This document shows, piece by piece, positions 1 to 64,000 of a stretch of DNA of 64,000 nucleotides (its first letter is position 1; every line of letters begins with the position of its first letter). Where the stretch lies: contig NZ_QFZQ01000003.1 of assembly GCF_003171675.1 (NCBI RefSeq), positions 124,001-188,000 on the forward strand, written 5' to 3'. The notes under the pieces are model-generated. The model was not told where the DNA came from. It ran no database searches and saw nothing but the letters and a program-made list of their open reading frames with translations. The stretch comes from Reichenbachiella versicolor. GTDB taxonomy: Bacteria > Bacteroidota > Bacteroidia > Cytophagales > Cyclobacteriaceae. The position numbers and the translations under genes were made by a program.

Positions 1-1231
1 GTTGACTTCTCTTTTGAGTAATGTTGATCAAAGGCTCCATCTTGTTTATGGTTTTTATGTATGATCGATTTCCTAATACAAATAGCATAGGTGTTTTTTG
101 CTTTTTTAATGTCTCAATAAGTTTTAGAGTCTTATTGTATCGATCGTATGGGTTATGAATAATTGCAAGGTCAAAACCTTCTTTTGACTTTGGTTCTTTT
201 ACATGCGGTATCCAAGTTTCTAATTGAAAATTTTGGTTTTGCTCGATGACAGCAGCCAACGCTTTGATGTCTGGGTGTGGTGCCGGTGCTGCAATTACTA
301 TTTTAGGTTTCCCTTTTACGATTTCAATAAAAAGTCTCTGAAAATTGTTTTCTGTTATTTCTTCATTGCCTAATGGAGCAACTTCAATTGATAGTCCCAT
401 TAATCCAGCTTTAAGAGCTTCTATTTCAAATTCTACCCTTTGAAGAGCTGTTTCTTTTGTAAACTTAATGACTTTGCTTTTGATGGTTTTACCAGCTTTT
501 TTAATGTCAATTCTTGTGGTATTACCTTTGAAACCATAATTGGCTACTTCTGCGATTACGGGAAACTTATTGTCTTGATAAGCTACTTTATTATACAATA
601 CATTCTTTAGAACAATATCTGTAGGTTGGATAGTGTCACCAACTCCTATTACATTAATGGGGAGTTTATAGGGGAAGTAATCTGGAGATGCTCCTTTGTT
701 ATAAATGCCATCTGAAATCAGTATTAGGGAAGCGACATTCTTATCTTCATATTGTGCGTCTAGGTTTTGTAACCAATTATTAAGGTTTGTTTCTTGGTTC
801 TGAAATTGAACTTGATTCAGATTTGATTCTTTTCCAGAAAGCATTTCCAAGGATATGTCCATCCCTCTGGCATACATTTTTTGACGAATGGTCTCTATGG
901 ATGTTACAACACTGTTGAGCTGTTCTTGATCTCCGTTAGTCATAGACTGAGAGTCATCAATAGCGAAAACAAATAAGGGTCTTTCAATGTTATTTTGGAA
1001 TTGCTTCATCATTGGATTGAGCAACAACACCATAATAAAGAAAAGGAGTATGACTCTCAAGCCAAATAATGTCCAATTGAGCCATTTAGGCCAAGGATGT
1101 TTTTTCGAATACAGTAAATATGAAACTCCCACACTTATGAGCGTTATTAATGCAAGGTATGCAGGACTGTAATCGAAGTTAAATATTGGCAATATTGAAA
1201 GTTTTTGATTCCTAACTGGGTGAAATTTCAT
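1..1231 (-). CDS. Membrane VWA-domain protein (3' end beyond window)
   Basis: The reading frame is open from an ATG at 1231-1229 to the window edge, giving about 410 residues with no stop, so the C-terminus is missing. Two hydrophobic segments (about residues 22-41 and 52-72) are followed by a soluble part with a MIDAS-like motif (D-D-S-Q-S at 92-96, fitting DxSxS), a stretch reading SLILISDG, and Ig-like beta-rich sequence. This layout matches the Bacteroidota proteins with two membrane helices plus a von Willebrand A domain. Their function is not well defined, and the VWA domain suggests metal-dependent protein binding at the cell surface or periplasm. It lies 62 bp downstream of fabG on the same strand and may be co-transcribed. 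The gene family is inferred from motifs only. Confidence 0.8.
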   Translation of the reverse strand, partial: MKFHPVRNQKLSILPIFNFDYSPAYLALITLISVGVSYLLYSKKHPWPKWLNWTLFGLRVILLFFIMVLLLNPMMKQFQNNIERPLFVFAIDDSQSMTNGDQEQLNSVVTSIETIRQKMYARGMDISLEMLSGKESNLNQVQFQNQETNLNNWLQNLDAQYEDKNVASLILISDGIYNKGASPDYFPYKLPINVIGVGDTIQPTDIVLKNVLYNKVAYQDNKFPVIAEVANYGFKGNTTRIDIKKAGKTIKSKVIKFTKETALQRVEFEIEALKAGLMGLSIEVAPLGNEEITENNFQRLFIEIVKGKPKIVIAAPAPHPDIKALAAVIEQNQNFQLETWIPHVKEPKSKEGFDLAIIHNPYDRYNKTLKLIETLKKQKTPMLFVLGNRSYIKTINKMEPLINITQKRSQ

Positions 1232-1293
1232 GAAGCAATCTAAAAGACTCAATTGTTTCAGATTGCTTCATAAATCGTGATTAATCGAAAGAT

Positions 1294-2040
1294 TTAGGTC
1301 AACATTGCACCACAAACATTGATTACTTGACCAGAAATGTATGTTGATTGATCACTGCCTAAAAATACACAGCAATCTGCCACTTCTTCTGGTTTTCCAC
1401 CTCTTTTCATAGGGATAGAATCTCTCCATCCTTGAACGGTTTTTTCATCTAAAACTTCAGTCATTTCGGTTTCGATAAATCCTGGAGCCACAGCATTGCT
1501 CCTAATTCCTCGTGACCCTAGTTCAAGTGCTACTGATTTAGTAAAACCAATAATTCCAGCCTTAGAAGCTGAGTAATTTGCTTGCCCGGCATTTCCTCTC
1601 ACTCCAACTACAGAAGAAATGTTGATTATAGATCCAGCTTTTTGTTTCATTAATGTTCTAGTAGCTGCTTTTACAGTATTGAAACAAGATTTTAAGTTTA
1701 CATTAATTACCTTATCCCATTGTTCTTCTGACATTCTCATTAGAAGAGTATCCTGTGTGATACCAGCATTGTTAACTAATATGTTAAGGCTTCCAAATTC
1801 AGAAACTACACCATTGATTAATTCCTCAGCAGCTGAGAAATCAGAGGCGTCAGATCTGAAACCTTTAGCTTTTACACCGAATGCTTCCAACTCCTTAACA
1901 AGAGCCTCACCCTTTTCTACACTTGACAAGTAAGTAAATGCTACGTTAGCACCTTGTTCAGCATATTTTAATGCGATAGCTCTACCTATGCCTTTTGAAG
2001 CACCAGTAATCAACGCATTCTTTCCTTCTAATAATTTCAT
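1294..2040 (-). CDS. fabG: 3-oxoacyl-[acyl-carrier-protein] reductase FabG
   Basis: This is a classical short-chain dehydrogenase of 248 residues, the usual FabG length. It reduces beta-ketoacyl-ACP with NADPH in type II fatty-acid synthesis in the cytoplasm. The cofactor motif TGASKGIG is at about 12-19, NNAG at 90-93, and the catalytic set is N115, S143, Y156 and K160 within a region reading GNAGQANYSASKAG, which closely follows the E. coli FabG active site. The C-terminus has the family's SGQVINVCGA pattern. It is divergent from lpd with about 258 bp between them. The sister possibility is another SDR, but the active-site block is strongly FabG-like. Confidence 0.93.
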   Translation of the reverse strand: MKLLEGKNALITGASKGIGRAIALKYAEQGANVAFTYLSSVEKGEALVKELEAFGVKAKGFRSDASDFSAAEELINGVVSEFGSLNILVNNAGITQDTLLMRMSEEQWDKVINVNLKSCFNTVKAATRTLMKQKAGSIINISSVVGVRGNAGQANYSASKAGIIGFTKSVALELGSRGIRSNAVAPGFIETEMTEVLDEKTVQGWRDSIPMKRGGKPEEVADCCVFLGSDQSTYISGQVINVCGAMLT

Positions 2041-2211
2041 TTTTTGTTACTATTAATACAGTTAACTAAAACTCAGATTTTTAATATGCCTCCAAAATTA
2101 AGAGCTTTATTGAATCAGGGATTGATTTTAATAGATTTTTGAAATTTTGCATCAAGAGGTTGTTTACATTCAGCTTTAAGAGTCTTTTACTTTCGGCTCC
2201 ATGTAGTTAAG

Positions 2212-2242
2212 TTTTTTTCTGAAACCAAAGCGGTTAAATTTG
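2212..2242 (+). promoter_or_regulatory. Predicted promoter of lpd
   Basis: A TAAATTTG at 2235-2242 matches the Bacteroidota -7 element TAnnTTTG exactly. A T-run at 2212-2217 sits at the distance expected for the -33 TTTG element. The lpd start codon is 57 bp downstream. Confidence 0.5.
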
Positions 2243-2298
2243 CGTCCCTAATCCGATCTCACGATGTTCGGTAACGATCAAATTGAAAGTAATTTAAT

Positions 2299-3693
2299 AT
2301 GGCAAGTAAATACGATATCATAGTAGTAGGTAGCGGTCCTGGAGGATATGTGGCAGCTATCAGAGCTTCTCAACTTGGGAAGAAAGTAGCAGTAGTAGAA
2401 AAGGCTGAGCTAGGCGGGATCTGCTTGAATTGGGGATGTATCCCTACTAAAGCGCTGTTGAAAAGTGCTCAGGTTTTTGATTACATTTCGCATGCAGAGG
2501 ATTATGGTATTAAAGTAGGAGCGCCTGAGGCTGATTTCGATGGAATGGTCAAAAGATCTAGAGGCGTAGCTGATACTATGTCTAAAGGAGTTACTTTCTT
2601 ATTGAAAAAGAATAAAGTGGACGTTCTCACTGGCTTTGGTAGATTGGATAAATATAAGTCTGTAGTTGTGACCGGTGAGGACGGTAAAGAAGAGACTTAT
2701 CAGGCAGATCACGTGATATTGGCAACAGGTGCTAGATCTAGAGAGCTTCCAGCTCTTCCAATTGATGGTAAGAAAATCATAGGTTACAGAGAAGCAATGA
2801 CGCTACCAAAGCAACCAAAAAAATTAGTAGTTGTTGGTTCAGGAGCTATTGGTATTGAATTTGCTAATTTCTACAATTCTATAGGTACTGAGGTGACTGT
2901 AGTAGAGTTTATGCCAAATATAGTTCCAGTAGAAGATGAAGATATATCTAAAGCACTGAAGAGATCTTTTGAAAAGTCTGGAGTAAAAATCATGACTAAG
3001 TCTGAAGTGACTAATGTGGACACAAGTGGCGACGGTTGTGTAGTAACAGTAAAAACAGCTAAAGGTGAAGAAACTATCGAATGTGATGTTGTTTTGGCAG
3101 CAGTTGGAATTTCTCCAAACTTAGAAGGTATTGGTCTGGAAGAAACTGGAGTAATGACAGATAAAGGTAAGGTAGTTGTAGATGATTACTACAAGACTAA
3201 TATACCAGGTATTTACGCAATTGGTGATATTGTTCATGGACCAGCTTTAGCTCACGTTTCTTCTGCAGAAGCTATCATCTGTGTAGAGAAGATTGCTGGG
3301 ATGAGTCCAGAACCATTGGATTACGGAAATATTCCAGGTTGTACATATTGTTCTCCTGAGGTAGCTTCAGTTGGTATGACTGAGAAGGCTGCTAAAGAGG
3401 CTGGATATGACATTAGAGTAGGTAAATTTCCTTTCTCTGCTAGTGGTAAAGCACAAGCTGGTGGAAGTGCAGAAGGGTTTGTAAAGGTTATTTTCGATAA
3501 GAAGTACGATGAGTGGTTAGGTTGTCACTTAATTGGTGCTAATGTCACAGAGATGATAGCTGAAGCAGTTACTGCTAGAAAACTAGAAACTACAGGTCAC
3601 GAAATTCTTAAAGCAATTCATCCACACCCTACGATGTCGGAGGCGATTAAGGATGCCGTAGAGGATGCATACGATGAAGCTATCCATTTATAA
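2299..3693 (+). CDS. lpd: Dihydrolipoyl dehydrogenase (E3)
   Basis: A 464-residue flavoprotein disulfide reductase, the normal length for E3 of the pyruvate and 2-oxoglutarate dehydrogenase complexes. It reoxidises dihydrolipoamide using FAD and NAD+. The FAD motif GSGPGG is at 11-16, the redox-active pair C42/C47 lies in GGICLNWGCIPTKA, a second dinucleotide motif GSGAIGIEF lies near 185, and the C-terminal HPHPTMSE gives the catalytic His443/Glu448 dyad. All key residues are present. It stands alone without E1/E2 neighbours and ends in a strong terminator, so it is monocistronic and may serve several complexes. Confidence 0.97.
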   Translation: MASKYDIIVVGSGPGGYVAAIRASQLGKKVAVVEKAELGGICLNWGCIPTKALLKSAQVFDYISHAEDYGIKVGAPEADFDGMVKRSRGVADTMSKGVTFLLKKNKVDVLTGFGRLDKYKSVVVTGEDGKEETYQADHVILATGARSRELPALPIDGKKIIGYREAMTLPKQPKKLVVVGSGAIGIEFANFYNSIGTEVTVVEFMPNIVPVEDEDISKALKRSFEKSGVKIMTKSEVTNVDTSGDGCVVTVKTAKGEETIECDVVLAAVGISPNLEGIGLEETGVMTDKGKVVVDDYYKTNIPGIYAIGDIVHGPALAHVSSAEAIICVEKIAGMSPEPLDYGNIPGCTYCSPEVASVGMTEKAAKEAGYDIRVGKFPFSASGKAQAGGSAEGFVKVIFDKKYDEWLGCHLIGANVTEMIAEAVTARKLETTGHEILKAIHPHPTMSEAIKDAVEDAYDEAIHL

Positions 3694-3716
3694 AATTTAG
3701 CAAGAAGTTCTTTAGA

Positions 3717-3755
3717 AAGCCTCGATTTGGTATTTGTCCAATTCGAGGCTTTTTT
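3717..3755 (+). terminator. Rho-independent terminator after lpd
   Basis: The arm AAGCCTCGATTTGG (3717-3730) pairs with CCAATTCGAGGCTT (3739-3752) with one mismatch around a short loop, and T residues follow to 3755. It lies 23 bp after the lpd stop. Confidence 0.85.
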
Positions 3756-3863
3756 GATTAAGAAGTAATTGAAAGTGTATGTTTGAATTAGCTTCGACTC
3801 ATTTTTATACTTACTAAAAGTTAAAACGTCTTTTTTACGGTTAAAAGAAAAATCTAATGTCAG

Positions 3864-3911
3864 TTCACCTAAATTTTTGTGAATTTCACCCAACTTATTC
3901 CTCACTCCACC
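3864..3911 (+). promoter_or_regulatory. Three direct repeats with 21-bp period (copy 1 control region)
   Basis: TTCACC occurs at 3864 and 3885, and TCCACC at 3906, so the period is exactly 21 bp. The same array with identical spacing precedes the paralogous gene (4759, 4780, 4801). Two-turn direct repeats just upstream of a -33 region are typical of LytTR-type activator sites, but the binding protein is inferred. An AAACGTC box at 3824 is also conserved, exactly 40 bp upstream of the first repeat in both copies. Confidence 0.6.
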
Positions 3912-3943
3912 GACATGAACTTTAACAGGCTGTAAGGCTGCTC

Positions 3944-3951
3944 TATGTTTG
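3944..3951 (+). promoter_or_regulatory. -7 element of the first small secreted protein
   Basis: TATGTTTG matches TAnnTTTG exactly and starts 48 bp before the ATG. In the duplicated copy the related TAAAATTG at 4839 also starts 48 bp before its ATG. Confidence 0.5.
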
Positions 3952-3991
3952 CATTGTAATCATTAATAAACAACAACAAACACAACGTAAC

Positions 3992-4330
3992 ATGAAAGCA
4001 TTCAAAAGCACTTTAATAGCAGTATTAGTTCTCGTATCTACATCAGTATTTGCAAAGACTGGTAAATTAGATGAGACAAAAACTACAGCATTAGATGTAG
4101 TTATTGAGCAACAGAAGAGCGGTAAAGTCTTGGTTGGGTTCGAAAATTTCAGTTCGGACGTTGTGAAAATTAAAATCTTTAATGAGGCTGGATCAGCAGT
4201 GTATTCTGAAAGATTAAAGAAAGCTGATTTAGTTCTTAAAAGATTTGATGTGTCTTCTCTTCCTTCAGGGGAGTATTCTTACGAAGTTTCAATTTCTGAT
4301 TATTCTGTAGAAAAGACATTTAATAATTAA
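3992..4330 (+). CDS. Small secreted protein with sorting-domain-like fold, copy 1
   Basis: A 112-residue exported protein of unrecognised function. Residues 1-21 form a signal peptide ending in VFA, and the mature part begins KTGKLDET. The C-terminal half shows the pattern IFNEAGSAVYSE ... FDVSSLPSGEYSYEVS ... KTF, which resembles the Por-type C-terminal sorting domain of type IX secretion substrates (SSLPSG.Y is the hallmark). Here it makes up nearly the whole mature protein instead of a tail. The gene at 4887 is a close paralogue of equal length. Control sequences and a post-stop segment are duplicated too. It could be a small periplasmic or surface beta-sandwich protein, and the role is not known. 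Confidence 0.85.
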   Translation: MKAFKSTLIAVLVLVSTSVFAKTGKLDETKTTALDVVIEQQKSGKVLVGFENFSSDVVKIKIFNEAGSAVYSERLKKADLVLKRFDVSSLPSGEYSYEVSISDYSVEKTFNN

Positions 4331-4360
4331 AGAATTTAGTCTTATCATCATCATACTACT

Positions 4361-4395
4361 GAGCAGCTCGGCGCAAGTCGGGCTGTTCGTTTTTG
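4361..4395 (+). terminator. Terminator after small protein copy 1
   Basis: GAGCAGCTCG (4361-4370) pairs with CGGGCTGTTC (4379-4388), with two G-U pairs on the + strand RNA, an 8-nt loop and a following GTTTTT. Confidence 0.8.
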
Positions 4396-4718
4396 TATAG
4401 ATGCATACTGAACTTAATCCCTAAGTGATAGCCCTTTGGGTTAAGATGCTTTATTTCATTTAGATCTTCTTTACCCTAATATACCTAGATCTATTTGAGG
4501 TAAACTGACATCTATATGTGCTCATTTTATTTCTGAATAGAATATGGTAAGAAGTGAAAATAGAAAAGGCGATAGATTCTTTCATATCTCTATCCTTAAA
4601 CACTATCGATATACTATGGGATTTGTAAGTGTTTGTATAGGAAAGTATTGAGTCAATATTAAATGTTGATTCTGTAGAAATTGACATCCAGCCTCTTTCT
4701 TTATGTCTTTTTGCAGTA

Positions 4719-4737
4719 AAACGTCAAATTGACGTTT
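4719..4737. promoter_or_regulatory. 19-bp perfect palindrome upstream of copy 2
   Basis: AAACGTCAA-A-TTGACGTTT is a perfect inverted repeat. At the aligned place upstream of copy 1 (3824-3842) only the left half AAACGTC is kept, so the full palindrome is specific to copy 2. It is a candidate operator. Confidence 0.45.
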
Positions 4738-4758
4738 AATGAAATATTCATCCTTCAG

Positions 4759-4806
4759 TTCACCTAATTATTTATACAATTCACCCGGCATATTCTACAT
4801 TCCACC
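4759..4806 (+). promoter_or_regulatory. Three direct repeats with 21-bp period (copy 2 control region)
   Basis: TTCACC at 4759 and 4780 and TCCACC at 4801 repeat with the same 21-bp steps as upstream of copy 1, while the spacers have diverged. This points to selection on the repeats. Confidence 0.6.
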
Positions 4807-4886
4807 GCGAATAGATTTACTAGCCTGCATAACTGCCGTAAAATTGTACTGTAATCAATTAACAACGATACAAACAACAGCATAAG

Positions 4887-5225
4887 ATGAAAACAATTAA
4901 AAGCACTTTAATCGCAATTCTAACACTAGTTTCAGTTTCGGCTTTCGCTAAGACAGGAAAGTTAGATGAGACAAAAACTGCCGCATTGGATGTAGTAATA
5001 GAGCAGCAGAAAAGTGGTAAAGTATTAGTTGGATTCGAGAACATGAGTACCAATGTTGTTAAAATCAAAATTTATGATACTAACGGTTCAGCGGTTTATT
5101 CTAAGAGAATCAAGGATGCGAACCTTATGTTGAAAAGATTTGATTTGTCTGCTCTCCCAGCTGGGGAATATTCTTACGAAGTATCTTCTGCGGGTTATTC
5201 AGTAGAGAAGACAATAGTTAACTAA
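4887..5225 (+). CDS. Small secreted protein with sorting-domain-like fold, copy 2
   Basis: A 112-residue paralogue of the gene at 3992, with signal peptide (cleavage near AFA-KTGKLDET) and the same SALPAGEYSYEVS C-terminal pattern. The central segment TAALDVVIEQQKSGKVLVGF is almost identical between the copies, whereas the signal peptide and last third differ more. The duplication unit is about 895 bp and includes the control region and a segment after the stop. Function is unknown. Close sequence similarity to type IX sorting tails is seen, but no separate cargo domain exists. Confidence 0.85.
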   Translation: MKTIKSTLIAILTLVSVSAFAKTGKLDETKTAALDVVIEQQKSGKVLVGFENMSTNVVKIKIYDTNGSAVYSKRIKDANLMLKRFDLSALPAGEYSYEVSSAGYSVEKTIVN

Positions 5226-5254
5226 AGAATTTAGTCTTATCATCATCATATGTT

Positions 5255-5287
5255 ACGGGTTCGATTTTGATCGAACCCGTTTTTTTT
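5255..5287 (+). terminator. Terminator after small protein copy 2
   Basis: ACGGGTTCGA (5255-5264) pairs perfectly with TCGAACCCGT (5271-5280), with a 6-nt loop and eight T residues. Confidence 0.92.
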
Positions 5288-5342
5288 GCTCTAATCAATA
5301 TCCATAAACTCTCATTCTGTTTTCGAAGTAAACCGTGTTATA

Positions 5343-5371
5343 TATATTTGCACATGTAAGTGATTACTTAC
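5343..5371 (+). promoter_or_regulatory. tetR promoter and operator
   Basis: TATATTTG at 5343-5350 is an exact TAnnTTTG -7 element. Directly after it, GTAAGT-GATT-ACTTAC (5356-5371) is a perfect 6-bp inverted repeat with a 4-bp spacer, ending 1 bp before the regulator's ATG. The same half sites and spacing recur at 5917-5932, so this is very likely the TetR protein's own operator and gives autorepression. Confidence 0.75.
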
Positions 5372-5372
5372 T

Positions 5373-5900
5373 ATGACTGAGAAGCAAGAAAATATATTAA
5401 GCGCAGCATTAGAATTATTCGCAGAGGAAGGGTTCAAAGCTACTTCCACTAGTAGGGTAGCTAAGAAAGCTAACGTTTCTGAAGGGTTAATTTTTAGACA
5501 CTTTAAAAACAAGGAAGGACTTTTAGAAGCAATCATTCAAAAAGGAGAGGAGAAAGCCAAGCTGATGTTCGCTGATATTGTTCTTGAAACAGAACCTAAA
5601 GAAGTACTCAGGAAAACTTTCCAAATTAAGGATGCAATGGCAGGAGATGAAAAGGAAGGTGCCTTTTGGAAACTCCAGTATAAACTAAAATGGGAGTTGG
5701 AAAGGTACGGAGAAAATAAGATGGAATCTTTAAAGGTCGCTTTACGGAATGCCTTTAATAAGTTAGGATACGAAGAACCAGAAGAAGAAGCGGTTAACTT
5801 GATGGTTCTAATAGATGGTCTAGCTACCAGGTTCTATTTACAAGAAGGCTTCAACATAGATTCACAGATTGAATTTTTGTATAGAAAATACAACATATAA
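5373..5900 (+). CDS. TetR-family transcriptional repressor
   Basis: A 175-residue regulator. The N-terminal helix-turn-helix (about residues 22-45) includes TSRVAKKANVSEGLIFRHF and the family signature RHFKNKEGLLEAI. The remaining helical part is the ligand-binding and dimerisation domain, which is not conserved enough to name the ligand. It is followed by an SDR gene whose leader carries the same GTAAGT-N4-ACTTAC operator as its own, so it probably represses both itself and the SDR gene. The following oxidoreductase and esterase may belong to the same regulon, and the inducer may be a lipid or aldehyde-type compound. That last point is inference. Confidence 0.9.
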   Translation: MTEKQENILSAALELFAEEGFKATSTSRVAKKANVSEGLIFRHFKNKEGLLEAIIQKGEEKAKLMFADIVLETEPKEVLRKTFQIKDAMAGDEKEGAFWKLQYKLKWELERYGENKMESLKVALRNAFNKLGYEEPEEEAVNLMVLIDGLATRFYLQEGFNIDSQIEFLYRKYNI

Positions 5901-5916
5901 ATTTTGTGTCACACAT

Positions 5917-5932
5917 GTAAGTAAGTACTTAC
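5917..5932 (+). promoter_or_regulatory. Second TetR operator, upstream of the SDR gene
   Basis: GTAAGT-AAGT-ACTTAC is a perfect inverted repeat with a 4-bp spacer, preceded by CACAT exactly as at the tetR operator. It ends 16 bp before the SDR start codon. Confidence 0.75.
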
Positions 5933-5948
5933 ATATAATTAAATAAAC

Positions 5949-6728
5949 ATGAAAAATACAGCGTTAATTACAGGAGCGTCAACAGGGTTAGGTAGAGAGT
6001 TTGCTAAACTTCATGCTCAGCAAAAAGGGGATTTAATAGTAGTTGCAAGAAGCATTGATAAACTTCAATCCTTGAAAGTAGAATTAGAAAATCAATACGA
6101 TGTAGAGGTAAGGGTTATAGCTAAAGATTTGTCTCAGATCAACTCTGCAAATGAAGTATACAATCAGGTCAGAGAATGGGGAGTTTATATAGATTATTTG
6201 ATTAATAATGCTGGTTTTGGAGGAGTGGGTAAATTTCATGAACGACCATGGGAACAAGACCTGTCTATGATTAATTTAAATATTACAACTTTGACTGCAC
6301 TGACTAGGTTGTTTTTACCCGACATGGTAAAAAGAAATCAAGGTCGAATTCTTAATGTTTCTTCTACTGCAAGTTTATTACCTGGCCCTTTGCAAGCGGT
6401 ATATTTCGCAACTAAAGCCTACGTTACATCTTTTAGTAATGCTCTAGCTGAGGAATTAAGTGATACGAAAGTTACTGTGACAGCTTTGTTACCAGGTGCT
6501 ACTGAAACAGAATTTGGAGCTACTTCTGGAATGGATAAAACGAGTCTATTTGATAAATTGGCTACCGCCTCTTCTGTGGCTAAAGATGGATATAATGGTA
6601 TGCTTACTGGTAAACTGGATGTAATTTCTGGAGTTAGATTTTCTCAAAAGTTACTAATGAGTACCATTCCATTTACTCCTAAAAAAATGGTTTTAAAGCA
6701 GATGAGGAAAATGCAGGAGATAAAATAA
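5949..6728 (+). CDS. Short-chain dehydrogenase (YqjQ/DltE-like)
   Basis: A 259-residue SDR with TGASTGLG at about 8-15, NNAG, a catalytic Ser in NVSSTAS, and a YxxxK pair in AVYFATKAYV. The sequence around LLPGATETEF is typical of the subgroup of ketoreductases acting on lipid-like or aldehyde substrates. The substrate cannot be read from the sequence. It is controlled by a TetR operator 16 bp upstream and lies 48 bp after tetR. Confidence 0.88.
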   Translation: MKNTALITGASTGLGREFAKLHAQQKGDLIVVARSIDKLQSLKVELENQYDVEVRVIAKDLSQINSANEVYNQVREWGVYIDYLINNAGFGGVGKFHERPWEQDLSMINLNITTLTALTRLFLPDMVKRNQGRILNVSSTASLLPGPLQAVYFATKAYVTSFSNALAEELSDTKVTVTALLPGATETEFGATSGMDKTSLFDKLATASSVAKDGYNGMLTGKLDVISGVRFSQKLLMSTIPFTPKKMVLKQMRKMQEIK

Positions 6729-6933
6729 AATACAGTTTTTTAATCGTTTTGCAATAAGGGTTTAAACACGAGTATATAAGTATACTACTCATTGAAAACT
6801 TTTTACTCTAAAGTTTCGGGATTTTTGACGAGTAAATATTATAGCTCTATTCTTAATTGTGTGAAATTAATCTCAATATGATATTGCCATGAGGTTAATG
6901 TAAAATGACGATCTTAGTAGAAACTTAATCGCT

Positions 6934-7611
6934 ATGGGAAAGAAAGTATTAATAACAGGAGCTACAGGTATGGTCGGTAAGGCTGTGATGCTGGAGTGCC
7001 TTGAACATGATGGTATTGACGAAGTATTGGTACTGAGTCGTTCACTAGTAGGTGAAAGTGATCCGAAGCTGAAAGAGCTTCTTATAAGTAATTTTAAAGA
7101 TTATTCTGGATATAAAGGCTTACTGAAAGAGTACGATGCCGCTTATCTATGTATGGGAGTAAGCGTCGCAGGAAAGTCTGAAGAAAAGTATACCGAGATT
7201 ACTTATGAGTATACCATGGCTTTAGCAAATATACTATATGAATTAAATCCGGATATGGTGATCACCTATGTGTCTGGAGAAGGCACTGATTCGTCAGAAC
7301 AAGGTAAGGTAATGTGGGCTAGAGTGAAGGGTAAAACTGAAAATAACCTTATGAGGAAAGGGTTTAAGGGTGCATATATGTTTAGACCTGGTATTATTAT
7401 TCCGTTAAAAGGAATTAAATCAAAAACCAAGCTTTATCAATTCTTTTATGACTATTTCATGTGGGCTATCAAGCTGTATAGGAAGATCAAACCAGAAGCT
7501 GTTATTACTACTACTCAGCTTGGTCAAGCTATGATCAACGTTACCTTTCAAGGGTATGATCAGGATATTTTACAGCCTAAAGATATTATTGATGTTTCTA
7601 GGGTTAAATAA
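6934..7611 (+). CDS. NAD(P)-binding oxidoreductase, HTATIP2/NmrA-like
   Basis: A 225-residue atypical SDR. The nucleotide motif GATGMVG is at about 9-15, and YVSGEGTDSS followed by MWARVKGKTE supplies the region where the Ser/Lys of HTATIP2-like proteins sits. The last third (YQFFYDYFMWAIKLYRK) is amphipathic and typical of the family. The substrate is unknown. It is 205 bp after the TetR-controlled SDR and 69 bp before the esterase, all on the same strand, which suggests a shared physiological role without proving an operon. Confidence 0.8.
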   Translation: MGKKVLITGATGMVGKAVMLECLEHDGIDEVLVLSRSLVGESDPKLKELLISNFKDYSGYKGLLKEYDAAYLCMGVSVAGKSEEKYTEITYEYTMALANILYELNPDMVITYVSGEGTDSSEQGKVMWARVKGKTENNLMRKGFKGAYMFRPGIIIPLKGIKSKTKLYQFFYDYFMWAIKLYRKIKPEAVITTTQLGQAMINVTFQGYDQDILQPKDIIDVSRVK

Positions 7612-7680
7612 AGATAAAAGCAGAAACAAGTGAGAAAGTATCAGCGTTTTCATGTTTAATAACAACAGCTGAAATTAGAA

Positions 7681-8700
7681 ATGACTAAGTCAATTATTCA
7701 ACGTTTTTTTGTGTTTACTATTGCTGTTTTAGTAACTGCAATAGCCGTTGTACTGTATTTCCTTATTTCTAATAAAGCTCCATTATTATATGGAAAGGTA
7801 GACTTTCAAGTTTCTTATAAAAAGGATCTTTTTCTGGATATATATTATCCCACAAGTCAAAAATTCGCCAAATCTCCTGTGATTCTATATTTTCATGGTG
7901 GAGCTTGGGTAACTGGTATAAAAGGGTCTGTAAATACCAATAAGTTCAATGGTGCATTTAATCGTCTACGTGCCAATGGATATACAGTAGTAAGTGCAGA
8001 ATATACGCTTGCCAAAGAGGGGTATTCACCTTTCCCTGATTGTATACGAGATGGTTATGACGTAATTAAATGGATTGAGAATAATGCAGATAGCCTAAAC
8101 CTTGACCTCGATAATTTTGGGTTGATGGGGGAGTCTGCAGGTGGTCAGATCGCCATGCTGAATGCTTTTGCTGATCCGATCAATTATGGACTTCGTAAGT
8201 CAAAGCCTAATTTGAAATATGTTGTTGATATTTACGGTCCAACAGACTTGTATAATTTATATAAATCACCAACTATAGATTCTGTAAGCAAGTTTATTCA
8301 GAAGTTTCCCGAACCAATTCAAAAGCAACTAGATATTCCAAAAAGAGTATTCGGCTTTGACCCTGAATTAGATACTGCTAAGGCCATGAATTTTGCTTTG
8401 AAATTTTCACCTTTGACTTATCTGAGTAAAGATGTTCCTCCAATGCTGATCATTCATGGAGATGAAGATATTCTAGTACCAATAAAACAGAGTAGGGCAC
8501 TTCAAGCTGGTTTGGTTAGTTTAGGAATCAAAAGTGAATTTCATGCAGTACAAGGAATGAATCATGCTTTTCGTGGAGCAACTAAAGAACAAAAAGATAG
8601 TGTGCAATTTTGGATATCTGACTTTATAATGAAGCAGTATTCTAGTAGGTTAGCGAATAAAGCGAGGTTTATTGATGATTCTAATGAACAGGAGCTGTAG
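7681..8700 (+). CDS. Alpha/beta hydrolase, esterase/lipase (HSL-like)
   Basis: A 339-residue esterase anchored by one N-terminal helix (about 10-30). The oxyanion motif HGGAW is at 72-76, the nucleophile elbow GESAGG puts Ser152 at the active site, and HGDEDILVP and NHAF give Asp263 and His295. All triad residues are in place. The family hydrolyses short acyl esters. The N-terminal helix suggests the enzyme faces the periplasm. It is the last gene of the + strand group that starts with tetR, and it converges on the WD40-caspase gene with 40 bp between them. Confidence 0.9.
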   Translation: MTKSIIQRFFVFTIAVLVTAIAVVLYFLISNKAPLLYGKVDFQVSYKKDLFLDIYYPTSQKFAKSPVILYFHGGAWVTGIKGSVNTNKFNGAFNRLRANGYTVVSAEYTLAKEGYSPFPDCIRDGYDVIKWIENNADSLNLDLDNFGLMGESAGGQIAMLNAFADPINYGLRKSKPNLKYVVDIYGPTDLYNLYKSPTIDSVSKFIQKFPEPIQKQLDIPKRVFGFDPELDTAKAMNFALKFSPLTYLSKDVPPMLIIHGDEDILVPIKQSRALQAGLVSLGIKSEFHAVQGMNHAFRGATKEQKDSVQFWISDFIMKQYSSRLANKARFIDDSNEQEL

Positions 8701-8740
8701 ATAAAGTTTTATTCCATGCCACAATGGGATGCAGATACGA

Positions 8741-11700
8741 CTATTCTATTACAATTGGGAAATCTTGTCCTTGAGAATAAGTTACGGGGAACTGAGGCTT
8801 GCTTTTATATTTTTGAGAGTATTCTGGAACTTGATCATCTATGAATGATTTTAATTCATAAATTGTGACCTTGCCATCCTTAGGAGCTCCGTCTGCTTTT
8901 CCACTCAAGGCCTCTAATAAAACATAGGTGAATAGTCCATGACCCAATTCGTCAAATTCACTGGCAAATTGCTCACTACCAGAGGCTGCTAAAACATGTA
9001 CACCAGAACTTCGTGATAATTGAGCCATAGCTTTCTCTTCTTCAGCACCTCTGGAGGCAAACTGATCAGCAGAGGTCCCAGACTGACAGGCGTCTATAAT
9101 TACTAATTGTTTCAAAGCTGGAATTTCAGCAAGCTTATTTTGTATGGTTTTAGCATTAAGCGCATAGGTTTTTAATTTCTTAAGGTCGTATAGTCGAACA
9201 TTTTCTGTCGGTACAAAGAAAAATTCTCCATCAATAGCAGATCCGTGACCTGCATAGTAAAAATAAAGTACGTCTTGAGGTTTGGCTCTAGAAGCTACTA
9301 AATCAAGAGTTTTTAGAATGTTTGCTTTGGAAGCATCGTTGTCATACACTGAGTAATAATTGATATGATCAAATAGATTCTTTCCTTTTTCCTTGATGGT
9401 CTTTTTAAAACTCTCAGCATCATTTTTTGCGTAGTTTAGATTGAGGGTAGGGTTTCGGTATTTATTGATTCCAATACAAACTACGTGACAAGTAATTTCT
9501 TCAATTTTTGACTTGCGTATGACTTCAATTTGAGTGTTTTTAGATTCTATACGATCAGTATTGAAAGCTGAAATAGTTACTTTATTGTTTCCTGAAACAA
9601 GGTTGAGTTTTATACTTTCATAAATCGATTTCCCAGGTTTTACATTATCAAAAGATACATTATCGATTGTGGAAATACGTTTGCCATTATGCATAACTCT
9701 TAATTCATCTATGCCTTGACCCATATTTGTTATTTTCACTATTACCTCAATAGATTCACGGTCAGTAGATTCTCTAGGTTTAGGTGATACGATTTCTACT
9801 TTTGGTGGGGGAGACTCTTTAAGTTGATTTTTGAGATAATTATTTTGAAATGTTTTGGTTCCTTCAGTAAGAGACTTTCTTAAAATATCTGGTTGATAGT
9901 ACTTTTCGAAAAATTGATCTAACCCATAAGTCTCTAAGCCTTCAACGAAATAGACATATTTTTTTGCGAATTGTGTTGCGTCAAAGTAGCCGGAAGAAGT
10001 CTTACTGAGCCAATTATTTTTGTCAAAGACAATGTGGCTAAATAATTCGATGCCTTTTTCAAGATCCCAAAATCGAGTTGTGCCATCTAAACTGCTAGAC
10101 ACTAAAATCCGGTCATCTTGGATAAGTTGAATTCCAGTGATTTCACCTTCATGACCTTGAAATTTTCTTATTTCTTCGAAAGTTTTTGCATTCCAAAGAA
10201 CAATATTTTTGTCTTTTCCTCCCGTTATAATGTACTGGTCATGATTATCGTATATCACTTGATTAATAGGCCCAGTGTGACCTTTTAATTTTCTTTCGAT
10301 CAATCCAGTATTTGTATTCCAAATCTTCACAGTTCCATCAGAAGAGCTACTAATAAACTCAGAGCCTTTGACTTGTAATGAATTGACTATATCAGTGTGT
10401 CCCACAAATTTCTTAGCCGGAAGGCCAGAGTCAAGCTCAATAAGTTGAAAGGTTTTACCCAATCCTCCAATGAGTAAGTAATTGTCTTTGTGAGCGAATG
10501 ATAATACAAATGGTGAGTTTTGATCAAATGGATATCGTTTGATTAACTCCCCTGTTTCTAGGTTCCACAGTATTGCCGATCCTTCCCAACTACCTGTGGC
10601 TAAAAGTTGTTTATTTTTACTTATAGCTATATCAAATACAATTTCTCTATGCCCTTCAAAGCTCATTACTTTTTTACCTGTATTGACCTCCCACAAAACC
10701 ACATTACCTTTTATGTCTCCAGTAATAATATGGCGGCTATCTGAAGTGAAAACATAGCTTACAATATAGTGTTCACCCAGAAGCTGAGCAATTCTGCCAG
10801 TTTCCAAACTCATTAAGTAAGCTCCGTCAGGCTGATGACCTATAATCATCCATTTTTCATCTGGGCTAATCAGTCTTTTGTTTTTTAAAGCCAGATATCG
10901 ATTAATGTGTGAGTGCAAATATGAGTTCTTTTCGAAAGGAAGTCCTCGGTTAGTTTGTGCAGATTGGTAACCCTGTAATTTGGTAATCAGTTCATTAGTC
11001 TTAACATTCCAAATTTTAGCGGTTTGATCATTTGACACCGTTACTAATTGTGAGCCATCTGGGTTAAACGAAGCATCATTAATTACTTCTTCACCGTGTT
11101 GAAAAGTAGCATTATTATTGTTTTGAAAATCAAAAACCTTTACCTGCTTTTCATAGTTCAAAAAGTAATGTTTCTTAGATAGTCCTACAGATTTTAGACT
11201 TTCAATCTTTTTATTGGAAAGTTGTGTATTCTGCTTACCCGTTAATGTCTGAAATCCACTTTTAGATGCATATAAAATACTATCTCTTTTTATGTCAAAG
11301 TGAGCCCAACATCCACCACAGCTACTCGGGGTTATATTTCTAATAGTGTCAGTTGGTATGCCTGAAGATATATCATAGGTAATGAGTAGACCATTGTCCT
11401 GACCAATAATTATTTCTTGCTCATTTTTGAATGCAACTTGGACACCGTACTGTGTCTTGTTTACTTTAAATTCTTGAATTAGTTTTTGACTTTCGATTTC
11501 AATCAACTGTGCCATCCTGTTATTACCACCTAATAAAAGTTTAGTTCCATCGGAAGAAATAGAGATAGAGTTGATCCAGAAATCGGTAAATATTTCCTTC
11601 TTTTTTTTCCCTGTTATGTAGTCCCAAAAAATAACTTTCTTATCGTAGGCTGCACTTATTAGAACTTCTTGAGAAGGATGAAAGATGATGTCAGAAATTG

Positions 11701-11923
11701 TTTTAGTATGACCTGTGAAGCTTCTTAGTTGACGGCCTGAAACTACTTCCCAAAGTATGATAGACTGATCTTTGCTTCCAGTTGCAATTAGTTTTCCATC
11801 ATTAGAATATGCAACTGTGGTAAGAGCTGCTTCATGTCCTCGTTGAATAACTGTTTTAAAGCTTTGTGAAAAACACTGATTAACAATAAGAATCAGTAAT
11901 ACAAGTAGAGATTGAAGTTTCAT
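8741..11923 (-). CDS. Exported WD40-repeat protein with C-terminal caspase-like (C14) domain
   Basis: A 1060-residue protein. A signal peptide (about 1-19, ending CFS-QSF) is followed by some 12 WD40 blades (about 25-640; repeated GHT..I..V.FSP and .IILW/.KIWN patterns), a linker with an Ig-like module, and a caspase-like peptidase domain (about 815-1060). The catalytic dyad is His893 in YYAGHG and Cys946 in DACQSG. The S1-type region (SRGAEEEKA) and FTYVLLEAL block follow as in bacterial caspase homologues. Location outside the cytoplasm is inferred from the signal peptide. WD40 plus caspase points to a protease triggered by protein binding. The substrate is unknown and no partner is adjacent. 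Confidence 0.93.
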   Translation of the reverse strand: MKLQSLLVLLILIVNQCFSQSFKTVIQRGHEAALTTVAYSNDGKLIATGSKDQSIILWEVVSGRQLRSFTGHTKTISDIIFHPSQEVLISAAYDKKVIFWDYITGKKKKEIFTDFWINSISISSDGTKLLLGGNNRMAQLIEIESQKLIQEFKVNKTQYGVQVAFKNEQEIIIGQDNGLLITYDISSGIPTDTIRNITPSSCGGCWAHFDIKRDSILYASKSGFQTLTGKQNTQLSNKKIESLKSVGLSKKHYFLNYEKQVKVFDFQNNNNATFQHGEEVINDASFNPDGSQLVTVSNDQTAKIWNVKTNELITKLQGYQSAQTNRGLPFEKNSYLHSHINRYLALKNKRLISPDEKWMIIGHQPDGAYLMSLETGRIAQLLGEHYIVSYVFTSDSRHIITGDIKGNVVLWEVNTGKKVMSFEGHREIVFDIAISKNKQLLATGSWEGSAILWNLETGELIKRYPFDQNSPFVLSFAHKDNYLLIGGLGKTFQLIELDSGLPAKKFVGHTDIVNSLQVKGSEFISSSSDGTVKIWNTNTGLIERKLKGHTGPINQVIYDNHDQYIITGGKDKNIVLWNAKTFEEIRKFQGHEGEITGIQLIQDDRILVSSSLDGTTRFWDLEKGIELFSHIVFDKNNWLSKTSSGYFDATQFAKKYVYFVEGLETYGLDQFFEKYYQPDILRKSLTEGTKTFQNNYLKNQLKESPPPKVEIVSPKPRESTDRESIEVIVKITNMGQGIDELRVMHNGKRISTIDNVSFDNVKPGKSIYESIKLNLVSGNNKVTISAFNTDRIESKNTQIEVIRKSKIEEITCHVVCIGINKYRNPTLNLNYAKNDAESFKKTIKEKGKNLFDHINYYSVYDNDASKANILKTLDLVASRAKPQDVLYFYYAGHGSAIDGEFFFVPTENVRLYDLKKLKTYALNAKTIQNKLAEIPALKQLVIIDACQSGTSADQFASRGAEEEKAMAQLSRSSGVHVLAASGSEQFASEFDELGHGLFTYVLLEALSGKADGAPKDGKVTIYELKSFIDDQVPEYSQKYKSKPQFPVTYSQGQDFPIVIE

Positions 11924-12238
11924 GAATCTAAGTTAGTTTTATAAAGATGAATAAAATGATAGACTCTTACAGGCATATTAATTGTACAATATTAGCATAT
12001 AAAACCTTTGGTGTTCAATCTAAACTGTTATCGCTTCATAGCTCCTATTTATACGTTTCCTCAGAGACTGAATTTATTTAAAAGGTTTCTTTTGGGATTT
12101 ACTAAATAGAAGTCTGCTATGTCGCAGTTTGAGTTCTGTATTTGCGCAAGCGTTTGCTCAAGATGTTTCTGTGTCAATTTGCCACATTTGTGTTTAAGGT
12201 ATTAGAACTAATTGTCAATTGATAAGACAGAATAAGAT
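11924..12238. other. 315-bp divergent intergenic region
   Basis: It must contain the promoters of the WD40-caspase gene (-) and the sugar-acid operon (+). I see no strong TAnnTTTG element, palindrome or hairpin. One frame reads like a signal-peptide end (SSVFAQAFAQD near 12130-12165) but stops soon after, so no gene is called. Confidence 0.4.
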
Positions 12239-13252
12239 ATGAAGTACATAGTGTGCGAAGAACCGGGCAAGTTCGAATTAAAAGAGAAGGAAGCTCCGGT
12301 AAGAAAAGAAGGTGAAGCATTGTTGAAAATCAACAAGGTAGGTATTTGTGGAACGGATTTGCACGCTTATGCCGGGAATCAAGCATTCTTTACATACCCT
12401 AGGATTTTAGGTCACGAATTAGCATCTACAGTATTAGAGATTGATGAAAATCCCCAAGGTATCAAGGCTGGTGATAATGTGATTGTCATGCCATATGTGA
12501 GCTGTGGTAAGTGTGTAGCTTGTAGAGCTGGAAAAACTAACTGTTGTACTAATATTACTGTGTTAGGAGTGCATGGTGATGGTGGGATGCAGGAGCAAAT
12601 AAGTGTACCAGCTAATATTTTACTTCCAGCTGGAAATCTCTCTGATGATGAAATGGCAATTGTAGAGCCTTTGGCCATCGGAGCTCACGCGATTCGTAGA
12701 GCAGATGTTCAAGAGGGAGAAACTGTGGTAGTAATCGGTTGTGGTCCTATAGGTATCGGCATGATGAAATTGGCTCAAGTAGCTGGAGCTAAAGTAATTG
12801 CTCTAGATATGAATGATGATAGACTTAAGTATGCTAAGGAAGAAATAGGAGTTGACTACATAGTTAATGTAACAGATAATCCTGTAGAGAAAGTATCAGA
12901 AATTACTGGTGGTGATCTGGCTACAGCAGTGTTTGATGCCACAGGTCACAAGGGAGCATTAGAAGCAGGTCCAGATTATATGGCTCATGGAGGCAGATAC
13001 GTTTTAGTAGGGTTGTCCAAGGGAGAGTTGACATTCTTGCATCCTAAAATTCATGCGAAAGAAACTACAATAATGTGTAGTAGAAATGCCACGATAGAGG
13101 ATTTCGAACACGTAGTTAATGTTTTGAATAGTGGAGCGTTCCCAACTAGCTCATTTATAACGCACAATGTTGATATGACTGAGATGATTGAGAATTTTGA
13201 TAGTTGGCTAAAACCAGAAACAGGAGTTATAAAAGCAACTGTTAATTTTTAA
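12239..13252 (+). CDS. Zinc alcohol dehydrogenase, probable L-galactonate 5-dehydrogenase
   Basis: A 337-residue medium-chain zinc dehydrogenase. Catalytic zinc ligands C37 (GICGTDLH), H59-E60 (GHE) and E143 are present, and so are all four structural zinc cysteines C89, C92, C95 and C103. The Rossmann motif is GCGPIGIG near 169. Length and neighbours (UxaA, UxaB, lactonase, L-fucose-type dehydrogenase) fit LgoD of E. coli, which oxidises L-galactonate to D-tagaturonate. General membership of the family is seen; the exact substrate is inferred from the operon. It is the first gene of the operon, 19 bp before uxaA. A paralogue at 60264 has lost the structural zinc site. Confidence 0.85.
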   Translation: MKYIVCEEPGKFELKEKEAPVRKEGEALLKINKVGICGTDLHAYAGNQAFFTYPRILGHELASTVLEIDENPQGIKAGDNVIVMPYVSCGKCVACRAGKTNCCTNITVLGVHGDGGMQEQISVPANILLPAGNLSDDEMAIVEPLAIGAHAIRRADVQEGETVVVIGCGPIGIGMMKLAQVAGAKVIALDMNDDRLKYAKEEIGVDYIVNVTDNPVEKVSEITGGDLATAVFDATGHKGALEAGPDYMAHGGRYVLVGLSKGELTFLHPKIHAKETTIMCSRNATIEDFEHVVNVLNSGAFPTSSFITHNVDMTEMIENFDSWLKPETGVIKATVNF

Positions 13253-13271
13253 AGAATAAAATACTAAAAAA

Positions 13272-14924
13272 GTGTCCAATCGATATGCACAAATAGATTC
13301 ACGTGACAATATCATCGTTGCGATTCAGGATCTAAATAAAGGAGAAGAAGTAAGTGTAGCAGGAAAAACGCTGACTCTTGTAGAAGATATTCAAGCAAAG
13401 CACAAGTTCGCATTGAACGATTATAAGGCAGGTGATGAAATATTCATGTACGGTGTCTTGGTAGGTAAAGCAATGAAAGATATCCCTATGGGTGCTGCTA
13501 TTACTACAGATAACTTGAAGCATGCTTCCGCAGAATATTCTGGTAAAAAGGAGAAACCTCATTGGATAGGTCCAGACGTGTCTAAGTATGAGGGAAGGAC
13601 TTTTAATGGATACCATAGAGCTGATGGGAAAGTCGGCACAGGTAACTACTGGATCGTATTTGCTTTAACTTTCTGTGAAAATAGAAATCTTGATGTATTA
13701 AAGGCTGCTTTGACTGAATCCCTGGGGTATGAGACCGAGAAAGATTTTGCAGTAGATACTCAGGCATTAGTTGAAGTAATGAAAAATGGTGGTTCTGAAG
13801 ATGATATTCTCAATACGGATATTATCCGCACAAAAGAAGAAATCATTAAGAGCAGAATTTTCCCTAATGTAGATGGTATCAAGATTCTAAGACATGAAGG
13901 TGGATGTGGAGGAACTAGAGCGGATTCTATAGTTCTTTGTAATCTATTGGCTGGTTACTTGACAAACCCTAATGTAGCTGGAGCAACTGTTTTGAGTCTT
14001 GGATGTCAAAATGCTCAGATTCAGGTGTTACAAGATGCGATAAAGAAAAAAGATCCTAATTTTTCTAAGCCTCTTCATATTTTTGAGCAGCAACAATCTA
14101 AAAGCGAAAGGTCATTTATAGAAGGTGCAGTGAAGATGACTTTTATGGGGCTTCAGGAAGCGAATAAGATTGAACGTAAACCTGCACCAATAAGTAAGCT
14201 TGTACTTGGCTTAGAATGTGGAGGTTCTGATGGGTTTTCTGGTATTTCTGCTAATCCTTCATTGGGATATGCATCTGACTTATTAGCTGCATTGGGAGGT
14301 TCACCTGTATTGGCCGAATTCCCAGAGTTGAACGGAGTCGAGCAAGAGTTGATTGACAGATGTGTGAATGAAGAAGATGCAGAAAAGTTTGCAGGATTGA
14401 TGAAAGCCTATGGTGATAAAGCAATAGCAGTAGGATCAGGCTTCGAAAGCAACCCTTCTCCAGGAAATATTAAGGATGGACTTATTACTGATGCTATGAA
14501 GTCTGCAGGTGCAGCGAAGAAAGGTGGTACTTCACCTGTAGTGGAAGTGTTAGATTATACCGAACCAGTGACTAAACCGGGTCTGAATCTATTATGTACT
14601 CCTGGTAATGATGTCGAAAGTACTACTGGTTTAGCAGGATCTGGATGTAACGTGGTCGTATTCACGACAGGACTAGGAACCCCTACAGGAAATCCAGTTG
14701 TACCTGTAATAAAGCTATCTAGTAATAACAAGCTTTCGGAAAAAATGAGCGATGTGATAGACTTCAACGCCGGTACAGTAATAAGTGGTGAAGACACTAT
14801 CCAAACGAAAGGAGAAGAGTTATTAGAATATATTATAAAAGTGGCTAGTGGTGAGGAAGTTACTAATGCTACTAGACTTGGTCATGATGATTTTATTCCA
14901 TGGAAGAGAGATATTTCTCTTTAA
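13272..14924 (+). CDS. uxaA: Altronate dehydratase UxaA
   Basis: A 550-residue UxaA/GarD-family dehydratase, somewhat longer than the E. coli enzyme. The N-terminal SAF domain (about 8-95) is followed by the catalytic core with HRADGKVGTGNYW near 115-127, a HEGGCGG motif, GLECGGSDGFSG and the C-terminal LLCTPGNDVES region. The family dehydrates D-altronate to 2-keto-3-deoxy-D-gluconate using Fe2+ or Mn2+. The start is a GTG 19 bp after the preceding dehydrogenase and gives the complete SAF domain. Related family members use galactarate or other aldonates, but a UxaB gene follows, which favours altronate. Confidence 0.92.
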   Translation: MSNRYAQIDSRDNIIVAIQDLNKGEEVSVAGKTLTLVEDIQAKHKFALNDYKAGDEIFMYGVLVGKAMKDIPMGAAITTDNLKHASAEYSGKKEKPHWIGPDVSKYEGRTFNGYHRADGKVGTGNYWIVFALTFCENRNLDVLKAALTESLGYETEKDFAVDTQALVEVMKNGGSEDDILNTDIIRTKEEIIKSRIFPNVDGIKILRHEGGCGGTRADSIVLCNLLAGYLTNPNVAGATVLSLGCQNAQIQVLQDAIKKKDPNFSKPLHIFEQQQSKSERSFIEGAVKMTFMGLQEANKIERKPAPISKLVLGLECGGSDGFSGISANPSLGYASDLLAALGGSPVLAEFPELNGVEQELIDRCVNEEDAEKFAGLMKAYGDKAIAVGSGFESNPSPGNIKDGLITDAMKSAGAAKKGGTSPVVEVLDYTEPVTKPGLNLLCTPGNDVESTTGLAGSGCNVVVFTTGLGTPTGNPVVPVIKLSSNNKLSEKMSDVIDFNAGTVISGEDTIQTKGEELLEYIIKVASGEEVTNATRLGHDDFIPWKRDISL

Positions 14925-15272
14925 AATGAATGTCATTCGAATAACTGATTAGGCTAAAATCTTAATTGGTTTTTTAGAAACTTTTCGAGATGGGTTAGAC
15001 TAAGTTTCTAATGACAAACAGATAAATCAAATTTTCCGATTTGAAGAGTCGGGGAATTAATCACAAAGGTCTGTCACCTTGTGATTAAAAACTTATTAAG
15101 GTTAGTCAAGTCGGCGAGGAGCTGTTTTTTGCTACTGTCAGTTCCTTGTCCGACGAGACCCTTATTTTAAAATAAATAAACGTTTTCTGAGAAAAGGGAG
15201 TCTTAGCGGCTTGAGGTTTAGGACCATTAAGATTCTTTAATATGATCAGACTAATAAGCATAAGAAATTATA
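14925..15272 (+). other. 348-bp structured intergenic region between uxaA and uxaB
   Basis: No gene is seen. Five hairpins lie in a row: 14974-15011 (perfect 10-bp arms), 15030-15058, 15057-15088, 15110-15154 (15 pairs, one bulge) and 15198-15235. In the second, fourth and fifth, mismatches are G-U pairs only if the + strand is the RNA, so the structure belongs to the operon transcript. Possible roles are attenuation, differential mRNA stability or a small RNA. Confidence 0.6.
15110..15154 (+). terminator. Long RNA hairpin upstream of uxaB
   Basis: GTCGGCGAGGAGCTG (15110-15124) pairs with CAGTTCCTTGTCCGAC (15139-15154): 15 pairs including two G-U, one bulged U, 14-nt loop. It has no downstream T-run, so it is more likely a processing or stability element than a plain terminator. 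Confidence 0.5.
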
Positions 15273-16709
15273 ATGGAACAATTAAGCAGAAATACTCATT
15301 CCGCACCAGCTCGTACTGAGCGTATTTTACAATTTGGAGAAGGTAACTTTCTAAGAGCATTTGCTGACTGGATGATTGATAAAATGAACAAAGAAGCTGA
15401 CTTTGATGGGGGAGTCGTAGCTGTTCAGCCAATTGATAGAGGCATGATCAAAATGATCAACGATCAAGATGGTCTTTACACTGTCCTATTAAATGGGATA
15501 AAAAATGGAGAGGCAGTAAAGGAGTATGAAGTAGTGGATTGCATCCAGAGAGGATTGGATCCATATACTCAGTTCGAAGAGTACTTAGCTATTGCTGAAA
15601 ATCCAGAATTAAGGTTTGTAATATCTAATACGACTGAGGCGGGTATTGCTTACCATGAAAATAATACTATTAATGATGCTCCTCCTAGCAGTTTTCCTGC
15701 TAAGTTGACTGTACTATTAAAGAAAAGGTTTGATGCTTTTGCTGGTGCAACTGACAAAGGCTTGATTTTCATTCCATGTGAGTTGATAGATAGAAATGGT
15801 GATAATCTGAAGAGAATCATTCTTCAGTATGCCGAAGAATGGGGCTTATCTACAGAGTTTAAAACTTGGGTCGAAGAACATAATATTTTCACCAATACAT
15901 TAGTAGACCGAATTGTACCAGGATACCCTAAGACTAAGATCGAAGAAATTACGAAAGAGATTGGTTACAAGGATAATATAGTGGTAGAAGGGGAACAGTT
16001 CCACCTATGGGTCATCGAAGGACCTCAATCGGTGAAAGATGAATTTCCTTCGGAGAAGTGTGGGTTGAATGTAATCTTTACTGATGACATGGCTCCATAT
16101 AGAACTCGTAAGGTGAGAATTCTAAATGGGGCGCATACTACTATGGTACCAGTAGCTTACCTATATGGAATAGAGTATGTAAGAGAGTCTGTAGAACATG
16201 AAGTAGTAGGTGAGTGGATCAAAGACGCTATATATAAAGAAATTGTACCTACACTAGATCTTTCAAAGGAGGAACTAGAATCGTTCTCAGCGGATGTAAT
16301 CGATAGGTTTAGAAATCCATACTTGAAGCATGCATTGATGAGTATCTCTTTGAACTCAGTATCTAAGTTCAAGACTAGAGTATTACCATCATTGACTCAA
16401 TACGTTGATTTAAAAGGAGAGCTTCCTCAGAAGTTGGTAATATCTTTATCTGCTTTAATTGCATTCTATAAAGGTAATGTAGGAGGTAAAGAAATCGCAT
16501 TAAATGATGATGCTTCAGTTCTAGAGTTTGCAGCTTCTGCTTGGTCTGAATATACTGATGTAGCATCATTGAAGTCAGTTGCAGAGTCATTCTTGGGGAA
16601 TGAGTCTTTTTGGGGACAAGATTTAAATAAAATCACCGGTTTAACAGACGCAGTTGCAGAAAACTTAGCAGTTATCCTAGGAGATGGTATTCAAAACCTA
16701 TTAGGGTAA
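15273..16709 (+). CDS. uxaB: Tagaturonate reductase UxaB
   Basis: A 478-residue member of the mannitol dehydrogenase family, close to the 483 residues of E. coli UxaB. The N-terminal motif ILQFGEGNFLRAFADWMID is characteristic of tagaturonate reductase. The C-terminal domain carries RVRKILNGAHT-type active-site sequence (KVRILNGAHTTMVPVAYL) with the catalytic Lys/Asn/His set, and KFKTRVLPSL. It reduces D-tagaturonate to D-altronate with NADH. Its product is the substrate of UxaA upstream. No UxaC isomerase is present, so tagaturonate must come from another source, most simply the LgoD-like dehydrogenase. The stop overlaps the next start (TAATG). Confidence 0.94.
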   Translation: MEQLSRNTHSAPARTERILQFGEGNFLRAFADWMIDKMNKEADFDGGVVAVQPIDRGMIKMINDQDGLYTVLLNGIKNGEAVKEYEVVDCIQRGLDPYTQFEEYLAIAENPELRFVISNTTEAGIAYHENNTINDAPPSSFPAKLTVLLKKRFDAFAGATDKGLIFIPCELIDRNGDNLKRIILQYAEEWGLSTEFKTWVEEHNIFTNTLVDRIVPGYPKTKIEEITKEIGYKDNIVVEGEQFHLWVIEGPQSVKDEFPSEKCGLNVIFTDDMAPYRTRKVRILNGAHTTMVPVAYLYGIEYVRESVEHEVVGEWIKDAIYKEIVPTLDLSKEELESFSADVIDRFRNPYLKHALMSISLNSVSKFKTRVLPSLTQYVDLKGELPQKLVISLSALIAFYKGNVGGKEIALNDDASVLEFAASAWSEYTDVASLKSVAESFLGNESFWGQDLNKITGLTDAVAENLAVILGDGIQNLLG

Positions 16710-17539
16710 TGCGATTAGATTCACATAATCACTTTTGGAACTACAACCCTGAGAAGCACTCATGGATCAATGACGAAATGTCTGTGATCAGACAAGACTT
16801 TGGACCAGCAGATCTGAAATCTCTTTTGGCTCAGACAGGATTGGAAGGTACTGTAGCAGTACAGGCTGATCAGACAGAAGCTGAAACTGAGTTTTTGCTT
16901 GATCTAGCTCAATCCAATGACTTCATCAAAGCAGTAGTAGGTTGGGTGGATTTACGTTCCGAAAATCTAAATGAGAGACTTTCTCATTTTGCTCAGTACG
17001 AAAAACTAGTAGGTGTTCGACATGTGGTTCAGGATGAACCAGACCCGAACTTCATGTTAGGGGAAGATTTTCAGAGAGGTCTTTCTTTGTTGAAAGATTA
17101 TGGATTGACATATGATATTTTGATTTTTCCTAGTCAGTTGGATGCTGCTATAGAGACCGTTAGAAGACACCCAAAGCAGAAATTTGTTGTAGATCATATT
17201 GCTAAACCTTACATCAAGGATGGTAAGCTCGATGGTTGGAAGGAGAAAATTCAACTGCTTTCGTCATTTGACAATGTCATGTGTAAAATTTCAGGTATGG
17301 TCACTGAAGCTGATTGGAACAATTGGAGCCAAAAGGATTTTACTCCTTATATGGATGTAATTGTAGAAGCATTTGGTAAAAATCGAATAATGTATGGATC
17401 AGACTGGCCAGTATGTTTGTTAGGTGGAGAATACTCTGAGATTAAAGGGATCGTAGATCAGTATTTTTCTTCATATGCTGAGGAGGATCAGAATAAAATA
17501 TTTGGACTAAACGCCGCAGAATTCTACGGCATAAAATAA
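16709..17539 (+). CDS. Amidohydrolase, L-fucono/L-galactono-lactonase type
   Basis: A 276-residue metal-dependent amidohydrolase (Amidohydro_2 group). The N-terminal metal motif is H6-x-H8 in DSHNHFW, followed by KFVVDHIAKP, which carries a further His, and by YGSDWPV with the catalytic Asp. The family opens sugar lactones such as L-fucono-1,5-lactone, L-rhamnono-lactone and L-galactono-lactone. It overlaps uxaB by one base and is 7 bp from the sugar dehydrogenase gene, the enzyme that would make its lactone. The precise lactone is inferred from the operon. Confidence 0.88.
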   Translation: MRLDSHNHFWNYNPEKHSWINDEMSVIRQDFGPADLKSLLAQTGLEGTVAVQADQTEAETEFLLDLAQSNDFIKAVVGWVDLRSENLNERLSHFAQYEKLVGVRHVVQDEPDPNFMLGEDFQRGLSLLKDYGLTYDILIFPSQLDAAIETVRRHPKQKFVVDHIAKPYIKDGKLDGWKEKIQLLSSFDNVMCKISGMVTEADWNNWSQKDFTPYMDVIVEAFGKNRIMYGSDWPVCLLGGEYSEIKGIVDQYFSSYAEEDQNKIFGLNAAEFYGIK

Positions 17540-17546
17540 TATAGAT

Positions 17547-18341
17547 ATGGACTTAGGACTTAAAGATAAGGTGATAGTAGTAACTGGTAGTGCTGGTATG
17601 AAAGGTAGTATCGGAGAGACTATCGTGCAAGCCATAGCTGCAGAAGGAGCTATACCAGTATTGGTAGATAGAAATGATAGAGGAATTGCATATGCACAAG
17701 AGTTTCAAGACAAAGGAGTAGATTCTATATTTGTGAAGACAGATATGACAGAACCTAAGCAGATTGAAGCAGCAGTAAAGCTAATCATTGATAAATACGG
17801 TAAAATCGATGCATTAATCAATAATGTAGGGGTAAACGATGGTGCTGGTCTAGATTCATCGGTGGATGATTTCATGTATTCTTTGAAACTAAATATGGTG
17901 AGCTATTTTGTGATGGTGAAAGAGTGTCTTCCATATTTGAAGGAATCAAAAGGAAGTATCATGAATGTGGGGTCTAAAGTAGGCTATACTGGACAAGGTG
18001 GTACTTCTGGATATGCTGCTGCTAAAGGTGGTGTTTTGGCATTGACTAGAGAATGGGCAGTAGACCTGATCAATGATGGTATCAGAGTGAATGCTCTGAT
18101 TATAGCTGAAAGTTGGACTCCTGCTTACGACGAGTGGATTAAGACTTTGGACAATGGTGAAGAAAAGCTTAACTCTATCAAAGAGAAAATCCCATTTGAA
18201 AACAGAATGACAGAGCCTATGGAAATTGCAAATCAAATCTTATTTACGATTTCTGATAAGGCGGCTCATACTACAGGGCAACATATTTTCGTAGATGGCG
18301 GATATGTTCACTTAGATAGAGCATTACTTCCTGCTCAGTAA
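17547..18341 (+). CDS. SDR, probable L-fucose/L-galactose 1-dehydrogenase
   Basis: A 264-residue SDR. The cofactor loop TGSAGMKGSIG carries an insertion compared with the usual TGxxxGxG, Asp41 after the second strand suggests NAD preference, and the catalytic residues are S143, Y156 and K160 in GTSGYAAAKGG. Together with the adjacent lactonase, FucP transporter and mutarotase this fits oxidation of L-fucose or its 6-hydroxy analogue L-galactose to the lactone. The family also includes 2-keto-3-deoxy-L-fuconate dehydrogenases, which remains an alternative. Confidence 0.8.
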   Translation: MDLGLKDKVIVVTGSAGMKGSIGETIVQAIAAEGAIPVLVDRNDRGIAYAQEFQDKGVDSIFVKTDMTEPKQIEAAVKLIIDKYGKIDALINNVGVNDGAGLDSSVDDFMYSLKLNMVSYFVMVKECLPYLKESKGSIMNVGSKVGYTGQGGTSGYAAAKGGVLALTREWAVDLINDGIRVNALIIAESWTPAYDEWIKTLDNGEEKLNSIKEKIPFENRMTEPMEIANQILFTISDKAAHTTGQHIFVDGGYVHLDRALLPAQ

Positions 18342-18374
18342 AACTCAATCAACTAAATAGATAAGACTTAAATT

Positions 18375-19688
18375 ATGAAAAAGAGAGTAATCGTAGCGAA
18401 GGATATAATACTTCCCTTTATTGTTATTACTTCATTATTTGCCCTTTGGGGATTTGCTAATGATGTAACTAATCCAATGGTAACAGCCTTTAAGAAAGTA
18501 ATGCCTGAGCTAAGTTGGTTTGAAGCCTACCTAGTTCAATTTGCATTTTACTTTGGATATGGCTGTATGGCTATTCCTGCTGCTTTATTTATCAGATGGA
18601 AAAGCTACAAATCAGGAATTATTCTAGGTTTAGGATTGTATGCTACTGGTGCGTTTTTATTTTTTCCAGCATCTTCTTTGGAGAGTTATCCATTTTTCTT
18701 GATCTCACTTTACGTAATTACATGTGGTTTAGCGTTACTTGAAACAACAGCAAATCCACTTGTATTATCTCTAGGTGATCAGGAAACTGCTACTCAACGA
18801 TTGAATTTAGCTCAGTCATTTAACCCTATTGGGTCTTTAACAGGAATGACAGTAGCTCAGTTTGTAGTACTTGATAAAATTAAGTCGGCTGATTACGATG
18901 AGACTACTTATGCTGTATTGGATGCAGCAGAGAAAGCTGCAATTAAAACGGCAGACTTAGGTATTATTAGTGTACCTTATTTAGCCATTGGAGCAGTTGT
19001 ACTCGTGATTATGGTTGTGTTTATAATTATGAAGCTGCCTGCTGGACAAGAACACGTGAGCTTAACCTTTAAAGAATCTATTCAAAAGGTTTTTGCTAGA
19101 AAAGCTTTCTTTCCAGGTGTATTGGCTCAGATGTTTTATGTAGGGGCACAAATCATGTGCTGGACTGCAATTTTTCAATATGTAGAATATTTGAATCTAT
19201 CTGAAGGGAAAGAGTTAGTAGCTACTTATTGGAATATGTTAGCGATGGGGATTTTCTTAGCTGGTAGATTCTTAGGAACAGCTTTACTAAGTAAGATCAA
19301 AGCCCCTAAATTATTATCTGCATTTGCAGCTTGTGCTATTGCATGTTGTTTTGGAGCGATTGTCACTCCTGGTATGCCTGGTTTGATTTCTTTGGTTTGT
19401 ATTTCATTATTTATGTCTATAATGTTCCCTACGATTTACGGAATTGCCTTAAAGGATATGGGAGATGAGGCTAAAGTAGGATCAGCTTTCCTAGTAATGG
19501 CTATTGTTGGAGGAGCTATATTTCCTCCTATGCAAGGATTAATAATTGACGCAGGCGGATCTGGATTAAGTGATACTCTAATCATGGGGGTTCCAGAGGT
19601 GAAATTCTCTTTTATCATGCCTATGATCTGTATAGCTATGGTTGGATTATATGGACTATATGTTACTAAATTAAAAGGAGAAAATTAA
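18375..19688 (+). CDS. fucP: FucP-type sugar:H+ symporter (MFS)
   Basis: A 437-residue inner-membrane carrier with twelve hydrophobic segments. The first helix ends FALWGFANDVTNPM, placing an Asp where FucP has its proton/sugar Asp46, and the fourth helix has LALLETTANP, matching Glu135. The family imports L-fucose, L-galactose and D-arabinose, which share stereochemistry. It lies 33 bp after the dehydrogenase and overlaps the mutarotase start by one base, so it is part of the operon. The exact sugar cannot be read from the sequence. Confidence 0.9.
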   Translation: MKKRVIVAKDIILPFIVITSLFALWGFANDVTNPMVTAFKKVMPELSWFEAYLVQFAFYFGYGCMAIPAALFIRWKSYKSGIILGLGLYATGAFLFFPASSLESYPFFLISLYVITCGLALLETTANPLVLSLGDQETATQRLNLAQSFNPIGSLTGMTVAQFVVLDKIKSADYDETTYAVLDAAEKAAIKTADLGIISVPYLAIGAVVLVIMVVFIIMKLPAGQEHVSLTFKESIQKVFARKAFFPGVLAQMFYVGAQIMCWTAIFQYVEYLNLSEGKELVATYWNMLAMGIFLAGRFLGTALLSKIKAPKLLSAFAACAIACCFGAIVTPGMPGLISLVCISLFMSIMFPTIYGIALKDMGDEAKVGSAFLVMAIVGGAIFPPMQGLIIDAGGSGLSDTLIMGVPEVKFSFIMPMICIAMVGLYGLYVTKLKGEN

Positions 19689-20029
19689 TGAGTACACAAA
19701 GATTTTGTTTAGCTCTGGATCTTAAAGATGATCCAGAGTTAATCGCTAAATACGAAGAATACCATGCGCCGGGAAATGCATGGCCTGAGATTACAGAAAG
19801 TATTACTAGTGCCGGAATCACGGATATGCAGATCTACAGAACTGGAAATAGACTGTTTATGATTATGGAAGTAGATGAGACTTTCGATCCTACTAAGAAG
19901 GCTGAAATGGATGCAAATAATCCAAAAGTTCAAGAGTGGGAGGAGTTGATGAATACTTTTCAATTACCAATCCCATGGGCTGCACCAGGAGAAAAATGGG
20001 TGCCGATGAATAAAATTTTTCAACTGTGA
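19688..20029 (+). CDS. L-rhamnose/L-fucose mutarotase (RhaM family)
   Basis: A 113-residue DUF718 protein. The RhaM signature is complete: RFCLALDLKDDPE, YHAPGNAWPEI with the active-site His, MQIYRTGNRLFMIME, and a terminal WEELMNTFQ..PWA..GEKWVPM. It interconverts alpha and beta anomers of a 6-deoxyhexose-like sugar in the cytoplasm, feeding the dehydrogenase. It is the last gene of the operon and is followed by a terminator. Confidence 0.9.
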   Translation: MSTQRFCLALDLKDDPELIAKYEEYHAPGNAWPEITESITSAGITDMQIYRTGNRLFMIMEVDETFDPTKKAEMDANNPKVQEWEELMNTFQLPIPWAAPGEKWVPMNKIFQL

Positions 20030-20464
20030 TCGAACACGCTACGGAAAATGACTTTTGTCATATTTTTTTACACTCACTTTTTGGTTTTTTAATAAAACTT
20101 TAACTGTTTTGTAGCAGTTCCAGTTGCAGGAACAAAAATATTTAGGTTAGGTTAATTAGATAAGGGCTCATTCGCAAAGGCGGTGAGCCTTTTTTATATT
20201 AATGTATTTCGCACGATTAAATTTCTTGTTTCCCAATCACAGTTCTGTTAAAAGAAACTACTCATCTCTATTTATTTGATCTCACAAGAAAGAATAAAAA
20301 GCATACTATCTTATTATCGTCGCGTAGATTCTCGAGATAGTCTGTATTTTCTAGTAATGGAAAAATGTTAGAGCTTGGCTAGCTTGATGGCAAAGGTTTG
20401 ATTGAGTGTGATAGGAGTAGATTTTGCAAAGGTTTAGAATAGAATCTTAATCTAAGTCAGCTTC
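20030..20464. other. 435-bp convergent intergenic region
   Basis: It holds the operon terminator at 20162-20195. The remaining 270 bp show no convincing frame, repeat or hairpin. Confidence 0.5.
20162..20195 (+). terminator. Terminator after the first sugar-acid operon
   Basis: AAGGGCTCA (20162-20170) pairs with TGAGCCTT (20184-20191) with one bulged G. The loop holds an inner CGC-AAAG-GCG hairpin. A T-run follows. Confidence 0.8.
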
Positions 20465-20968
20465 TTATCTGTTTCGCTCTTTGAATGACCAAGTAAAGTC
20501 AAATTCTGAAACTATAGTACCATCTGAAGTTCTTCCTGTAGTGTGAATAGTGACTTCTATACCTTGTTTTGTTTCTATGGCCTTATTAACTGCAGAAAAT
20601 AGCTTTTCACCATCTTCACAAATAAAAAATACACGGTCTTTGGCCTGTTTGTGAAATTTTGCTTTGAACCCTGTGACGATTACTGCCACACTCGGATTAT
20701 ATCCAATGCTAGCCATAATAGCCATTACTCCAGTAGATATCTCGGCAGCCATGCTCTGTACAGCGAAATACATAGATTTAAAAGGGTTGAAGTTGAGCCA
20801 CTTAAAAGGGACAGTTGAGACACTTTTCGTAGTGTCAAGATGAGTTAACTTCATGCCACATAGAAATCCAAGAGGAATCTTTGTGAGTAAGAAAGAGCGA
20901 AAAATAAAAGGATTGATCATCCTTCGATGAAAAGCTGATTGCTTAGGGTTCAGTTGTCTCATAGTCAT
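20465..20968 (-). CDS. DUF4442 hotdog-fold thioesterase-like protein
   Basis: A 167-residue protein with the hotdog-fold pattern: a helix region NPFKSMYFAVQSMAAEISTG followed by beta strands (KQGIEVTIHTTGRTSDG, VSEFDFTWSFKER). The KHxNPFxSMYFAVQ block is typical of DUF4442 proteins, related to PaaI-type acyl-CoA thioesterases. A substrate is not identifiable. It is a single gene between convergent and same-strand neighbours. Confidence 0.75.
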   Translation of the reverse strand: MTMRQLNPKQSAFHRRMINPFIFRSFLLTKIPLGFLCGMKLTHLDTTKSVSTVPFKWLNFNPFKSMYFAVQSMAAEISTGVMAIMASIGYNPSVAVIVTGFKAKFHKQAKDRVFFICEDGEKLFSAVNKAIETKQGIEVTIHTTGRTSDGTIVSEFDFTWSFKERNR

Positions 20969-21162
20969 GCTAGAAGATACTAAATATCTGGTTGATAAAC
21001 CCTTTATTCTCTGGATAGCCCTTTGGGTTTAATTTCTTAACCTCTTGGGTAGAGTTTAAAATCTTGAAGAAACCCTCTACCCCTTAAGTTGGCGAACGTC
21101 ATTCTGGGCCAAGGTGAATTGAGAGTTATTCACATATAACCTACTGTTGCATTCCGTTTTTG

Positions 21163-21192
21163 AAAAGCGTCATGAAACGCATGACGCTTTTT
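21163..21192 (-). terminator. Terminator between glgP and the thioesterase gene
   Basis: AAAAGCGTCATG (21163-21174) and CATGACGCTTTT (21180-21191) are perfect inverted repeats with a 5-nt loop. T-runs on both sides make it usable in either direction, and it lies 22 bp after the glgP stop. Confidence 0.8.
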
Positions 21193-21213
21193 AAACGGCT
21201 CAAAAATCTCCCA

Positions 21214-23739
21214 TTAACACATCATGATTGCTCCGGCTTCTTCGATATGTTCAGGTAACTTTACTTTGTATGGGTCGATTTTCCAGATGTCATCACAATA
21301 TTCTCGAATAGTTCGGTCACTAGAAAATTTACCAGATCTAGCTACATTGAGAATTGACATTTTAGTCCAAGCATCTTGATCTCTATAAGCTTCAGCTACT
21401 CGATCTTGGCACTCAATATAACTTTGATAATCAGCCATTAATACATATTCATCACTGTATTTTAAATTATCCACTATAGGGTGGAATAGATTCGGTTGTT
21501 GTGGACTAAAATAGCCGGTGTATATCATGTTCAATACCTTTTGTAGTTCATGATTGACATCGTAATGGTGAAGAGGTATGTAGTTACTAGCTTTTAACTC
21601 ATAAACCTGTTTTGCATCTAATCCAAACAGGAAAAAGTTCTCTTCGCCTACCTCTTCACGTATTTCGATGTTCGCACCATCAAGAGTACCAATGGTCAAA
21701 GCCCCATTCATTGTAAACTTCATATTTCCAGTACCAGAAGCTTCTTTTCCTGCAGTAGAAATCTGCTCCGAAAGATCAGCTGCTGGATATACCGATTGAC
21801 TGTTTTTCACACTATAGTTTGGAAGAAAAACAACTTTAAGCCTACCATTCACATCAGGGTCGTGGTTTACTACTTCAGCCACTGAATTAATCAACTTAAT
21901 AATAAGCTTAGCCATGAAGTATCCTGGAGCTGCCTTACCACCAAAAATGAATGTTCTAGGTACTATGTCAATATTAGGATTTTCTTTTATACGGTTGTAT
22001 AGAGTGATAATATGTAGGACATTCAAATGTTGACGTTTGTATTCATGAATTCTTTTCACCTGAATGTCAAATATTGAATTCACATTTAATTCAATTCCAT
22101 ATTTGTTTTTGATTTTATCAGCAAGTTTCTGTTTTGCACTAAGTTTCGCTTCTTGCCAGTCTTTTTTGAACTTCTTGTTGTCAGCGTATTGTTCAATCTC
22201 CTTCAGTTTTGTCAGATCTTTGATCCACTCTGAACCTATTTTACTGGCAATTACTGCTGCCAAATCAGGATTTGAAGCTACCATCCATCTTCTTGGTGTT
22301 ACTCCATTCGTCTTATTCGAGAATTTTTCTGGGTACATTTCATAGAAGTCTTTCAATACCTCAGAAATTAATAATTCGGTATGTAGTGCTGCTACGCCGT
22401 TTACTGCATACGATCCTACAATAGCTAAGTGCGCCATTCGAATGTACTTTTCACCAGCTTCATCGATGATCGACATTCTAGAAATCTTGCCTTCATCGTT
22501 GGGGAATTTTTTTCGGATGGAGTTCAAGAAATGATAGTTGATCTCAAGAATAATTTCAAGATGTCTAGGGAGCAGTTTGCCAAACAAAGGCATCGACCAT
22601 TTTTCTAACGCTTCAGGAAGTAAAGTATGGTTTGTGTACGCGAAGGTTTTGCGTGTAACTTCCCATGCTTCGTCCCAACTGACATCGTTTTCATCAATTA
22701 GTAGTCTCATCATTTCTGCTACAGCAATAGACGGGTGAGTATCATTGAGTTGCATTGTCATTTTCTCATGGAAAACTGTAATAGGAGTTTTTCGAACCTT
22801 TTTATGGAACCTAATTACATCTTGCAGTGTAGCTGAAACAAAGAAAAATTGCTGCATTAATCGTAATTCTTTACCGCTAATTTTGGAGTCGTTGGGGTAA
22901 AGAACTTTAGTAATATTTTCAGAGATAACTTTATTCTCTACGGCACCAAAGAAGTCACCTTCGTTAAAGGATTGAAAGTCAAAGCTTTGGTCGGCTTCCG
23001 CTTTCCAGAGCCTTAGAATTACAGCATTATCTGATTTATATCCAGTGATAGGTGTGTCATATGGAATTGCTAATACTTCTTGATCAGCATCCCAACTTAC
23101 TCTATAATTACTCTTCTCATCATACCATACTCTCGTTTTTCCTCCAAACTTCACATGGACACTAGATTGGTACACAGGTACTTCCCAAGGGTTGCCAAAT
23201 TTTAGCCATTTATCGGTTCCTTCTACTTGCCAACCGTCTTGAATACGCTGATCGAATATTCCAAATTCGTATCTGATTCCGTACCCAATCGCAGGAATAT
23301 CAAGTGATGCCATAGAGTCAAGAAAGCATGCAGCCAATCTGCCTAAGCCTCCATTACCTAACCCAGGCTCAACTTCTTGATCAATCATTTTTTCAAGATC
23401 AAGTCCTAATTCATCCATTGCCTCACGGAAATTTTCTTTTTGTCCTAAGTTTATCAGGTTGTTTTCTAGATGAGGTCCAAGAAGAAATTCTGCAGATAAA
23501 TAGGAAACAGTTCTAGGGTCTTTCTTTTTAAAGTCTTGCAAGGCATGTAACCACCGCTGCATAATTCTATCTCTTATAGTATATGACAGCGCCATATATT
23601 CATCCCATTTTGTTGCGGATGACGGTACTTTACTTTGCATACAAAATAAGTGATCTAAATATGCTCTTTTGACCGTCTCTTTATCGAGACCAGTTCTGTC
23701 ATTCTCTACATGAGTTCTTTTTGGTGAAGTTTTGGCCAT
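21214..23739 (-). CDS. glgP: Glycogen/starch phosphorylase
   Basis: An 841-residue GT35 phosphorylase, the size of the E. coli GlgP/MalP and animal enzymes. It releases glucose-1-phosphate from alpha-1,4-glucans with pyridoxal phosphate. The N-terminal TVSYLSAEFLLG, the central KRIHEYKRQHLN and the cofactor site EASGTGNMKFTMNGALTIGT, with the PLP lysine at K674, are all intact. The gene stands alone, without glgA/B/C neighbours. Its leader (23740-24021) is shared with the divergent beta-helix gene. Confidence 0.96.
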   Translation of the reverse strand: MAKTSPKRTHVENDRTGLDKETVKRAYLDHLFCMQSKVPSSATKWDEYMALSYTIRDRIMQRWLHALQDFKKKDPRTVSYLSAEFLLGPHLENNLINLGQKENFREAMDELGLDLEKMIDQEVEPGLGNGGLGRLAACFLDSMASLDIPAIGYGIRYEFGIFDQRIQDGWQVEGTDKWLKFGNPWEVPVYQSSVHVKFGGKTRVWYDEKSNYRVSWDADQEVLAIPYDTPITGYKSDNAVILRLWKAEADQSFDFQSFNEGDFFGAVENKVISENITKVLYPNDSKISGKELRLMQQFFFVSATLQDVIRFHKKVRKTPITVFHEKMTMQLNDTHPSIAVAEMMRLLIDENDVSWDEAWEVTRKTFAYTNHTLLPEALEKWSMPLFGKLLPRHLEIILEINYHFLNSIRKKFPNDEGKISRMSIIDEAGEKYIRMAHLAIVGSYAVNGVAALHTELLISEVLKDFYEMYPEKFSNKTNGVTPRRWMVASNPDLAAVIASKIGSEWIKDLTKLKEIEQYADNKKFKKDWQEAKLSAKQKLADKIKNKYGIELNVNSIFDIQVKRIHEYKRQHLNVLHIITLYNRIKENPNIDIVPRTFIFGGKAAPGYFMAKLIIKLINSVAEVVNHDPDVNGRLKVVFLPNYSVKNSQSVYPAADLSEQISTAGKEASGTGNMKFTMNGALTIGTLDGANIEIREEVGEENFFLFGLDAKQVYELKASNYIPLHHYDVNHELQKVLNMIYTGYFSPQQPNLFHPIVDNLKYSDEYVLMADYQSYIECQDRVAEAYRDQDAWTKMSILNVARSGKFSSDRTIREYCDDIWKIDPYKVKLPEHIEEAGAIMMC

Positions 23740-23942
23740 GTTGGTATTTAAAATTTAAGGTTTGAGATTTATTTAATCCTATTCAAGATACAAGACATTA
23801 ATAAAATCTTAGTGACGGAAAGGGCTGAATTTTTCAAAAAACATCTGATAAGAAAGAGCTTATGTCCAGTATGAGGGGGGAATTCAAATATCTAATTGAA
23901 TTTTTTTAAGATGATTAATCATTACCTATCTTCAAATGATCG

Positions 23943-24001
23943 TTTAAGTGTCAGTGATCAATGACTGTACCAATGTGACTCATTTTAATTGGACACTTAA
24001 A
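23943..24001. promoter_or_regulatory. Large imperfect cruciform upstream of the beta-helix gene
   Basis: TTTAAGTGTC (23943-23952) and GACACTTAAA (23992-24001) are perfect 10-bp inverted repeats. Between them lies a second pair, CCAAT (23970-23974) with ATTGG (23988-23992). The structure ends 21 bp before the start codon at 24022 and may be an operator or a leader hairpin. Confidence 0.45.
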
Positions 24002-24021
24002 GGATACTTAGTAACTACTGA

Positions 24022-25293
24022 ATGATGAATGGTATGACAAGACGAACTATTACTTTATGGTTAGGCGCATTGTTCATATTGATATGCCAGCCATACGTCA
24101 AAGGTCAATCCTTTGATGAAAATGACTATTACAAGACACCACTCAATCATTATCTATTGGTCAATTTTAAAAAGGATTATAAAATAGATAATGATTTTGA
24201 TACAGATGATTCACCGTTGTTGCAGAAGGCAATTGATTTTGTAGCAGCTAGAAATGGCGGTGCCGTCTATATTCAAAAAGGAAAATATACTTTTTCTGAA
24301 GTTAGATTAAAACCTGGCGTCCACCTGCAAATTGAACCAGGAACTGTAATTAAACCTAGGCGTGAAGGTTATCTCAATAGACAAGGGCAGCATTCTGAAT
24401 ATTCAGTGTTTTATATAGGGATTAAAGGCGATCAAATATATGATGATATGAGCATAACTGGAATGGGGGGCAGTTTTACAGTCAACCTCTCAGAGGCTGA
24501 TAATCACAAAGGAAAGGCGGTAACTGTTTTCAATGCTCAGAATTTTTCTGTTAGTAACATGAAGGTATTATGTGATGGTATGGTACTAAGTCCAATAAGC
24601 ATTCTAGCTTCTGTTTACAAAGGGAAAATCCTAAAAGTAAGAAATGGAGTGGTAAAGAATGTTTCTGGTGAAGGATTACAGTATTGGTTGAACTTGGTAA
24701 AAATATCAACTGGAGATAATTTATACATAGACAATGTGTCGGCCGTAGGTGGAACAACCTTAGGCATTGAGCCTTGGCTGAATGTAGAGCCATTCCTTAT
24801 GAGGCATGTTCGTGTAGATAATGTGGTTGCTAAAAGAGTAGCTAATGAAAGTGGTTATGCAGGAGTAGTACTAAATCCTAGATTATCCGAAAATGGAATT
24901 ATCAAAATAAAAGATGTCATAGCTAAAGGGTCGGCAACTGCAGTTAGTATTGAGAAACAATTCTTAAATGACAATTTACGCAGTAAAGGTTTCGTCGAAG
25001 GTAAGCTAGATCCATCTACCTCTATAAGGAATGTAAAAGCAACCAGCTCTGAAAAACAAGCTATGGTCAAGTATAAGTTTTTTAGGTATTTGCCATGTGA
25101 TATCAGACCTGACGTTGCAAAACCTGAAGGAAATAAACAATACACTGCAATGTTTTCTGGTCCTTCTATTGCACCGATTTTGAATATTTATGGCCCAAAA
25201 ATAAATGTTAGTAAAGAATCAGTTATTGAGTCTAATGGCTTTCCAGATCAGCGCATATATGTAACTAGGAATATGAAGTATCAGTGTAAATAA
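24022..25293 (+). CDS. Secreted right-handed beta-helix protein, possible polysaccharide hydrolase or lyase
   Basis: A 423-residue protein with an export signal (about 1-28, ending VKGQS). The mature N-terminus shows the pectate-lyase-fold entry pattern: DFDTDDSPLLQKAIDFVAARNGGAVYIQKGKYTF. Repeating short strands (ISITG.GG, NFSVSNMKV, LYIDNVSAV, MRHVRVDNVVA, GIIKIKDVIA) continue to about residue 330. This fold is shared by GH28, GH82 and several polysaccharide lyase families. I cannot assign a family or catalytic residues. Given the algal-sugar operons nearby, a role in algal galactan breakdown is possible. It is a single gene with a terminator after it. Confidence 0.8.
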   Translation: MMNGMTRRTITLWLGALFILICQPYVKGQSFDENDYYKTPLNHYLLVNFKKDYKIDNDFDTDDSPLLQKAIDFVAARNGGAVYIQKGKYTFSEVRLKPGVHLQIEPGTVIKPRREGYLNRQGQHSEYSVFYIGIKGDQIYDDMSITGMGGSFTVNLSEADNHKGKAVTVFNAQNFSVSNMKVLCDGMVLSPISILASVYKGKILKVRNGVVKNVSGEGLQYWLNLVKISTGDNLYIDNVSAVGGTTLGIEPWLNVEPFLMRHVRVDNVVAKRVANESGYAGVVLNPRLSENGIIKIKDVIAKGSATAVSIEKQFLNDNLRSKGFVEGKLDPSTSIRNVKATSSEKQAMVKYKFFRYLPCDIRPDVAKPEGNKQYTAMFSGPSIAPILNIYGPKINVSKESVIESNGFPDQRIYVTRNMKYQCK

Positions 25294-25318
25294 TACTATT
25301 AGTACAATCTAAGTAAGG

Positions 25319-25356
25319 ATTAAAAACAGCAGACTGTCAAGTCTGCCGTTTTTAAT
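25319..25356. terminator. Bidirectional terminator
   Basis: ATTAAAAACAGCAGACT (25319-25335) pairs with AGTCTGCCGTTTTTAAT (25340-25356) with one mismatch and a 4-nt loop. It serves the convergent beta-helix and aldo/keto reductase genes. Confidence 0.9.
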
Positions 25357-25366
25357 CATTTAAACT

Positions 25367-26317
25367 CTATGACCAAATAGATTCCACAGTATATGGAGAG
25401 CCTTCTTGTGCCCAAAACTGTCCGTCAATGTATCTATGACCTAAATCTAAGCTGTCAATTGTAGCGATGTCTTCGGTAGAAAGAGTAATGTCTTTACTAT
25501 CTAAGTTTTGTTTTAGCCTTTCAGGATTGGTAGATTTAGGAATAACAACTAATCCCTTGGCAATAGTCCAAGCAATCAATGCTTGAGCCACAGAAATGCC
25601 ATTGGTCTCTGCTATAGCTTTAACTTTTTCATTTTGAAGAAGAGCTGGTTCGTCATCTCTCTTTACTCTCGCGGGTCTATCTGCAGAGCCTAATGGAGAG
25701 TAACAAGTAACCTTAATACCTTCACTCAGGCAATAATCTACCAATTCAGGTTGTTGGTTATAAGCATGTCTTTCAAATTGGTTCATTTCAGGTTTTATAC
25801 CAGAAAGTTTAGTGATTTCTTCAATTTTACTTTTACTGAAATTACTAACACCAATATGTTTTATTTTACCTGTTTTCTTTAATTCTATCAACTCATTCCA
25901 AGTTTCAATTAAAGGGATTTCTTCTAATGAAATAAAGTCAGCACCACTAGAAGGTAAGTCTATTCTAGACTTCATAGCCACTGGCCAATGAATTAAGTAT
26001 AAGTCTAAATAATCAAGTTTAAGAGCTTTTAAACTTCTATTCATACCTTCTTCAACATCTTCTTTTTTGTGAAAAGAATTCCAAAGTTTAGAAGTAATCC
26101 ATAGATCTTCTCTCGCCACCAAACCGGTTTTTATGGCTTCTTGAATAGCATCACCTACTTCATTTTCGTTGCCATAGATATATGCACAATCGATGTGTCT
26201 ATAGCCTATTTTGATCGCCTCTAATACTGCCTCGTATACCTCTCCTGGAGCAGATTTCCATGTACCAAGTCCTAGGATCGGCATTTGATCACCATTATCA
26301 AATGTCAGTGTTCTCAT
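25367..26317 (-). CDS. Aldo/keto reductase
   Basis: A 316-residue AKR with the complete catalytic tetrad: Asp in GYRHIDCAYIYGNE, the nearby Tyr, Lys in ITSKLWNS and His in LYLIHWPVAM. The NADPH-binding signature IPKSTNPERLKQN is present near residue 258. It most resembles AKR1-type aldehyde reductases, which reduce aldehydes and aldoses. The substrate is not evident. The gene is single, divergent from nhaC. Confidence 0.92.
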   Translation of the reverse strand: MRTLTFDNGDQMPILGLGTWKSAPGEVYEAVLEAIKIGYRHIDCAYIYGNENEVGDAIQEAIKTGLVAREDLWITSKLWNSFHKKEDVEEGMNRSLKALKLDYLDLYLIHWPVAMKSRIDLPSSGADFISLEEIPLIETWNELIELKKTGKIKHIGVSNFSKSKIEEITKLSGIKPEMNQFERHAYNQQPELVDYCLSEGIKVTCYSPLGSADRPARVKRDDEPALLQNEKVKAIAETNGISVAQALIAWTIAKGLVVIPKSTNPERLKQNLDSKDITLSTEDIATIDSLDLGHRYIDGQFWAQEGSPYTVESIWS

Positions 26318-26482
26318 ATTAATGTCTTTCGTAGTTGAACCAGCAATTTAAAATTTTGAGTTACAAATCAACAACGAATTTTATCCCTACAGAAACAATT
26401 ACAGGTTCAAAATATGGACTTAGGATAAAATGGCTGCGCTTTTTTTTATAACTTTCGCCCTTATCAAAAGGCAAATACATAT

Positions 26483-27937
26483 ATGACAAGTGAAAAAGAA
26501 GATTTCACCTTAATAGAAGCCATCCTACCTATCCTTTTTTTGACCGCATTCCTGAGTTTTAACGTCTTCGTTTTTGGAGATGCTGCGTTAGACGGATCCA
26601 ATCAAATCGTACTACTAGTTTCTGCTGCTGTAGCTGTTATTATAGCAATGCTAAGAGGATTTTCTTGGGATGAGGTACAAGCGGGGATGTTAAAAAGTAT
26701 TAACTCTACGATGCCTTCTATTTTGATACTTCTTATGATTGGAGCTATTTCTGGTAGCTGGTTGGTCAGTGGGATCGTACCTGCCATGATTTACTATGGG
26801 ATATTGATGTTGAATCCTGATTTCTTCTTAGCAGCTGCATGCGTGGTCTGTGCAGTAGTTTCGGTAGCCACTGGTAGTTCTTGGACTACAGCTGCTACAG
26901 TAGGAGTAGCACTTATAGGAATAGGGCAGACAATGGGGATTCATACAGGAATGGTTGCTGGAGCAATTTTATCAGGAGCTTATTTTGGTGATAAAATGTC
27001 TCCATTATCAGATACGACTAATCTAGCACCAGCTATGGCTGGTACAGATCTATTCACTCATATTAAATACATGTCACTTACTACGATTCCGAGTATTGTA
27101 GTAACACTGATAATTTTTATAGTCTTAGGTCTTACAGCTGAAACTAATGTGGATGCCACATATACATTGGAAGTTCTATCCATAATTGATGAAAAGTTTA
27201 ATATCAATTTAGGTCTGTTTGTTGTGCCAATTATAGTAGTGGTAATGATTGCAAAAAAGGTACCCGCACTGCCTTCATTATTCGTAGGTAGTATTTTAGC
27301 TATTTTAGTAGCTATTCTATTTCAAAAACCAATATTACAAGAAGTGAGTGGCCTTAATTCCGGAGGGTGGGAAGCTATGTTTGTAGGTGCCATGAAGTCA
27401 GTATATGGAGGAATTGCAGTGACTACATCTAACGAGATGGTAAATGATTTATTGAGTTCCGGAGGAATGTACGGTATGTTAAATACAGTCTGGTTAATTA
27501 TCTCTGCAATTATATTTGGCGGTGTAATGGAAGGTACTGGAATGCTGCGCAAAATCGTGACTACATTAATGAGTGGAATTAAAAGTACAGGAAGTTTGAT
27601 TGCAGCCACTGCTGGAACATGTACTTTTTTCAATTTCACAGCCTCAGATCAATACCTCGCTATCGTTGTTCCAGGAAGGATGTATGCAGATAAATATAGA
27701 AATCAGGGATTGGCTCCTGAGAATTTAAGTCGAACTCTTGAGGACAGTGGTACCGTGACATCGGTATTGGTACCATGGAATACATGTGGAGCTTATCACG
27801 CAGGAGTTTTAGGTGTAACTACAGGTGCATTTATTCCATACTGTTTTTTTAATATAATTAGCCCATTGATGACTATTGCCTTTGGGTATTTGAATTTTAA
27901 AATTCGCCGATTGAACGCTGATGAAGTAGCCAGTTGA
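26483..27937 (+). CDS. nhaC: Na+/H+ antiporter NhaC
   Basis: A 484-residue inner-membrane protein with about 11-12 hydrophobic helices. Signature segments of the NhaC family are seen: GSSWTTAATVGVALIGIG, GAYFGDKMSPLSDTTNLAPA with conserved Asp residues, and EDSGTVTSVLVPWNTCGAYH. The family exports Na+ in exchange for H+, useful in a marine habitat. It is monocistronic. Confidence 0.93.
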   Translation: MTSEKEDFTLIEAILPILFLTAFLSFNVFVFGDAALDGSNQIVLLVSAAVAVIIAMLRGFSWDEVQAGMLKSINSTMPSILILLMIGAISGSWLVSGIVPAMIYYGILMLNPDFFLAAACVVCAVVSVATGSSWTTAATVGVALIGIGQTMGIHTGMVAGAILSGAYFGDKMSPLSDTTNLAPAMAGTDLFTHIKYMSLTTIPSIVVTLIIFIVLGLTAETNVDATYTLEVLSIIDEKFNINLGLFVVPIIVVVMIAKKVPALPSLFVGSILAILVAILFQKPILQEVSGLNSGGWEAMFVGAMKSVYGGIAVTTSNEMVNDLLSSGGMYGMLNTVWLIISAIIFGGVMEGTGMLRKIVTTLMSGIKSTGSLIAATAGTCTFFNFTASDQYLAIVVPGRMYADKYRNQGLAPENLSRTLEDSGTVTSVLVPWNTCGAYHAGVLGVTTGAFIPYCFFNIISPLMTIAFGYLNFKIRRLNADEVAS

Positions 27938-28029
27938 ATTGTTTGCTGGAGTAGTTATTTAATAATTGTTAGAAGTATCTTATATTTAAAGATGCCGATA
28001 GTAGCTAGACTTTGAAGAAAAGAGGATTG

Positions 28030-28608
28030 ATGGAAGTAAGGAAAATTACAAAGGAGGAAGTTAATGCATTACCATTGATCAAGTTTGAAGGTGAAATCTG
28101 CTTGATTGATAAAGTGGAGGATGTTGCGGCGGCTATTGAGTATTTGTCCAAACATGAGTTAATCGGTTTTGATACTGAAACCAAACCCGCTTTTAAAAAA
28201 GGGCAAGTTTTTCCAGTTGCACTTCTACAACTAGCTACAAAAGAAAGGGCATTTCTATTCAGGTTACTGGAAACAGGTTTTACCAATGAAATGGTCGAAC
28301 TTTTTCAAAACCCGTCTGTGGCTATAGCAGGCATAGGTATACATGATGATATTAAAGATCTTCAAAAGCTAAAGGATTTTGAACCATCTGGTTTTGTTGA
28401 TTTGAATGTTATGGCTAAAGAACTTGAGTTTGAAAGTATAGGAGCTCGAAATTTTGCAGGGATGTTCTTAAAAGGAAGAATCTCAAAAAGTCAGCAAGTT
28501 TCAAACTGGGAGAATGAAGTATTGACAGAAGCTCAGATAAGCTATGCAGCGACAGATGCCTGGATTTGTATTGAAGTTTACGAAAGACTTCTATCGCTAG
28601 AAGTTTAG
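28030..28608 (+). CDS. 3'-5' exonuclease, DEDDy type (RNase D-like)
   Basis: A 192-residue exonuclease domain protein. Exo I is LIGFDTET (D48, E50), Exo II contains IAGIGIHDDIKDL, and Exo III is ISYAATDAWICIEVYERL with the Tyr of the DEDDy group. It would degrade DNA or RNA from 3' ends using two metal ions. An upstream in-frame TTG at 28012 would add six residues, but the ATG at 28030 is preferred because the alignment begins there. It is 39 bp before the AddB-like nuclease gene, so the two may be co-expressed. Confidence 0.9.
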   Translation: MEVRKITKEEVNALPLIKFEGEICLIDKVEDVAAAIEYLSKHELIGFDTETKPAFKKGQVFPVALLQLATKERAFLFRLLETGFTNEMVELFQNPSVAIAGIGIHDDIKDLQKLKDFEPSGFVDLNVMAKELEFESIGARNFAGMFLKGRISKSQQVSNWENEVLTEAQISYAATDAWICIEVYERLLSLEV

Positions 28609-28647
28609 TTTACCTACCTTTTATCTCCGAAATTTTTAATACCCAAA

Positions 28648-31446
28648 ATGCCTAAATCATCTGGCTTTCTAGCCTCATTAGCAACTAAGTGTCAAGAAAA
28701 TTATGGTACTAATTGCGACCAATTAACTATTGTTTTTCCCAATAAAAGAGCTGGAGTCTATTTTGCTCAAGAACTATCAAAGGTCTATAATCAGCCTATA
28801 TGGTCTCCTCAAATTTTTTCCTTAGAAGAGTATGTCCTAGCTCAGCAATCAAAAACGGTATTGGATGATTTGCAACTTAACCTTATTCTATACAGTGTTT
28901 ACACACGGCTAAATGAGTATGCCGAGTCATTTGACTCCTTCTTTTCTTGGGGAGAAATGATATTGAAAGACTTCAATGATATTGATAATTATTTGGTAGA
29001 TCCAAGTCACATTTTTCGTATTGTTCAGTCACAGAAAGAGTTGGAGGAGTCTTTTAGCTTTATGTCTGACCATGATAAAAAAGTGATTCAACAATTTTGG
29101 AAGGGATTCTTACCTACACCAAATAAAAAACAACAAGAATTTATCAAGACTTGGCAAGTTTTGAAACCTTTATATGAATCGTTTATTAAGGAGCTGGATC
29201 AACGTTCCGCCATTTATAAGGGAATAGCTTTTCGCGAATTTGCCAATAGTAATTATTCTAGAAAGGATGTTTGGTTTGCAGGTTTCAACGCATTGACCAA
29301 AGCGGAGGAAAAGATCATAAAGACTCATTTATTAGAACCAACTTGTGATATATTCTGGGATATTGACGAGTATTATCTTAATAGTAAAGTTCAGGAGGCA
29401 GGAGTTTTTTTTCAACAATATGCTAATGACCCGATTCTACAAAAATCTATTCATCGGGATGCGGTCAATAAGATCACAAAAAGAGATACCTCAGTAAAGG
29501 TAATTGCAGCTCCTTTTGGGATGGGGCAGGTGATGAGTGCAACCCAATCAATCACTGAAAAGTATAATTTAGGACAACTCAAGAACACACTTGTGGTGGT
29601 GACTGATGATAGTCTATTGCCTTCATTGATTGAGTATTTCCCTCCAATGGATGCTAAAGTTAATGTAACAGCTGGTTGGTCACTTGATAGATCTAGGGTT
29701 TGCCTACTTTTTGGTCAGTTGTTGAACCTAGTATCTGAAGCATCCCAAAAAAAATATTTACATATTGACTCAATCAATGAGATATTACAATATGCCGACT
29801 TACTAGAGGTTGATGGTGAGGTGGTTGATGATTTTCAGGCGAAAGTGCTTAAGGAAAACTTGTTTTATCATAGCATAGATGCAGTAAAAAAGATAATTCC
29901 TAAATCTGAGTCTGTTATTCAGTCAGATATTGATGTACAGAGTTTATTAGACTCTATGATTGTGATGCTGAAGGATATGTCTGTTGATGATTTAAATGAA
30001 TTAGACAAATCTGCAAGACAGCTGCTACATAAGATGTTAAAGCATATATCGATGGCATTGTCAGAGAGTAATGTGAAGTTTGAAATGGCTTCCTTTATCA
30101 AGCTTTTTAAGAAGTTAGGCGCTACTATAAAAATTCCATTGATAGGAGATACCCAAAGGGATATACAGGTCATGGGAGTTTTGGAGACTAGGAATTTGTC
30201 ATTTGAAAATGTGATCGTAATAGGTATGAATGAAGGTGCATGGCCTTCGGACTCTTCCAACAGTTCTTTTATTCCATATAATATCCGAAAAGCGTTTGAT
30301 CTTCCTGTCGTCGAGAATAATGATGCGATGCAGTCTTATCTGTTTTATAGATTACTACAGGATGCTAATAAAATTGAGTTTTATTATAATAATATCTCCG
30401 AGTTCAATCACAATGGAGAACTAAGTAGATATGTAAAGCAGATACAACATGAATCTGGGCTGAAAATTTCTGAGGAGTTAGTGGTTAATAAGGTGGATGT
30501 TAAGAGGCCGAAAGAAATCACAGTCGTCAAAGATGATGAAGTCATGTCGGAGTTAATGAAGTATACAATTGAGGAAGGCTATAAAAAATTATCACCGTCT
30601 GCACTAAGTACATATTTGGAGTGTCCCATGAGGTTTTGTTTTAAGTATGTAAAGAACCTTTTTGAGCCAGACGAAATTAAGGAAGATGTAGACCCTGCTT
30701 TACTAGGGAATTTACTACATCATGCTATGGAATATCTATATAAGGGTAAGGATCTTATTGAATCTAAAGATTTGGAAAGCCTTGATATTGAGGGGGCACT
30801 CAGAGAGTCTTTTTTGTCCAATCGATTATCTCTAGATGATGAATCTAAAGTGTTAGGAAGGCAACAAGTAGTATATGAGGTGCTTAAGAAGTTCATGGAG
30901 CAGATTATCAAACATGATCAACAGTATTCACCATTCACTATTGTTGGACTTGAGCGTACAGATTGGGAAATTGAACTTAAGTTGAATCTCACAGGTGGGC
31001 ATCATGTGGGGCTAAAAGGAATAATAGATCGAGTAGATGAATATCAAGGGCGAATTAGGATACTAGATTATAAGTCTGGAAAGGATAGTAGAGAATTTTA
31101 TGGTTTAGATTCTTTATTTGATCCTAAAGATGATAAAAGAAATAAGGCTGTTTTTCAATTGTTTTATTATGCTCTATTGTATTCTGAAAACAATGATACT
31201 TCTATAGCAATTCAACCAGGTTTATTTAATAGTTCAGACTTATTTAAGAAAGATTTTTCTGTAGAGATCTTGGACAGGTCTACAAAGAAAGTGGTCTTTG
31301 ACGCACGAGATTATCTTGATGAATATAAGGAAGGGTTAATCTCTCTATTAAGCGAAATATTTGACCCTAGTGTAGATTTTGTACAGACCGATGATGAAAA
31401 GAAATGTTCTTATTGTCCATACGCTGCGCTATGTTTCAAGGAATAA
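28648..31446 (+). CDS. AddB-like PD-(D/E)XK nuclease with iron-sulfur motif
   Basis: A 932-residue protein organised like AddB. The N-terminal part is an inactive UvrD-like helicase region (VFPNKRAGVYFAQEL near 25). The C-terminal nuclease domain has GNLLHHAMEYL, GIIDRVDEY and RILDYKSGK, giving the metal-binding residues. Cysteines C659 (YLECPMRFC) and C920/C923/C929 (CSYCPYAALC) match the 4Fe-4S staple of AddB-type nucleases. It is expected to act in double-strand break resection. The partner helicase-nuclease AddA is not in the window. Confidence 0.88.
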   Translation: MPKSSGFLASLATKCQENYGTNCDQLTIVFPNKRAGVYFAQELSKVYNQPIWSPQIFSLEEYVLAQQSKTVLDDLQLNLILYSVYTRLNEYAESFDSFFSWGEMILKDFNDIDNYLVDPSHIFRIVQSQKELEESFSFMSDHDKKVIQQFWKGFLPTPNKKQQEFIKTWQVLKPLYESFIKELDQRSAIYKGIAFREFANSNYSRKDVWFAGFNALTKAEEKIIKTHLLEPTCDIFWDIDEYYLNSKVQEAGVFFQQYANDPILQKSIHRDAVNKITKRDTSVKVIAAPFGMGQVMSATQSITEKYNLGQLKNTLVVVTDDSLLPSLIEYFPPMDAKVNVTAGWSLDRSRVCLLFGQLLNLVSEASQKKYLHIDSINEILQYADLLEVDGEVVDDFQAKVLKENLFYHSIDAVKKIIPKSESVIQSDIDVQSLLDSMIVMLKDMSVDDLNELDKSARQLLHKMLKHISMALSESNVKFEMASFIKLFKKLGATIKIPLIGDTQRDIQVMGVLETRNLSFENVIVIGMNEGAWPSDSSNSSFIPYNIRKAFDLPVVENNDAMQSYLFYRLLQDANKIEFYYNNISEFNHNGELSRYVKQIQHESGLKISEELVVNKVDVKRPKEITVVKDDEVMSELMKYTIEEGYKKLSPSALSTYLECPMRFCFKYVKNLFEPDEIKEDVDPALLGNLLHHAMEYLYKGKDLIESKDLESLDIEGALRESFLSNRLSLDDESKVLGRQQVVYEVLKKFMEQIIKHDQQYSPFTIVGLERTDWEIELKLNLTGGHHVGLKGIIDRVDEYQGRIRILDYKSGKDSREFYGLDSLFDPKDDKRNKAVFQLFYYALLYSENNDTSIAIQPGLFNSSDLFKKDFSVEILDRSTKKVVFDARDYLDEYKEGLISLLSEIFDPSVDFVQTDDEKKCSYCPYAALCFKE

Positions 31447-31454
31447 AAGAGTGT

Positions 31455-32570
31455 TTATTCCATTACTAAAGCATTTTTTTCTTTGAGAGTAAGTTTTACA
31501 TAGTTGTGATCATCCCAGAAGTTCTCTGAGAATCCAGTAGCTTCATGAAAAAATATAGCATCATCATGTAGAGCATTGGTCATCTGAGGTGCTTCAGATA
31601 CCGTGTCAAAGTCAGTGACTACTAGCAGAGCTTTATAAGAATATGTCTGTCCGTAGTGATCCCATGTCCCAGAATAAGAAACTGTATGAATATACCAAGT
31701 TCCATCAATATGGACGTACTCTTCTGTCCATTTTACATTGGTCCAGAAAATTTGATTGTCAATGACAGGGAAATATTCTGCTTTAATGACTGCTTTCGTT
31801 TCTGAGTCTACATATAGTGTTCCTCGTGTATTCCCTTTTTTGTTTCTAGGTTCAAACTTTAGTATGAAGACTTCTTTTCCGTCATAATTAGTGATACTTT
31901 CTTTTGAGTACACATAGTTATTCATATTGTCTTTATTCAAGAAGCTGTCTTCTCTGCGAGTCGCGCTTTGTATCATGTCACTGGCGTGTCCGTTGAACAT
32001 AGGGATACCAAGAGAATCTAAAGAAAGAAATTCTTTGCGTCTGGTCTTTTTAGCTTCTACAATAGATTTTTCCTTACTGTAAATCGTTGGAAGATAGATG
32101 TCAAAAATTCCTTCCGCCAAGTAAGCGCATTCATTTGGTGTATTTACAGATTCCTTATAGTATGTTTTCATTAGCTGGTCACCGTATTCGTAATTGATCT
32201 GGTGAAAGTTATTTACATCTTTCATAATAAGTTCCGCAGAATATACCTCTATGTCATCCAGAAATTCCGTAGACTGTTTCATCTGAATATGAATATCATT
32301 CATGTTTTTAGATAGTGGTATAGACTGTGATTCGTACCCAATGAATTTGACCAGTAGTTCATGTTCTTGGTCAGGGTTGTCAATTAGTAATACGAATTCT
32401 CCATCGAAGTTAGTAGTAGTACCTATGTGAGCATAGATAACATTAGCAAATGGAAGAGGTTCGTGAGTTTGGGCATCCATTACATACCCAGTAACTAGAA
32501 CTGGGGTATTGGCAGTAGCAACTCTGAGACTCGATACCACTAATGCTATAGAAAGAAACAAATTCTTCAT
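31455..32570 (-). CDS. Exported carboxypeptidase-regulatory-like domain protein
   Basis: A 371-residue protein with a signal peptide (about 1-20, ending VATA-N). Residues about 25-110 form the beta-sandwich that precedes many TonB receptors (VTGYVMDAQTHEPLPFANV, TNFDGEFVL, VKFIGYESQSI). The rest (about 115-371) is an uncharacterised beta-rich domain often found with it, with strand pairs such as KEVFILKFEPRNKKGNTRGTLYVDSET. No catalytic site is seen. It likely acts in the periplasm or at the outer membrane, and its function is unknown. Confidence 0.8.
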   Translation of the reverse strand: MKNLFLSIALVVSSLRVATANTPVLVTGYVMDAQTHEPLPFANVIYAHIGTTTNFDGEFVLLIDNPDQEHELLVKFIGYESQSIPLSKNMNDIHIQMKQSTEFLDDIEVYSAELIMKDVNNFHQINYEYGDQLMKTYYKESVNTPNECAYLAEGIFDIYLPTIYSKEKSIVEAKKTRRKEFLSLDSLGIPMFNGHASDMIQSATRREDSFLNKDNMNNYVYSKESITNYDGKEVFILKFEPRNKKGNTRGTLYVDSETKAVIKAEYFPVIDNQIFWTNVKWTEEYVHIDGTWYIHTVSYSGTWDHYGQTYSYKALLVVTDFDTVSEAPQMTNALHDDAIFFHEATGFSENFWDDHNYVKLTLKEKNALVME

Positions 32571-32762
32571 AAGTCTTTTTAAAGTATGATAAACTATCTG
32601 TATTACAGGAAATTATCTACTTCAAAGGTAGAGGGGCTGAAAAAAAGTTCCCAGAATTTAGAAGCCTATTGATCGAAGGATGGCAGGGGGTTCGTCGAAA
32701 AACGATAGCTAATATTGGAATAGTGCAATTAAAACACTGCCATTTGTATTATTTCAATAGGG

Positions 32763-34349
32763 CTAATATCTGGGCAGCTCTATGTGTATTGAAGTTCCTT
32801 TTAGCCTTTTACTGCATACACTGATCTTACCTTTCAAGACATTCACCTGATTATATGTTTTATAAAGACCTACTCCACGTCCTGGCAAATCAGAATCAAA
32901 CTTTTCGTATAGTTTAAACAATCTTTCAGTGTTTTGTTTGGCTTCAAAACCGACACCATTGTCTTCTACTTTTATATCATAAGTGTTTGCTTTCTTTTCA
33001 AATGAGATATGAATAGATCGCCTACCTTTTTCAACGTCATAAAACTTAATGGCATTATCAATCAGGTTTTCTAAAATTCCATCAATAAATCCAGATATAC
33101 AGTGGATTTGATCGTTTGTTGAAATATTAGAGTTGATTTGAATCTGTTTAGAGATAATTTCTTCACTATGATTTTCAATTATTTGGTCGACAATCTTACC
33201 AATTTGAATTAGTTCATAATGGTTGTTCTTGCTTTCTCTAATAGATACTATGTGATTTAGATCTTTAATAATGAGATCTAAATTATTGGTAGATACTCCA
33301 AGTAACTCAATAACCTCTTTGTTTTGGTTGCTCAATGAATCTTTATCAATTAATTGAGTTAGCCCCATTATGTTAGCTAAAGGGCTTCTTAGGTTGTGAG
33401 AAATGATATAAGCGAACTTTTCTAAATCGTCATTTTGGGACTTAAGGGTACCAATGAGTTCGTTTTTTTCACTTTCTATCTGTGATTTGATACTAGAGTC
33501 ATGTATGATTCCGTGTATCTCTCCGTCTTTTTCAAGGCAGTTTATTTCTGCTACAAAAGAAGATCCATCTTGTCTACAAAGCTCAACCCTATAATCGAGT
33601 AGTCTTTTTTTACTCCGTAACTCACTAAGAAATTTTTGTCTGTCTTCGGAGTCTTTGTACAGAGAGGGAGTACTAAGACATAAAAATTCTTCTTCACTTG
33701 AAGCACCAAATAGTTCTAGCATTGTCTCATTAACAAAGAGTATTTTGCCAGTATCTATTTTCGCTCTATAGATTCCTAATGGTAGAGTTTCTGTTAATAG
33801 TTCGTAGTTATTTTTAGTTTGGTTTAGATATTCAGCTGCTTCAGACTGATTCGTAATGTCTTGAACGGTTCCGATAATTTTAGATGCATTTCCATCTGAG
33901 TCTCTAATGACTGATCCTTTAGCAGAAATGTGTTTGAGAATTCCTGATTTGGTTTTAATTCTATATTGAATTCGTGTCGGTATTGGTCCACTTTTCGAAA
34001 TGCTTTTTTGGATAGCATCGTCATAATCACTTTGATCCTCATTAATTATTAAGTCTCGAATAGAATCTATTGATGGTCCAATTTCCTTGGAAAGTTCGAA
34101 TATTTCGTACATTTCTGTAGACCATGATATTTCATTTTTCTCCACATCCCAGAACCAACTAGCCATTTTAGCCTCCTTGTGAGATGTTGATAAAATGAGT
34201 TTCAGTTTTTCATTTTCATTTAAGATCTCATCCCAATCACCAGTCGAAGGAGATTTATCGAGGTTATATCTTTTGTCAAAAAACGTGGATATCGATCCAA
34301 CTATCAGACACATGCCTAATAGTGACTCAGTTGACATTATTATGTCCAT
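32763..34349 (-). CDS. PAS-domain sensor histidine kinase
   Basis: A 528-residue kinase. Two PAS domains are seen (about 50-175 and 185-290), the first ending with the PAC motif KIIGTVQDIT. The dimerisation/phosphoacceptor helix carries H318 in SHNLRSPLANIMGL, and the ATPase domain has DNAIKFYD (N box), VEDNGVGF (G1) and GRGVGLYKT (G2). The short hydrophobic N-terminus may be a membrane anchor or just a start artefact, as a second ATG is four codons downstream. No response regulator is adjacent, so its partner is unknown. Confidence 0.9.
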   Translation of the reverse strand: MDIIMSTESLLGMCLIVGSISTFFDKRYNLDKSPSTGDWDEILNENEKLKLILSTSHKEAKMASWFWDVEKNEISWSTEMYEIFELSKEIGPSIDSIRDLIINEDQSDYDDAIQKSISKSGPIPTRIQYRIKTKSGILKHISAKGSVIRDSDGNASKIIGTVQDITNQSEAAEYLNQTKNNYELLTETLPLGIYRAKIDTGKILFVNETMLELFGASSEEEFLCLSTPSLYKDSEDRQKFLSELRSKKRLLDYRVELCRQDGSSFVAEINCLEKDGEIHGIIHDSSIKSQIESEKNELIGTLKSQNDDLEKFAYIISHNLRSPLANIMGLTQLIDKDSLSNQNKEVIELLGVSTNNLDLIIKDLNHIVSIRESKNNHYELIQIGKIVDQIIENHSEEIISKQIQINSNISTNDQIHCISGFIDGILENLIDNAIKFYDVEKGRRSIHISFEKKANTYDIKVEDNGVGFEAKQNTERLFKLYEKFDSDLPGRGVGLYKTYNQVNVLKGKISVCSKRLKGTSIHIELPRY

Positions 34350-34547
34350 ATAAACTTAATGATTCTTTTAACTGGTTGGGTTGGTTGAAAATGTAAATAA
34401 AACTCCTAATCAAATTTACGCAGGCAAACCTACTTCAATATCATCTTATTGTCAATTAACCTCCTGTAAGGCAGGTAGATCGTTTAAATTGCTGCTCGTT
34501 TTGGTGAAAAATCAAAGTATAGTTTAATTAATTATCTATATAATTCA

Positions 34548-35429
34548 ATGACCCAGTCAAAAAATCTAGGAGTAGCCTTAGCCATAGTAGGTGTCGTAAT
34601 GTTTTCTGCAAAGGCAGTAATGGTCAAGCTTGCTTATCAATATGAAGTGGAGCCAGTTACTTTATTGTTGCTAAGAATGATATTTGCTCTTCCTATTTAC
34701 ATCATAGTTGCTATTAGGCTGTTTCAAACAAAGAGACCAAGAGTATCTTCAAAGGATTATTTATGGTTGGTCTTTTTTGGGTTTGTAGGATACTATTTGG
34801 CTAGCTACTTTGATTTTTTAGGTTTGGAATACATCAAGGCAGGGCTGGAAAGAATAATTCTTTTTGTTTACCCCACACTTGTAGTAGTGTTTTCGGCCAT
34901 TTTTCTCAGAACTAAAATTAACTCCACTCAGCTCATTGCTATTCTCATAACTTATTTGGGCATACTTGTTTCATTTTATGGAGATCTGCAAATTGAAGGT
35001 GATGCAGTATGGATTGGAGGAGGACTTATATTCTTAAGTGCAACTTGCTATGCTGGATATTTGGTAGGAAGTGGCTGGCTGATTCCTAAGTTTGGTGCTA
35101 CTATGTTCACATCTTTGGCAATGATAATATCCTGTATTTGTGTATCCGCACACTTTGCTATGGATATAGATTCGCAACTTTTGAACTACCCTACTGAAGT
35201 GTATTGGTATAGCTCAGCGATGGCTATACTTTCAACCATTATTCCCTCTTATTTGGTCTCTTATGCCATTAAAATTATTGGTGCTCCTAATTTCTCTATT
35301 ATTGGAAGTCTTGGGCCAATATCTACTATTCTACTAGCTTATTTTTTATTGGGGGAGTCATTTTCTTGGCTTCAAGCGGCAGGGACAAGTCTTGTCATTT
35401 TAGGGATTTGGTTCGTGTCTAAGAAGTGA
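34548..35429 (+). CDS. EamA-family transporter (DMT superfamily)
   Basis: A 293-residue inner-membrane protein with ten predicted helices in two EamA repeats (about 5-135 and 155-290). Typical motifs are FSAKAVMVKLAY in the first helix, LRMIFALP, and the LGPISTILLAYFLLGESFSW block. The family exports metabolites such as amino acids or takes up small solutes, and the substrate cannot be inferred. It is a single gene. Confidence 0.88.
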   Translation: MTQSKNLGVALAIVGVVMFSAKAVMVKLAYQYEVEPVTLLLLRMIFALPIYIIVAIRLFQTKRPRVSSKDYLWLVFFGFVGYYLASYFDFLGLEYIKAGLERIILFVYPTLVVVFSAIFLRTKINSTQLIAILITYLGILVSFYGDLQIEGDAVWIGGGLIFLSATCYAGYLVGSGWLIPKFGATMFTSLAMIISCICVSAHFAMDIDSQLLNYPTEVYWYSSAMAILSTIIPSYLVSYAIKIIGAPNFSIIGSLGPISTILLAYFLLGESFSWLQAAGTSLVILGIWFVSKK

Positions 35430-35487
35430 TCTTAATGTTTGATACCTTTCAAGGTTGAGTTGAATTGGGTAACTTATAGAGGGATAA

Positions 35488-37509
<2,022 letters not shown>

Positions 37510-38116
37510 TTATAAATTTTCTATTCTTTTTTCCAGTTTCCATTAGTTCTCATCAAGATTTTCATTTTGAAAGCTCAAGTAGACCTACTTGAACTGATAA
37601 GCCTCTATTGCACAAGTCAGACTCGAATGTATTTAACCGGCTATATCCATTAAAAAATTTATTCCAAGTTTAGAAAACTTCAAGCCAATCGCTTTACTAG
37701 GTTTTAACATTGACTATAATGGTACTTGGTCTCTTTGTTAAAATTCCTCAATTGTTCTTGAACTTTCACTATGGAGTTACAATACAAGGCTTAAAGATGA
37801 ATAATCATCTACCTATTAATATTTCCAAGTAAAAAAGTGTAAATCGTTTTATAGTATTCTACCCATCAGAAAAAATTATGCACACCCTACCTACTATGCA
37901 TATATGCACACCCTAAGACCCTTGCATATATGCATACCCCATATAGTGTGCATAAATTAAATTTGCCTAAATGGGGTTGAATTATTCTGTGATATTGGAG
38001 AAAACTAAAGCCTCTAATACATAAAGCGGGTTTAATTTCTGACACTATAAAATGACTATAGTACATCTAGCCACTTTCTTTATTTTATTTGCCAATCCAT
38101 TTTTGAATAGAAAGTT
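37510..38116. other. 607-bp intergenic region
   Basis: No gene is seen. Its main feature is the 26-bp tandem repeat at 37878-37955. The rest is AT-rich with no clear hairpin. Confidence 0.5.
37878..37955. repeat. Three tandem 26-bp repeats
   Basis: Units start at 37878, 37904 and 37930. The first twelve bases are ATGCACACCCTA, ATGCACACCCTA and ATGCATACCCCA. Unit ends are TGCATAT, TGCATAT and TGCATAA, so each junction forms the palindrome TGCATATATGCA (37897-37908 and 37923-37934). The exact 26-bp period and the junction palindromes suggest a protein-binding array. Confidence 0.85.
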
Positions 38117-38833
38117 TTGAAGAGAATTGATATAAAGTCTTTAGTAGTATATGAAGATGATAGTTTTGTAGCTATTAACAAACCTCCTTTCGTCTCTACA
38201 TTGGAAGATCGAAATGACCCTTATAACATTTTGTCTTTGTATAAGGAACAGTTTGGAGACGGGTTTGTCTGTCATCGTTTAGATAAAGAGACATCTGGGA
38301 CTTTATTAATTGCCAAGACTGAGGAAGCCTATCGTCATGCAGCTTTGCAATTTGAAGATAGATCTGTTCAGAAAGTTTATCATGCTTTGGTAGCAGGTCG
38401 GTTCATGGATGATGTGATCAAAGTTGATTTACCATTGAAGATAGGAGGCTCAGGAAAGGTTCGGGTCGACAATCGTCAAGGCAAAGAAGCAGAGACGCTA
38501 TTTAGAACATATCAAGAGTTTGGACATTATACAATAGTAGAAGCAAAACCAGTTACTGGACGTCGCCATCAAATAAGAGTACATTTAGCTTATATAGAAT
38601 ATCCGATAGTAGGAGATGGGCAATATGGAGGAGAACCAGTATTCCTTTCAAGTTTTAAAAAGAAGTACAAGCCATCAAGAGAAAGAGAAGAACGACCTTT
38701 ATTTGATAGAGTAGCATTGCATGCCTATTCATTAGAGTTTAAAGATCTCAATGGTAATACGGTGAAAATAGAGAGTGATTATCCAAAAGATATTCAAATG
38801 ATCATTGGAAAACTTGAGAAGTACGATAGATGA
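38117..38833 (+). CDS. RluA-family rRNA/tRNA pseudouridine synthase
   Basis: A 238-residue pseudouridine synthase. The catalytic Asp56 lies in CHRLDKETSGTLLIAK, and RHQIRVHLAYI and YPIVGDGQYGG complete the family motifs. The N-terminal S4 RNA-binding domain of larger RluA/C/D proteins is absent, giving the short form. The start is taken as TTG at 38117 because a stop codon lies in frame at 38108 and no ATG occurs near the N-terminus. The RNA target is not known. Confidence 0.88.
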   Translation: MKRIDIKSLVVYEDDSFVAINKPPFVSTLEDRNDPYNILSLYKEQFGDGFVCHRLDKETSGTLLIAKTEEAYRHAALQFEDRSVQKVYHALVAGRFMDDVIKVDLPLKIGGSGKVRVDNRQGKEAETLFRTYQEFGHYTIVEAKPVTGRRHQIRVHLAYIEYPIVGDGQYGGEPVFLSSFKKKYKPSREREERPLFDRVALHAYSLEFKDLNGNTVKIESDYPKDIQMIIGKLEKYDR

Positions 38834-39016
38834 AGAATCACTTTTGACTTAGAATGTTTAAGTAAACATTAGATTTTTACTGGATGGCTGTTATATTGAA
38901 ACTTGTTCGTTTGAAAGAAGCAATTATCTTTGATTTTTAGTGTTTTGATATTCAGATTTTTCTTTTTCCTTTCCTAGTTGCCTCCCCTTATTGTAATAGA
39001 AACTTAAATTGTCGAT

Positions 39017-39790
39017 ATGATGCAGGTAGTAATCATCGAAGATGAGGAGTTAGGAGCTGAATTTCTTGTTCAATTACTCAATAAGAGCCCATTTGAGATC
39101 GAAGTTCTAAGTGTTTTAGACAGTAAAAAAGAAGCTATTGAATGGTTTAAAGTCAATACTTGTGATCTTATTTTTAGTGATATTCACTTAGGTGATGGAA
39201 GGAGTTTTGAAGTATTTGACTCACTTAAAATTAAGATTCCAATCATTTTTACAACAGCCTACGACCAATATGCCATACAGTCTTTCGACTATTATGCTGT
39301 TGACTATTTATTGAAACCTTACAATTACGAAAAGCTCAACGCTGCTTTAGAAAAATACACCACACTTGGTATATCCGTAAAACAACAGACTGATAATATT
39401 GAAAAACTATTGACTAAATGGGAAGAGCGACAAGTCAACAGAAAAAGACAAGAAAGGTTTTTGGTAGGTAAGGGGGATCAATTTATTTCTCTGAATATTG
39501 ATGATATAGCTTGTTTTATGGCAGATGGTAAATACTTGTATTTGTTCAATAACTTGGGAGAGTGTTTTTTGTATGATGATACAATTACCAACTTGGAAGA
39601 AACACTGTCAACTAGAAAATTTTTTAGGGTTAATAGAAAGTATATCATTAATCATGCTGCAATCAAATCGATTTCAAAATATAGTGGAAGCAGAGTCAGT
39701 GTCATATTGAATATACCAGCTTTGTCAGAGGAATCTATAATTGTGAGCTCTAAAAATGTAAATGCATTCAAAGAGTGGTTGAATGCTTAA
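39017..39790 (+). CDS. LytTR-type response regulator
   Basis: A 257-residue regulator. The receiver domain (about 3-118) has the phosphoacceptor D55 in DLIFSDIHLGDG, the Lys in YAVDYLLKPYNYEKL and acidic residues IEDEE at 7-11. The C-terminal LytTR DNA-binding domain (about 155-257) is recognised by FFRVNRKYIINHAAI and the QFISLNIDDIACFMADGKY segment. LytTR proteins bind direct repeats about 21 bp apart. The companion kinase follows after 54 bp. Arrays with this period precede the protease-SusCD operon and two small secreted protein genes, the likely targets. Confidence 0.93.
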   Translation: MMQVVIIEDEELGAEFLVQLLNKSPFEIEVLSVLDSKKEAIEWFKVNTCDLIFSDIHLGDGRSFEVFDSLKIKIPIIFTTAYDQYAIQSFDYYAVDYLLKPYNYEKLNAALEKYTTLGISVKQQTDNIEKLLTKWEERQVNRKRQERFLVGKGDQFISLNIDDIACFMADGKYLYLFNNLGECFLYDDTITNLEETLSTRKFFRVNRKYIINHAAIKSISKYSGSRVSVILNIPALSEESIIVSSKNVNAFKEWLNA

Positions 39791-39844
39791 ATCAAGTCAA
39801 TTGGGAATCACCAATATGAGAGGTATCGAAATCTTAATGTTCAA

Positions 39845-41473
39845 ATGAAATTTTTAAGGGAGATAAAGAATCACTGGTTTTTCTTTAATGTAAGTGTTTT
39901 CTTGATTTTATTATTCTTTGCAATTGATTATTTGATTGCTAATAGGATTACAGATGTAACCAAAGACCTTACTGGACAAGTAATGAGACAGAGATTGATT
40001 TCTCAGAAAAACACTCTTACTTCTCTACTAGATGAATTGGACGCATATGCTATACACGCTCGCAGTGTTTTGGATAGTGCTGCAAGGCCAGATGACAAAG
40101 AAATACTTTCAAAATTGGCAATGGTAAGTGAGTTTAGCCTAGCTCATGATAACATAGTAAGCAGTTGGGCATATGTACGAGATGTTCAAACAGGAACCAA
40201 GAAGATTTTTTCTCAATTTTCAGAGACTGATTCAGAGAGCCAAGTTTTAAATCTCATTTCTCACGTAGGGCTACATACAGATACATTGGTGAGTGAAATA
40301 GTTAGAGACCAAGATTCTATTTTTGAGCGCAAGATTCTTATTAAAGAAATTTTGCCTGATAAGGTGTTAGTTTTTGGTTATGATATTGATCTTATAGGTT
40401 TTTGGAAGAAATATTCTTATCGGTATCCTACAGCAAGTGGATATGACGTGCTTTTTGATGAAAGCGGTATTTGTCTATTTCATCCAGAATCTAAGTATAT
40501 AGGTCAGCGTTTAGATTCTTATTTTAAAGAAGTTACATCTGATCAGGTATTTCACAGAGCGAGAGAGTTAGAAAAAGAACCTTTTCCATCGCTTCAGAAG
40601 TTATTAAGTACTCAAGTACTGTCAGAGTTTTTAGCTCTAGATGTAATTAGGTATTACGATGTGCTAAATGCTGCAAGTGAAAGACAGATAATTCATGTCA
40701 TTAGTTTTCCTGTTGAGATCAACAAACAAGAATCTATCCTTTCAGTCAAACGTTATTTTTATTGGATTAGTGGGTTGACCTTGCTCACTTTTATTGTCAT
40801 ATTAGGACTATCTAGATTACAGTTGAAGAATGAGTTCAATAGGAATTTACTCTACGAACGAGAAAAAGAGCAACTCAAACTGATGAATGAACAGTATCAG
40901 CGAGAAAATGCTGTTCTTCAACTGAAAAGGTTGAAAAAAGTAATAAACCCACATTTTTTATTCAATACCCTCAACTCTTTAGTCATACTTATTGACTCTA
41001 ACCCAGTGCTTTCTCAGGATTTTGTACTTAAGTTATCTGAAGTTTACAGATACCTTCTAAAAGACCCAGAAAAAAATCTAATCACTTTAAAAGAGGAAAT
41101 CGATTTTTTAGAAACCTATATTTTTTTACAACAAGTTAGGTTCAAGAGTAGTCTAAAGGTCTCGATTTCAAATGAAAATCATCGTGATTCTACGCATATT
41201 TTTATCCCCTTTTTGGCTTTGGAAACTTTGGTTGAAAATGCCATAAAACACAATCAGATTACAAAGAAAAGCCCATTGTACATTGATGTTACAGTTGAAG
41301 CTGAGCAAATAGTCGTATCCAATAACTATAACCCTAGAATCGAAAAGGAAACAGAGAGTCATCAGATAGGTTTGGACTATCTGAAAAACGTCTACAACTA
41401 TTATGGAGATTCTTTTAGGACGGAAATAGCCGACAGTAAGTTTATCTGTTACTTGCCTTTACTCCCAAAATAG
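39845..41473 (+). CDS. LytS-type sensor histidine kinase with periplasmic sensor
   Basis: A 542-residue membrane kinase. A first helix (about 13-32) is followed by a periplasmic part of about 260 residues that looks Cache-like (NNxxTSLLDELDAY..., GYDVLFDESGICLFHPE), a second helix (about 305-325) and a cytoplasmic His_kinase domain. The phosphoacceptor H370 is in NPHFLFNTLNSL, and the ATPase has ETLVENAIKHN. This design senses a periplasmic ligand and phosphorylates the adjacent LytTR regulator. Its last codons overlap the first of the 21-bp repeats. Confidence 0.92.
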   Translation: MKFLREIKNHWFFFNVSVFLILLFFAIDYLIANRITDVTKDLTGQVMRQRLISQKNTLTSLLDELDAYAIHARSVLDSAARPDDKEILSKLAMVSEFSLAHDNIVSSWAYVRDVQTGTKKIFSQFSETDSESQVLNLISHVGLHTDTLVSEIVRDQDSIFERKILIKEILPDKVLVFGYDIDLIGFWKKYSYRYPTASGYDVLFDESGICLFHPESKYIGQRLDSYFKEVTSDQVFHRARELEKEPFPSLQKLLSTQVLSEFLALDVIRYYDVLNAASERQIIHVISFPVEINKQESILSVKRYFYWISGLTLLTFIVILGLSRLQLKNEFNRNLLYEREKEQLKLMNEQYQRENAVLQLKRLKKVINPHFLFNTLNSLVILIDSNPVLSQDFVLKLSEVYRYLLKDPEKNLITLKEEIDFLETYIFLQQVRFKSSLKVSISNENHRDSTHIFIPFLALETLVENAIKHNQITKKSPLYIDVTVEAEQIVVSNNYNPRIEKETESHQIGLDYLKNVYNYYGDSFRTEIADSKFICYLPLLPK

Positions 41474-41513
41474 ATTATTTCACTCCCAAAATTTGATCAC
41501 TCAGTCCTAATTT
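41461..41513 (+). promoter_or_regulatory. Three 21-bp-period direct repeats before the protease-SusCD operon
   Basis: ACTCCCAAAAT at 41461 and 41482 and the related AGTCCTAATTT at 41503 recur with an exact 21-bp period. The array lies immediately upstream of the predicted -33 element and right after the LytTR/LytS genes. This is the geometry of a LytTR activator site. Confidence 0.6.
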
Positions 41514-41516
41514 TTT

Positions 41517-41545
41517 TTTGTTGGTAAGATGCAATTATAAGTTTG
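41517..41545 (+). promoter_or_regulatory. Predicted promoter of the metalloprotease-SusCD operon
   Basis: TTTG at 41517-41520 and TAAGTTTG at 41538-41545 (exact TAnnTTTG) are separated by 17 bp. The start codon at 41564 is 19 bp further on, implying a short leader. Confidence 0.5.
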
Positions 41546-41563
41546 TATCAAATCATAAAAAGT

Positions 41564-44074
41564 ATGAGGAGTTATTTGAGATGTTGGGTTGTACTGTTTT
41601 TTCTACTCTTTGCTTATGATGGCTATTCACAAGCGAAGGAAGAAAAAGACACTACATCAGTTGATAGTACTAGCGATGAGTTTTCTTACAAGAAATTAAT
41701 GGATGAAGGCCAGGTGAAAAAAGGTCTTTTCAGTGTGTATCAACTAAAGGAAGACATCTATTTTGAAATCCCAGACTCCTTACTGGCTCAAGACATACTG
41801 ATAGTCAATAAAATCTCTAGTGTACCTCATGCACTAAACGGTCATGGGCTAAATAAAGGAATGGCTTATGAAAATAAGCTCATTCGTTTTTATAAAGATA
41901 CCTTAATGAAGAAGGTATGGGTTAAGACCTTAAATCCCGCAGTGAAATCACCTGAAGAGGATTTGATTACTCTATCTGTCAAGAAGAATTATAGTGAATC
42001 GGTCATAGAAGAATTCGAGATAGCCTGTCAAAATGATGACTCGACGTCGGTTGTTATTAAAGTCAATAAAGTTTTTGATGGAAGAGAGAAGAGTTTTACA
42101 GACTTACTTTCTAGCACAGGTTTAGGCGGGAGTATCAAGTCGAAGTTATCGAAAATAGAATCCGTCAAGTCTTTTCCCGAAAATGTTGTAGTGAAGTCCT
42201 TGATGACGACCTCTGTTACAGAAGGAGGTGGGCCAGCGATGCCTTTGACAATCGGTATTACTGTCAATATAGTCCGTTTACCATCTCAAATAATGAAACC
42301 GAGGTTTGCAGATGATAGGATAGGTTACTTCAGTATTCCAATGGATTACTTTTCAGATGAGCAACATAGTGTTGAAAATAGACGCTTATTGACAAGGTGG
42401 AGATTGGAACCTCGAGAAGAAGATATTGAAAAATATAAGGCAGGTCAGTTGGTAGAGCCTAAGAAACCCATTGTCTATTATATAGACCCCGCAACACCCT
42501 CCAATTGGAAATCATACATCAAAAAAGGTGTATTAGATTGGAATTTGGCATTTGAAGAAGCAGGGTTCAAAAATGCAATTCAGGTTAAGATACCAGATGT
42601 TGATGATCAAGATTTTGATATTGATGACGTAAGGTACTCTGTGATTACCTATGCAGCATCAAATCAACAAAATGCCATGGGGCCTTCTATAATTGACCCC
42701 CGAAGTGGTGAGATATTGGAAGCAGATATTATTTGGTGGCATAATGTCATGAAGACTCTGCATAAATGGATCAGAATACAAACAGGCCCTATAGATCCAA
42801 ATGCAAGAGCTAATAAGTTTTCGGATGAATATATGGGAGAGGCAATAAGGTTCGTTTCTTCTCATGAAGTGGGGCATACTTTTGGATTAGCGCACAATAT
42901 GGGTGCTTCTTATAGTTATCCAGTTGATTCTCTGCGTTCTCCAACTTTTACAGAAAAAATGGCAGGAACATCTGCATCCATCATGGATTATGCGAGATAC
43001 AACTATGTGGCGCAACCTGGTGACTCAATAAAAGAGCTTCACCCAGAAATCGGTGTATATGATTTATATGCGATTGCTTGGGGTTATAGGTGGTTAGATA
43101 CTAAAACACCACAAGAAGAGGTAGATGTACTCAATCAATGGTTAAGAGCTCATGAAGATGATCCATTGTATTTCTACGGACCTCAGCAAGGTAACGGAAT
43201 CATAGATCCTCGTGCACAATCGGAAGATTTGGGTAATGATGCAGTATTAGCTAGTCAGTATGGATTACTGAATTTGAAAAGAATAGTACCTGAGATCATT
43301 AATTGGACTGAAGAGGAAGGGAAAAGTTATTACGAAGCCTCTAAGCTTTACAAAGGAGTGATCGATCAGTGGCTTCTTTATACAGGCCATGTCATGGCTA
43401 ACATAGGTGGTGTGTACCTCAATAACTCAGTCTATGGAGATGGTAAGGATAGCTATGTTCCTGTACCTACTGAAATTCAAGAAAAATCTTTAAAGTATTT
43501 GATTGATAACGCTGTACTACCCCAGAATTGGCTTTTTACACCTGAATTAATCAATAAAGTGTATGCAGTAAGAGATGCCCCTGATGGTAAGAGATACTAT
43601 TCTCCTGTGTCACTTATGAGAGCATATCAAGAGGAAGTGATGTATAGTCTTCTTAAAACAAATAGAATGATGAGGCTGGTTGATAATCAAGTATTATACA
43701 AGGAAGGACAGAAGGTATTTACAGCTCATGATATTTATGATGCACTATTCGAAGCTGTTTTTAAGAACCCATCTCAGCACTCTTTATCAATATATGAGCG
43801 TATGACTCAAAAAAATTATGTAGACGTATTGACTATTGATAGAATAAAGCTACTTAAGAAAACACATGAAAAAACACTGAGTTGCTCTCATCGCCATTTT
43901 AAGAATGTGCATTACAGCTATATTCCTAGGGTGTCGGATGAGGCATCTGGTAAACGTGCGGAGCTAGAGCGCGTCATGAAATTTTTAGAAAAAAATAAGA
44001 AAAAAGGGGATAGAGCCACCAGAGAGCACTATGGTGACTTGTTGGCAAGAATTAAATACAACCTAGAAAAATAA
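41564..44074 (+). CDS. Exported zinc metalloprotease (DUF5117/DUF4953 type)
   Basis: An 836-residue protein with a signal peptide (about 1-22, ending GYSQA). The central zinc site HEVGHTFGLAH (434-444) has the three His ligands and catalytic Glu of the metzincin pattern, with a downstream SIMDYARYN Met-turn. An N-terminal beta-rich domain (about 60-330) and helical C-terminal domain flank it, as in Bacteroidota proteases with DUF5117 and DUF4953. An upstream TTG at 41543 is rejected as start because the ATG gives a normal signal peptide. It leads an operon with SusC (6 bp gap), SusD and a lipoprotein, suggesting protein or peptide uptake. Confidence 0.92.
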   Translation: MRSYLRCWVVLFFLLFAYDGYSQAKEEKDTTSVDSTSDEFSYKKLMDEGQVKKGLFSVYQLKEDIYFEIPDSLLAQDILIVNKISSVPHALNGHGLNKGMAYENKLIRFYKDTLMKKVWVKTLNPAVKSPEEDLITLSVKKNYSESVIEEFEIACQNDDSTSVVIKVNKVFDGREKSFTDLLSSTGLGGSIKSKLSKIESVKSFPENVVVKSLMTTSVTEGGGPAMPLTIGITVNIVRLPSQIMKPRFADDRIGYFSIPMDYFSDEQHSVENRRLLTRWRLEPREEDIEKYKAGQLVEPKKPIVYYIDPATPSNWKSYIKKGVLDWNLAFEEAGFKNAIQVKIPDVDDQDFDIDDVRYSVITYAASNQQNAMGPSIIDPRSGEILEADIIWWHNVMKTLHKWIRIQTGPIDPNARANKFSDEYMGEAIRFVSSHEVGHTFGLAHNMGASYSYPVDSLRSPTFTEKMAGTSASIMDYARYNYVAQPGDSIKELHPEIGVYDLYAIAWGYRWLDTKTPQEEVDVLNQWLRAHEDDPLYFYGPQQGNGIIDPRAQSEDLGNDAVLASQYGLLNLKRIVPEIINWTEEEGKSYYEASKLYKGVIDQWLLYTGHVMANIGGVYLNNSVYGDGKDSYVPVPTEIQEKSLKYLIDNAVLPQNWLFTPELINKVYAVRDAPDGKRYYSPVSLMRAYQEEVMYSLLKTNRMMRLVDNQVLYKEGQKVFTAHDIYDALFEAVFKNPSQHSLSIYERMTQKNYVDVLTIDRIKLLKKTHEKTLSCSHRHFKNVHYSYIPRVSDEASGKRAELERVMKFLEKNKKKGDRATREHYGDLLARIKYNLEK

Positions 44075-44079
44075 GAGAT

Positions 44080-47000
44080 ATGATGAAGCATCTGATCTAC
44101 ATATTCCTACTCTTTCCGATAGCTGCTTTTGCTCAAAAGCAAGTAAGCGGTCAGGTAATTGATATTGAGAATCAAGAACCTATTATAGGTGCTTCTGTAT
44201 ACGTGTCTCTTACAGCAGTAGAACAGGAGCGTTCAGTAGTTGGAGGACTGACGGATATTGATGGAAAGTTTTCATTTGAAGTCCCTGAGCAAGCAAAAAA
44301 TCTGATCGTTTCATTTACAGGATATGAAACACAAACAATTAAAATCGACCAGCAGACTAATGATTTAAAGATCTCTCTTAAGCTATCAGTACAAATGCTG
44401 GATGAGATTGTTACCACTGGATATCAAGAGACTACTTTGCGAAAAGCAACTTCATCTTATGTCAAAGTGGAGGCTAAGGATATCAAGCAAGTAGGAGTGG
44501 CAGACGTAGATCAAATGCTTGCTGGTCAGTTAGCAGGTGTTTGGGTACAACCAACCAATGGAGCCCCAGGAGCACCTGCTAAAATCAGGATTAGAGGTAC
44601 AGCAACTTTGAATGGATCTTCAGACCCTCTTTGGGTATTGGATGGAATACCGCTTGACGGTAATCAAGTACCCAGCGATTTTACTGATAAAGATAATATT
44701 GATCAGCTGAAAACGTACCCAATTGCAGGTATCAACCCAGATGATATAGAAAGTATAACAGTATTGAAAGATGCAGCAGCTACCTCGATATATGGTGCCA
44801 GAGCAGCAAACGGCGTTATCGTAATAACTACAAAGACAGGTGAAAAAGGGAAAAATAGGATTAATATCAACGCAGCTACTTTTATCACTCAACGCCCGGA
44901 TTTTAGTAAGCTCAATTTAATGAATTCATCTCAAAAAGTAGATTTTGAGCTTTTCTTAGCAAGTAGACCAGATTTAGACTATCAATCAGAAAGAGGGGAA
45001 GTAGCTCGGATACTCAATTCATTGGGAGAGTATGACGATTTAGCTGAAAAAGGTTTTTCAGGTTTAAGTCCAGAAGCCCAAGCCGCCATTAATAAACTTA
45101 GAACAACGAATACCAATTGGGGAGAAGAGCTATATCGAACAACAATTAATCAGCAATATGGTTTGAGCATGTCAGGAGGGAATGACAAAAATGTGTATTA
45201 CTTCTCAGCTGGTTATTATGATGAACAAGCAGCAACTATAGGAGCTGGCAAAAGGAGGTTTAACCTTACCGTTAAGAATACCTATTCTCTTAACAACTAT
45301 TTAAAATTTGGAGCAGCATTATTTGGAAGTCAAAATAAAACCTACTCTTATTTAAGGGAAAGAGATGCTATAACCAGTCCAGCGGCATATGTGAGAAATG
45401 TAAACCCATATTTAGGATTACGGGACGAGAATGGTGATTTCATTTATGATCCAGACCTTACTGAGATTTCTGATGTTGATCTTGACTATAATGTACTCGA
45501 AGAAAGGCAAAATACAAGTAATGAGTTAATTGCAAATTCGTTTAAGTCAATTTTTAATCTTGATTTACGAACGAATATAGGTTTAAGATTATCTACTCAG
45601 CTAGGACTTCAGTTTGACAATGAAAGGTCAGAGCAGTTCTCAGATGAGAATAGTTATTTCACTAGAAAATTTGAATTAAGGTCTAAGTACACAGATTCAT
45701 CTGGAGAGGATTTGTTTTACCTGCCCAAAGGAGGAATTATTCAGAACTCAAACTCTAATGCCTTTCAATATACTTGGAAAACTACAGCAAACTATGGGCA
45801 GTTGTTTTTCGATAGACACGATGTTGATATACTAATAGGGACTGAGTTTAGAGAAAGAACTAATACAGATATAGATAATAAAGCATTTGGGTTTAATCCT
45901 AATACTTTGACATCAATTCCAATCACTAATGATTTAGTATTAACGAATTCTGGTTTTAAACAATATCAAAAGTTTGTGGCACATGATGCTTTTACTTCTT
46001 TTTTTGGGACTCTATCATATATATATAGTAGTAAGTATTCGATATACAGCAGTTTAAGATATGATGGATCCAATCTGTTTGGAGTAAATCCAAAATTCAG
46101 GTATCTGCCAATCTGGTCTGTTGCAGGTGCTTGGACGCTATCAAACGAGAGTTTTTTTAGTAGTAGTTATTTAGATATTCTAAAATTCAGAGTATCGTAT
46201 GGGATACAAGGAAATATCGATAAAACTACATCCCCTTTTGTAATAGGGACTTTTAATACAGAGAGTGTTTTACCAGGGATAGAAGAGGAGGTTATTAGAA
46301 CCACAGGCGCACCAAATGCCGATTTAAGATGGGAAAAAACCACTTCTATCAATCTAGGATTTGATCTTGGGCTATGGGGGAATAGAGTATTTCTTACTAG
46401 TGATTATTATTATCGTAAGAGTACAGATATCATTGGATTTAGATCTGTGCCATTAGAATCAGGTTTTAACTTTATCAATACTAATTGGGCGACAATTAGT
46501 AACAGAGGATTCGAGATTGTTTTAAATACTGTCAATGTATCTAATAAACGTTTTCGGTGGTCTACAGCTTTTAACATCTCATCCAATAAGAGTAAAGTCA
46601 ATCAAATAGAAATAAGGGAAGAAGAATTTACCCCTTCAAGAAAGGGATATGGTGCAGATGCTGTTTTTGCAATCAAGACAGATGGGGTAGATAGTAATGG
46701 CTTACCCTTGTTTAAAAAAGATGGAAGAACTTTAACTGCTGTTGAGTTTTACAATTTAGCTGAAGGTACGGATGGAAGTCAGCTGACTAGAGAAGAACAT
46801 AGAAATTTATATACTTATATAGGTGATGCTGCTCCTAAGTTTACTGGAGGATTGAATAACACATTTCGTTACGGCCCATTTGATTTACAAATATCTGCCA
46901 ATTTTAGCTTCAAACAACTAGTGCGGAGATTACCATCATATAATATGACAGTAACTAGCCCTCGGTTAAACTATAGTACTGAAATTCTTTCTGCTGGTGA

Positions 47001-47346
47001 AGGTAGTTTACCAGGATTGATAGGGAGAAAATCAAGAGGGTTTGATACTGAGCTGGTATATAGATGGTTTAACTCATTTGACGTAGGAAACACTTACGAT
47101 CATTTTGATATTTGGATTAAGGAAATCTCATATGTCAGAATTAATAGCATTCGATTAGGGTATAATCTACCTAATCAAGCACTTAAAAAACTTAATATTT
47201 CTTCAGCTAGGGTTTTTGTTGAGGGAAGAAACTTATTTGTTTTTGGTACGAAGATTGAAAACTTCTTTGATCCAGAAACTTACGGTAGTCAATATGCACA
47301 GCCGATTCCTCGAATGATTTCTACAGGTTTAAAGGTATCGTTTTAA
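44080..47346 (+). CDS. SusC/RagA-family TonB-linked outer membrane receptor
   Basis: A 1088-residue outer-membrane transporter. The signal peptide (1-18, AFA-Q) is followed by a carboxypeptidase-regulatory-like domain (about 20-105), then the plug (PLWVLDGIPLDG, IESITVLKDAAATSIYGARAANGVIVITTK) and a long beta-barrel (from about 280). The barrel ends in GLKVSF with a terminal aromatic residue. It imports large ligands using TonB energy together with SusD. The gene order with a protease, and no glycosidase nearby, suggests a peptide ligand. The STN domain is absent. Confidence 0.95.
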   Translation: MMKHLIYIFLLFPIAAFAQKQVSGQVIDIENQEPIIGASVYVSLTAVEQERSVVGGLTDIDGKFSFEVPEQAKNLIVSFTGYETQTIKIDQQTNDLKISLKLSVQMLDEIVTTGYQETTLRKATSSYVKVEAKDIKQVGVADVDQMLAGQLAGVWVQPTNGAPGAPAKIRIRGTATLNGSSDPLWVLDGIPLDGNQVPSDFTDKDNIDQLKTYPIAGINPDDIESITVLKDAAATSIYGARAANGVIVITTKTGEKGKNRININAATFITQRPDFSKLNLMNSSQKVDFELFLASRPDLDYQSERGEVARILNSLGEYDDLAEKGFSGLSPEAQAAINKLRTTNTNWGEELYRTTINQQYGLSMSGGNDKNVYYFSAGYYDEQAATIGAGKRRFNLTVKNTYSLNNYLKFGAALFGSQNKTYSYLRERDAITSPAAYVRNVNPYLGLRDENGDFIYDPDLTEISDVDLDYNVLEERQNTSNELIANSFKSIFNLDLRTNIGLRLSTQLGLQFDNERSEQFSDENSYFTRKFELRSKYTDSSGEDLFYLPKGGIIQNSNSNAFQYTWKTTANYGQLFFDRHDVDILIGTEFRERTNTDIDNKAFGFNPNTLTSIPITNDLVLTNSGFKQYQKFVAHDAFTSFFGTLSYIYSSKYSIYSSLRYDGSNLFGVNPKFRYLPIWSVAGAWTLSNESFFSSSYLDILKFRVSYGIQGNIDKTTSPFVIGTFNTESVLPGIEEEVIRTTGAPNADLRWEKTTSINLGFDLGLWGNRVFLTSDYYYRKSTDIIGFRSVPLESGFNFINTNWATISNRGFEIVLNTVNVSNKRFRWSTAFNISSNKSKVNQIEIREEEFTPSRKGYGADAVFAIKTDGVDSNGLPLFKKDGRTLTAVEFYNLAEGTDGSQLTREEHRNLYTYIGDAAPKFTGGLNNTFRYGPFDLQISANFSFKQLVRRLPSYNMTVTSPRLNYSTEILSAGEGSLPGLIGRKSRGFDTELVYRWFNSFDVGNTYDHFDIWIKEISYVRINSIRLGYNLPNQALKKLNISSARVFVEGRNLFVFGTKIENFFDPETYGSQYAQPIPRMISTGLKVSF

Positions 47347-47348
47347 TT

Positions 47349-48680
47349 ATGATGAAAAAGATGGCACAAATTAGTTGGATTATAGGAGTACTAATGATTA
47401 GCTGTGATGATTATTTGGATATAGAACCAGTTGGATTGGTTATTCCTAAATCGGTAGAGGAGTATAGAAGCTTTTTGACAGCGGCATATTCATTCCCTAA
47501 ACAACATAAGATATTAACTACTTATAGGGCTGATGAAATCACTTTAAATGGAGATGAGTTAGGAGTAGATCAATATCAGGATATCTATACTTGGAATGAT
47601 TTAAATCCTAATTTAAATACTATTGATTTTCCTTATGCTGTTTTTTACACGGTCATCTTTTATACCAATCATGTAATACAGAACGAGAAAGAGATAACTG
47701 GAGATCAAGAAGATATTGATCAATTAGTAGGAGAGGCTTATGCCTTAAGAGCTCTTCAGTATTTTGATTTAGTAAATTTATATGGAAAGCCTTACGATGA
47801 ATCTAACGCAATATCAGATGAAGGTGTTCCTATCGTTACAGAGTATGATTCTGAAAGGAGATTTGCTAAAGAGTCCATAGAGGAAGTTTACAAGTTAATT
47901 ATAAGCGACATAGAGGAATCTGAAAAACGATTAAACATTGAACAACAAGAGATAGGGTTTAATTATCGATTCTCCCTTGTAGCCATTAAGAGTTTCAAGG
48001 CAAGGGTTTTTCTTTTTCAAAAGAAATGGCAACAATCTATTGATCTAGCCTTAGAAGCGTTAGCTATAAAGCCAGATTTGATGGATTTAAATGTTGATGA
48101 ATCAATCATGTCATCTGAATATAATTCTATAGAGTCCATACTGGCATTAGATCTAGTTGTCTCATTAGACATTATTCAAAATGCTCACGTTTCTGATGAA
48201 TTGATCACTAATTATGATCAGTTAGAAGACAAAAGGTTTTCTAACTATTTCAAAGAAAATTCAGATGGAAATTATAGTTCCAAAAAAGGTACTCTTGATA
48301 ATTTTAAATGCACCTTTAGAACTGCGGAACTCTACATGATTTTGGCGGAATCATATGCCAGACTTGGAGGGGATCAAAACTTGAATTTAAGTAAAGGGTA
48401 CCTGTACCAGCTCCTAGAAAATAGATACACTCCTGCCGGCTTGGAAGCCTATAAAAATAGAGTCGAACCACTCAATGCAGATGACTTAATACAAGAAATT
48501 CTCATAGAACGTCAACGCGAATTTGCTTTAGAAGGGCATCGCTGGAATGACTTGAGAAGAACTACTCAAAAGAAAATTACAAGATTGTTTGATGGGACTA
48601 CTTATGTGTTAGAGCAAAATGATGAACGGTATACTTTGCCATTTCCTCAGGACGCCATAATTAACAATCCAGACCTATAA
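47349..48680 (+). CDS. SusD/RagB-family surface lipoprotein
   Basis: A 443-residue lipoprotein, starting 3 bp after the susC stop. The lipobox ends at C19 (VLMISC) followed by DDYLDIEPVG, the normal SusD start. Tetratricopeptide-like helices (GEAYALRALQYFDLVNLYG, SFKARVFLFQKKWQQSI) and the C-terminal RQREFALEGHRWNDLRRT motif confirm the family. SusD caps the SusC barrel and binds the ligand at the surface. It is shorter than many SusD proteins, and the ligand is unknown. Confidence 0.94.
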   Translation: MMKKMAQISWIIGVLMISCDDYLDIEPVGLVIPKSVEEYRSFLTAAYSFPKQHKILTTYRADEITLNGDELGVDQYQDIYTWNDLNPNLNTIDFPYAVFYTVIFYTNHVIQNEKEITGDQEDIDQLVGEAYALRALQYFDLVNLYGKPYDESNAISDEGVPIVTEYDSERRFAKESIEEVYKLIISDIEESEKRLNIEQQEIGFNYRFSLVAIKSFKARVFLFQKKWQQSIDLALEALAIKPDLMDLNVDESIMSSEYNSIESILALDLVVSLDIIQNAHVSDELITNYDQLEDKRFSNYFKENSDGNYSSKKGTLDNFKCTFRTAELYMILAESYARLGGDQNLNLSKGYLYQLLENRYTPAGLEAYKNRVEPLNADDLIQEILIERQREFALEGHRWNDLRRTTQKKITRLFDGTTYVLEQNDERYTLPFPQDAIINNPDL

Positions 48681-48716
48681 CCTATTAAACAGTTTTTAAA
48701 CATAAAAATTAGCATT

Positions 48717-49739
48717 ATGAGAATAATCAAGTCAGTATTGGTTTTAATTGCCTTAACCTTAGGATTCATAGCTTGCACAGAAGATGAGCCTAGCAAGTCA
48801 AACTTAAACACCATTGAGTCTTTCGAAATTGATTTCGGTGATGCGGATCCTGTCAATTATGAATTTGGAGATGATATTTCTGTCAGCGTACCTTTTGGTA
48901 CTGATGTTACAGGTAAAACTGTTACAGTAACAGTTTCTGAAAACGCAACGGTAGAGCCTGCATCTGGAAGTGTGATAGATTTTGTAGATGGCGAGTCAAT
49001 TGAATTCAAAGTAACTGCCGAAAACGGTGAAATAAAGTCTTACAACGTTACAGTAACAATAAGAGGTGAAGTTGGTAGTGGTTCAAAATTGGATACATAT
49101 ACAGTAGAAGACCCATTTAGAGGAAATTCTACAACCACGTATAAGTATTCTGACGAGTCGGGTTTTGTAATTGAGACTAATAAAAGTACAGTCTTATTTG
49201 GTGAAGAGACTAAAACTAAAACAACATTCGTCTACGATGATAAAAATCAAGTAGTAGAAGAGAAAACCGAAAGTGGGGATGATTTAGGAAGTACTATTTA
49301 CACTTACAATACGGTTGGTCAGATTATTAGTTCAGAATATACATTAAACGATGAGTTGACATATACCTATGTGTATACATATGATGCTATTGGATTGCTA
49401 TTAAAATCGGAAAGAACTGATCTAACAGATGACAATTTTAAATCAAGTGATGAATTTACAATAGAAAGTGGAAACGTAGTAAAGGAAATAAACTCTAATC
49501 AAGAGTCTGTTGCAACATATGATGATAAAAGGAATCCTTTTAAACCACTTTATCCATCTGCATATGCTGACATAAACATAGGTATACAGTCTGTGAATGA
49601 AAACAATCCTATTTCAGGTACATTATCAGATGATGATATTGTGTATGAATACAACGAAGATGGATATCCTATATCAGCCAACTATACTTATTTTGATGGT
49701 TTGGCTACCGTTAGTAAGACCTACACCTACTTTGAGTAA
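48717..49739 (+). CDS. Surface lipoprotein with Ig-like and repeat-rich C-terminal domain
   Basis: A 340-residue predicted lipoprotein, lipobox ending at C20 (GFIAC), followed by TEDEPS. Residues about 30-120 form an Ig-like/DUF5018-type domain (VTGKTVTVTVSENATVEP). The rest contains repeated short strands with Tyr-Asp and Tyr-Thr patterns (TIYTYNTVGQIISSEY, YVYTYDAIGLLLKSE), like YD/RHS-type repeats. It sits 36 bp after susD and probably is an accessory ligand-binding protein of the SusCD complex. No enzyme motif is seen. Confidence 0.82.
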   Translation: MRIIKSVLVLIALTLGFIACTEDEPSKSNLNTIESFEIDFGDADPVNYEFGDDISVSVPFGTDVTGKTVTVTVSENATVEPASGSVIDFVDGESIEFKVTAENGEIKSYNVTVTIRGEVGSGSKLDTYTVEDPFRGNSTTTYKYSDESGFVIETNKSTVLFGEETKTKTTFVYDDKNQVVEEKTESGDDLGSTIYTYNTVGQIISSEYTLNDELTYTYVYTYDAIGLLLKSERTDLTDDNFKSSDEFTIESGNVVKEINSNQESVATYDDKRNPFKPLYPSAYADINIGIQSVNENNPISGTLSDDDIVYEYNEDGYPISANYTYFDGLATVSKTYTYFE

Positions 49740-49763
49740 AATTTAATCGATAGTTGTTTTTGG

Positions 49764-49796
49764 AGGCAGCCTTTTGAGTACAAAGGCTGCCTTTTT
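49764..49796 (+). terminator. Terminator after the SusCD operon
   Basis: AGGCAGCCTTT (49764-49774) pairs perfectly with AAAGGCTGCCT (49782-49792) with a 7-nt loop, then TTTT. Confidence 0.92.
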
Positions 49797-49913
49797 AGCT
49801 TTTATAAGCAAGTGGTTTTGTATTAGCAGCAGTCTATTTACGTCAATTTGTTGAAATACAAATTGTTCTGAAATGATAATCAGCGTTTCTAGTGAAGTAA
49901 TTAGTGGCACAGT

Positions 49914-49944
49914 TTTGTTTTCAAATATTAAAAGTCTAATTTTG
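49914..49944 (+). promoter_or_regulatory. Promoter of the rplM-rpsI-rpsB operon
   Basis: TTTG at 49914-49917 and TAATTTTG at 49937-49944 are 19 bp apart and match both elements of the Bacteroidota promoter consensus exactly. The rplM start is 53 bp downstream. Confidence 0.7.
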
Positions 49945-49996
49945 TGTCCCCTTTTCGGAGGGCGTTGGATTTTGACTATAAAAATCGTTATATAAA

Positions 49997-50440
49997 GTGG
50001 ATTCAGTAAGTTATAAAACAGCAACAGTCAACAGTACTACAGCGGAAAAGAACTGGGTAGTCGTTGATGCTGAAGGAAAAGTATTGGGGAGATTGGCTAG
50101 TGAAGTAGCTAAGATGATCCGAGGAAAACATAAGCCAGGTTATACTCCAAACGTTGATTGTGGTGATAACGTAATCGTTGTTAACTGTGACAAGATTAAG
50201 ATGACTGGTAAGAAATGGACTGATAAGGAATTGGTAAGACACACTGGATATCCAGGAGGTCAAAGAATCCAAACTCCTAATGAGGTAATGGCTAAGTCTT
50301 CTACTATCCTAGTAGAGAGAGCAGTAAGAGGTATGCTTCCAAAGAACAGATTAGGAAGAGCCTTGTTCAATAATTTGTTTGCGTACGAAGGTGCAGAGCA
50401 CAAGCATGAGGCGCAAACTCCTAAAGAAGTAAAACTATAA
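49997..50440 (+). CDS. rplM: 50S ribosomal protein L13
   Basis: A 147-residue ribosomal protein with WVVVDAEGKVLGRLASEVA, PNVDCGDNVIVVNCDKIKMTGKKW and the VRGMLPKNRLGRALFNNLFAYEG motif of L13. The GTG start at 49997 gives the usual Bacteroidota N-terminus MDSxSYKT. It is followed by rpsI after 5 bp, the universal L13-S9 pair. Confidence 0.98.
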   Translation: MDSVSYKTATVNSTTAEKNWVVVDAEGKVLGRLASEVAKMIRGKHKPGYTPNVDCGDNVIVVNCDKIKMTGKKWTDKELVRHTGYPGGQRIQTPNEVMAKSSTILVERAVRGMLPKNRLGRALFNNLFAYEGAEHKHEAQTPKEVKL

Positions 50441-50445
50441 TCTGA

Positions 50446-50832
50446 ATGGAAGTAGTAAATACCATTGGAAGAAGAAAAACATCTGTTGCTAGACTTTATT
50501 TAGGTTCTGGTAAAGGTGAAGTGAAGGTAAACAACAGGGATTTGAAAGAGTATTTCCCATTCGAGATTTACCAAACTATCGTTAAGCAACCACTAGTACT
50601 AGTTGAAGAAGACGGAAATTTTGATATTAAAGTCAACGTACAAGGAGGAGGAATGAAAGGTCAAGCTGAGGCAATCAGATTGGCTATCTCTAGAGCTTTG
50701 ACAGAAATCAACCCTGAGCACAGACCTCCTTTGAAGAAAGAAGGATTCCTTACAAGAGACCCTAGAATGGTTGAGCGTAAGAAGCCAGGTAGAAGAAAAG
50801 CAAGAAGAGCGTTCCAGTTCAGCAAGCGTTAA
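50446..50832 (+). CDS. rpsI: 30S ribosomal protein S9
   Basis: A 128-residue S9 with [14 protein letters not shown] near the N-terminus, the [19 protein letters not shown] core and the invariant C-terminal tail ending FSKR that reaches the P-site tRNA. Translation is likely coupled to rplM, 5 bp upstream. Confidence 0.98.
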
Positions 50833-50861
50833 TATTCAATTATTATATATACACAAGTTAA

Positions 50862-51632
50862 ATGGCCAAATTAGAGCATAAAGACTTACTTGACGCTGGT
50901 GTTCATTTCGGACACATGACGAGAAAGTGGGATCCAAGAATGGCACCGTACATCTTTATGGAGAAAAACGGTATCCATATCATTGATCTACATAAAACGC
51001 TAGAGTGCCTCGAAGAAGCGTCAAACGCACTCAAGCAGATCGTAAAATCAGGAAGAAAAGTGATGTTCGTTGCTACAAAAAAGCAAGCGAGAGAGATCGT
51101 TTCTACTGAAGCTCAAAAATTGAGAATGCCTTACGTAACTGATAGATGGTTAGGTGGTATGTTGACCAACTTCGCTACTATTCGTAAGTCATTAAAGAAA
51201 ATGTCTTCTATCGATAAGATGATGAAAGAGGATTCTTTCAAAGCACTTGCTAAGAGAGAAAGACTAATGATCAGCAGAGAGAAGGTGAAGTTAGAAAGAG
51301 TACTAGGTGGTATCTCTGAATTGACTAGACTTCCAGCTGCATTATTCGTAGTGGATATCAAAAGAGAGCATATTGCGATCAAAGAAGCACAAAAGCTTAA
51401 CATTCCAGTATTTGCATTAGTAGATACTAACTCTGATCCAAATCAAGTTGATTTCCCTATCCCAGCAAACGATGATGCTTACAAGTCTATTGAGTTATTG
51501 ATGAAATTCATCGGTTCTCAAGTAGAAGAGGCATTAGCTGAGCGCAAAAAGGATAGAGATGAGCAAAAGGAGAAAGAAGGAGCTGCTGAAAAAGCTGCTG
51601 TAGACACTCCAGCCGCTGAGAAAGCTGAATAA
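50862..51632 (+). CDS. rpsB: 30S ribosomal protein S2
   Basis: A 256-residue S2. Typical sequences are [49 protein letters not shown] and [15 protein letters not shown] charged Lys/Glu/Ala-rich C-terminal tail (about 228-256) extends past the folded part, which is common. It is the third gene of the ribosomal operon, with a hairpin before tsf. Confidence 0.98.
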
Positions 51633-51661
51633 CGAGTACTTTATAGTATGATAATATAATG

Positions 51662-51706
51662 TTGAACACTGTAACGATGACTAAGTCGTGGCAGTGTTCA
51701 ATTTTT
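51662..51706 (+). terminator. Terminator or attenuator between rpsB and tsf
   Basis: TTGAACACTG (51662-51671) pairs perfectly with CAGTGTTCAA (51692-51701), the loop holds a smaller CGA/TCG hairpin, and TTTTT follows. As S2 and EF-Ts genes are often co-transcribed, it may reduce read-through instead of blocking it. Confidence 0.75.
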
Positions 51707-51735
51707 GTTTACATGGAGTCCAATGGATGATAATG

Positions 51736-51754
51736 TTGGTATTTAAAATACCAA
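51736..51754. promoter_or_regulatory. 19-bp perfect palindrome upstream of tsf
   Basis: TTGGTATTT-A-AAATACCAA lies between the rpsB hairpin and the tsf start codon at 51821. It may be an operator. The distance of 67 bp to the ATG fits a site near the promoter. Confidence 0.5.
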
Positions 51755-51820
51755 TTCTGTTTTCGATTTGACACTGTGATGAATCAAACTTTAACAAGAA
51801 AAATCTAAAAGAATATACAA

Positions 51821-52651
51821 ATGTCAATTTCTGCTAAAGAAGTAAACGAGCTTCGAAAAATGACCGGAGCTGGAATGATGGACTGTAAGAAAGCATTGGT
51901 TGAGACTGATGGTGATTTCGACGCAGCAATTCAAGTTCTAAGAAAAAAAGGTCAAAAAGTATCTGCAGCTAGAGCTGACAGAGAAACTACTGAAGGTGTT
52001 GTTTTTGTTAAAACTAACGCTGACCAAACTACTGGTGTAGCTGTAGCTTTCACTTGCGAAACTGATTTCGTGGCTAAAAACGCTGATTTCGTAGCTTTAG
52101 GCGAAGAGATCGCTACTGCAGCTTTCGAAAATAAGCCAGCTGATATCGAAGCTTTGAAAGCTTTAAAAGCAGGTGATTTAACTTTCGCTGAGAAGATTGT
52201 TGACATGACTGGTAAGATCGGTGAGAAACTTGACGTTATCGCTTATGAGGTAATGGAAGGCGAAGTAATCGTACCTTACGTACACATGGGAGGAAAACTT
52301 GGAGTTCTAGTTTCTTTGAAAAACACTAACGGTACTGATGTAGTAGAAGCTGGTAAAGATGTAGCTATGCAAATTGCTGCTATGAACCCTGTTGCTCTTG
52401 ATAAAGATGGAGTAGATGCTTCTGTAGTTGAGAAAGAGATCGAAATCGGAAAAGAACAAGCGAGACAAGAAGGAAAGCCTGAAGCTATGCTTGAAAAAAT
52501 CGCTATGGGTAAATTGAATAAGTTCTACAAAGAGAACACTCTATTAAGCCAAGCATTTGTAAAAGACAACAAACAAAGTATTTCTCAATACTTGGATGGT
52601 GTTTCTAAAGGTTTAACCGTTGCTGAATTCAAGAGAATCAACATCGGATAA
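51821..52651 (+). CDS. tsf: Elongation factor Ts
   Basis: A 276-residue guanine nucleotide exchange factor for EF-Tu. The N-terminal UBA-like helix and signature VNELRKMTGAGMMDCKKALVE are followed by the core with CETDFVAKNADFV and HMGGKLGVLVSL. It stands 188 bp after rpsB with its own candidate operator and a terminator after it, so separate control is possible. Confidence 0.97.
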   Translation: MSISAKEVNELRKMTGAGMMDCKKALVETDGDFDAAIQVLRKKGQKVSAARADRETTEGVVFVKTNADQTTGVAVAFTCETDFVAKNADFVALGEEIATAAFENKPADIEALKALKAGDLTFAEKIVDMTGKIGEKLDVIAYEVMEGEVIVPYVHMGGKLGVLVSLKNTNGTDVVEAGKDVAMQIAAMNPVALDKDGVDASVVEKEIEIGKEQARQEGKPEAMLEKIAMGKLNKFYKENTLLSQAFVKDNKQSISQYLDGVSKGLTVAEFKRINIG

Positions 52652-52674
52652 TCGATTAGATATATCTAAATTGA

Positions 52675-52710
52675 AAACCCATTTCGACCTTGTCGGAATG
52701 GGTTTTTTTG
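52675..52710 (+). terminator. Terminator after tsf
   Basis: AAACCCATTTCGAC pairs with GTCGGAATGGGTTT with one mismatch around a CTT loop, followed by a run of T. Confidence 0.9.
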
Positions 52711-52807
52711 TACCAGAATATTTCTATTGACTAACGAAACGAAGTTTAAGGAACCTCGTCTTTAGCTTAGTCAACCTTAATAATTTAATTCGATAAACTT
52801 CTCTTAA

Positions 52808-54067
52808 ATGAAACAAGTACTAGCTGACATTATCACCATCGGAGATGAAATACTTTATGGGCAGATTGTAGATACTAATAGCCAATGGATTAGTGAACGA
52901 TTAGATGAAATCGGGGTGAGAGTAAAGCGCAAGTATTCAATTTCAGATACGGCTGAAGACATAAAACAGGCTATGGATGAGTCTCTAAATCGTGCTGATA
53001 TTATCTTATTAACAGGTGGGTTAGGTCCAACAAAGGATGATTTGACTAAGCATACTCTGTCAGAATATTTTCAGATGCCTCTAGAGTTGAATACTAGTGC
53101 ACTGCTGGATGTAGAAGAGATATTCAAGAAGTACAATAAGGAACTGACCGACCTTAACAGGGGGCAGGCATATTTACCTAAAGGTTGTGTAAAAATTACA
53201 AATGATAGAGGTACTGCACCTGGTATGTGGTTTAATTACAAAGGGAAGGTAGTTGTGTCGATGCCTGGAGTACCATTTGAGATGAAAGCCATGGTTGAAC
53301 GGTCTGTGATTCCAAAGATTAAGGAGAAGTTTAGATTACCAGTAATTCATCATAAAGTGATCAGGACGATTGGAATAGGAGAATCATGGTTATCAGAGAT
53401 GATTGCGGATTGGGAAGATGCATTACCACATTTTTTGTCACTAGCCTATTTACCGAGGAAAGGTCAGGTAAGATTGAGGTTAACAGGTATTGGAGAGGAT
53501 AAATATGGTCTAGAGCTAGAAATGGAAAAGCAGGTCAAAAAAGTTCTTCCAATTATTCAAAAGTATGTGTTTGGGTTTGGTGATATGGAAATCGAAGATG
53601 CAATAGGAGAAACCTTGAAGTCTAAGGGGCTTACTATTGGTACAGCGGAGAGTTGTTCAGGAGGATTTTTAGCACATAAGATTACTTCTGTGGCAGGTAG
53701 TTCTGAGTATTATAGAGGTTCGATCGTGTCTTATCATAATGATATTAAGAAAGATATATTAGGTATAAAACCAAAGACACTGGAAGCTTATGGGGCAGTT
53801 AGTGAAGAAACAGCGACAGAAATGGCACTTAATGCTCAGAAGAAACTAGGGGTTGATATTGCCGTTGCAACTACTGGTATAGCTGGGCCAGGAGGAGGTT
53901 CAGAAGAGAAACCTGTAGGTACCGTCTGGTTAGGTTTAGCCTATGGTAAGAAAGTATTTACACACAAACTCAACCTTGTTGGTACTCGTCAACTTAATAT
54001 TGAAGCAACTGCTACTCACGCTCTGGACTTTGTACGTTTAGTATTGTCAGGTGATACTCATAAGTAA
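52808..54067 (+). CDS. cinA: CinA-family protein
   Basis: A 419-residue two-domain CinA. The N-terminal MoaB-like domain (about 1-175; DIITIGDEILYGQIVDTNS, LLTGGLGPTKDD) is joined to the C-terminal nicotinamide-nucleotide amidase domain (about 255-415; GTAESCSGGFLAHKIT, VSYHNDIK, TTGIAGPGGGSEEKPVGTVW). Both parts are intact. The family recycles pyridine nucleotides by deamidating NMN and has also been linked to competence. It is monocistronic. Confidence 0.95.
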   Translation: MKQVLADIITIGDEILYGQIVDTNSQWISERLDEIGVRVKRKYSISDTAEDIKQAMDESLNRADIILLTGGLGPTKDDLTKHTLSEYFQMPLELNTSALLDVEEIFKKYNKELTDLNRGQAYLPKGCVKITNDRGTAPGMWFNYKGKVVVSMPGVPFEMKAMVERSVIPKIKEKFRLPVIHHKVIRTIGIGESWLSEMIADWEDALPHFLSLAYLPRKGQVRLRLTGIGEDKYGLELEMEKQVKKVLPIIQKYVFGFGDMEIEDAIGETLKSKGLTIGTAESCSGGFLAHKITSVAGSSEYYRGSIVSYHNDIKKDILGIKPKTLEAYGAVSEETATEMALNAQKKLGVDIAVATTGIAGPGGGSEEKPVGTVWLGLAYGKKVFTHKLNLVGTRQLNIEATATHALDFVRLVLSGDTHK

Positions 54068-54277
54068 TACTCATCGTTGAATTTTCATTTAGACTCTATA
54101 TAGACTGGTATTAGGTGCTTTTAAAAAAGAAATTATTCCTTTATTCTAATTTATAGAACTAACTGAATAATGTCTCAACATTTCCTAAATCGACACAAAA
54201 CTATCTCAATGAATGTAGGCTGATATGGTACTTTAGGATTCGGAAGCATAATTTGTATCTGAATGAAAAGTGCCATT

Positions 54278-56113
54278 ATGAAAAAAATATTAACTATTCT
54301 ATTGCTGGTTTTGGGGTTCAATTTATCAGCACAGAAGAAACCCAATATCCTTTGGGTAATAACAGATGATCACAGAGCTGATGCAATAGAGTATTACAAT
54401 GAAGTGACTACAGGGAAGAGTGAGAGTCCTTTAGGTTACGTATTGTCTCCTAATATAAATGAATTATGTAAAGAGGGAACATTGTTCACGAATGCCTATT
54501 GTAATTCTCCTATGTGCACACCGTCTCGTAGTTCTATGCAGTCTGGAAGATATCCGTTTCGTAGTGGGCATTATAAATTTAAATCACATCAGACAGCAGG
54601 TCATGTGAAACCGACAGTTTCTCAGACTTTAAGAGAGGAAGGATATGGTACGGCTGTATTTGGAAAGACAGGTTGGGGAATTAGGCACAAGGACGGAGAT
54701 AAAGGGTTCTATGATCATACAATCAATTTTTCTCGAGATTTACAGCAACGAGGTTTTGGAGATATTTTCGGAGCAGGGGCGAAGTATTCATTTCCTGAAG
54801 GAATATTGACTTTGCATCAACTAAAAGAGACTGCATTATACCCGGACGGAACAAAGTTTACCTATTTGACATTGAAAGATGATGGTGAAATACCTCAGGA
54901 GGATAAGGAAATTAAAACCAAAGTAGAAAAGGACTTTAATATTTTAAGAGCCTACACTCGCATAAACACAGGGTTAATATTAGGAGGAGAGAATCCTATG
55001 CCTGCAGGTAAAACGGTGGATGGTTATATAGTTGAAGAACTCAAAAACTATTTAGCCAATCAAGATCAGGATTTCAAAACTTTGGCGGGAAAAGAAGTTA
55101 GAGGAGCAGATAGTCACAAGCCACTTATGATCAATTTGGGTTTTCATCTACCCCATACTCCGGTACTCCCACCAAAGGAGTTCAGAGATAAGTTCAAGAA
55201 GAAAAAGTATAACATCCCAGAATTTAGTACCGATGAACTGTCGAATTTTCCTCCACAGTTAGTGACGCTTTACAATGAGTGTAAGACGGATCAAATGACA
55301 AATGCAGAGAAACTACAAGCTATTCGAGATTATTACGCCTTCTGTGCATATGGAGATGCATTGATTGGAGAGTCCGTTGAGGCATTTAAGCAGTACTGTA
55401 AGAAAAACAATCAAGAGTACCTGATTGTTTTTACTGTAGGTGATCATGGTTGGCATCTCGGTGAACAAGGCATTATGGCGAAGTTTGGGCCTTGGAAGCA
55501 GTCTGTCCATAACGCAGCAATTATAGTAGCGTCAAATAAAGAGAAGTTTCCCGAAGGAAGAGTGGTGACTGATATGGTAGAGTTCGTAGATTTTGTACCT
55601 ACGATGCTATCAGCTGCAGGCGTAGATATTGAACAGCAGAAGTTTAGTTATTTAGATGGGTATGATTTATCGAGAGTAATTGAAAAACCAGAAGAAACTA
55701 AACGTGAGTATATCATAGGAGAGGTCAACGTAGTATGTGGACATCGTGCCTATATGAGAAACAAAGATTTTGCTTTTAGTATGCGAACACGTGATCGCTG
55801 GGATGTAGCTTATACTGAAGACCTCAACAAAGACATTATGTGGGCACTGACATGTGATAGACCTAAGGCTGATTTAGCCTTGTACGATCTTCGAAAGGAT
55901 CCTTTAGAAAAGGAGAATGTAGCCAATGAACAAGAGTATAGAGATTTGGCTGATTGGTTTAGAAATAAGTTGGGGAGGATAGTGCTAGGTGATGGTAGAG
56001 TCGAATGTGATTGGACTAAGCCTAATAGCTACGCGTTGAGTAATTTTGCATCTGGATCTGATGATAAGAAATTGGATATACCTGTAGGCTTGATTCCTCC
56101 GGTAAATTATTAA
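54278..56113 (+). CDS. Secreted sulfatase, Cys-type (S1 family)
   Basis: A 611-residue sulfatase. The ATG at 54278 gives a good signal peptide (1-19, NLSAQ); an ATG at 54263 would add five residues. The metal-binding Asp pair D30-D31 (VITDDHRAD) and C80-T-P-S-R (MCTPSRSSMQSGRYP) are the formylglycine sulfatase signature, requiring a maturase encoded elsewhere. FTVGDHGWHLGEQGI holds further metal and sulfate ligands. It would remove sulfate esters from a polysaccharide or oligosaccharide. Position next to an AraC regulator and sugar-acid operon suggests sulfated algal galactan or fucan, not shown directly. Confidence 0.92.
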   Translation: MKKILTILLLVLGFNLSAQKKPNILWVITDDHRADAIEYYNEVTTGKSESPLGYVLSPNINELCKEGTLFTNAYCNSPMCTPSRSSMQSGRYPFRSGHYKFKSHQTAGHVKPTVSQTLREEGYGTAVFGKTGWGIRHKDGDKGFYDHTINFSRDLQQRGFGDIFGAGAKYSFPEGILTLHQLKETALYPDGTKFTYLTLKDDGEIPQEDKEIKTKVEKDFNILRAYTRINTGLILGGENPMPAGKTVDGYIVEELKNYLANQDQDFKTLAGKEVRGADSHKPLMINLGFHLPHTPVLPPKEFRDKFKKKKYNIPEFSTDELSNFPPQLVTLYNECKTDQMTNAEKLQAIRDYYAFCAYGDALIGESVEAFKQYCKKNNQEYLIVFTVGDHGWHLGEQGIMAKFGPWKQSVHNAAIIVASNKEKFPEGRVVTDMVEFVDFVPTMLSAAGVDIEQQKFSYLDGYDLSRVIEKPEETKREYIIGEVNVVCGHRAYMRNKDFAFSMRTRDRWDVAYTEDLNKDIMWALTCDRPKADLALYDLRKDPLEKENVANEQEYRDLADWFRNKLGRIVLGDGRVECDWTKPNSYALSNFASGSDDKKLDIPVGLIPPVNY

Positions 56114-56170
56114 GCTGTGCTATACACGGTAAATATGTCACCCATAGTGACACGAGAGAGGTTCTGTTTT

Positions 56171-56200
56171 ATATGAGGTTTCTTATTAGCAACCTCATAT
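56171..56200. other. Hairpin between sulfatase and AraC genes
   Basis: ATATGAGGTT (56171-56180) and AACCTCATAT (56191-56200) are perfect inverted repeats with a 10-nt loop, overlapping the last codons of the regulator gene. There is no clear T-run, so it is only a weak terminator candidate for these convergent genes. Confidence 0.4.
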
Positions 56201-57046
56201 TCTTTGATACTGCTGTCTATAAGATTTTGGAGACATGTCTTTATACTTATTGAACTGTCTATGGAAGAAGGAAAGGTTATTGAAGCCAGAACGATAACCT
56301 ATCTCTGATACAGATAGATCTGTCTCGATTAGCATTTTGCTGGCAATAGTGACTTTGTATTCATTGACATAGTTCGTAAATGTTTTGTCAAAAGTCTTTT
56401 TAAAGAACCTACAAAAGGCTTCTTTACTTAGTGCAAGCTGTTCTGAAAGGTCTTCTAGCGAATGCTGTTCAAGGATGTTGTCCTTGATATAGTTATTGAT
56501 GACATTGACACGGTGGCTTTCTTTTGATGATAATGCTTTCCCAAATCCTGGACCTGCCAGTAATTCAGTTGAAGCTTTTGTAGCAAGCGTGTTTAATATA
56601 TCCAAGAAAGTAAGTAATCGATCGAAGGGGTTTTGCTTAATGATTGAGGCGAATGATTCTTCTAAAGAAAGAGCAGTACCAATATCAAAAGCTACTCCAT
56701 GAGATGATTTTTGCAGTAATGCTTTGATTGCTGTTAGTTCAGGTTTTTCCAGCCAGTCTTTCAGTAAGGACTCATCCCATTGAATAATGACGCATTTTAC
56801 GTGTTCACTTTTAGTATCAATGGTCTTCCAAGAGTGAGGGACGTTTCTTCCCACCAATACTAAGTCCCCTTTTTCAAAAGGGTGCATCGAATCACCCACA
56901 TATCGAATGCCCGTACTTTGTATCATATAGGTCAATTCATATTGAGGGTGAAAGTGCCATTCGGCTTGGAATTCTTTATCTTCATATACCTTGACCTTAA
57001 AAGATCGGTCAGGCGCTGTAGTGACTTCTCTTAAGTGTGCTTTCAT
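56195..57046 (-). CDS. AraC-family regulator of the second sugar-acid operon
   Basis: A 283-residue regulator. The N-terminal cupin domain (about 15-100; HPFEKGDLVLVGRNVPHSW) binds an effector and the C-terminal two helix-turn-helix motifs (about 185-283) include LEDLSEQLALSKEAFCRFFKK and SEIGYRSGFNNLSFFHRQFNKYKDMSPKSYR. It is divergent from the enolase-superfamily gene across 247 bp, the usual arrangement for an activator of the neighbouring operon. The effector is probably a sugar or sugar acid of that pathway. Confidence 0.9.
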   Translation of the reverse strand: MKAHLREVTTAPDRSFKVKVYEDKEFQAEWHFHPQYELTYMIQSTGIRYVGDSMHPFEKGDLVLVGRNVPHSWKTIDTKSEHVKCVIIQWDESLLKDWLEKPELTAIKALLQKSSHGVAFDIGTALSLEESFASIIKQNPFDRLLTFLDILNTLATKASTELLAGPGFGKALSSKESHRVNVINNYIKDNILEQHSLEDLSEQLALSKEAFCRFFKKTFDKTFTNYVNEYKVTIASKMLIETDLSVSEIGYRSGFNNLSFFHRQFNKYKDMSPKSYRQQYQRI

Positions 57047-57293
57047 ATTATTATTTTAAGTCTTGATTATAGAGAGGTCTTGACCATACCCATTTGCTTA
57101 TGGTTAGGGTAGTATAAAGTGAATGTTTCAAGAATAGATTAAGAGGAAAGATAAGTCAAGTTGACAATTATTAGTTTATTAACACTAAATCAATAACTAA
57201 ATAGTCAAAATAGTACATAAGAAGTGCTGTATGCTGTATCGAATCTCAGACTCTTGATAAGACCTTTGTCCTACAATTATTAATGAAATTGCT

Positions 57294-58376
57294 ATGAATG
57301 ATCTGGCTATAAGAGATGTCAAAATCTACAAGGCTTCTTCCGAGTTGAAAAAACCGATTTCTGATGCTACGCATACCTTGACTGAGATTTCCTTTGTTGT
57401 GATGAGGATACAGTTGGAAAACGGTATTATTGGAGAATCTTATCTTTTGTCTTTCCAGTATTCTCCAAATGCCATTATCGGCGCATTAAAAGATGTAATT
57501 CCAGCCATCAAAGGGTTTAAAGCCAATGAAACGGGATTAGTATATCAAAAGCTTGAAGATCAATTCGAATATTTTGGAAATCAAGGATTACTAAGATGGT
57601 CTCAAGCAGCTGTGAATATTGCAATGTGGGATGCATGGGGTAAATCACAAGGGCAACCAATACATAGACTTTTAGGAGTAACTAAGGAGAAAGTAAATAT
57701 CTACGGCAGTGGAGGCTGGATATCATATACGATCGATGAGTTGATAGAGGAAGTTACAGGCTATGCAGATCGAGGTTTTAAAGCAGTGAAAATCAAGGTA
57801 GGCTCTCCAAAAGTCAGTACCGATCTAGAAAGACTTAAAAAAGTAAGGGAAGCTGTAGGTGATAAGGTAGATATCATGATGGATGCCAATCAAGGAATGG
57901 ATTTACCATCAGCAGTAAAGCTTTCTAATGCAGCTAAAGATATTAATATCCATTGGTTTGAGGAACCAGTAAATCACCAAGATTTTCAAGCATATCAAAT
58001 TCTGAAAAACCAAACAGGGATCTCTCTGGCAATGGGAGAAAGAGAATTTGATACGTTGCCGTTGAGAGAGCTTGTGACAAGAAATGCATTAGATATTTGG
58101 CAGCCAGATATATTACGAATCGGTGGTGTAGAAGCTTGGAGAGAAAGTGCTGCACTAGCACATAGTTTCCACTTACCAGTCTTGCCACATTATTATAAAG
58201 ATTACGATGTACCGCTATTGTGTACTATTCCAAATGGTGTCGGAGCAGAGTCATTTGACTGGGTAGATCCGTTAATTGATAACCCTATGGTAGTAAAAGA
58301 TGGATATGCTATTCCACATGAATTACCAGGCTGGGGTTTTAACTTTATTGAAGACAAACTAACTGAGATAAAGTAA
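57294..58376 (+). CDS. Enolase-superfamily acid-sugar dehydratase (mandelate racemase group)
   Basis: A 360-residue enzyme with the mandelate racemase layout. KAVKIKVGS carries the K-x-K base, the metal ligands are in MMDANQG (Asp), HWFEEPV (Glu) and GEREFD (Glu), and the second base is the His of LPHYYKD with Asp in WQPDILRIGG. The group dehydrates aldonates such as L-fuconate, L-galactonate or L-rhamnonate. At 360 residues it is shorter than the characterised Xanthomonas L-fuconate dehydratase (about 440), so the substrate is tentative. It heads the second operon, 1 bp before the SDR gene. Confidence 0.85.
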   Translation: MNDLAIRDVKIYKASSELKKPISDATHTLTEISFVVMRIQLENGIIGESYLLSFQYSPNAIIGALKDVIPAIKGFKANETGLVYQKLEDQFEYFGNQGLLRWSQAAVNIAMWDAWGKSQGQPIHRLLGVTKEKVNIYGSGGWISYTIDELIEEVTGYADRGFKAVKIKVGSPKVSTDLERLKKVREAVGDKVDIMMDANQGMDLPSAVKLSNAAKDINIHWFEEPVNHQDFQAYQILKNQTGISLAMGEREFDTLPLRELVTRNALDIWQPDILRIGGVEAWRESAALAHSFHLPVLPHYYKDYDVPLLCTIPNGVGAESFDWVDPLIDNPMVVKDGYAIPHELPGWGFNFIEDKLTEIK

Positions 58377-58377
58377 T

Positions 58378-59139
58378 ATGGGACTCAATGTATTTTCATT
58401 AGAAGGGAAGCTTGCCCTAGTTACAGGAGGAGGAACTGGTATTGGCTTAGGTATTGCAAAAGCTATGGTGGAAGCAGGCGCTAAGGTCGTAATCACTGGA
58501 CGTAGAGAAGAGGTTTTAAAAGAAGCTATAGACGAGCTAGGTGAAAACGCTACTTATAGAGTCAATGATATCACTGATAAAGCAGGTATTCCCTCTTTGG
58601 TAGAGGACATAGAAAAGAAGGAAGGTGCTATTGATATATTGGTCAATAACGCAGGTATTCATCACAAGGCAATGGCTCAGGAAACTACTGATGAAGACTT
58701 TGAGCGTATCCTTCAAACTAATGTGATGAGCGTATTTGCCTTGACTCGTGAGTGTGCAAAGTATATGTTGGAGAGAAAGAGTGGCTCCATCGTCATGATA
58801 GGTTCTATGGCTGGACTATTTGGTATTGATAAGGTAGTAGCTTATGGTACATCTAAAACGGCGTTGACAGGTTTAGTAAATGCTTTAGTGACGGAGTATT
58901 CTACGAGTAATGTTCGTGTCAACGCAATAGCACCAGGGTGGATTGAATCCAATATGTTCCTAAACGCTATTAATCAAGACTCACATCGTAAACAGCAAAT
59001 CACCAATAGAATAGCAATGGACTGTTTTGGTCAGACTAGTGATATCGGTAATGCTGCAGTCTTCTTAAGCTCAGAAGGAGCAAGATATATCACAGGAGTA
59101 GTATTGCCAGTGGATGGTGGGGCAACTGTTAATTTTTAG
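58378..59139 (+). CDS. SDR, probable sugar-acid dehydrogenase
   Basis: A 253-residue classical SDR: TGGGTGIGLGIA near 16-27, NNAGIHH, a catalytic Ser in IGSMAG, Tyr in VAYGTSKTAL and C-terminal GVVLPVDGGATVNF. Sequence style is that of gluconate 5-dehydrogenase and 2-deoxygluconate dehydrogenase proteins. In the operon it could oxidise the 2-keto-3-deoxy-L-fuconate made by the preceding dehydratase. It lies 1 bp downstream of that gene, so translation is likely coupled. Confidence 0.82.
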   Translation: MGLNVFSLEGKLALVTGGGTGIGLGIAKAMVEAGAKVVITGRREEVLKEAIDELGENATYRVNDITDKAGIPSLVEDIEKKEGAIDILVNNAGIHHKAMAQETTDEDFERILQTNVMSVFALTRECAKYMLERKSGSIVMIGSMAGLFGIDKVVAYGTSKTALTGLVNALVTEYSTSNVRVNAIAPGWIESNMFLNAINQDSHRKQQITNRIAMDCFGQTSDIGNAAVFLSSEGARYITGVVLPVDGGATVNF

Positions 59140-59152
59140 TTGCCCATTTAAT

Positions 59153-59181
59153 TCCTCCTTTGAAGAGGAAAGGAGGATTTT
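59153..59181 (+). terminator. Hairpin between SDR and aldose dehydrogenase genes
   Basis: TCCTCCTTT (59153-59161) pairs perfectly with AAAGGAGGA (59169-59177), followed by TTTT. Its place within the operon suggests partial termination or transcript processing. Confidence 0.6.
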
Positions 59182-59197
59182 AACGCAAAAGTAGAAA

Positions 59198-60142
59198 ATG
59201 AATAGACCAACATACATAGAAGATTATCAAATCAGTGAAGCCTTTGACGGAGGCAGTAGACTAGTATATGGCACATCTGGACTTGGTGGAGTTTGGGGAA
59301 AAGTAGATGCTGGAGAATCAGTAGAAGCTTTACTTTATGCATTCGAAAATGGAATTTCAGTATTGGATACAGCACCATCTTATGCCAATTCGGAAATATA
59401 TGTTGGTCAAGCCTTGAAACAGTGGAAAGGAGAAAAGCCTTTTGTCAGTACTAAAATAGGCCGTCTGAAAGGAAAAGATGCTTTCGAAATAAAACTTGAT
59501 TACTCGGAAGAGGGAATGAAAAACAGCTTAGACAATAGTCTTGAAACATTGGGTTTGGAAAGCATTGATCTACTGTTTTTGCATGAACCTCAACTAGTGC
59601 CTTCTGATCAAATAGAAAGGGCTATCGATACCTTGAAGGAATTTAAAGCAGCAGGACTGGTAAAGCGACTAGGCGTAGGAGGGAATCCAAATGCAACTTT
59701 CATGCCTTATGTCAAGAAAGAGAACTTTGATGTGGTATCAGGTTTTTTAAAGATGGATGCATGTAATCTGTCAGCATTTGAAGGACAGGTTCAACAATTC
59801 CAAGAAGAAGGGATAGCTTATTATGCGGCATCTGCGCTACACTTTTCATTGTTAGGAAATAGATATGAGCAATACCTGAAAGATGGAGTAGATGGCGAAT
59901 GGATTACGGAATCAGATTTGGCGAATGCTACGAAAGTAAAAGCCATTGCGGATAGATTGGATATGCCTCTAGCGACTTTAGCACAGCGCTATTTATTCTC
60001 AATTAAAGAGGCAGACCGTGTAGTGATGGGGGCTAGAAACCTAGAGCAAATTCAGTCAACTATTTCAGACTGGAAGTTGGGAAAGTTGGACGAAGAGACT
60101 TTTGAGGAGGTTACGGATTTAATACTTGGTGAGACCGAATAA
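59198..60142 (+). CDS. Aldo/keto reductase, L-fucose (D-threo-aldose) 1-dehydrogenase type
   Basis: A 314-residue AKR. Catalytic Asp in VLDTAPSYANSEIYVG, the conserved Tyr there, Lys in VSTKIGR and His in LFLHEPQ are present, and the C-terminal NADP-binding segment has RVVMGARNLEQI. The group includes L-fucose, L-galactose and pyridoxal 4-dehydrogenases that oxidise at C1 to a lactone. In this operon it is the best candidate for the first oxidation step, performing the same step as the SDR at 17547 by a different fold. Confidence 0.85.
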   Translation: MNRPTYIEDYQISEAFDGGSRLVYGTSGLGGVWGKVDAGESVEALLYAFENGISVLDTAPSYANSEIYVGQALKQWKGEKPFVSTKIGRLKGKDAFEIKLDYSEEGMKNSLDNSLETLGLESIDLLFLHEPQLVPSDQIERAIDTLKEFKAAGLVKRLGVGGNPNATFMPYVKKENFDVVSGFLKMDACNLSAFEGQVQQFQEEGIAYYAASALHFSLLGNRYEQYLKDGVDGEWITESDLANATKVKAIADRLDMPLATLAQRYLFSIKEADRVVMGARNLEQIQSTISDWKLGKLDEETFEEVTDLILGETE

Positions 60143-60263
60143 TCTAATGTCATGCTAGAGAATGAAGGTTTTTATATAGGTATTGAACAAATAGATAAGC
60201 TGAGAAGTTCTATCACTTCCTAATAGTCATGACTTAATGAGATACTCCAAACAATAAAGAAAA

Positions 60264-61286
60264 ATGAGAGTAATTAGACTTAAAGAACCGGGAAGTTGGG
60301 AAAAGTATGATGCCAATCAGCCGGAACAGGTTTTGGCAGCAGGTGATGCACTCGTCCAAATCAATAAAATGGGTGTATGTGGGACAGATCTACATGCCTT
60401 CAAAGGACAGCAGCCTTTTTTTGAGTATCCTAGGGTTTTAGGACATGAGTTGGCTGTGGAAGTGCTGGCTATCGGTCAGGAAGTGAATAATGTCAAGGTA
60501 GGTGACCGATGTTCAGTAGAGCCCTATTACAATGAAAAGATCGGTCAGGCAGTACGAAGAGGGTTGACTAACTGTGGTGAACACCTGAGAGTACTAGGGG
60601 TACATGTAGATGGAGGAATGCAAGAGCAAATGGTGATCCCAGCTCAGTTTCTTCATCCATCCAATAAATTATCAGATGATCAGTTGGCACTAATCGAACC
60701 ATTAGCGATAGGATGTCATGCGGTAGATAGAGCAGATATCAAACATGATGATATCGTACTAGTAATTGGAGCTGGACCAATAGGGTTAGGAACCATTCAG
60801 TTTGCGCAGTTGACAGGAGCTAGAGTTATAGTGATGGATATTGAAGCAGGCAAACTGAAGAAAGCACAAGAAATTACTCAAGTCAAAGACATGGTATTGG
60901 TGTCGGATCAAATCGAAGAGGATTTAATGAAGCTCTTGGATGGAGACCTACCAACTGTAGTCCTGGATGCAACAGGAAATCCTAAATCAATGCTAAACAC
61001 TTTCAAGTATGTAGCTGCTGGAGGTACAGTCGTATTCATTGGTTTGTTCCAAGGAGATGTGGTTTTTAATGATCCTTATTTTCATAAAAAGGAATTAACT
61101 CTTAAAGCTAGTCGTGCAGCGATGAGTGGTGATTTTAGTAGAATCATTCGCTTAATAGAGGCAGGTAAAATCAATCCAGAATCCTACGTGACTCATCGAA
61201 TGGACTTCGATGATGTACCCGAGCAATTCCAGAAGTTATATGATTATGGCGGTGACTTGGTCAAGGCAATCATTGATTACAGGTGA
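60264..61286 (+). CDS. Zinc-type alcohol dehydrogenase paralogue lacking the structural zinc site
   Basis: A 340-residue medium-chain dehydrogenase, paralogous to the gene at 12239. Catalytic zinc ligands C39 (GVCGTDLH), H61-E62 and E145 are kept, as is the NAD motif GAGPIGLG. The structural zinc cysteines C89, C92, C95 and C103 of the paralogue are replaced here by E91, G94, V97 and G105 in the aligned loop EPYYNEKIGQAVRRGL. Such zinc-1 enzymes exist. The substrate is probably a sugar acid. It is 121 bp after the AKR gene. Confidence 0.87.
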   Translation: MRVIRLKEPGSWEKYDANQPEQVLAAGDALVQINKMGVCGTDLHAFKGQQPFFEYPRVLGHELAVEVLAIGQEVNNVKVGDRCSVEPYYNEKIGQAVRRGLTNCGEHLRVLGVHVDGGMQEQMVIPAQFLHPSNKLSDDQLALIEPLAIGCHAVDRADIKHDDIVLVIGAGPIGLGTIQFAQLTGARVIVMDIEAGKLKKAQEITQVKDMVLVSDQIEEDLMKLLDGDLPTVVLDATGNPKSMLNTFKYVAAGGTVVFIGLFQGDVVFNDPYFHKKELTLKASRAAMSGDFSRIIRLIEAGKINPESYVTHRMDFDDVPEQFQKLYDYGGDLVKAIIDYR

Positions 61287-61366
61287 TATTATAATATAAA
61301 GTCGTAATGCTGACGAAGGAAGCATCGCGTTTTGGAAGGAAACATAGTCGCATATAGAAAGATCCT

Positions 61367-61380
61367 TCCTGACGTCAGGA
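61367..61380. promoter_or_regulatory. 14-bp perfect palindrome upstream of the second FucP gene
   Basis: TCCTGACGTCAGGA is a perfect palindrome 52 bp before the start codon. A pair GGAAGGA (61334-61340) and TCCTTCC (61363-61369) forms a second overlapping stem. It may be an operator or leader hairpin. Confidence 0.45.
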
Positions 61381-61432
61381 CAACCATAAGGGATAGAATA
61401 AATGATTATTAATTAAGAAACTCTCAGAATAA

Positions 61433-62689
61433 ATGGAGACTAAAAAAGATAGCAACGCAAAATACTTAGTACCTCTCATCATAGTGATGGCCCTAATGTT
61501 CTTCTGGAACCTGAGTAGAAATATTAATGATGTGCTTATCCCTCATTTAAAAAGAGCCTGTCAGTTGACTGACTTTCAGTCGTCTTTGGTGCAGTCAGCA
61601 TTTTTTGGGGCGTACTTTATTGTAGCATTACCCGCAGGATGGTATATCCAAAAGAAAGGGTACAGAATGGGAATGATTACTGGTCTATTGGTGGCAGCAT
61701 TCGGAGCGTTTCTGTTTTACCCAGCAGCCGAGACTCGTATTTATCCATTTTTCTTGATGGCACTATTTGTAATGGCAGCTGGATTTGCAATATTGGAAGT
61801 GACAGCATCACCGTATGTAGCCAAATTAGGAAGTCCTGAAGGAGCTTCGAGTAGATTAAGTATGGCTGCAGCAATAGGTTCGGTAGGAGCTACTATTGCG
61901 CCGGCTTTAGCAGCATTACTTTTCTTACACGAAGTTGATGTCCCACAGTCTACCATAGATGCATTTTCCCCTGCCCAATTAGAGACATTCTTGTCTGGAG
62001 AAGCAGACTTGGTCAAGCCTCCCTATTTGATTCTTGGAGGTATTCTAGTAGTGATTGCTTTGGTAGTTGTTTTCATTCAGTTACCCAAAATAGAGGATGA
62101 ACAAGGAGGAGATAAGAAACGCCTGGTTGATATATTCAAGTTTAAACACACATTGTACGGAGTAGGAGCTGAGTTCTTTTATGTAGGTGCGGAAGTAGGT
62201 ATTGTCAGCTTCATTATACGATATGCGAAGTGGTTCAATATACCTGAACTCACCGAACAAAAGTCAGCACAGTTCATTACTGCTTTCATGGGATTGGTGT
62301 TATTGGGTAGACTGTTAGGAGTTTATATTTTGAAAAGATTCAAGCCACAAAACGTATTGGCATTCTGTAGTATCAGTGCTTTTGTGATGGTGACTTTGGC
62401 AATACTCACCAATGGTTATTTCTCTTTAGCCTGTTTGTCAGTAGTAGGATTCTTTACTTCGATCATCTATCCGATTATATTTAGTTTGAGTATGGCTGAC
62501 CTTAAGGAATATACCAAGACAGGATCGTCAGTATTTTTGTTAGGAATAGTTGGGGGAGCCATAGTACCGCCAATGATGGGCTATATCTCCGATACGATTG
62601 GAATTAAATTCTCCTTTATCATTCCATTGATCTGCTATGTTTACTTGCTGTTTTTCGCCGTGAAGGGGCACAAGGTTAAAATAAGTTAG
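61433..62689 (+). CDS. FucP-type sugar:H+ symporter, second copy
   Basis: A 418-residue MFS carrier with twelve hydrophobic segments. The first helix keeps RNINDVLIPHLKR, nearer to E. coli FucP (NLNDILLP) than the copy at 18375, and the fourth helix reads FAILEVTASPYVAK with the conserved Glu. It is expected to import L-fucose or a similar hexose. Two FucP carriers differing at the first helix suggest different sugar preference. Located 146 bp after the dehydrogenase gene with an intervening palindrome. Confidence 0.88.
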   Translation: METKKDSNAKYLVPLIIVMALMFFWNLSRNINDVLIPHLKRACQLTDFQSSLVQSAFFGAYFIVALPAGWYIQKKGYRMGMITGLLVAAFGAFLFYPAAETRIYPFFLMALFVMAAGFAILEVTASPYVAKLGSPEGASSRLSMAAAIGSVGATIAPALAALLFLHEVDVPQSTIDAFSPAQLETFLSGEADLVKPPYLILGGILVVIALVVVFIQLPKIEDEQGGDKKRLVDIFKFKHTLYGVGAEFFYVGAEVGIVSFIIRYAKWFNIPELTEQKSAQFITAFMGLVLLGRLLGVYILKRFKPQNVLAFCSISAFVMVTLAILTNGYFSLACLSVVGFFTSIIYPIIFSLSMADLKEYTKTGSSVFLLGIVGGAIVPPMMGYISDTIGIKFSFIIPLICYVYLLFFAVKGHKVKIS

Positions 62690-62824
62690 AACGTTAGTAT
62701 ATTTTCAAGGTAGTTCAAGGATACAGCTGAGTTCTATTGTCTCAAGTGCAATAAGAATGAATATTTGAAATTAAGTACTCAATCATTTTGTAACAATAGA
62801 GGGAATTTCATAATCAGTACGACA

Positions 62825-63526
62825 ATGGATAATACACACTCTAACTTTCATAGATTCACTTATTTCTTCCAGTCAGATAGTACAGAAGTGAAAAGCTTTT
62901 TCACTTCTGAAAAGTGGAAAAATAGCAGAGAGACTAAAACTGATGGAGTATGGTCTCTGAAAGCATACAATATCGAGAATGATTACTTTCTAATTATAGA
63001 TGCTTCATCTGATCTTAATAGTCAGCAGTTATTCGCTGTACTAGAAAAGAATGCGCAGTTTGGTTCGGTTCAGAAGCAATTAAAAGCAAGTGGACTCGAA
63101 GTATTGAAACATGATCAAGCATTAGAAAGAATTTATGAGTTTAATCAGAAGCATGTTCACTCATCTAAAGAAGGACAGCTCAAAACTGATGTTGGAGATC
63201 ATAAACGGTTTGTATGGACATTGCTTTTGGAACAAGAACCAGAGCTTATGGCAGAGTACAAGCGTGTGCACAGTATTGGGATGGCTTGGCCTGAAATTAC
63301 CAATAACATGAAGACTATTGGTGTCAAGGATATGGAGATATATCTATATGAAAGTCAGGCGATTTTAATCATGGATACTATTCCCAATTTTGATCTTGAA
63401 GAAGTAGGTCCAAGATGGCAAGCAATGCCTCGCGAAAGCGAATGGCAAGAGTTCGTTGCTAAGTTTCAGCGAACAGATCCGAATAGCTCCATCCAAGAGA
63501 AGTGGAAAACTATGAACGAAGTTTGA
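62825..63526 (+). CDS. RhaM-family mutarotase with degenerate N-terminal repeat
   Basis: A 233-residue protein, double the RhaM length, starting at ATG 62825 (an in-frame TTG at 62765 would add 20 residues lacking family similarity). The C-terminal half (about 125-233) has the RhaM pattern KRFVWTLLLEQEPELMAEYK, GMAWPEI, MEIYLYESQAILIMDT and EKWKTM. The N-terminal half aligns weakly with the same fold (RFTYFF, KAYNIENDYFLIIDA) but lacks the His and WPEI block. The second half should be active on an L-fucose-like sugar. The first half looks like a decayed duplicate. Confidence 0.82.
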   Translation: MDNTHSNFHRFTYFFQSDSTEVKSFFTSEKWKNSRETKTDGVWSLKAYNIENDYFLIIDASSDLNSQQLFAVLEKNAQFGSVQKQLKASGLEVLKHDQALERIYEFNQKHVHSSKEGQLKTDVGDHKRFVWTLLLEQEPELMAEYKRVHSIGMAWPEITNNMKTIGVKDMEIYLYESQAILIMDTIPNFDLEEVGPRWQAMPRESEWQEFVAKFQRTDPNSSIQEKWKTMNEV

Positions 63527-63619
63527 AATCAATTCAATTTTTTTCTAATACCACTGTTACCTTTTCCGAACGCTCCATGTCAAAGAAGATGAATCAATAA
63601 TTCATTAACTTTTACAGTC

Positions 63620-64000
63620 ATGGAAAACGCAGAACATTTAATCCCCTTCGTTGGAATATTTGCCATTTTTATCTTGCCAGCGATAGTGCTGGGCATCATT
63701 TTCTTTAACTATCATAAGAACAAGTCTCGTGAGAGAATGGCGATGATAGAGAAAGGAATGGATCTTACAGAAATCTATAGACTAGAAGCAGAGTCTAAGA
63801 ATAGAAAAGTAGATAGAACTGACGGCTTACAAAAAGGGATGATCGCTGCTGGAGTAGGGCTGGGACTTTTTGTAGGTAACTTATTCAAAAATATTCATGG
63901 TTTCAATTCAGGCGTTACAATGGGAGCATCCATTGCCTTTTTTGTAGGTATGGCTTTTATATTACACTACATCATCGTAGGTCGTAAGAAGCAGAAAGAA
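63620..64000 (+). CDS. Small membrane protein, DUF6249-like (3' end beyond window)
   Basis: The frame is open from an ATG at 63620 to the edge (127 codons, no stop). It has one helix near 8-28 (IFAIFILPAIVLGIIFF), a charged segment with MIEKGMDL, and two further helices near 75-90 and 100-118. Similar small inner-membrane proteins in Bacteroidota occur next to sigma factors. Function is unknown. Confidence 0.6.
   Translation, partial: MENAEHLIPFVGIFAIFILPAIVLGIIFFNYHKNKSRERMAMIEKGMDLTEIYRLEAESKNRKVDRTDGLQKGMIAAGVGLGLFVGNLFKNIHGFNSGVTMGASIAFFVGMAFILHYIIVGRKKQKE

Follow-up and report, generated by a model that had tools for sequence, protein, structure and literature searches.

The window analysed here, a 64-kb stretch of the Reichenbachiella versicolor genome, contains a two-component system with a LytTR response regulator, followed on the same strand by genes for a protease and a SusC/SusD outer membrane importer. 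Does the DNA between the kinase and protease genes hold the site through which the two-component system could control the importer operon? A sequence-only reading of the window had proposed such a site, in the form of a LytTR-like array of 21-bp repeats. We therefore analyzed the array in the window, at orthologous loci and in searches that used the motif alone.

The repeat array and the genes around it

Direct reading of the sequence bore out the claim that ACTCCCAAAAT is present at 41461 and 41482, and a variant of it at 41503, with a step of exactly 21 bp from one repeat start to the next (Table 1). The repeats were said to overlap the end of a "LytS" gene, and indeed the first repeat runs across the 3' end of the kinase gene (39845-41473), taking in its final codons and its stop; the array reaches from these codons to just 5' of the protease promoter, where the predicted TTTG-N17-TAAGTTTG is present (41517-41520 and 41538-41545). 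The 41482 repeat is the top plus-strand match in the window to a motif derived from all arrays described below, a motif that includes the 41482 repeat itself. No 21-bp repeat was found 5' of the regulator gene (38834-39016).

Table 1 Features of the repeat array, its promoter and the neighbouring genes in the window
Feature	Position	Strand	Basis or remark
Distal repeat ACTCCCAAAAT	41461-41471	+	Direct reading; overlaps kinase stop codon
Middle repeat ACTCCCAAAAT	41482-41492	+	TTTC immediately 5'
Promoter-proximal degenerate repeat AGTCCTAATTT	41503-41513	+	7/11 identical to ACTCCCAAAAT
Possible -33 element TTTG	41517-41520	+	Direct reading; mostly a T-tract at the same place in orthologues
-7 element TAAGTTTG	41538-41545	+	35 bp past the start of the 41503 repeat; 17 bp after TTTG
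LytTR response regulator, REC + LytTR, 257 aa	39017..39790	+	Pfam PF00072 and PF04397; predicted binder of the array
Histidine kinase PF06580, dCache-like extracytoplasmic sensor, 542 aa	39845..41473	+	Pfam, predicted structure, Foldseek
DUF5118-DUF5117-DUF4953 met-zincin protease	41564..44074	+	ORF list, Pfam
SusC/RagA TonB-linked outer membrane protein	44080..47346	+	Pfam, TIGR04056, structure match
SusD-like lipoprotein	47349..48680	+	Pfam, structure match
Uncharacterised protein, probably a lipoprotein, final gene of the presumed operon	48717..49739	+	Orthologues beside SusD

The repeat pair occurs once in the 64-kb window with up to three mismatches permitted, and in none of 100 dinucleotide shuffles. 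An order-1 Markov model predicts 0.03 identical 11-mer pairs at distance 21 per 64 kb, and one was observed. A genome-wide search (5.25 Mb) with the pair in 9-mer form gave 15 matches with up to three mismatches, two of which are the window array, as compared with 12 for a reversed control. The only exact match is the window array, and the two next best, with two mismatches, sit inside ORFs. Because the genome-wide look-alikes are close to the control level and the next best lie in ORFs, the array seems to be a lone local site in the R. versicolor genome rather than one of many. The 11-mer ACTCCCAAAAT on its own is not unusual in frequency; the evidential weight is in the spacing and the conservation, not in the single 11-mer.

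For the protease, the ATG at 41564 seems a likelier start than the TTG at 41543, which overlaps the -7 element. The SusC protein belongs to the SusC/RagA family, scoring 654.9 bits against TIGR04056 (cut-off 368.25). An orthologue of the last gene (48717-49739) adjoins SusD in two further loci (L066 and L080) and partly in a third (L068), and at E 0.001 neither Pfam nor NCBIfam matched its product. The R. versicolor genome has 15 LytTR genes in all.

The structural model of the regulator comprises a receiver and a LytTR domain, with ComE as the best full-length match; no LytTR structure came up when the LytTR domain by itself was searched against PDB sequences. In the kinase, whose model is of moderate confidence (mean pLDDT 72.6), Pfam detected PF06580 alone above the cut-off and no LytS-type sensor, and the protein is not a LytS in the strict sense as had been assumed. 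A Foldseek search with its sensor region retrieved dCache ligand-binding domains, several of them from amino-acid chemoreceptors including PctA and Mlp37, along with unrelated long-helix matches; Pfam dCache_1, at a lax threshold, was detected in nine of 13 aligned kinases, the window kinase not among them. The sequence-only reading had further predicted that extracellular peptide sensing drives the operon, which the dCache-like sensor does not support. Given the resemblance of the modelled sensor to dCache domains, including those of amino-acid chemoreceptors, the kinase is more likely to sense a small molecule than a peptide, and amino acids freed by the protease would be an attractive candidate signal.

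Elsewhere in the window, in the gap that separates an ORF ending at 37509 from one starting at 38117, TATGCACACCC is repeated at a 26-bp step (37877-37935), with a third, variant copy 26 bp further on and ATGCATAT palindromes. This could be another operator array.

Conservation at orthologous kinase loci

As LytTR regulators are too numerous, we used the kinase rather than the regulator as the query for orthologues. Kinase matches were present in four of 390 genomes of the family at E 1e-40 and in 12 of 395 genomes of the phylum at E 1e-50, the window's own genome included in both counts, which makes the distribution of the system patchy. One more locus, from Algibacter lectus (Flavobacteriaceae), was found by a regulator search. 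The 16 loci (the window, three from the family, 11 from the phylum and the one from Algibacter) reach into other families of the class, and ten of them come from a single genus, g112, and are not independent.

The sequence-only reading had staked its claim on the repeats being retained in relatives that keep the gene order, and it passed this test: all 16 kinase loci show ACTC repeats at a step of exactly 21 bp, which either span the kinase stop or follow it. The distance between the array and the kinase stop varies from locus to locus, and the 21-bp step is constant. This count excludes a 17th locus (G613), which came to light through the motif itself. In each of the 15 loci outside the window, all with wide flanks, we found genes for the protease, SusC, SusD and a homologous LytTR regulator. 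The regulator gene lies upstream in three of these loci, is divergent in two and follows SusD in ten, and the array keeps its place through these rearrangements. In G605 (L080) the protease gene is on the opposite strand, apart from the kinase gene, and one array precedes SusC and another the protease. The array is not due to chance.

Arrays found by motif and their link to LytTR systems

A search of the 395 phylum genomes for TCACTCC-N14-TCACTCC returned, besides the protease locus and among the matches inspected, many simple repeats, an element of genus g103, matches in ORFs and a few others. In two genomes (G702 and G150) the array precedes a FAS1 (fasciclin) gene, which is followed by genes for a PF06580-type kinase and a LytTR regulator (Pfam was run on both regulators and one FAS1 protein). 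The matches in G767, G763 (at a contig end), G757 and G046 showed no LytTR link within the 1.5-2 kb inspected. Searching the 390 family genomes for TTCACTCC-N14-TCACTC gave 51 matches, from which we set aside 16 belonging to a multi-copy element of g103, seven simple or tandem repeats and 15 inside ORFs of at least 363 codons. The remaining 13 matches fall in 12 places, and ten of these adjoin LytTR-system genes. Eight of the places precede FAS1 genes, accompanied by kinase and regulator in G024, G329, G264, G150 and G313 and by the regulator in G238; neither gene was found in the stretch inspected around the FAS1 arrays of G152 and G296 (contig end). Two places are directly before kinase-regulator pairs (G279 and G250), one is the protease locus of G211, and in G129 a triple array has a cytochrome c gene on one side and a LytTR regulator gene on the other. 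The arrays of G024 and G129 were kept despite overlapping ORFs of 123 and 103 codons, respectively, both on the opposite strand, as was that of G329, where the FAS1 reading frame extends upstream over the array.

The loci with the order FAS1 gene, PF06580-type kinase and LytTR regulator and a 21-bp array are L136, L137, L169-L171 and L182 with L187; no paper combining LytTR and fasciclin was found in the openly licensed literature. As a separate observation, an element with TTTCACTCCCCACGGCTACCGCTTCACTCC or near variants is present in one to three copies in several g103 genomes (L139-L142, L144, L145, L147, L149-L153 and L184), and had no Rfam match in L184 and L153.

We compared spacings in a subset of 171 genomes, in which spacing 21 gave 17 matches, with four places in the kept class, against two matches at spacing 20 and four at spacing 22, one of the latter before a FAS1 gene. 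The FAS1 promoter of L210 has a spacing of 22 bp. The array spacing is strongly, not absolutely, 21 bp.

Might a different, unlinked transcription factor occupy the repeats, their nearness to the two-component genes reflecting operon organisation only? The regulator gene lies downstream of SusD, not beside the array, in ten of the 15 wide loci, and a few motif matches have no LytTR gene in the stretch inspected, both of which are compatible with such a factor. A global factor should have many sites, however, whereas TNACTCC-N14-TNACTCC gave zero to three further matches in each of 15 genomes, 11 in total as against 18 for the reversed control. Moreover, where the motif alone led to non-homologous operons (FAS1, kinase-regulator alone), most of the matches were again close to LytTR systems, and we regard an unlinked factor as improbable. 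Together, the 16 kinase loci and the motif-only searches support the operator of LytTR type that had been predicted to link the two-component system to the protease-SusCD operon.

How general is the motif among LytTR systems? Around other LytTR genes, a scan of 1.5-kb flanks for CACTC or ACTCC pairs revealed no array, one ACTCC pair in L033 being something other than the array; flanks of 1.5 kb are too short, which wider regions partly cured. We scanned 20 such wider LytTR regions, four of the R. versicolor genome and 16 of relatives, with a weight matrix built from the array sites. The two best pairs at any spacing from 15 to 30 were both at 21 bp, in L192 and L193, just before kinase-regulator operons. 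Three weaker TTCAYTC-type repeats at 21 bp are present in L195 and L196 before a TonB receptor operon (TonB receptor, DUF2141 protein, TPR-like protein, kinase and LytTR regulator), and L207 (FAS1) has a looser array at 21 and 22. The L192/L193 and L195/L196 regions all come from the genus of the window and are not independent. In the intergenic scan, 16 of the 20 further regions showed no array, including all four of the R. versicolor genome, and the array sequence is therefore not universal for LytTR regulators.

A tree built from 65 regulators groups the 17 from protease loci in one clade (100/97) and the six from FAS1 loci in a second, less firm one (97/77), with both inside a clade of 56 rows. 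The motif therefore either predates at least two regulator branches or was taken up again by them. The residues that separate motif-bearing regulators are weak, non-diagnostic positions only. We lean, by a little, towards TTCAYTCC at 21 bp being an operator code common to a large Bacteroidota clade of LytTR regulators, in which separate branches read nearly one site. If this is true, the regulators of protease-SusCD operons, FAS1 lipoproteins, TonB receptor operons and kinase-regulator autoregulation would read a near-identical site, and the targets of orphan systems would be predictable from sequence alone.

Promoter distance and comparison with known systems

Promoters of Bacteroidota have the consensus TAnnTTTG at -7 and TTTG at -33. 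We compared 18 arrays, those of the 16 kinase loci, the second array of G605 and that of G613, all of which have the 21-bp period. The offset between the start of the proximal repeat and a -7-like element is 35 bp in 15 arrays and 36 bp in the other three. A relaxed -7 pattern, [TC]AnnTT[TC][GA], is present at 35-36 bp in 17 of the 18 arrays, and in G687 the match at 36 is 7/8; the rest of the scanned 90 bp contains the pattern five times, all 18 arrays pooled. The 41503 repeat lines up with the proximal repeat of the arrays at orthologous loci, and the fixed 35-36 bp distance to the -7 element identifies this degenerate repeat as the proximal site of the window. The window and its closest relative, G007, have an extra distal (third, upstream) copy. 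The TTTG at -33 is mostly not kept among the arrays: the window has it at N17, and otherwise only L083 has a TTG at 15-23 bp. A generic scan for sigma-70 promoters and terminators gave no site, a scan that does not bear on the -33/-7 type of Bacteroidota.

The array could instead be a repressor site, keeping the operon silent in the absence of the signal or letting the regulator compete with the polymerase at -33, and the proximal repeat does end a few bases 5' of the -33 position. The sites are upstream of the -7 element, though, and not over it, and a fixed distance of 35-36 bp combined with a poor -33 suits an activator-dependent promoter. LytTR sites arranged in this way serve activation in S. 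mutans and in E. coli (PMC6193735 and PMC4847170), and repression appears very unlikely to us. That the repeats arose by chance, or mirror the conserved kinase C-terminus (LPLLPK-stop) together with low complexity, has a negligible probability: the 41461 repeat overlaps the kinase stop and single 11-mers are not rare, yet the shuffles never produced the pair, and we rejected a coding constraint because the 21 bp are kept whether the array of a given genome lies across or after the stop, and because in G605 a full array precedes the detached protease gene, at a place that is not the end of any kinase gene. We also rejected an RNA element or leader, since the repeats are upstream of the -7 element.

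We consider it very likely, from sequence and genomic context, that the array is the operator of the adjacent LytTR regulator, which would activate the protease-SusCD promoter upon a signal from the kinase. According to this activation model, a signal at the dCache-like domain of the kinase would lead to phosphorylation of the regulator. Two LytTR domains, possibly three in the window, would then be placed side by side on one DNA face, at TTCACTCC-type sites separated by two helical turns, and the regulators would bind consecutive sites cooperatively. With the last LytTR domain just upstream of the weak -33 region, the bound regulators would bring RNA polymerase to the -7 element, 35-36 bp downstream, and the protease, SusC, SusD and lipoprotein genes would be switched on as one operon.

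The sensor of BtsS and YpdA is of the 5TM LytS type, whereas the kinase described here has a dCache-like sensor and the target is a protease with SusCD. The pyruvate-responsive YpdA/YpdB and BtsS/BtsR systems of gamma-proteobacteria likewise combine a histidine kinase, a LytTR regulator and a dedicated transporter as target (PMC5552118). Among Bacteroidota, PMC10197871 mentions Flavobacterium johnsoniae lines with mutations in the LytTR regulator FJOH_RS09515 and the next-numbered histidine kinase, FJOH_RS09520. LytTR direct repeats are shared with Bacteroides LRS-like operons, in which repeats of 11 bp separated by 11 bp were predicted upstream of promoters (PMC6193735). The LytTR regulator of those operons has membrane segments, whereas here a receiver-domain regulator, a separate kinase, a period of 21 and a separate target operon are found.

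Known LytTR sites consist of 9-11 nt repeats with 11-13 nt spacers (PMC4847170), and S. mutans sites are 4-11 bp upstream of -35 (PMC6193735). The array agrees with LytTR operators in repeat size and spacer (21-bp period), in the linked gene for a LytTR-domain regulator and in its position just 5' of the -35/-33 region. The operators of AgrA, ComE, VirR, YpdB, BtsR and HdrR have the same layout of direct repeats just upstream of the promoter, as described in PMC4847170 and PMC6193735. The core differs, being TTCACTCC here and GGCATTTCAT in the YpdB site (PMC4847170), a comparison made with the sequence of YpdB alone.

Compared with the RagAB/SusCD importers, the window SusC best matches the solved structures 8ypu and 8ypt, followed by SusC homologues and RagA. 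These two entries are named merely as SusC/RagA family or membrane protein, and the openly licensed literature yielded no paper on 8YPT or 8YPU. In the same literature, as searched, we found no LytTR operator of this sequence, no description of a binding site for a two-component LytTR regulator of Bacteroidota and no naming of DUF5117, DUF5118 or DUF4953.

Bacteroidota genomes can hold many LytTR genes, and their targets become predictable from a site that can be recognised by its sequence, its spacing and its distance to the promoter. The array ties an uncharacterised secreted-type met-zincin and a SusCD importer to one sensor, and it raises the question of how cross-talk is avoided among the systems of one phylum if the repeats that they read are almost identical. 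Set against the known systems, the kind of site is already familiar and the architecture ordinary; what is new, as far as we searched, is the sequence, the Bacteroidota targets and the use of the site by several LytTR systems.
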